The notes beneath the pieces were generated by a model. The model did not search any database. It saw only the letters and a list, made by a program, of their open reading frames with translations, and was not told the origin of the DNA. 20,402 bases of DNA from a virus. A program made the position numbers and the translations under genes. Position 1 is the stretch's first letter. Every line of letters starts with the position of its first letter. Location: IMG/VR virus record IMGVR_UViG_3300044695_000171, positions 1-20,402 of that record; one strand, 5' to 3'. Of the stretch, positions 1 through 20,402 are shown in pieces.

Positions 1-356
1 TTGTTGCTGACGCGGCTGGCAAGCTGCTTCAGAAAGATCAAGCTGAAGCCCAGATGCAGCAGATGCAGCAGAAGATGCAGGACCCTGTTGTCCAGGCTCA
101 GATGCAGGATGCCCAGAACAAGACGGCTGAGGTCCAGCGCAAGATGGCGAAGGACCAAGCCGATCAGGCTCTGCGTGAGCGTCAGCAGCAAATCGAACTT
201 GAGAGGATCGCCTCTCAGGAGCGGATTGCCGGTCTGAATGCAGGCATCAAGGCTGCGTCTCAGCGGCAGGCCAACGACCAGCGTGGCGACTATGATCGGG
301 CCAAGATTAGGCTCGACGCTACGCGCCTTGGCTCTGAAATCATGAAGGGCAAGTGA
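1..356 (+). CDS. Probable portal protein, C-terminal end (partial)
   Basis: The reading frame is open from base 3, so the 5' part of this gene lies outside the window. About 117 residues remain. They are rich in Gln, Lys, Ala and Met (MQQMQQKMQDPVVQAQMQDA), then a charged helical stretch with RERQQQIELERIASQERIAG, and end in EIMKGK. Such Gln-rich coiled-coil tails are typical of portal proteins of podovirus-like phages, which form the dodecameric DNA channel at one head vertex. The position just before the co-chaperonin, scaffold and capsid genes fits. The diagnostic portal core is not visible, so the call rests on tail composition and gene order. An internal ATG at 54 is unlikely to be the start because coding-like sequence continues upstream. 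Confidence 0.6.
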   Translation, partial: VADAAGKLLQKDQAEAQMQQMQQKMQDPVVQAQMQDAQNKTAEVQRKMAKDQADQALRERQQQIELERIASQERIAGLNAGIKAASQRQANDQRGDYDRAKIRLDATRLGSEIMKGK

Positions 357-556
357 TGCAAGCCTCTGAAGATAATGTCCTAGAGTATCTTCGCAAGAAG
401 TTTCGGGACATGATGAACGTCCACGCAGATCACGTTGCCACTGGCGGCGTGGCTGACTGGTCTGAATACCGGCATCAAGTTGGTATTATTGAGGGTTTGG
501 CGAAAGCCGAAAGGGAATTGCTTGACCTAGAGGAACGCCTTGGTCGGCAGGACTAA
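356..556 (+). CDS. Small acidic helical protein of unknown function
   Basis: A 66-residue protein with no domain I can name. It is predicted largely helical: LEYLRKKFRDMMNVHADH at the N-terminus and GLAKAERELLDLEERL at the C-terminus, separated by GGVADWSEYRHQVG. The ATG at 356 is preferred because AAGGG (345-349) lies 6 bases upstream. A GTG at 353 would add one residue but leaves only 3 bases of spacing. The gene overlaps the stop of the portal-like gene, suggesting translational coupling. Short proteins of this style commonly follow the portal gene in environmental phages. A head-assembly role is only inferred from position. Confidence 0.75.
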   Translation: MQASEDNVLEYLRKKFRDMMNVHADHVATGGVADWSEYRHQVGIIEGLAKAERELLDLEERLGRQD

Positions 557-614
557 TCGCCCATAGTGGGTGCAGGGTATCGCACGACCCTAACAGTGCG
601 CGCAAAGGACTACT

Positions 615-992
615 ATGCTTAACGTTGATATCAAGATGCCGGATGGCGATGTACGGGGAGCTACTCAGCTTCCTCAGCCTTCCGGCTTTAAGATTCTGAT
701 TGCTCGTCCCGAGCTTGAGGAAAAGACGGACTCTGGCATCTACTTGCCGGAACAGGTGCGCGAGAAAGAATCTCTTGCCACTGTTGTTGGGTTCGTCCTA
801 AAGATGGGGTCGCTCGCCTACAAAGACCCTGCCAAGTTCCCGGATGGCGCTTGGTGCAAGGAAGGGGATTGGGTTTTGTTCCGTGCTTACAGCGGCACCC
901 GTATCAAGATTCATGGCCGGGAGTTCCGGATCATCAATGATGATACTGTCGAGGGTGTTGTTGAAGACCCCCGTGGGATTGGCCGGGCATGA
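615..992 (+). CDS. GroES-like co-chaperonin (Cpn10 family)
   Basis: A 125-residue protein with the Cpn10 pattern. It has a GFKILIARPELEEKTDSGIYLP segment (split here: GFKILIARPELEEK, then TDSGIYLP) that matches the first beta-strands and the mobile loop contacting GroEL. Next come a VVGFVLKMG strand, the KEGDWVLFRAYSGTRI strand equivalent to the GDxVlF motif of GroES, and a final EFRIINDDTVEGVV. GroES is about 97 residues; this one has an extra N-terminal stretch of about 20 residues and a longer dome region. Known phage co-chaperonins such as T4 gp31 replace host GroES during capsid folding, and the position upstream of scaffold and capsid genes supports that role. The start has AAAGGA (604-609) 5 bases upstream. 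No GroEL gene is visible. Confidence 0.85.
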   Translation: MLNVDIKMPDGDVRGATQLPQPSGFKILIARPELEEKTDSGIYLPEQVREKESLATVVGFVLKMGSLAYKDPAKFPDGAWCKEGDWVLFRAYSGTRIKIHGREFRIINDDTVEGVVEDPRGIGRA

Positions 993-1903
993 GCGCGACC
1001 CGTAAGACTGAAGAGTCCGACGAGGACTTTACCGTCGAGATTGTTGACGACACGCCCGAGCAGGATCGTGGTCGCGTTGTCGCTCCCGAAGTGACGGAGA
1101 GCGACGACGACATCAACGTCAACGACGACGAGATCGCCAACTACCGTGACGAGTGGAAGAAGCGCCTCAAGGAGCTTTCTTTCAAGAGCCACGCAGAGCG
1201 GCGCGCCAAGGAGCTTGCGGCCAAGGAACGGGATGAGGCCATTCATCTTGCCCAGCGCCTTGCCGAAGAGAACAAGAAGTTCCGTGAGTTCGCTGGTAGC
1301 ACGGAGAAGTTCGCCGCCGATCAGGCTAAGGCTCGCGCCGAGTCCGAGATCAACGCCACCAAGAGGCTCATGAAGGAGGCTTTTGAGGCAGGCGAGACGG
1401 ACAAGTATCTGGACTATCAGGAGAAGTTCCAGCGGCTTGTGAACGAGCATGATCGCTACGCGAACTACAAGCCGGTTACTGCCCCTGAAACTCAGTATGA
1501 AATTCCTCAAGTTCGTGCTCAGCCGGATGCGAAGGCCGTTGAGTGGGCCAATCGCAACTCGTGGTTCGAAGGGCAGAATGAGCTTGAGAAGGAAATGACG
1601 GGTTACGCTTATGCCGTCAGCGACATGCTGATCCGGGAGTATAAGCTCGATCCGCGTGGAGATAAGTACTACGAGGAAATCACGAAGCGTGTATCGCGTC
1701 GTTTCCCCGAGTACTTTGAGAAACCTGAGCCGGAAGTTGACGCGACGGCTAAGGTGGCATCGGTGGTCGCACCAGCTACTCGTAGCACCAAGACCAACCG
1801 CACAGTGCGTCTCACGCCGTCTCAGGTCTCACTGGCTAAGAGATTCGGCCTTACCCCCGAGCAGTATGTGGCTCAGTATCTGAAGGATTACGGTCATGGC
1901 TGA
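989..1903 (+). CDS. Probable capsid scaffolding protein
   Basis: A 304-residue protein with scaffold-like architecture. The N-terminus is very acidic (ESDEDFTVEIVDDTPEQD and ESDDDINVNDDE). A long charged helical or coiled-coil middle spans roughly residues 45-165 (KRLKELSFKSHAERRAKELA, EENKKFREFAG). A Pro/Ala linker follows, then a basic C-terminal segment, TVRLTPSQVSLAKRFGLTPE, which looks like a short helix-turn-helix. In scaffolding proteins the basic C-terminal helical segment often binds the coat protein. The start ATGA overlaps the stop of the co-chaperonin gene by 4 bases. The gene lies three positions before the capsid gene, as scaffolds usually do. No protease motif is seen, so a protease fusion is not supported. 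Confidence 0.72.
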   Translation: MSATRKTEESDEDFTVEIVDDTPEQDRGRVVAPEVTESDDDINVNDDEIANYRDEWKKRLKELSFKSHAERRAKELAAKERDEAIHLAQRLAEENKKFREFAGSTEKFAADQAKARAESEINATKRLMKEAFEAGETDKYLDYQEKFQRLVNEHDRYANYKPVTAPETQYEIPQVRAQPDAKAVEWANRNSWFEGQNELEKEMTGYAYAVSDMLIREYKLDPRGDKYYEEITKRVSRRFPEYFEKPEPEVDATAKVASVVAPATRSTKTNRTVRLTPSQVSLAKRFGLTPEQYVAQYLKDYGHG

Positions 1904-2351
1904 CCGCACACCACGCGACCTTGAGACGCGCGAGCAGCAGGCTCGCCCGACGACTTGGCGTCCTCCTTCGATCCTTCCTGATCCGAAGCCCGAGCCGGGG
2001 TATGTCTATCGCTGGGTCCGCACGAGCATGATGAACTCTGCGGATAACACCAATGTCAGCAAACAGCTTCGCGAAGGCTATGTGCCTGTTCGTGCCGAAG
2101 ATCATCCTGAGCTTATGCTGGCAGCCGATCCCAATGGTCGCTTCAAAGGCAACATTGAGGTTGGTGGTCTCCTTCTCTGCAAGATTCCCGAAGAGGTCGT
2201 GCGGCAGCGCGCGGCTTACTATGGGAATGTCGCGCAGCAGCAGATGGATAGCGTGGACAACAACCTGATGCGTGAGAACGATCCTCGTATGCCGCTCCTT
2301 CGTCCGGAGCGTACTTCGAGGACCACCTTTGGCCGTGGCCCCAGGGAATAA
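1896..2351 (+). CDS. Conserved phage protein of unknown function between scaffold and capsid
   Basis: A 151-residue soluble protein. It contains EPGYVYRWVRTSMMNSADNT, then VSKQLREGYVPVRAEDHPEL and GRFKGNIEVGGLLLCKIPEE, followed by a helical QRAAYYGNVAQQQMDSVDNN and a basic, disordered end (RPERTSRTTFGRGPRE). I recognise this pattern as recurrent in environmental phage contigs next to the scaffold and capsid genes, but know no established function. The start at 1896 has AAGGA (1884-1888) 7 bases upstream and overlaps the scaffold gene by 8 bases. A role in head assembly or as a minor virion component is inferred only from position. The stop codon sits inside a stable inverted repeat (2335-2364). 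Confidence 0.8.
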   Translation: MADRTPRDLETREQQARPTTWRPPSILPDPKPEPGYVYRWVRTSMMNSADNTNVSKQLREGYVPVRAEDHPELMLAADPNGRFKGNIEVGGLLLCKIPEEVVRQRAAYYGNVAQQQMDSVDNNLMRENDPRMPLLRPERTSRTTFGRGPRE

Positions 2352-2364
2352 TCCTTTGGGCCAC
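2335..2364 (+). repeat. Inverted repeat (RNA hairpin) over a stop codon
   Basis: GTGGCCC (2335-2341) is perfectly complementary to GGGCCAC (2358-2364). Inside, after one C/T mismatch, AGGG (2343-2346) can pair with CCTT (2353-2356) using one G-U pair, leaving a six-base loop AATAAT. The TAA stop of the upstream gene (2349-2351) lies in the loop. No T-run follows, so this is not a canonical intrinsic terminator. It sits 34 bases before the start of the decoration-like gene and could protect or help process the highly expressed capsid mRNA; that is inference. Confidence 0.45.
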
Positions 2365-2397
2365 AAATCCCCAATTCCAGAAGAAAGGTAACGGAAA

Positions 2398-3036
2398 GTG
2401 GCTTCGACCAATTCTCCGTATGGGCTTCGCCCGATTAACCTTCTGGGTGGTCAAGGCTACGCTGGTTCGACTCGCCTGTATGCGATTCCTGCCAGCTTCG
2501 CCGTGAACATTCAGTATGGTGACCCGGTTATCATCGTGAACACGGGTTCGACCCGTGGCACGCTGGCGCGCTTCAACGCCACCACGACTGCCGCGACCAT
2601 CACCAGCACTGGTGGCGGCTTTGGCTTTGTGGGTGTGTTTGTCGGCTGCACGTTCACCGATCCGGTGTACGGCGCGGTGTTCCGTCAAAACTACGCTGCT
2701 GGCAACACGGCGACCGACATCCAGGCTTATGTCGTGGATGACCCGGACGCTCTGTTTCAGGTGCAGGCTGACGGCAGCCTCGGTCAGACGGCTCTGGGCT
2801 GCAATGCGGCTCTGATCCAGACCGTTGCTGGCAGCAGCGGCGTGAACATCAACTCCGGTGTGAGCCTCGATGCCTCCAGCATCGCGACCACCAACACTCT
2901 GCCGGTTCGTATTGTTGACTTCGTCAACAGCACGACCAGCCAGATTGGCGATGCGTTCACCGACGTGATCGTGCGTATCAACACGCACTTCCACCGCACC
3001 GGCAATACCGGCTCTGCCGGTACGGCTGCCAGCTAA
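2398..3036 (+). CDS. Probable capsid decoration/head structural protein
   Basis: A 212-residue, beta-rich protein, low in Lys and rich in Thr, Ser, Gly and Ala, opening with ASTNSPYGLRPINLLGGQGY. It has strands such as VNIQYGDPVIIVNTG, FGFVGVFVGCTF and RQNYAAGNTATDIQAYVVDD, and ends in an IVRINTHFHRTG segment. This resembles a widespread phage head protein that precedes the capsid gene and is thought to act as a decoration or cement protein. The assignment comes from family resemblance and position and is not proved by a catalytic or binding motif. The start is GTG at 2398, with AAGAAAGG (2381-2388) 9 bases upstream. No in-frame ATG gives a better start. Confidence 0.65.
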   Translation: MASTNSPYGLRPINLLGGQGYAGSTRLYAIPASFAVNIQYGDPVIIVNTGSTRGTLARFNATTTAATITSTGGGFGFVGVFVGCTFTDPVYGAVFRQNYAAGNTATDIQAYVVDDPDALFQVQADGSLGQTALGCNAALIQTVAGSSGVNINSGVSLDASSIATTNTLPVRIVDFVNSTTSQIGDAFTDVIVRINTHFHRTGNTGSAGTAAS

Positions 3037-3050
3037 GGAGGCTGTGAAAG

Positions 3051-3959
3051 ATGGCTATTTCACGCGCACAGCTTCTCAAGGAACTGCTTCCGGGTCTGAA
3101 CGCTCTGTTCGGCCTGGAATACAAGCGGTACGCTGAGGAGCATAAGGAAATCTACGAGACTGAGAACTCGGAGCGTTCCTTTGAAGAAGAAGTGAAGCTC
3201 TCGGGCTTCGCGGCTGCCCCCGTCAAGAACGAAGGCGCGGCGATTGCGTATGACAACGGCCAGGAAGCCTGGACCGCCCGTTATACGCATGAGACCATCG
3301 CGTACGGGTTCTCCATCACCGAAGAGGCGATGGAAGACAACCTGTATGACAGCCTGTCTGCTCGTTACACCAAGGCGCTCGCGCGCTCGATGGCGTTCAC
3401 GAAGCAGGTGAAGGCTGCGTTCCCCCTGAACAACGGCTTCACCAGCTACCAGTCTGGCGATGGTGTGACGCTGTTCAACACCCAGCATCCGCTGGTGTCG
3501 GGTGGCTACAACAGCAACCGCCCGGCCACCCCGGCTGACCTGAATGAGACCAGCCTTGAGGCTGCGGTCATTCAGATCGCGGCGTGGACGGACGAACGTG
3601 GTCTGCTCATCGCGGCTCGTCCGCGCAAGCTGATCGTGCCGCCGTCCAACATGTTCGTTGCCACCCGACTGCTGGAGACGGAACTCCGTACCAGCACGAC
3701 GGACAACGACATCAACGCGCTGAAGTCCAACGGGTCCATCCCGGAAGGCTACACGGTCAACCACTTCCTGACCGACCCGAATGCGTGGTTCCTCTCCACG
3801 GATGTGCCGAATGGTATGAAGCACTTTGTGCGTTCGCCGCTCGCCACGTCGATGGACGGCGACTTCGACACGGGTAACGCTCGCTACAAGGCTCGTGAGC
3901 GTTATAGCTTCGGCGTGTCTGATCCGCTGGGCATCTTCGGCTCGCCGGGCTCGTCGTAA
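3051..3959 (+). CDS. Major capsid protein (Mu gpT-like, HK97 fold)
   Basis: A 302-residue protein, the usual length for the Mu gpT-like family of HK97-fold capsid proteins. Characteristic stretches are MAISRAQLLKELLPGLNALF, EYKRYAEEHKEIYETENS, AYGFSITEEAMEDNLYDSLS, FNTQHPLVSGGYN, RPRKLIVPPSNMFVATRLLE and, near the end, ARYKARERYSFGVSDPLGIF. An acidic/hydrophobic N-terminal arm precedes the beta-rich core, and no prohead-protease cleavage region is obvious. AAGGAGG (3035-3041), a near-perfect ribosome binding site overlapping the previous stop codon, lies 9 bases upstream of the start, fitting very high expression. The gene is followed directly by a strong terminator. Confidence 0.9.
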   Translation: MAISRAQLLKELLPGLNALFGLEYKRYAEEHKEIYETENSERSFEEEVKLSGFAAAPVKNEGAAIAYDNGQEAWTARYTHETIAYGFSITEEAMEDNLYDSLSARYTKALARSMAFTKQVKAAFPLNNGFTSYQSGDGVTLFNTQHPLVSGGYNSNRPATPADLNETSLEAAVIQIAAWTDERGLLIAARPRKLIVPPSNMFVATRLLETELRTSTTDNDINALKSNGSIPEGYTVNHFLTDPNAWFLSTDVPNGMKHFVRSPLATSMDGDFDTGNARYKARERYSFGVSDPLGIFGSPGSS

Positions 3960-3980
3960 GACGAGTCTCCGGGCTAAGGG

Positions 3981-4009
3981 TAGGGGGGCTTCGGCCCCCC
4001 TATTTTTTT
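3981..4009 (+). terminator. Intrinsic terminator after the capsid gene
   Basis: A perfect 9-bp GC-rich stem: TAGGGGGGC (3981-3989) pairs with GCCCCCCTA (3994-4002) around a stable UUCG tetraloop, followed at once by seven T residues (4003-4009). It begins 22 bases after the capsid stop codon and is a textbook rho-independent terminator. It would limit read-through from the head operon into the downstream genes. Confidence 0.95.
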
Positions 4010-4013
4010 GTGC

Positions 4014-4043
4014 TTGCTGTAACCTTTCCAGACCGGGCATAAT
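4014..4043 (+). promoter_or_regulatory. Candidate sigma70 promoter behind the terminator
   Basis: TTGCTG (4014-4019) and CATAAT (4038-4043) resemble -35 and -10 boxes with an 18-base spacer. The site starts 5 bases after the terminator T-run, in a 172-base gap that otherwise has no gene. It would drive the small virion genes and the lysis cassette independently of the head operon. The match is good but not perfect, and a phage-specific polymerase promoter cannot be excluded. Confidence 0.5.
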
Positions 4044-4131
4044 ACAGACAGTTCCGGGGTAATCCGGCTCTACTGACTGTCCCGGCAGACGCGCACGAAG
4101 ACAGTAGAGCCTTAGATCGTGCGAGAGAAAC
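4044..4131 (+). promoter_or_regulatory. Structured 5' leader with pseudoknot potential
   Basis: GGCTCTACTG (4066-4075) is perfectly complementary to CAGTAGAGCC (4102-4111), with a 26-base loop. Within the loop CGCACGA (4092-4098) is perfectly complementary to TCGTGCG (4117-4123), which lies downstream of the stem and touches the only SD-like bases (GAGAG, 4123-4127) before the ATG at 4132. Together they could form an H-type pseudoknot. ACAGACAGT (4044-4052) can instead pair with ACTGACTGT (4072-4080), with one mismatch, excluding the first stem. The pairings are directly visible; a regulatory role is inferred. No T-run follows, so the switch would act on translation or RNA stability and not on termination. 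Confidence 0.5.
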
Positions 4132-4602
4132 ATGGCGTTCTCGACTTTTTCTGGTCCCGTTCGCGCTGGCCCCATCCGTGAAGGCGCTGCCCGTAACACT
4201 GGCCTCGTCACTCTGGTTCAGTCCTACGATACGGGCGTTGTGACGGCTGGCGCTGGCAACGTGGACGCGGCTCTCGGCATTCTGCCCCAGGGTTCCCAGA
4301 TCGTGGACATCACGGTTGATCAGGTCGTGGTTCCGGGCGGCTCTTCGACCTCCACTGTCTCGGTCGGTAACGCGACCGGTGGCGCGCAGCTTATGGCTGC
4401 TGTGGCTACCACGGCTGGCGGTCGCTTCCGTGGCACCACGACTGCGGCGACGCAGCTTGCGTGGCAGACCTCGACCACGGCTGATACGCCTGTGTTCGTG
4501 CGCTATGCGGTTGGCACGGAAGCTGGTGTTGGTCGTGCGATCATCACCGTCTCCTATGTCCAGCGCGCTCCGAACGGCGCTCAGAACCCTGCCACGGCCT
4601 AA
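4132..4602 (+). CDS. Probable virion protein, beta-rich
   Basis: A 156-residue protein, rich in Thr, Val, Ala and Gly, with few charged residues, starting MAFSTFSGPVRAGPIREGA. It has repeated short beta-strand patterns (GSQIVDITVDQVVVPGG, STSTVSVGNATGG, ADTPVFVRYAVGTEAG, RAIITVSYVQRAPNG). Similar openings (FSGPVRxGPxR) recur in small structural proteins encoded after the capsid gene in environmental phages. The composition suggests a head-surface or decoration protein, but no named domain is recognised. It is the first gene of the transcription unit after the capsid terminator. Its ribosome binding site is weak (GAGAG, 4123-4127) and adjoins the proposed pseudoknot. Confidence 0.75.
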   Translation: MAFSTFSGPVRAGPIREGAARNTGLVTLVQSYDTGVVTAGAGNVDAALGILPQGSQIVDITVDQVVVPGGSSTSTVSVGNATGGAQLMAAVATTAGGRFRGTTTAATQLAWQTSTTADTPVFVRYAVGTEAGVGRAIITVSYVQRAPNGAQNPATA

Positions 4603-4624
4603 CAGCTAAGGGAGGGTTTGCGTC

Positions 4625-4927
4625 ATGCAGACAGATGTCCTTGCTAGCGCCGTCCGCACGACGGACGGCGTGATGAATGACCAAACCGGTAACGCGATTG
4701 GGCGTTGCCGCGTGAAGGGTATCTACATTGTTCCTGCCGCTGGGGCTGGGTCCGTTGCCTTTAAGGACGGCCTTACCGCTGGGGCAGCAAACAAGATTAC
4801 CGTCAACACGATCACTGGCTCGACCAGCACCAACTGGCTCCTCATGCCGGGTGAAGGGCTTCTCTTTCAGAACGGCATCTTTGCCGACCTGACAGACGTT
4901 GCCTCGGTGATGGTCGTCTATGGCTAA
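4625..4927 (+). CDS. Small probable virion protein
   Basis: A 100-residue protein starting MQTDVLASAVRTTDGVM, with beta-rich segments RCRVKGIYIVPAAGAGSVAF, NKITVNTITGSTSTNWLLMP and a C-terminal FADLTDVASVMVVYG. It resembles small conserved phage proteins found near capsid genes whose strands suggest a compact beta-barrel or sandwich. Its function is not established. AGGGAGGG (4608-4615) gives a strong ribosome binding site with about 9 bases of spacing. Its stop overlaps the next start by 8 bases. A head or head-tail component is the most economical reading. Confidence 0.75.
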   Translation: MQTDVLASAVRTTDGVMNDQTGNAIGRCRVKGIYIVPAAGAGSVAFKDGLTAGAANKITVNTITGSTSTNWLLMPGEGLLFQNGIFADLTDVASVMVVYG

Positions 4928-5189
4928 GACCCCTGCTTGGCAGCGTGCCGAAGGCAAGTCCAAGGCAGGCGGTCTGAATGAGAAGGGGCGAGCTTCTTAT
5001 AACCGGGCCAACCCAGGGAAACCTGGGTTGAAGCCTCCTGCCCCGAATCCAAAGACGGAAAAGGACGCTAATCGGCGCAAGTCCTTTTGCGCCAGAATGA
5101 GTGGGGCAAAGAAAAAGCTCACCTCGGCCAAGACTGCCAACGATCCCAACTCGCGTATCAACAAGTCCCTGCGCGCTTGGAAATGTTGA
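4920..5189 (+). CDS. Small basic protein of a recurrent phage family
   Basis: An 89-residue, strongly basic, Pro/Lys/Asn-rich protein. The N-terminal half, PAWQRAEGKSKAGGLNEKGR, is followed by a disordered KPGLKPPAPNPKTEK linker. The conserved C-terminal block RRKSFCARMSGAKKKLTSAK continues with TANDPNSRINKSLRAWKC. Proteins with both blocks recur in environmental phages. I think they belong to a named DUF but cannot confirm the number. The charge suggests nucleic-acid contact or packaging inside the head; this is inference. The start overlaps the previous gene by 8 bases (GGTGA at 4907-4911 as a weak ribosome site). The next gene starts 2 bases after the stop. Confidence 0.8.
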   Translation: MAKTPAWQRAEGKSKAGGLNEKGRASYNRANPGKPGLKPPAPNPKTEKDANRRKSFCARMSGAKKKLTSAKTANDPNSRINKSLRAWKC

Positions 5190-5190
5190 C

Positions 5191-5385
5191 ATGACCCAAG
5201 ACACAGAAGCAGCTAAGAATGTAGTTGATGCGCTTTCTGTAGGAACTGTCGTGGCTACTCTAGCTGGTATGCTGCCCAGCATCGCAGCCATCTTTACAAT
5301 CTGCTGGACCGTTATTCGTATCTACGAAACAGAGACGGTAAAGAAGCTTCTGGGGAAGAAACTCCCGGAAGTTGGTAAGGATTGA
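5191..5385 (+). CDS. Small membrane protein, putative holin
   Basis: A 64-residue protein with a short polar N-terminus (MTQDTEAAKNVVD), a continuous hydrophobic region at about residues 14-42 (LSVGTVVATLAGMLPS, then IAAIFTICWTVIRIYE) and a basic tail ending KKLLGKKLPEVGKD. That layout, one or two short membrane segments with a charged C-terminus, is typical of small phage holins, which make the inner-membrane lesion that starts lysis. The gene heads a cassette with a spanin-like protein, a three-helix holin and an endolysin. The ATG at 5191 is chosen because it follows the previous stop by one base and gives a sensible holin. The frame is open to 5101, but that part would duplicate the upstream coding region out of frame. 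An antiholin role is equally possible. Confidence 0.6.
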   Translation: MTQDTEAAKNVVDALSVGTVVATLAGMLPSIAAIFTICWTVIRIYETETVKKLLGKKLPEVGKD

Positions 5386-5389
5386 CGCC

Positions 5390-5881
5390 ATGTCGGATTC
5401 TGCCAAGCAGGCTCAGATGTCTGAACAGATGGCGGCGAATGCCTCTAAGGGGGCATTGATCGAGAAGGTTGTCTTCGCAGCAGTCCCCATTCTGTTTAGC
5501 TGCGTTGTTTACCTGATGACCGCCCTTTCTTCTGCCAACAACGAAATTACAATCCTAAAGTCTCGGATTGCTGTGGTTGTGACGCAGGACAACAGGGCCA
5601 TTCCGCCGCAGGGCACGACCATCGACATGGCCCTAATCCGCGAGCAACTGTCGAACCGGATTGAACAGGTTGAGCGAGACAATGCTATTGGTCGCGCCAA
5701 CATGACGCTCGACCGGGAGCGCAGCATAGCCGCGATTGATCGCTCTCGCCTTGAGAAGACTGCTGACTTTACCAATGGCATGGCAGCCCTTCGCGCCGAC
5801 CTAATGCGACTGACCAATGAACTTGACCGGCGCTTGGTGCTTCAGGAGGCCCGTGGTGGAACAGCTTCTCAATCTCGTTAG
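5390..5881 (+). CDS. Membrane-anchored coiled-coil protein, possible i-spanin (Rz-like)
   Basis: A 163-residue protein. A polar N-terminus is followed by one membrane segment at residues 27-46 (VVFAAVPILFSCVVYLMTAL). A long, highly charged, mostly helical domain follows (NNEITILKSRIAVVV, IREQLSNRIEQVERD, RSIAAIDRSRLEKTA, LMRLTNELDRRLVLQEARGG). An N-in anchor with a periplasmic coiled coil is the plan of inner-membrane spanins, which span the periplasm and fuse the membranes in the last lysis step. The cassette position supports this. No separate Rz1-type lipoprotein was found. The ATG at 5390 is chosen over the TTG at 5372 because AAGGA (5377-5381) lies 8 bases upstream. Confidence 0.6.
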   Translation: MSDSAKQAQMSEQMAANASKGALIEKVVFAAVPILFSCVVYLMTALSSANNEITILKSRIAVVVTQDNRAIPPQGTTIDMALIREQLSNRIEQVERDNAIGRANMTLDRERSIAAIDRSRLEKTADFTNGMAALRADLMRLTNELDRRLVLQEARGGTASQSR

Positions 5882-6371
5882 GACGGTAGCTCCGTCTATC
5901 GCCACTGCCGTTGGTGGTCCACTGGCAGGGATGGCGACCCGTGCCATCTCCGAAGCCCTTCTTGGCAAGCCGGATGGAACTGAGGACGAGCTTCTAGAGG
6001 CAGCCAAGAACGCCACACCGGAACAACTGCTTGCTCTGAAGCAGGCAGAGCAGAACTTTGTAATCCGGATGCGTGAGCTTGATGTTGATCTTGAGCGTAT
6101 TGCTAATCAAGATCGCAATTCTGCCCGTGAACGAGAAGTTAAAACGGGCGATCACACGCCCAAACTTCTGGCGGCTGCCGTGACCTTTGGCTTCTTCGGC
6201 GTTCTCTTCTGGATGATTGCTTATGGCCTGCCCGAGAACGGCGGTGAAGCAATGCTGGTTATGCTGGGGACATTGGGAACGGCATGGGGCGCTATCGTCT
6301 CCTACTACTTCGGCTCTTCGGCTGGCTCTCGCGAAAAGACCCAGGCCATGAACAGGATCATGGACAAGTGA
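5856..6371 (+). CDS. Three-helix holin-like protein (GTA-type 3TM holin family)
   Basis: A 171-residue protein from GTG 5856. The N-terminal segment NLVRTVAPSIATAVGGPLAG is weakly hydrophobic. A soluble, charged helix follows (ATPEQLLALKQAEQNFVIRM, RELDVDLERIANQDRNSARE). Two clear membrane segments lie at about residues 104-124 (LLAAAVTFGFFGVLFWMIAY) and 131-153 (EAMLVMLGTLGTAWGAIVSY), ending YYFGSSAGSREKT. This matches the family called holin of three TMs, known from gene-transfer-agent and phage lysis loci. The GTG is selected by a perfect AGGAGG (5844-5849) 6 bases upstream, inside the preceding gene. An ATG at 5817 in the same frame has no such signal. The C-terminus overlaps the endolysin start by 4 bases. 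Confidence 0.8.
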   Translation: MEQLLNLVRTVAPSIATAVGGPLAGMATRAISEALLGKPDGTEDELLEAAKNATPEQLLALKQAEQNFVIRMRELDVDLERIANQDRNSAREREVKTGDHTPKLLAAAVTFGFFGVLFWMIAYGLPENGGEAMLVMLGTLGTAWGAIVSYYFGSSAGSREKTQAMNRIMDK

Positions 6372-6889
6372 AAGACAACTTTGAACGCTGCCTGAAGTTC
6401 GTCCTGCACCATGAGGGTGGCTGGGCAGATCATCCCCGTGATCCTGGCGGCGCGACCATGAAGGGCGTGACCCTGGCCGTCTACAAAGAGTACCTTGGCC
6501 GTGAGGTGAGCAAGGAAGAGCTTCGCGCCATTCCAGACGCCCACCTCCACGACCTCTACCGCACTCGCTACTGGGACAAGGCTCGCTGTGATGAGTGGGC
6601 TCCAGGCGTGGACTTGTCTGTTTTCGACCTTGCCGTGAATGGTGGAGTCGGTCGTGCAGCCAAAATGCTCCAACGTTGTGTTGGGGCAGAACCTGATGGC
6701 GCTATCGGCCCCAAGACCATTGCTGCGGTTAACGCTGTCCCAGCCAAGAACCTCATTGTTCGCTTTGCTGAGGACAGGCGTGAGTTCTATAAAGGTTTGA
6801 AAACCTTTGATACGTTCGGTCGCGGATGGCTTCGCCGCACTGACGACTGTGAAACCGAAGCCATGAAGATGGCAGGAGATTTGCGATGA
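6368..6889 (+). CDS. Endolysin, glycoside hydrolase family 108 muramidase
   Basis: A 173-residue peptidoglycan-degrading enzyme. The GH108 signature is near the N-terminus: HHEGGWADHPRDPGGATMKG, followed by VTLAVYKEYLG. Glu16 of the EGG motif is the expected catalytic acid. DLYRTRYWDKARCDEW and the FDLAVNGGVGRAAKMLQRCV helix follow. The C-terminal part (EPDGAIGPKTIAAVNA) is the small peptidoglycan-binding fold usually fused to GH108. The family cleaves the glycan backbone of murein. There is no signal peptide, so release through a holin is expected. The start is GTG 6368 in a GTGA overlap with the holin stop, with AGGA (6354-6357) 10 bases upstream. The same frame is open back to 6284, but that part is only the holin gene read out of frame. 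Confidence 0.93.
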   Translation: MKDNFERCLKFVLHHEGGWADHPRDPGGATMKGVTLAVYKEYLGREVSKEELRAIPDAHLHDLYRTRYWDKARCDEWAPGVDLSVFDLAVNGGVGRAAKMLQRCVGAEPDGAIGPKTIAAVNAVPAKNLIVRFAEDRREFYKGLKTFDTFGRGWLRRTDDCETEAMKMAGDLR

Positions 6890-7176
6890 TGAAGAAGCCC
6901 AAGATGCCGAAGGCGGCTGACGATATGAAGGCCGGTATGGCGATGCCGCGCTTTGGCGCTCGTGCGATGCGTCCAGGCGGCATGGCGAAGGGTGGCAAGG
7001 TTCATCCTGACGCCGCGATGGACCGCAAGCTGATTAAGGAAGAGATCGGCAAGGCGCACAAGAAGATGGGCATGAAGGAAGGCGGTGCCGTTAAGAAGAT
7101 GGCTGCCGGTGGCTCTGCCTCCAAGCGCGCTGATGGCGTTGCCACTCATGGCAAGACCAAAGGTAAGTTCATCTGA
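6886..7176 (+). CDS. Small basic Lys/Met/Gly-rich protein with KEGG and GKTKG motifs
   Basis: A 96-residue protein, very rich in Lys, Met, Gly and Ala (MMKKPKMPKAADDMKAGMAM, then RFGARAMRPGGMAKGGKV). A short helix, DRKLIKEEIGKAHKKMG, leads to a flexible end made of MKEGGAVKKMAAGG and ADGVATHGKTKGKFI. The last 30 residues are paralogous to those of the next gene. Such proteins are frequent in environmental phages and have no established function. The charge suggests DNA or RNA contact or an internal virion protein, as inference. The start ATGA overlaps the endolysin stop and has AGGAG (6874-6878) 7 bases upstream. Codons near the end (AAAGG, 7159-7163) may serve as the next ribosome binding site. 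Confidence 0.75.
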   Translation: MMKKPKMPKAADDMKAGMAMPRFGARAMRPGGMAKGGKVHPDAAMDRKLIKEEIGKAHKKMGMKEGGAVKKMAAGGSASKRADGVATHGKTKGKFI

Positions 7177-7481
7177 TGGACCGTCGTCGCCGTGTGCGCT
7201 CCTACGAAGAGGACATGACTCCGCCTCGTGGTATGCGGAACTTCCGCTCGAATGCAGTTCCGACTGACGAGCCGATGCCGCCGCCGCGCAGCTTTGAGGA
7301 AGACATGACGCCGCCTCCGGGTATGCGAAACTTCCGCTCCAATGCTGTCCCCAGCAACGAGCCCATCCCTGGCCGTCCTTCCCGTATGAAGGAAGGTGGT
7401 ACCGTGAAGATGAAGTCTGGTGGCGTCACCCGTGGCGATGGCTGCGCCACTCGCGGCAAGACCAAGGGGCGCATGGTGTGA
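7176..7481 (+). CDS. Small protein with a 30-residue tandem duplication and GKTKG tail
   Basis: A 101-residue protein. After a basic start (MDRRRRVR) come two adjacent 30-residue copies: residues 9-38 start SYEEDMTPPRGMRNFRSNAV and residues 39-68 start SFEEDMTPPPGMRNFRSNAV. The end, RMKEGGTVKMKSGG followed by RGDGCATRGKTKGRMV, is paralogous to the end of the preceding protein. No enzymatic motif is seen; the function is unknown. The start codon overlaps the previous stop (TGATG). AAGGGG (7464-7469), inside the codons for the GKTKG tail, is positioned 8 bases before the GTG start of the next gene. Confidence 0.75.
   Translation: MDRRRRVRSYEEDMTPPRGMRNFRSNAVPTDEPMPPPRSFEEDMTPPPGMRNFRSNAVPSNEPIPGRPSRMKEGGTVKMKSGGVTRGDGCATRGKTKGRMV
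7200..7379 (+). repeat. Tandem direct repeat, 2 x 90 bp, in-frame
   Basis: Bases 7200-7289 and 7290-7379 encode near-identical 30-residue units (EEDMTPP-x-GMRNFRSNAVP-x-x-EP). About 23 of 30 residues are identical, while many third codon positions differ. The duplication is therefore not brand new and the protein sequence has been kept. Confidence 0.9.
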
Positions 7482-7786
7482 AGAAGGAAGAGAAGGTTCG
7501 GAAGGTCATGGGGGAGTTCAAGGAAGGCTCCCTTAAATCGTCCAGTGGGCAGAAGGTGAAGAACCCGAAGCAGGCTGTGGCGATTGCGCTTTCCGAGGCT
7601 TCTCGGATGGCTGAGGGTGGTCGGGTTAAGCCGCAGAACCCGAAGCTATGGGCTGCCGCCAAGAGCGCCGCCAAGGCCAAGTTCGATGTGTACCCTTCTG
7701 CCTATGCAAATGCCTGGGCATCTAAGGAGTACAAGAAGAAGGGCGGCACTTGGCGCGGTCCTGACAACAGGGTCTCGAAGAAATGA
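7478..7786 (+). CDS. Small basic two-domain protein (DUF6496-like N-terminus)
   Basis: A 102-residue protein with two recognisable blocks. The N-terminal block, KVRKVMGEFKEGSLKSSSGQ then KVKNPKQAVAIALSEA, matches a small conserved phage/bacterial domain that I believe is DUF6496. The C-terminal block, NPKLWAAAKSAAKAKFDVYP then SAYANAWASKEYKKKGGTWR, is a second widespread phage motif that often occurs alone. The two appear fused here, joined by SRMAEGGRVKPQ. The function is unknown. The start is GTG in a GTGA overlap with the previous stop, with AAGGGG 8 bases upstream. The tail overlaps the next start by 4 bases. Confidence 0.78.
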   Translation: MKKEEKVRKVMGEFKEGSLKSSSGQKVKNPKQAVAIALSEASRMAEGGRVKPQNPKLWAAAKSAAKAKFDVYPSAYANAWASKEYKKKGGTWRGPDNRVSKK

Positions 7787-8046
7787 AGGGCGGTCTCGGC
7801 AAGTGGTTTGGTGAGAAGTGGGTGGACATCAAGACCGGTAAGCCCTGTGGCCGAAGCGGTTCTGAGAAGTCCAAGCGCGGATACCCTGCCTGCCGCCCTT
7901 CAGCGGCTGCTGCCAAGATGTCTTCTGGGCAGAAAGCCACGATGGCTAAAACGAAGACTGGGCCTGCCCGTAAGAGTTGGCCTATAAGTCCTAGTGGAAA
8001 GAGCAAGTCAGTGCCTCGCCTACACTCCAAGCTTGGACGCCCATAA
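7783..8046 (+). CDS. Small basic protein with GLxxWFxEKWVDI motif
   Basis: An 87-residue basic protein. The N-terminal part, MKGGLGKWFGEKWVDIKTGK, is followed by PCGRSGSEKSKRGYPACRPS with two cysteines (PCGR and ACRP). This is a block I recognise from many short phage proteins of unknown function (possibly DUF5872, not certain). The C-terminal half is low-complexity Ser/Lys/Pro (KTKTGPARKSWPISPSGKSK). It starts inside the previous gene's stop (ATGA) and ends directly against the next ATG, closing the chain of four coupled small genes. The conserved Cys and Trp suggest a small folded core; no function can be assigned. Confidence 0.75.
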   Translation: MKGGLGKWFGEKWVDIKTGKPCGRSGSEKSKRGYPACRPSAAAAKMSSGQKATMAKTKTGPARKSWPISPSGKSKSVPRLHSKLGRP

Positions 8047-8721
8047 ATGACGACCTCTGGCACAGCCGTCTGGAATCTCGACATTGCCGACCTCATTGAG
8101 GAGGCATACGAGCGCGCTGGCCTTGAGGCTCGCACGGGTTATGATTTCCGTACTGCCCGTCGATCCCTGAACATTCTCTCGGCTGAGTGGTCGAACCGTG
8201 GCCTGAACCTCTGGACCGTTCAGGAGAACGCTCTGGTCCTGACGCCTGGGGTGAAGACCTACTCCCTGGCAGCCGACACGATTGATATCATCGAGACGAT
8301 GATCCGGGTGACAACCAGCGGATCGCCTCTGGATTACACCGTGTCTCGCATTGGCGTGGGTGACTATGCCACCCTGCCGAACAAAAACACGACGGGCCGT
8401 CCTCTCCAGATTTATGTGAACCGACAGGTGAGCCCGGAGTACACGCTGTGGCCTGTACCCGATTTGCCGTACACGATCCTGTATTGGACGATGCGCCGCA
8501 TTCAGGACGCCACTACGGCAACTGACGTAATGGATATGCCGGTGCGGTTTGTGCCCTGCCTTGTGGCTGGGCTGGCGTTTCAGATTGCCATGAAGCGGCC
8601 CGAGGCTGCGGCCAGGGTTCCCCTGCTGAAGCAGGAGTATATGGAGCAGTTCCAGCTTGCGGCGGATGAGGATCGCGGTCGCGAGCCTGCTCGCTTTGTA
8701 CCCTGGTCGTCCTATCCATGA
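8047..8721 (+). CDS. Head-tail connector/tail adaptor protein (P22 gp4 or T7 gp11-type)
   Basis: A 224-residue protein of a family common in podovirus-like environmental phages. It is mostly helical at the N-terminus (NLDIADLIEEAYERAGLEAR, TGYDFRTARRSLNILSAEWS) and then beta-rich (NRGLNLWTVQENALVLTPGV, TGRPLQIYVNRQVSPEYTLW, PVPDLPYTILYWTMRRIQD). The end is helical (RFVPCLVAGLAFQIAMKRPE). Such proteins bind below the portal ring, close the head and accept the tail nozzle. Whether it is the gp4-like first adaptor or the T7 gp11-like gatekeeper cannot be decided here. The start follows the previous stop directly, with a poor ribosome binding site, suggesting coupling. Confidence 0.75.
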   Translation: MTTSGTAVWNLDIADLIEEAYERAGLEARTGYDFRTARRSLNILSAEWSNRGLNLWTVQENALVLTPGVKTYSLAADTIDIIETMIRVTTSGSPLDYTVSRIGVGDYATLPNKNTTGRPLQIYVNRQVSPEYTLWPVPDLPYTILYWTMRRIQDATTATDVMDMPVRFVPCLVAGLAFQIAMKRPEAAARVPLLKQEYMEQFQLAADEDRGREPARFVPWSSYP

Positions 8722-9032
8722 GTGTTAAGTTCGCTCGCGGCAATAAAGCTTACGCTTTTTGTGATAGGTGTTACCAGAGGTACGATCTAAAGGAACTAAC
8801 TTGGCAAGTTGTGAACCAAAAGCCTACTGGCCTAAAGGTTTGCGATGAATGCAATGATGTGGATCATCCCCAGTATCAGTTGGGCAAGTTCCCCATCAAT
8901 GATCCTGTTGCTTTGCAGGACCCGAGGCCGGATATTAACCCAGGCCGAAGCCTGAACGGTTGGAATCCTGTTGGCAATTCTGCCACCACGACGAACGGCA
9001 ACGTGGGTAACGTTGCTATCTTTGTAGGATAG
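8718..9032 (+). CDS. Small zinc-ribbon protein in the tail region
   Basis: A 104-residue protein with two CxxC knuckles: Cys15-Cys18 in AFCDRCYQRYDLKEL and Cys42-Cys45 in LKVCDECNDVDHPQYQLGK. This forms a probable zinc ribbon, followed by a conserved DPVALQDPRPDINPGRS segment and a Gly/Asn-rich tail. The pattern recurs beside tail adaptor genes of many aquatic phages. Its function is unknown; a small metal-stabilised virion part or an assembly factor is plausible. The start ATGA overlaps the adaptor stop. The DNA at 8740-8850 looks visibly more AT-rich than its neighbours. Confidence 0.8.
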   Translation: MSVKFARGNKAYAFCDRCYQRYDLKELTWQVVNQKPTGLKVCDECNDVDHPQYQLGKFPINDPVALQDPRPDINPGRSLNGWNPVGNSATTTNGNVGNVAIFVG

Positions 9033-9041
9033 GAGCGTATC

Positions 9042-9332
9042 ATGAAGGGCAAAGCCCACACGCCGACCAGCATGGAAATGAAGAAGCACGGGCGGAACAT
9101 CGCTCGCGCTATGAATCAGACCGGCGGCGCTGCCTACGGCAAGAAGACCCCGGATGGCGTGAAGGCGGTTGACGCTAGCGCGTATGACCTGAAGCCTGTT
9201 CCCAACAAGGGCGTGACCAACGCTCCGAACCAAGCCATTGTCGCCAATGAAGGCTCGCCCAAGAAGGCCACGAAGATTCGCGGCACGGGCGCTGCCACCA
9301 AGGGCATCATGGCTCGCGGCCCGATGGGCTGA
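9042..9332 (+). CDS. Small basic protein with TKIRGTGAATKG tail
   Basis: A 96-residue basic, flexible protein (KGKAHTPTSMEMKKHGRNIA, then YGKKTPDGVKAVDASAYDLK) ending KKATKIRGTGAATKGIMARG. The end resembles, in spacing and composition, the C-terminal motifs of the two small proteins at 6886-7481 ([AVC]AT[HRK]G followed by a basic, Gly-containing end). The function is unknown. It lies between two tail-adaptor-type genes, so a minor virion component or assembly partner is plausible. The ribosome binding site is TAGGAG (9030-9035), partly within the preceding stop, 6 bases upstream. Confidence 0.72.
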   Translation: MKGKAHTPTSMEMKKHGRNIARAMNQTGGAAYGKKTPDGVKAVDASAYDLKPVPNKGVTNAPNQAIVANEGSPKKATKIRGTGAATKGIMARGPMG

Positions 9333-9345
9333 GGATTAGACGGCA

Positions 9346-9981
9346 ATGAACTACGCGACGCTGGTAGCTCTGCTTCAGGACTACACGCAGAACTCTTCGA
9401 CGGAGTTCGTTGCCGCCATTCCTGACATCGTGAAGCTGGCTGAGGACCGGATTTACCAGTCCGTCCAAATCCCGGCTCTCAAGCGCAATGCTACGTCCAA
9501 CTTCGTTCAGGGCAACAAGTACCTAGCTGCACCCACTGATTTCTTGTCAGTGTATTCGATGGCAGCAAAGAGCGCGTCTGGGGTGTACTCCTACCTTCTG
9601 GAGAAGGAGGTGGGCTACATCAACGAGGCGTTCCCCAATCCTGCGCTGACTGGGGTGCCCCGGTATTACGCGCTCTTCAACGACGCTACCTTCGTTGTCG
9701 CGCCTACTCCGAGCGCCTTCCTTGAGGTTGAGCTTCACTACTTCTATGAGCCGCCGAGCATTGTAGACACGGGTACGTCCTGGCTTGGCGACAACACGGA
9801 GAGCGTCCTGTTCTATGGGGCGCTGTGTGAAGCCTACACCTATATGAAGGGCGATGCTGATCTCGTTGCTCTCTACCGTCAGCGGTACGACGAGGCTCTT
9901 GCTCGCCTGAAGAACCTGGGCGAAGGCATGGATAAGCGCGATAATTTCCGGCTTGATCTGCCTCGTATACCGCCGACCTAG
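9346..9981 (+). CDS. Phage adaptor / tail tubular-type protein
   Basis: A 211-residue protein of a widespread podovirus-like family. It opens with NYATLVALLQDYTQNSSTEF and VAAIPDIVKLAEDRIYQSVQ. It continues with LKRNATSNFVQGNKYLAAPT, a TGVPRYYALFNDATFVVAPT strand pair and VELHYFYEPPSIVD. It ends with YGALCEAYTYMKGDADLVAL and a helical YDEALARLKNLGEGMDKRDN. Together with the protein at 8047-8721 it probably forms the ring(s) between portal and nozzle. Which plays the first and which the second adaptor role is not resolvable from sequence alone. GAGGATT just after the preceding stop provides a weak ribosome site. Confidence 0.75.
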   Translation: MNYATLVALLQDYTQNSSTEFVAAIPDIVKLAEDRIYQSVQIPALKRNATSNFVQGNKYLAAPTDFLSVYSMAAKSASGVYSYLLEKEVGYINEAFPNPALTGVPRYYALFNDATFVVAPTPSAFLEVELHYFYEPPSIVDTGTSWLGDNTESVLFYGALCEAYTYMKGDADLVALYRQRYDEALARLKNLGEGMDKRDNFRLDLPRIPPT

Positions 9982-9990
9982 GATTAGCCG

Positions 9991-10431
9991 ATGGCAATCG
10001 TCCAAGCCTTCTGCACGAGTTTCAAGAAGCAGCTTCTTGAAGGCGTGCATGACTTCCGGGCTGTTGGTGGAGACACGTTCAAGATCGCCCTCTACACTGA
10101 GGCTGCGAACCTGAACTCCACGACGCTTGCCTATTCTGCCACGGGAGAAATCTCTGGGGCAGGATACACGGCTGGTGGGCTGGCTCTCACCAACATAGGG
10201 CCAACGGAATATAACTTAGCTGGGGTTTGCTCATTCCAGACAGCGACATGGGCTGGGGCTACGTTCTCTGCCCGTGGCGCGCTGATCTATAACACCACCC
10301 CGGATCACAGCTACACCAACCCGGCCTGCCTTGTGCTAGACTTCGGCACAACGCGCTTTGCTGTGAACAACGTCTTTCAGGTTCAGTTTCCTCAGATCAC
10401 CGATCTCAGCGCGATTGTGAGGATCAACTAA
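9991..10431 (+). CDS. Conserved virion protein (possible tail/fibre accessory)
   Basis: A 146-residue, beta-rich protein: VQAFCTSFKKQLLEGVHDFR, GGDTFKIALYTEAANLNS, TGEISGAGYTAGGLALTNIG, GATFSARGALIYNTTPDH and ACLVLDFGTTRFAVNNVFQV. This family is very common in environmental phages immediately upstream of tail-fibre genes, but I know of no demonstrated function. The many short strands and low charge suit a structural protein, perhaps at the fibre base. AGGA of the preceding inter-gene spacer serves as ribosome site. Its own 3' end supplies TGAGGA (10418-10423) for the fibre gene that follows one base later. Confidence 0.78.
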   Translation: MAIVQAFCTSFKKQLLEGVHDFRAVGGDTFKIALYTEAANLNSTTLAYSATGEISGAGYTAGGLALTNIGPTEYNLAGVCSFQTATWAGATFSARGALIYNTTPDHSYTNPACLVLDFGTTRFAVNNVFQVQFPQITDLSAIVRIN

Positions 10432-10432
10432 G

Positions 10433-13400
10433 ATGCCCTTCATTATCGCTGATCGCGTTCGGGAAACCAGCACCACTGTTGGCACGGGCAGCATTGCTCT
10501 TGCTGGTGCCGTCACTGGCTATCAGACCTTTGATGCCGTTCTCGATACAGGCGACACAACCTACTACACGGTTGCAGATCAGGGTGGGAACAACTGGGAA
10601 GTTGGCATCGGCACGTTCACGGCGCCGTCCACCCTAGCCCGTACAACGATCCTCTCGTCTAGCAACGGGGGCAGCATCGTCACTTTTGGCGCTGGCATAA
10701 AAGATGTCTTTATCAGCCTGCCTGCCAGCAAGACGAACGTTGAAGATCAGCCCAATCTAATTGAGGTCAACAGTTCCTCCCCTGCCCTTCGTATTACGCA
10801 GACCGGTACGGGCAATGCTCTGCTGGTTGAGGATAGCGCGAACCCCGACAGCACGCCGTTCGTGGTCACGGCGGATGGCAACGTCGGCATCGGCACTACG
10901 GCCCCGAGCGCAACGCTAAACATTTATAATGCGACAAGCTCTCAAATCCTTACTCAAGGAGATGCCACTGCAAACATTATAGTAAACAGGGCCTCTAGTG
11001 ACACTGGAAGGCCCGGTTTAGTAATAAGGAAATCTCGTGGTACGGTCGCCTCTCCTGCCGCAGTAAATAGCGGAGACCCATTAGGAACCATTTTCTTCCA
11101 GGGATTCGGTGGCACAAATATAAGGTCTCTTTCCCAGATATGGGGAAATGTCGAAACTTACACTTCTGACACTGATATTTCCTCAAACATCACATTTCTC
11201 ACTTCGCCAAGCGGCTCTGCTTCTGGCGTTGAAGTTATGCGAATTACTTCTGGCGGCAACGTCGGCATCGGTACGTCGTCGCCGGGCGCAAGGCTAGATG
11301 TAAGCTCCGGCGGCAACAATATCGTTGCGAGCCGCAGCACGGGCGGGTACGCAGCTTTCCAGCGTTTTGCTCCCACTGGGCAGCAAACTTACGATTTTTA
11401 TAATGTTAATAATGTTGAAGTGGCGCGAATTACCGCCGACGCTTCTAATTTTCTTTCTTTTTCAACAGGCTCTTCTGGCACCGAGCGTATGCGTATCGAC
11501 GCCAGCGGCAACGTCGGCATCGGTACGTCGGCTCCAAGTTACAAGTTGCAGACCAACGCTGGTTCGGTAGGTACTAGCATTTCTAATCGTGCTGACGCGC
11601 TTTCCCTTGTGACGACGACCAGCAATGTTGACCTCCTTAATTTTTACAAAGTGCGCGACGGCAGCGGTAGCTCTTGGGAGACGGCTGCTTGGAGAATTCA
11701 GCAGCGCATTGACGTTACCGACATGGGCTATATTCAATTCAATGGCTCAGGGCTGCCACAGGGCTTGGCCTTTGGCACAAGCAACACCGAGCGCATGCGG
11801 ATCGACAGCAGCGGCAACGTCGGCATCGGTACGTCGTCGCCATTCGCTAGGCTGCACGTTGTCGGGACCATTCAAGCTGTCAACGGGTCGTCCGCTGCAC
11901 AGATTTACTCGGATGGTGGCGCTGCCTATTTCGCTAGTTCCGGTGCGTTCCCGTCGCTGTTCCTGACCAACGGCGCCGAGCGTATGCGTATCGACGCCTC
12001 TGGCAACGTCGGTATCGGTACGTCGTCGCCGGGCGCCAAGTTCGCTGTCTATACTAGCAATACTGACAGCATCAATGGCATTCTCGTCGCTGGCGGCGCC
12101 ACAAATAAGACCGTCATGCTTCGTCCTTCTATGGGCGCAGGCAATAACAACGGCATCGTCCAAGCCGGGGATGGCGGCATCATCTTCGATGGTGGCACGT
12201 TTGATACCGGGGCCTTTGTCATCGCGCCTTGGGCCAACGCCACAAGCGGTATCCGCATCGTTGGATCGACAGGCAACGTCGGCATCGGTACTTCGTCTCC
12301 GGGCACAAGGCTGACTGTTGCCGCTGCTGGCGAATCAGGCGCGCGTTTTCTTGGCAACGGCCTTACTTCTGCCGGTCTGTTTGTGGGCTACAACTCGGCT
12401 GCCTATGTCTTTAACGATAGCAACACGCCGCTGATCTTCGGCACCAACGCCGCCGAGCGCATGCGTATCACCTCTGACGGCAACGTCGGCATTGGTACTA
12501 ATCCTGGGGTGCGCTTGAATGTTCTCGCCGCTGACGGCGTGACCAACTCCCGATTTGCAGGCGCGTCTTTCGCCGTTCGCATAGTATCCGCTCCAAGTGT
12601 TGGCGCAGTCATTGAGGCCACGAACAACAACGAAGCGACTTACCAGCCGCTGCTTGTTGGCGGCTCCCAGGTTCAGTTCACGACCTTTGGCACCGAGCGC
12701 GCTCGCATCACCGCTGCTGGCAACGTCGGCATCGGTACAACGTCGCCAGATACAAGCCTCGGGGTTAACGGTGGTATCCGCGCTAGGGGAGGCGCGCCTG
12801 GGGCTTTCGGGGCAAACAACAACGGGTATTCCTTTAGCGGCGGTGGTGGCGACACAGACGGGGGCATGTTTTCCTCCGCTGACGGGCAAGTGGAGTTTTA
12901 CACCAACGCTGTCGAACGCGCTCGCATCACCTCTGGCGGCGGCTTTAGGATTGGAACATCAAATAACGCTACCAGCAACGGCAAAGTGCCGCGCCTGTAT
13001 GTTTATGAGACGGCTGCCCAGCCTCCCATTGCAACGTATGTAGACTCTACTTCCGCCGCCAATCAAATTGCTTTTTTCAACCCAAATGGTGAAGTGGGGA
13101 CCATTAACACCGACGGCTTTACGACAGGCTACAACACATCCTCCGACTACCGCCTCAAGCACGATGTGCAGTCGCTGACCGGCGCCCTTGCCACCATCGC
13201 TGCGCTCAAGCCGTCTACCTACAAGTGGAACGCCGACGACAGCCACGGCGAAGGCTTCATCGCGCATGAGCTTGCGGAACACATTCCGCTCGCTGTGACC
13301 GGCGAAAAGGACGCGGTGAACGAGGACGGCTCCATCAAGCCGCAGGGTGTCGATTACAGCAAGGTGGTCGTCCACCTCGTTGCCGCCGTCCAAGAACTCA

Positions 13401-13453
13401 CCGCAAAACTGGAAGCGGCAGAGGCTCGTATCGCAACAATGGAAACCCGTTAA
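10433..13453 (+). CDS. Tail fibre with GNVGIGT modules and S74 self-cleaving chaperone end
   Basis: A 1006-residue fibre protein. The N-terminal part (PFIIADRVRETSTTVGTGSI, GYQTFDAVLDTGDTTYYTVA) is a likely virion-attachment domain. Eight GNVGIGT-type linkers follow, usually in the form ERMRIDASGNVGIGTSSPGA, separating variable beta-rich modules of about 60-125 residues. A ninth is degenerate (SGGGFRIGTS). The end is a Peptidase_S74 intramolecular chaperone: SSDYRLKHDVQSLTGALATI, then FIAHELAEH and VDYSKVVVHLVAAVQEL. In that family a Ser-Lys pair self-cleaves after fibre trimerisation; Ser904 and Lys909 fit the SDxRLK motif and would release about 102 residues. The last 30 residues are a coiled coil. 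The product is probably the receptor-binding fibre. Confidence 0.9.
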   Translation: MPFIIADRVRETSTTVGTGSIALAGAVTGYQTFDAVLDTGDTTYYTVADQGGNNWEVGIGTFTAPSTLARTTILSSSNGGSIVTFGAGIKDVFISLPASKTNVEDQPNLIEVNSSSPALRITQTGTGNALLVEDSANPDSTPFVVTADGNVGIGTTAPSATLNIYNATSSQILTQGDATANIIVNRASSDTGRPGLVIRKSRGTVASPAAVNSGDPLGTIFFQGFGGTNIRSLSQIWGNVETYTSDTDISSNITFLTSPSGSASGVEVMRITSGGNVGIGTSSPGARLDVSSGGNNIVASRSTGGYAAFQRFAPTGQQTYDFYNVNNVEVARITADASNFLSFSTGSSGTERMRIDASGNVGIGTSAPSYKLQTNAGSVGTSISNRADALSLVTTTSNVDLLNFYKVRDGSGSSWETAAWRIQQRIDVTDMGYIQFNGSGLPQGLAFGTSNTERMRIDSSGNVGIGTSSPFARLHVVGTIQAVNGSSAAQIYSDGGAAYFASSGAFPSLFLTNGAERMRIDASGNVGIGTSSPGAKFAVYTSNTDSINGILVAGGATNKTVMLRPSMGAGNNNGIVQAGDGGIIFDGGTFDTGAFVIAPWANATSGIRIVGSTGNVGIGTSSPGTRLTVAAAGESGARFLGNGLTSAGLFVGYNSAAYVFNDSNTPLIFGTNAAERMRITSDGNVGIGTNPGVRLNVLAADGVTNSRFAGASFAVRIVSAPSVGAVIEATNNNEATYQPLLVGGSQVQFTTFGTERARITAAGNVGIGTTSPDTSLGVNGGIRARGGAPGAFGANNNGYSFSGGGGDTDGGMFSSADGQVEFYTNAVERARITSGGGFRIGTSNNATSNGKVPRLYVYETAAQPPIATYVDSTSAANQIAFFNPNGEVGTINTDGFTTGYNTSSDYRLKHDVQSLTGALATIAALKPSTYKWNADDSHGEGFIAHELAEHIPLAVTGEKDAVNEDGSIKPQGVDYSKVVVHLVAAVQELTAKLEAAEARIATMETR
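10877..12960 (+). repeat. Interspersed GNVGIGT-encoding DNA repeats in the fibre gene
   Basis: Copies of a core GGCAACGTCGGCATCGG start at 10877, 11255, 11507, 11813, 12002, 12272, 12479 and 12719. Some carry one or two substitutions, and a decayed copy lies near 12938. Spacing is irregular (378, 252, 306, 189, 270, 207 and 240 bases) but always in-frame. The copies at 11255 and 11813 are identical over about 31 bases. The second fibre gene has matching copies at 15806, 16013 and 16232. Confidence 0.9.
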
Positions 13454-13602
13454 TGAAAATCGACCTCACCCTCCCCGAGATCAACACGATCATGCAGGCG
13501 CTGGGGCAGATGCCCTACGCCTCCGTGTTTGAGCTTGTGACCAAAATCCGCGAGCAGGCGCAGGCCCAAATCGCGCAGCAGCAGGAGGCTTCCGATGCCT
13601 AA
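13453..13602 (+). CDS. Very small conserved-type phage protein (49 aa)
   Basis: A 49-residue frame starting in the TAATG overlap with the fibre stop. The translation begins MKIDLTLPEINTIMQALGQM, continues PYASVFELVTKIREQAQAQ and ends IAQQQEASDA. The pattern, an LTLPEINxIMxALGxMP opening and an amphipathic helix of KIREQ type, recurs as a small gene after fibre genes in environmental phages. I regard it as real despite its size because it is coupled at both ends and supplies AGGAGG (13583-13588) for the next gene. Its function is unknown; it could be a fibre accessory or an assembly factor. Confidence 0.7.
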   Translation: MKIDLTLPEINTIMQALGQMPYASVFELVTKIREQAQAQIAQQQEASDA

Positions 13603-13924
13603 CACCTACGCTTGGATTATTGAGCAGCTTGACTGCTACCCCGAGAAGGATGGCTATACTGATGTGGTCTTTACGGCCCATTGGCGCCTCAACGGCACGG
13701 ACGGCACGAACACCGCGACTGTCTACGGCAGCGTGGGTTTGACCTACGAGGAAGGCACGCCCTTTACGCCCTACGCTGATCTGACGCAGGCTCAGGTCGT
13801 GGGTTGGGTGCAGGCGGCTCTTGGCCCGGAACAGGTGCAGTCGCTGACGGACAATGTGGCGGCGCAGCTTGCTGCTATCGCCAACCCTCCGGTCGTGACG
13901 CCTCCGCTGCCTTGGGCTCCGTGA
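13595..13924 (+). CDS. Conserved small protein, possible fibre accessory
   Basis: A 109-residue protein with NTYAWIIEQLDCYPEKDGYT, DVVFTAHWRLNGTDGTNTAT, VYGSVGLTYEEGTPFTPYAD, LTQAQVVGWVQAALGPEQVQ and a Pro-rich end (NPPVVTPPLPWAP). The family is widespread in tailed phages next to fibre genes. No function is established. Its mixed beta core, helix and Pro-rich tail suggest a fibre-assembly or tail accessory role (inference). The start is fixed by a perfect AGGAGG (13583-13588) 6 bases upstream, and it overlaps the preceding small gene by 8 bases. Confidence 0.78.
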   Translation: MPNTYAWIIEQLDCYPEKDGYTDVVFTAHWRLNGTDGTNTATVYGSVGLTYEEGTPFTPYADLTQAQVVGWVQAALGPEQVQSLTDNVAAQLAAIANPPVVTPPLPWAP

Positions 13925-13946
13925 GCACCTTGGTGTTTGCGCGCTA

Positions 13947-14657
13947 ATGTTTGGCTTTTATGCCTTTAGCGACTCTGCGTTTAGTGGCCTTGCAAACTTC
14001 TATTATGCAAGCGCCACTGACGCGATAGTTCTATCGGATGCTGCCAACAGCACCCTGTCGGGTGTCGCCGCCGCATCGGACACGCTTGTCTTGTCTGATG
14101 TCGCCGCAGGGGTGTTTAGTGGGACTGCAAGCGCCTCTGACACCTTGACCCTTGCTGATGCTGGGGCTGTGGTTCTTGGGTGGTTTGCTGACGCCTCGGA
14201 TACCCTGACGCTGACCGATGCCGGGGCCGCAAACTATAATTTCCTGGGGGCAGCATCTGATACAATAACTTTTACGGATGAGTCCTCGGGAGGTTTTTCC
14301 TTCCTAGAGAGTGTATCAGACTCCATTACCTTTACAGACGCGGCGGTTGGTAGCTTCGCCGCAGCAGTGAGCGCATCTGACGCCATCGTGTTGACGGACC
14401 TTGCGGCTGGCATTTTGGTAATGCCGACGCTGGTTTCCGACTCCATAGTGCTGACGGATGTGGCGGCAAATATCGCTAGCATGCTCGCGTCTGCCTCGGA
14501 TACAATCACCCTCGTAGATGTTGGGGCAGGATACGGAGGGTGGGACCCGATACCGAATCCGAATCCGGGCTGGAATCCGATTATCCCAGGAGAGGGCAGT
14601 CCCTGGACTCCCATTTCCCCCGTGACAGCAACTTGGACCCCAATAGGAAATAGCTGA
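13947..14657 (+). CDS. Repeat protein: nine 20-residue SDTLTLTDA repeats plus W-x-P-I tail
   Basis: A 236-residue protein. Residues 22-201 are nine back-to-back repeats of exactly 20 residues with consensus [SAD][AV]SD[ST][IL][TV][LF][ST]D-x-[AG]-A then a variable hydrophobic stretch; examples are SASDTLTLADAGAVVLGWFA and DASDTLTLTDAGAANYNFLG. Strict periodicity with alternating hydrophobic residues and conserved Asp suggests a beta-solenoid or stacked beta repeat. The C-terminal 40 residues carry four W-x-P-I motifs (WDPI, WNPI, WTPI, WTPI) about every 10-12 residues. There is no signal peptide or enzyme motif. The position between fibre genes suggests a rod-like virion component. The start lacks a clear ribosome site and lies 22 bases after the previous stop. 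Confidence 0.75.
   Translation: MFGFYAFSDSAFSGLANFYYASATDAIVLSDAANSTLSGVAAASDTLVLSDVAAGVFSGTASASDTLTLADAGAVVLGWFADASDTLTLTDAGAANYNFLGAASDTITFTDESSGGFSFLESVSDSITFTDAAVGSFAAAVSASDAIVLTDLAAGILVMPTLVSDSIVLTDVAANIASMLASASDTITLVDVGAGYGGWDPIPNPNPGWNPIIPGEGSPWTPISPVTATWTPIGNS
14010..14549 (+). repeat. Tandem 60-bp coding repeats, nine units
   Basis: Nine in-frame 60-base units encode the 20-residue repeats of the protein at 13947-14657. The period is exact at protein level, while the DNA copies have diverged clearly. This indicates an old array kept by selection on structure and not a recent slippage product. Confidence 0.85.
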
Positions 14658-14658
14658 G

Positions 14659-15216
14659 ATGAACCCCGAAGATACCCTTCCACTCTCGGACGCAGCCGCC
14701 GCCGGTCTAAATGCTCGCCATGATGCGGCTGACCACATTGGCGTGTCTGGTGTGTTCAAGGTGGTCTGCCACGCGGCTGATGGCTCTGTGCGCTGGGAAG
14801 ACGACCTGAGCAACCTCGTCGTGACGGTTGGCAAGAACGACATTCTCAACCAGTACTTCCGTGGCTCGGCCTACAACGCGGCGTTCTTCGTCGGCCTCAA
14901 GACGGCTGGCTCGATCAGCGCCGCTGATACGATGTCCTCGAAGTCTTGGACCGAGATCACGGCCTACTCGAACGCAACTCGTCCTGCCTTCACGGCTGCG
15001 GTTCCGTCTGGCGGTTCGACCGACAACTCGGCCTCCCCGGCTGTGTTTAACATCAACGGCACGGCGACGGTTGGTGGTTGCTTTATTGTGACCGGCACTG
15101 GTGCCAACACCAAGGGCGGCACTACCGGCACGCTCTTCTCTGCGACGGACTTTGCGGTTGCTCGCAGCGTCCTGAGCGGCGATACGCTGACCGTCACCTA
15201 CACCATCTCCTGCTGA
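14659..15216 (+). CDS. Conserved phage virion protein
   Basis: A 185-residue protein. After a Pro/Asp/Ala-rich leader (MNPEDTLPLSDAAAAGLNAR) comes a conserved block: SGVFKVVCHAADGSVRWEDD, LSNLVVTVGKNDILNQYFRG and AYNAAFFVGLKTAGSISAAD. A threonine/serine-rich beta region follows (EITAYSNATRPAFTAAVPSG, GGCFIVTGTGANTKGGTTGT), and the end, LSGDTLTVTYTISC, is strand-like. The KVVCxAADGSVRWED and GTLFSA-type blocks recur in environmental phages and are usually found among tail genes. The function is not demonstrated. The start is one base after the preceding stop, suggesting coupled translation. Confidence 0.78.
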   Translation: MNPEDTLPLSDAAAAGLNARHDAADHIGVSGVFKVVCHAADGSVRWEDDLSNLVVTVGKNDILNQYFRGSAYNAAFFVGLKTAGSISAADTMSSKSWTEITAYSNATRPAFTAAVPSGGSTDNSASPAVFNINGTATVGGCFIVTGTGANTKGGTTGTLFSATDFAVARSVLSGDTLTVTYTISC

Positions 15217-15226
15217 GGTAGGATAA

Positions 15227-17296
15227 ATGCCCAGTACCTTTTCGCCTGCCCTGCGGCTTGAGCTTATCGGAAACGGTGAGCAGGCTGCAAACTGGGGCAA
15301 CACGACGAACACGAACCTGGGCACCCTGCTTGAGCAGGCGATTACCGGCGTCGGCAACATCACTATGGCTGACGCCAACTACACGCTAATTAGTGGCAAC
15401 GGCATTTCAGACGAAGCGCGTAATGCGGTTCTCGTTGTGGCAGGAACGCTTTCTGCCACACGAAACTTGGTCGTCCCGACGAGCAACAAGTTCTACGCCG
15501 TCCGTAATGCGACGACGGGCGGCCAGAGCATTTTGATTAAAACCTCTGCCGGGACTGGCGTCACGCTCGCCAACGGCTTCACGCAGCTTATGTACTGCGA
15601 CGGGACAAACGTCGTACTGGCATCTGTAGCAATCAACTCGACTACCGGGGATATTGCAGCAGGCTCTATCACGGCCTCTAGTGCTGTTATTTCTGCCAAC
15701 AGTTCAACGAGCGCCGTTCGCATTACCCAAATTGGCAGCGGAAACGCTTTGCTAGTTGAAGACAGCGCGAACCCGGATGCGACGCCATTTGTTGTAACGG
15801 CGGATGGCAACGTCGGCATCGGCACGACTTCGCCTTCTGTGAAATTGGACGTTGCCACTGCTGGCTCTAACGTTCAGATCGGGGCGACGGACGGGACCGT
15901 TATTCAGCGCGTTGGCTATTGCGGCTTCGGGAATGCATTCTCGGGGACGGCATCGAACCACCCTTACGTCCTACTTACCAACGACGCCGAACGCATGCGT
16001 ATCGGCGCCAACGGCAATGTCGGCATTGGTACAGCATCGCCCGGATCAAGCCTTGAAGTTAATGGCGGTATCCGCGCTAGGGGAGGCGCGCCTGGGTCTG
16101 GAGGAATAAACAACAACGGCTACGCGTTTAATGGCAACAGCGGCGACAACGATTCTGGTATGTTTTCGTCCCTTGATGGGCAAGTGGAGTTTTATACAAA
16201 TAGCGTTGAACATGTTAGAATTACTCCTACCGGCAACGTCGGCATCGGCACAACTTCTCCCACCAACAAACTGACTGTAAGCGGCAACGCCAACGTCACT
16301 GGATCAATCACTGCTCCTGGCGGCTTCATTGGAAACGCTACAAGCGCAACCACAGCTACCACAGCCACTACCGCCACTACCGCCACAAACGTAAGCGGCG
16401 TTGTCGCTATCGCAAATGGCGGCACTGGAGCCACGACAGAGAGCGCCGCAAGGACTGCACTTGGCGCAACCACGGTTGGTAGCGCGGTCTTTACGGCAGT
16501 TGATTCTGCTGCTGCCCGTACTGCGATTAGCTCTGCCGCTTCTGGCGCTGTCGGCTCTTCTAACATCACCATGAATACGTCTCGACTGCTGGGCAGAACC
16601 ACGGCAAGCGCAGGCGCTATTGAAGAGATCAGTGTAGGAACTGGACTTTCTTTGTCTGGCGGCTCACTGACCAATACTCTTAGCGCGGAAGGGCGCCTTC
16701 TCAACGTCCAAGTCTTTACCTCCAGCGGCACCTACACCCGTACTGCCAACGTGACGCGCGCTGTGGTCATCGCTGTGGGTGGTGGCGGTGGTGGCGGCTC
16801 TGGTGGTGGCGGCTCTAATGGTGGCAATGGCGGCACTACTTCGTTTGGATCGCTGGTTAGCGCGGTTGGTGGAACTGGTGGTGTAAGAGGCAGCACAGCT
16901 TTCGTACCCGGCACTGGCGGCGCTGGCGGAACCGGCGGAACCAACGCTACCATTGCGATACCAGGGCAGTCTGGTAGCACTGGCGCTTCGGGCCAAACGG
17001 GCGGCACCGGAGGTGGGCAAGGGGCAGGCAGAGGCGGCTATGTCGCAGGCGGTACTGCCGGGGCTCGTGGCGGCGGCGGTGGCGCTGGTAGTTTTTTTGA
17101 CGGTTGCACTGGTCAGACTTGGGCCGGCGGTGGTGGCGGTCAGGGCGAAACTGGCATTCGCTATCTTGCGTCTGGCCTTGGCGCGACCGAGACAGTGACC
17201 ATTGGTGCTGGCGGAACTGCTGGCAGCAGCGCCCTGGGCGTGCAACCCGGCGCGGTCGGCGGCGCAGGCTACATCATCGTCTACGAGTATTCGTGA
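15227..17296 (+). CDS. Second tail fibre with GNVGIGT modules and glycine-rich tip
   Basis: A 689-residue fibre. The N-terminal 130 residues (LRLELIGNGEQAANWGNTTN, ITMADANYTLISGNGISDEA, LSATRNLVVPTSNKFYAVRN) are a recurrent virion-anchor domain of environmental phage fibres. Three GNVGIGT modules follow from residue 194 onward, then a low-complexity TATTATTATTATN stretch and an ANGGTGATTESAARTALGA fibre-shaft motif. Residues about 491-689 begin VQVFTSSGTYTRTANVTRAV and continue as a poly-Gly domain (GGGGGGGSGGGGSNGGNGG, AGGTGGT, ARGGGGGAGSFFDG). They end GGAGYIIVYEYS. Glycine-rich tips of this kind resemble the polyglycine adhesin of T-even gp38 proteins, which contact the receptor. GAGGTAGGAT upstream is the ribosome site. 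Confidence 0.87.
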   Translation: MPSTFSPALRLELIGNGEQAANWGNTTNTNLGTLLEQAITGVGNITMADANYTLISGNGISDEARNAVLVVAGTLSATRNLVVPTSNKFYAVRNATTGGQSILIKTSAGTGVTLANGFTQLMYCDGTNVVLASVAINSTTGDIAAGSITASSAVISANSSTSAVRITQIGSGNALLVEDSANPDATPFVVTADGNVGIGTTSPSVKLDVATAGSNVQIGATDGTVIQRVGYCGFGNAFSGTASNHPYVLLTNDAERMRIGANGNVGIGTASPGSSLEVNGGIRARGGAPGSGGINNNGYAFNGNSGDNDSGMFSSLDGQVEFYTNSVEHVRITPTGNVGIGTTSPTNKLTVSGNANVTGSITAPGGFIGNATSATTATTATTATTATNVSGVVAIANGGTGATTESAARTALGATTVGSAVFTAVDSAAARTAISSAASGAVGSSNITMNTSRLLGRTTASAGAIEEISVGTGLSLSGGSLTNTLSAEGRLLNVQVFTSSGTYTRTANVTRAVVIAVGGGGGGGSGGGGSNGGNGGTTSFGSLVSAVGGTGGVRGSTAFVPGTGGAGGTGGTNATIAIPGQSGSTGASGQTGGTGGGQGAGRGGYVAGGTAGARGGGGGAGSFFDGCTGQTWAGGGGGQGETGIRYLASGLGATETVTIGAGGTAGSSALGVQPGAVGGAGYIIVYEYS

Positions 17297-17373
17297 TGCT
17301 GCTGTCGATGCTCGCGCCGCCCGGCGCTCCTAATCCCGAAAGCCTCATAAAGCTCTACTCGGAGAATAAGCCC

Positions 17374-17595
17374 ATGAACTACTGCATGGTGCAGAACGCC
17401 GTCGTCGTGAACATCATCGACTGGGATGGCGTCACGCCCTACGCGCCGCCGGAAGGCTGCGAACTGTATCCCTGGGATGGTCCGGTCAGCATCGGCTGGG
17501 CTTGGGTGGATGGCGCGCCGGTTGATCCGAATCCGCCGCCGCCTCCTTCTGAGCCTGTTGCGCCGCCCGAAGGTGGTGGCCCAGCGGTTCTCTAA
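17374..17595 (+). CDS. Small fibre-accessory-type protein with Pro-rich end
   Basis: A 73-residue protein starting MNYCMVQNAVVVNIIDWDGV, followed by APPEGCELYPWDGPVSIGWA and a Pro-rich tail (VDPNPPPPPSEPVAPPEGGG). The opening Y-x-M/I-V-x-x-x-VVVNIIxWDG is a recurrent pattern in small tail-associated phage proteins. I choose the ATG at 17374 because GGAG (17361-17364) lies 9 bases upstream. The same frame has an ATG at 17296, overlapping the fibre stop as TGATG, which would add 26 residues (MLLSMLAPPGAPNPESLIKL and so on) and may be the real start. Its role is unknown. Confidence 0.72.
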   Translation: MNYCMVQNAVVVNIIDWDGVTPYAPPEGCELYPWDGPVSIGWAWVDGAPVDPNPPPPPSEPVAPPEGGGPAVL

Positions 17596-17861
17596 TGCTA
17601 GAAGCCAAACCCTTCACACTCGGCAAGCTGATGGGGTCGATCTACGACTTCCCTGAAGTTAGCGATATGCTGCCCATGCATACGCACACAGAGGCTGATG
17701 TACATATAACTGTCGTATCAAGGGGCTCGTTCCTTACTCGTGGGACAGGATGGGAACGTGAAGTTAAGGCTGGCGATGTGCTAGACTGGCGTCCCAATGA
17801 ACCCCATGAGTTCGTGGCGCTCGAAGCCCAATCGCGCCTCGTGAACATCGTGAAGGCGTAA
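17595..17861 (+). CDS. Cupin-fold protein in the fibre region
   Basis: An 88-residue single-domain cupin. Motif 1 is [17 protein letters not shown] (His29, His31, His37, Gly44) and motif 2 is [18 protein letters not shown] with His71, followed by the closing strand SRLVNIVKA. His29, His31 and His71 are the expected metal ligands. Cupins of this size often bind small ligands or sugars without being enzymes. The position, directly after the fibre genes and coupled by a TAATG overlap, suggests a virion or fibre-modifying role, which is inference. The length is short for a cupin but both motifs are complete. Confidence 0.8.
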
Positions 17862-17862
17862 G

Positions 17863-19944
17863 ATGCCACTCACCAAGCTCCAATTCGCGCCTGGGGTTAT
17901 GCACGACGGGTCTCGGTACTCTACGTCCGGGTCTTGGTCCGACTCCGACAAAGTGCGCTTTCGCTCCACATTCCCGGAGAAGATTGGAGGCTGGCAGCGC
18001 GCAACCCTACAGGCGTTTCTTGGCACGGCCAGGAACCTGTTTCCGTTCTCCGATTTGACGGGCAGCTACTTTCTTGGGATTGGCACGAACCTCAAGTACT
18101 ACATCGAGCGCGGCGGCACGCTCTACGATATCACGCCTATTCGGGCGACGATCACGCAGAGCAACCCCTTTTCCACGACGAGCGGCTCAACGACAGTCAC
18201 TGTGACGATCCCCAGTCACGGAGCGTTCCTAGGTGACTTCGTGACCTTCTCTGGTGCGAGTGCTGTTGGTGGTCTGACCCTGAATGGCGAGTTCCAGATT
18301 GTCGATGTGATTACGTCGGCCACGTTCACCATCACGGCTCCGTCTGCCGCATCTTCTACGGCGACTGGCGGCGGTTCCGTCACGGCGGTCTTCCAAATCA
18401 ACACTGGTTTGGACACGACGCTGTATGCGAACGGCTGGGGCGCTGGTACTTGGGGCGGCGTTCTGCCCGGAACCAGTGTTACCTTCACGGGCTCCATCAG
18501 CGGCACAACGCTGACCGTCTCGGCGGTCTCGTCTGGAACTTTGGCTATTGGGCAGTTGGTTACTGGAACCGGCGTGTCGGCTAGTCCCCCTGGTTCTTCT
18601 GCCACATACATCACGGCGCTTGGAACAGGCACTGGCGGCGTCGGCACTTACACAGTCAGCGTGTCGCAGACTGTTTCCTCAACGACGATGTTCGCTTTTA
18701 GCGGCACGGGCTGGGGCGCTGCTTCTAATACCCAGGTTGCAGGGACGCGACTGCGCCTGTGGTCTGCCGATAACTTCGGGCAGAACCTTGTCATCAATCC
18801 TCGTGATGCTGCCATCTACTACTGGGCAAACTCTAGCGGCCTTGGCTCTAGAGCGGTGCTTTTGTCGTCTCTTGGTGGAGCGTCTGATGTCCCAGGAATT
18901 GCGCGACAGATCATTGTCTCCGATCTAGACCGGAAGGTTATCGCATTCGGCTGCTCGGATATCGTGACTGGCGTTCAGGATCGCCTTTTGATCCGCTGGT
19001 CTGATACGGAGAACCCTGCCGTTTGGACTCCTTTGGAGACCAACTCCGCTGGCGGCATTCGCATTCCAACCGGCACTGAGTTTGTGTCTGCCATCGAGAC
19101 CAAGCAGGAGATTCTTGTTTGGACTGATGATGCCCTTCACTCTCTGCGCTACATTGGCGCTCCGTTTGAATACTCAATTGCGCGTATCGCCCTGACTTCA
19201 CTTCTGGCTCCACAGGCCGTTGTGTCTGCAAACGACGTGACGTTCTGGATGGGGCAGAATGGATTCTTCCAGTACGACGGTCGCGCGATTGGCCTGCCTT
19301 GCTCGGTCAAGGATTTTGTCTTCAACGACATCAACCTGAACCAAGCCGAGAAGATCACGGCTGGCAGCAATATGTCGTTCAATGAGGTGTGGTGGTTCTA
19401 CCCTTCTGCCAACTCAAACGAGAACAACCGCTACGTTGTCTATAACTACAACGAGCGAGTTTGGACGGTAGGCACAATCGTTCGCACAGCCTGGATTGAC
19501 CGGAGCATTGAGGACTTTCCTCGCGCGGCGTCTGTCGATGGCTATGTCTACTTCCACGAGATCGGGCAGGATGATGGCTCGACCAATCCTCCTTCTCCTG
19601 TCGTGGCCTACATTGAAAGCTCCCCCATTGAGATTGGGCAGGGTGAGCAGTTTGGCTTTGCGTGGCGCATGATTCCTGACTTGGACTTCAGGAACAGTTC
19701 TGCCCTAAGCCCAACGGTGGATTTCGTGCTTGAGGCGCAGGACTTCTCTGGTTCCAACTTCAGCCAGACGGCCAACAACAACACGACCCGAACCGCGACG
19801 CTCCCCATTCAGCAGTTCACGGACCAGACCTTCTTCCGTCTGCGTGGTCGTATGCTAACGCTGCGAGTAAGGAGCGATCAGCTTGGTGTGGCTTGGCGTC
19901 TTGGTGTGCCGCGCGTTGATATCCGGTCGGATGGCCGTCGATGA
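17863..19944 (+). CDS. Tail nozzle / stabilisation protein (P22 gp10-like), with an inserted beta domain
   Basis: A 693-residue protein of a family placed with P22 gp10-type tail stabilisation proteins. It starts [20 protein letters not shown], with [36 protein letters not shown] and [20 protein letters not shown]. It continues with [20 protein letters not shown] and [20 protein letters not shown] and ends with [20 protein letters not shown] and [20 protein letters not shown]. Such proteins cap the connector and form the short tail channel. Residues about 200-280 ([40 protein letters not shown]) look like an inserted Ig-like or adhesin-type module (see findings). GAAGG just upstream of the start is the ribosome site. 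Confidence 0.78.
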
Positions 19945-20402
19945 TTGGCCGTACTCGCCTACCCACTCCTACGATTGAGTATAACTACGAATGGGGCAAT
20001 CAGCTTACGCGAGCGATTGACCAGAACCTTGATCGCACGTTCTTGGGGTTTCCCAACTACGCTGAGGCGAGTGGGTTCTATGGGTCTTTCTTTGACACGA
20101 CGACCCAGACGGCTGCTGCGATTAACACGCCATATGCGATGACGCTCAACACAACGGCTGAGTCAAATCAGATCGCCATTGTGAGTGGGTCTCGCATAAC
20201 GTTCAAGAATCGCGGAACGTACAATATACAGTTCTCGGCACAGCTAGATCAGTCTTCTGGCGCAAGCCACAACATCTTTATCTGGTTTAGAAAAAACGGC
20301 ACAGATATTCCAAACTCAGCATCTGTTGTTGCCATTCAAGGCTCGACTGCTGAGGTGGTGGCGTCGTGGAACTTCATCGCCAGCGTTCTTGGCGGCGACT
20401 AT
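19941..20402 (+). CDS. Probable jelly-roll virion protein, partial at right edge
   Basis: The frame opens with ATGA overlapping the preceding stop and stays open for 154 codons to the end of the window, so the 3' end is missing. It begins [20 protein letters not shown] and contains [79 protein letters not shown] and [16 protein letters not shown]. This pattern recurs in aquatic phage proteins and suggests a TNF/C1q-like jelly roll, a fold common at receptor-binding tips. The function is not proved. No clear ribosome site is visible; coupling to the previous gene is likely. Confidence 0.75.

Follow-up and report, generated by a model that had tools for sequence, protein, structure and literature searches.

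The window, by which we mean the whole stretch of DNA analysed here (20,402 bases of an IMG/VR virus record), has a leader gap between the major capsid gene and a 156-aa gene starting at 4132, and the question is whether the pairings visible in this gap belong to an RNA that acts on the gene behind it. The initial annotation had listed a 10-bp stem, a 7-bp pairing of its loop with the region of the Shine-Dalgarno (SD) sequence and a competing hairpin, and had placed them at a capsid-lysis junction. The latter has to be corrected to a capsid-to-cement junction, since gene 4132 resembles capsid cement proteins in its predicted fold. The features of the locus are, in order:

3051–3959, + strand: major capsid protein gene (Mu gpT-like/Phage_capsid_4), directly 5′ of the leader gap; Pfam PF25209 and PF10124 above cut-off, PHROG major head protein
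3976–4007, + strand: intrinsic terminator 3′ of the capsid gene, GGGGGGCTTCGGCCCCCC plus a T run
4014–4043, + strand: putative sigma-70-type promoter, TTGCTG (4014–4019), 18-nt spacer, CATAAT (4038–4043)
4054–4058, + strand: helix A, 5′ strand CCGGG, pairing with 4081–4085
4066–4075, + strand: helix B, 5′ strand GGCTCTACTG, pairing with 4102–4111 over a perfect 10 bp; pair counts and covarying columns
4077–4079, + strand: hairpin D (3 bp), 5′ strand CTG, pairing with 4086–4088
4081–4085, + strand: helix A, 3′ strand CCCGG, in the loop of hairpin D
4086–4088, + strand: hairpin D, 3′ strand CAG
4090–4100, + strand: lone long-range pair C4090-G4100, flanked by the conserved unpaired A4076, A4089 and A4101
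4092–4098, + strand: helix C, 5′ strand CGCACGA, pairing with 4117–4123 over a perfect 7 bp
4102–4111, + strand: helix B, 3′ strand CAGTAGAGCC; pair counts and covarying columns
4117–4123, + strand: helix C, 3′ strand TCGTGCG, adjoining the ribosome-binding region
4124–4131, + strand: weak SD-like stretch (AGAG) and spacer, from the sequence
4132–4602, + strand: predicted capsid cement (decoration) protein gene, 156 aa, N-terminus MAFSTFSGPVRAG; from Foldseek and the annotation of phage DSL-LC04

In this order the helices cross each other three times, A with B, A with D and B with C. The 10-bp stem (helix B) and the loop-to-SD pairing (helix C) are perfect where the initial annotation had put them, and helix A, helix D and the lone pair 4090–4100 come in addition to its list. 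The lone pair, together with the three conserved As, outlines a three-way junction. When the letters of 4040–4150 were shuffled 3000 times, a perfect 10-bp stem arose in three shuffles and the stem plus a 7-bp loop-to-3′ pairing in none. A control against shuffled sequences had been suggested for the stability of these pairings; it holds for the combination of stem and pseudoknot but not for energy, as the nested-only fold was unremarkable compared to shuffles (z 0.10; z −1.00 for the trimmed element). Since the nested fold energy is not unusual, the proof has to come from covariation, and comparative evidence was needed.

A search with the 4132 protein yielded 80 viral loci, the upstream regions of which have a like layout in other letters. 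A DNA pattern derived from the core (CCGG, 8–30 nt, GACTGNCCCGGCAGA) was found in at least 120 stretches in IMG/VR, many of them preceding proteins too divergent for the protein search. Furthermore, a covariance model (R1) comprising only helices B and D was built from 44 sequences, which match it by construction. R1 matched 86 times in one set of loci and 93 times in another (together 196 sources), with E-values down to 3e-19, and in IMG/VR the leader element has more than 150 covariance-model matches, in sequences of water-dwelling phages. A home-made scanner for the structure, free of sequence constraints, was not selective enough, as it also matched 75 of 120 shuffled strands, and R1 was used instead. 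Among isolates, R1 detected the element in Pelagibacter phage HTVC023P (E 6e-12) and phage DSL-LC04 (E 2e-4), with one copy per complete genome; similarly, 29 of 30 long viral records carry one copy and the remaining one carries two.

Some divergent leaders were recognised by eye. The layout is kept in HTVC027P (L320, about 6480–6551), with a 7-bp helix A (ACTGTAT/GTACAGT), and in 023Pt_psg01 (L329, about 4430–4529), also with a 7-bp helix A (ACTATAC/GTATAGT). In both, hairpin D has 2 bp, helix C (CCTAG/CTAGG) overlaps the SD, and R1 misses the leader. Planktothrix phage Pag-Yong1 (L322, about 4955–5008) has only B- and C-like helices, 5′ of a MSTTLFPAPVKVG protein and with the SD inside C. 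These three leaders were left out of the counts, as were CRP-901 and CRP-902, which are without a parsed fold.

In the bacterial and archaeal genomes scanned, the element is nearly absent. When 84,980 bacterial and archaeal species (one genome each) were scanned for the commonest core, 10 contigs matched, and only one of these, a metagenome-assembled contig, held the full-length element. R1 on eight bacterial genomes (about 36 Mb; 150 candidates per genome were scored) gave one full-length match, on the metagenome-assembled contig G034 (L284), and one further partial match (E 0.01). The contig of L284 is binned as Candidatus Paceibacterota, and its element (480–570, minus strand) lies 5′ of a MGQTTFTGPV protein; because the neighbouring genes are phage-like, the contig probably comes from a phage and was misbinned.

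Across the homologs, bases on both sides of the helices change together. In helices B and D, 90.9% of the cells are paired compared to 64.3% after shuffling, 176 cells are changed on both sides compared to 55, and the covariation score is 0.718 compared to 0.197, dropping to 0.15 or less when the partner is slid by 1–3 columns. Hairpin D, for instance, occurs as CTG/CAG, CAG/CTG, CCG/CGG and CTC/GAG. Helix A is absent from R1, and its 5′ strand is the exact complement of its own 3′ strand in 45 of 47 representatives, which were drawn from elements with a parsable A helix of at least 4 bp. Fourteen representatives have a changed 3′ strand (CTCGG, CTTGG, CCTGG, CCCAG, CTAGG, CCTAG or ACCGG); the exact new complement is found upstream in 12 of these, the old CCGGG in none. 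Helix C, which is likewise absent from R1, forms at least five pairs in 47 of 47 representatives; with the 3′ zones permuted among sequences, this number falls to 15.5 on average and to 24 at most. It has compensatory variants such as CATACA/TGTATG, CATATA/TATATG, ACATGC/GCATGT and TCCTCA/TGAGGA.

In a mutual-information scan of a sequence-only alignment of 75 elements, the helix B pairs took ranks 1–6, followed by the unexpected pair 4090–4100 as the seventh-best covarying column pair. At this pair, 90 distinct elements have C-G and 12 have U-A; six apparent C-A pairs look like indexing artefacts. In addition, G-U pairs (58) greatly outnumber A-C pairs (8) in helix B, which indicates that the element functions, and is under selection, as + strand RNA. 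By this comparison, the leader of the cement gene is a pseudoknot in which the crossing helices A/B, A/D and B/C covary. The initial annotation had also proposed to look for homologous leaders that lose the pairings without compensation; in a wide range of phages, stem and pseudoknot are retained.

In the window, CATAAT ends 10 nt 5′ of helix A, and the usual promoter spacing would put the transcription start near 4050, a few nt 5′ of helix A; TTGCTG-18-CATAAT was missed by a stricter promoter scan. In the homologs, −10-like hexamers cluster 7–10 nt 5′ of helix A (13, 20, 8 and 7 matches, 48 in total, versus about 2 per offset elsewhere), and visible promoters keep a nearly constant distance to helix A. 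In roughly half of the representatives no promoter can be recognised at this distance, and many of them show a terminator-like hairpin directly 5′. In L183, L242, L184 and L181, among many others, this hairpin ends a few nt 5′ of helix A with no visible promoter, suggesting that such leaders are reached by read-through or from an unrecognised promoter.

At the other end, the SD overlaps the 3′ strand of helix C in 25 of 50 representatives and begins 0–2 nt 3′ of it in 14. It is placed elsewhere in seven, and four have no 4-base match, some through parsing errors; these include the window, where the 4124–4131 region has no match of at least four bases to the SD consensus. Thus the predicted SD lies within or beside the helix in 39 of the 50, as in SD-sequestering riboswitches.

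The AlphaFold model of the 4132 protein has a pLDDT of 72.5, with the first 23 residues mostly below 50. Foldseek with this model gave the KHP30 cement protein 7dn2 as best match (E 1.4e-4), followed by the Pam1 capsid chain 7eel_H (3.1e-4) and the GP4 capsid chain 8h89_J (1.1e-3). Because plant-virus coat proteins score similarly in the same list, the match reflects a common beta fold, and the resemblance of gene 4132 to capsid cement proteins is supportive rather than decisive. The predicted fold is like that of the KHP30, Pam1 and GP4 proteins, whereas the sequence is divergent from them, a sequence profile alone reaching E 0.1 against cement proteins. The DSL-LC04 gene at the matching position is annotated ‘cement protein’. 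A PHROG label of 4132–4602 as ‘Rz-like spanin’ is a weak match contradicted by the fold match and the context, and is probably wrong. No close isolate relatives of the cement protein were found by tblastn, and isolates were reached through the capsid protein. In the accessible parts of the literature on the KHP30, Pam1 and GP4 proteins, no leader RNA element is mentioned at their genes.

In most loci the upstream neighbour of the element is the capsid gene, and the proteins encoded downstream form several groups that differ in their bodies. Among 94 distinct downstream N-termini, 81 carry an arm of the F-S/T-G-P type (TTFSGPV), and most of the others a variant. This arm, TTFSGPV(R/K) (4135–4170 in the window), is common to cement/decoration proteins with different bodies, as if leader RNA and arm had stayed in place while the bodies behind them were swapped. 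In the cement protein of Pam1, the equivalent N-terminal loop is likewise extended and contacts the capsid protein (PMC9698820). L060 and L190 carry the element twice, with the additional copy 5′ of an unrelated 94-aa gene that lacks the TTFSGPV arm. Leader and cement gene are separated by a GIY-YIG homing endonuclease gene (4247–4993) in L060, and L029, L030 and L036 have the same arrangement as judged from the position of the element; this insertion explains loci that first seemed to lack the element. Further loci have other endonuclease-like genes between the capsid gene and the leader.

Rfam 15 contains no family that matches the element in the window at the gathering cut-off, and in E-value mode (nine plus eight element loci and the window stretch) only low-scoring chance matches fell on it. 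RF03012 was tested as the obvious candidate because of its location: its name, Mu-gpT-DE, presumably means a place 3′ of Mu gpT-like capsid genes, as for the leader here. In 12 records, this model gave no match over its cut-off and none at the coordinates of the element. Literature searches for the motif or for a cement/decoration leader RNA, with most subscription journals and bioRxiv preprints outside their scope, returned nothing relevant. The initial annotation knew of no described element with this layout, which agrees with Rfam 15 and these searches. The leader is best regarded as a new class of probable cis-regulatory leader RNA in phages, a new family of a known general kind.

Two known systems are similar. 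The T4 gene 32 leader pseudoknot is an autogenous translational operator located far upstream of the SD. Like it, the element is a pseudoknot in the leader of the mRNA of an abundant phage protein and is thought to control ribosome access; however, the fold is another one, helix C includes or abuts the SD, and protein binding is putative. The SAM-II and preQ1-II riboswitches are compact pseudoknots involving the SD region, which is also the case here. Unlike these, the leader has no Rfam match, belongs to a phage structural gene, is nearly absent from the scanned bacterial genomes and has an extra pseudoknot (A with D) and the lone junction pair.

We suggest that the element acts as the structured 5′ leader of the cement-protein mRNA. 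Wherever a promoter is recognisable, the RNA would start a few nt 5′ of helix A and fold into a compact pseudoknotted junction, with helix C taking up or abutting the SD. The folded state should limit access of the 30S ribosome, so that the leader may set or switch cement translation. Stem and pseudoknot at the SD of the next gene would fit a translational operator, and the most economical reason for a fold conserved at one gene would be to match cement supply to capsid assembly. Control could be exerted by cement protein that has not been assembled, or by some other phage factor, although the identity of a ligand is speculative. On the sequence evidence we consider it rather probable that the leader controls translation of the cement gene, perhaps under feedback regulation. 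A more specific version is tentative, and we would give it a minor chance: unassembled cement protein, or its TTFSGPV arm, binds the junction and locks the SD, and is released as growing capsids take the protein up, which would make this a new class of phage RNA coupling translation to virion assembly. The second copy before the arm-less 94-aa gene weakens arm-mediated autoregulation, arguing mildly against it.

Alternatively, the fold might not regulate translation and might instead stabilise the 5′ end, or form a processing-resistant cap, against 5′-end-dependent decay of an abundant late mRNA. Two points speak for such a role: cement protein is needed in large quantity, and in members with a promoter the inferred 5′ end is only a few nt away from helix A. 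However, a plain hairpin would suffice for it; the junction As, the 4090–4100 pair and the coupling of helix C to the SD would be unneeded, and the many members without a promoter at that distance imply an RNA 5′ end elsewhere. We therefore regard it as unlikely. A riboswitch that senses the state of the infected cell through a small host metabolite or ion seems less likely still. A compact pseudoknot beside the SD with conserved unpaired nucleotides would be analogous to SAM-II or preQ1-II, but the gene behind the leader is structural and has no metabolic link, and no Rfam riboswitch matches. Metabolite riboswitches are usually present in host genomes too, whereas the 84,980-species scan gave the full-length element in a single metagenome-assembled contig.

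The conserved inverted repeats might also act in DNA rather than RNA, as an operator or recombination site. The homing endonucleases and the different cement bodies around the element would suit a site of gene exchange, yet pseudoknotted helices with the G-U excess in helix B, and a fixed place and orientation just 5′ of the downstream SD, make a DNA-only role very improbable. We give even less credence to the switch proposed in the initial annotation, in which a hairpin between 4044–4052 (ACAGACAGT) and 4072–4080 (ACTGACTGT) alternates with the 10-bp stem. The letters do pair at eight of nine positions in the window, but the pairing is not conserved: the window alone among 51 representatives has 8/9 pairs, and homologs average 3.7, compared to 3.5 when permuted. 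Moreover, most of its 5′ arm (4044–4049) lies between the −10 box and the inferred transcription start. By this comparison, the competing pairing is a chance match outside the element. A CCGG/CCGG hairpin was rejected as a general alternative to helix A, since only 19 of 52 representatives could form it and most of those with a changed helix A could not, and no conserved alternative (ON) fold was found among the representatives.

The leader thus represents a strongly supported structured RNA family that Rfam lacks and that recurs in many phage records of environmental origin. If the assembly-coupled reading were true, cement synthesis would track capsid number. A conserved leader at a single site, in phages with cultured hosts, makes the question of how phages balance capsid and cement directly testable.
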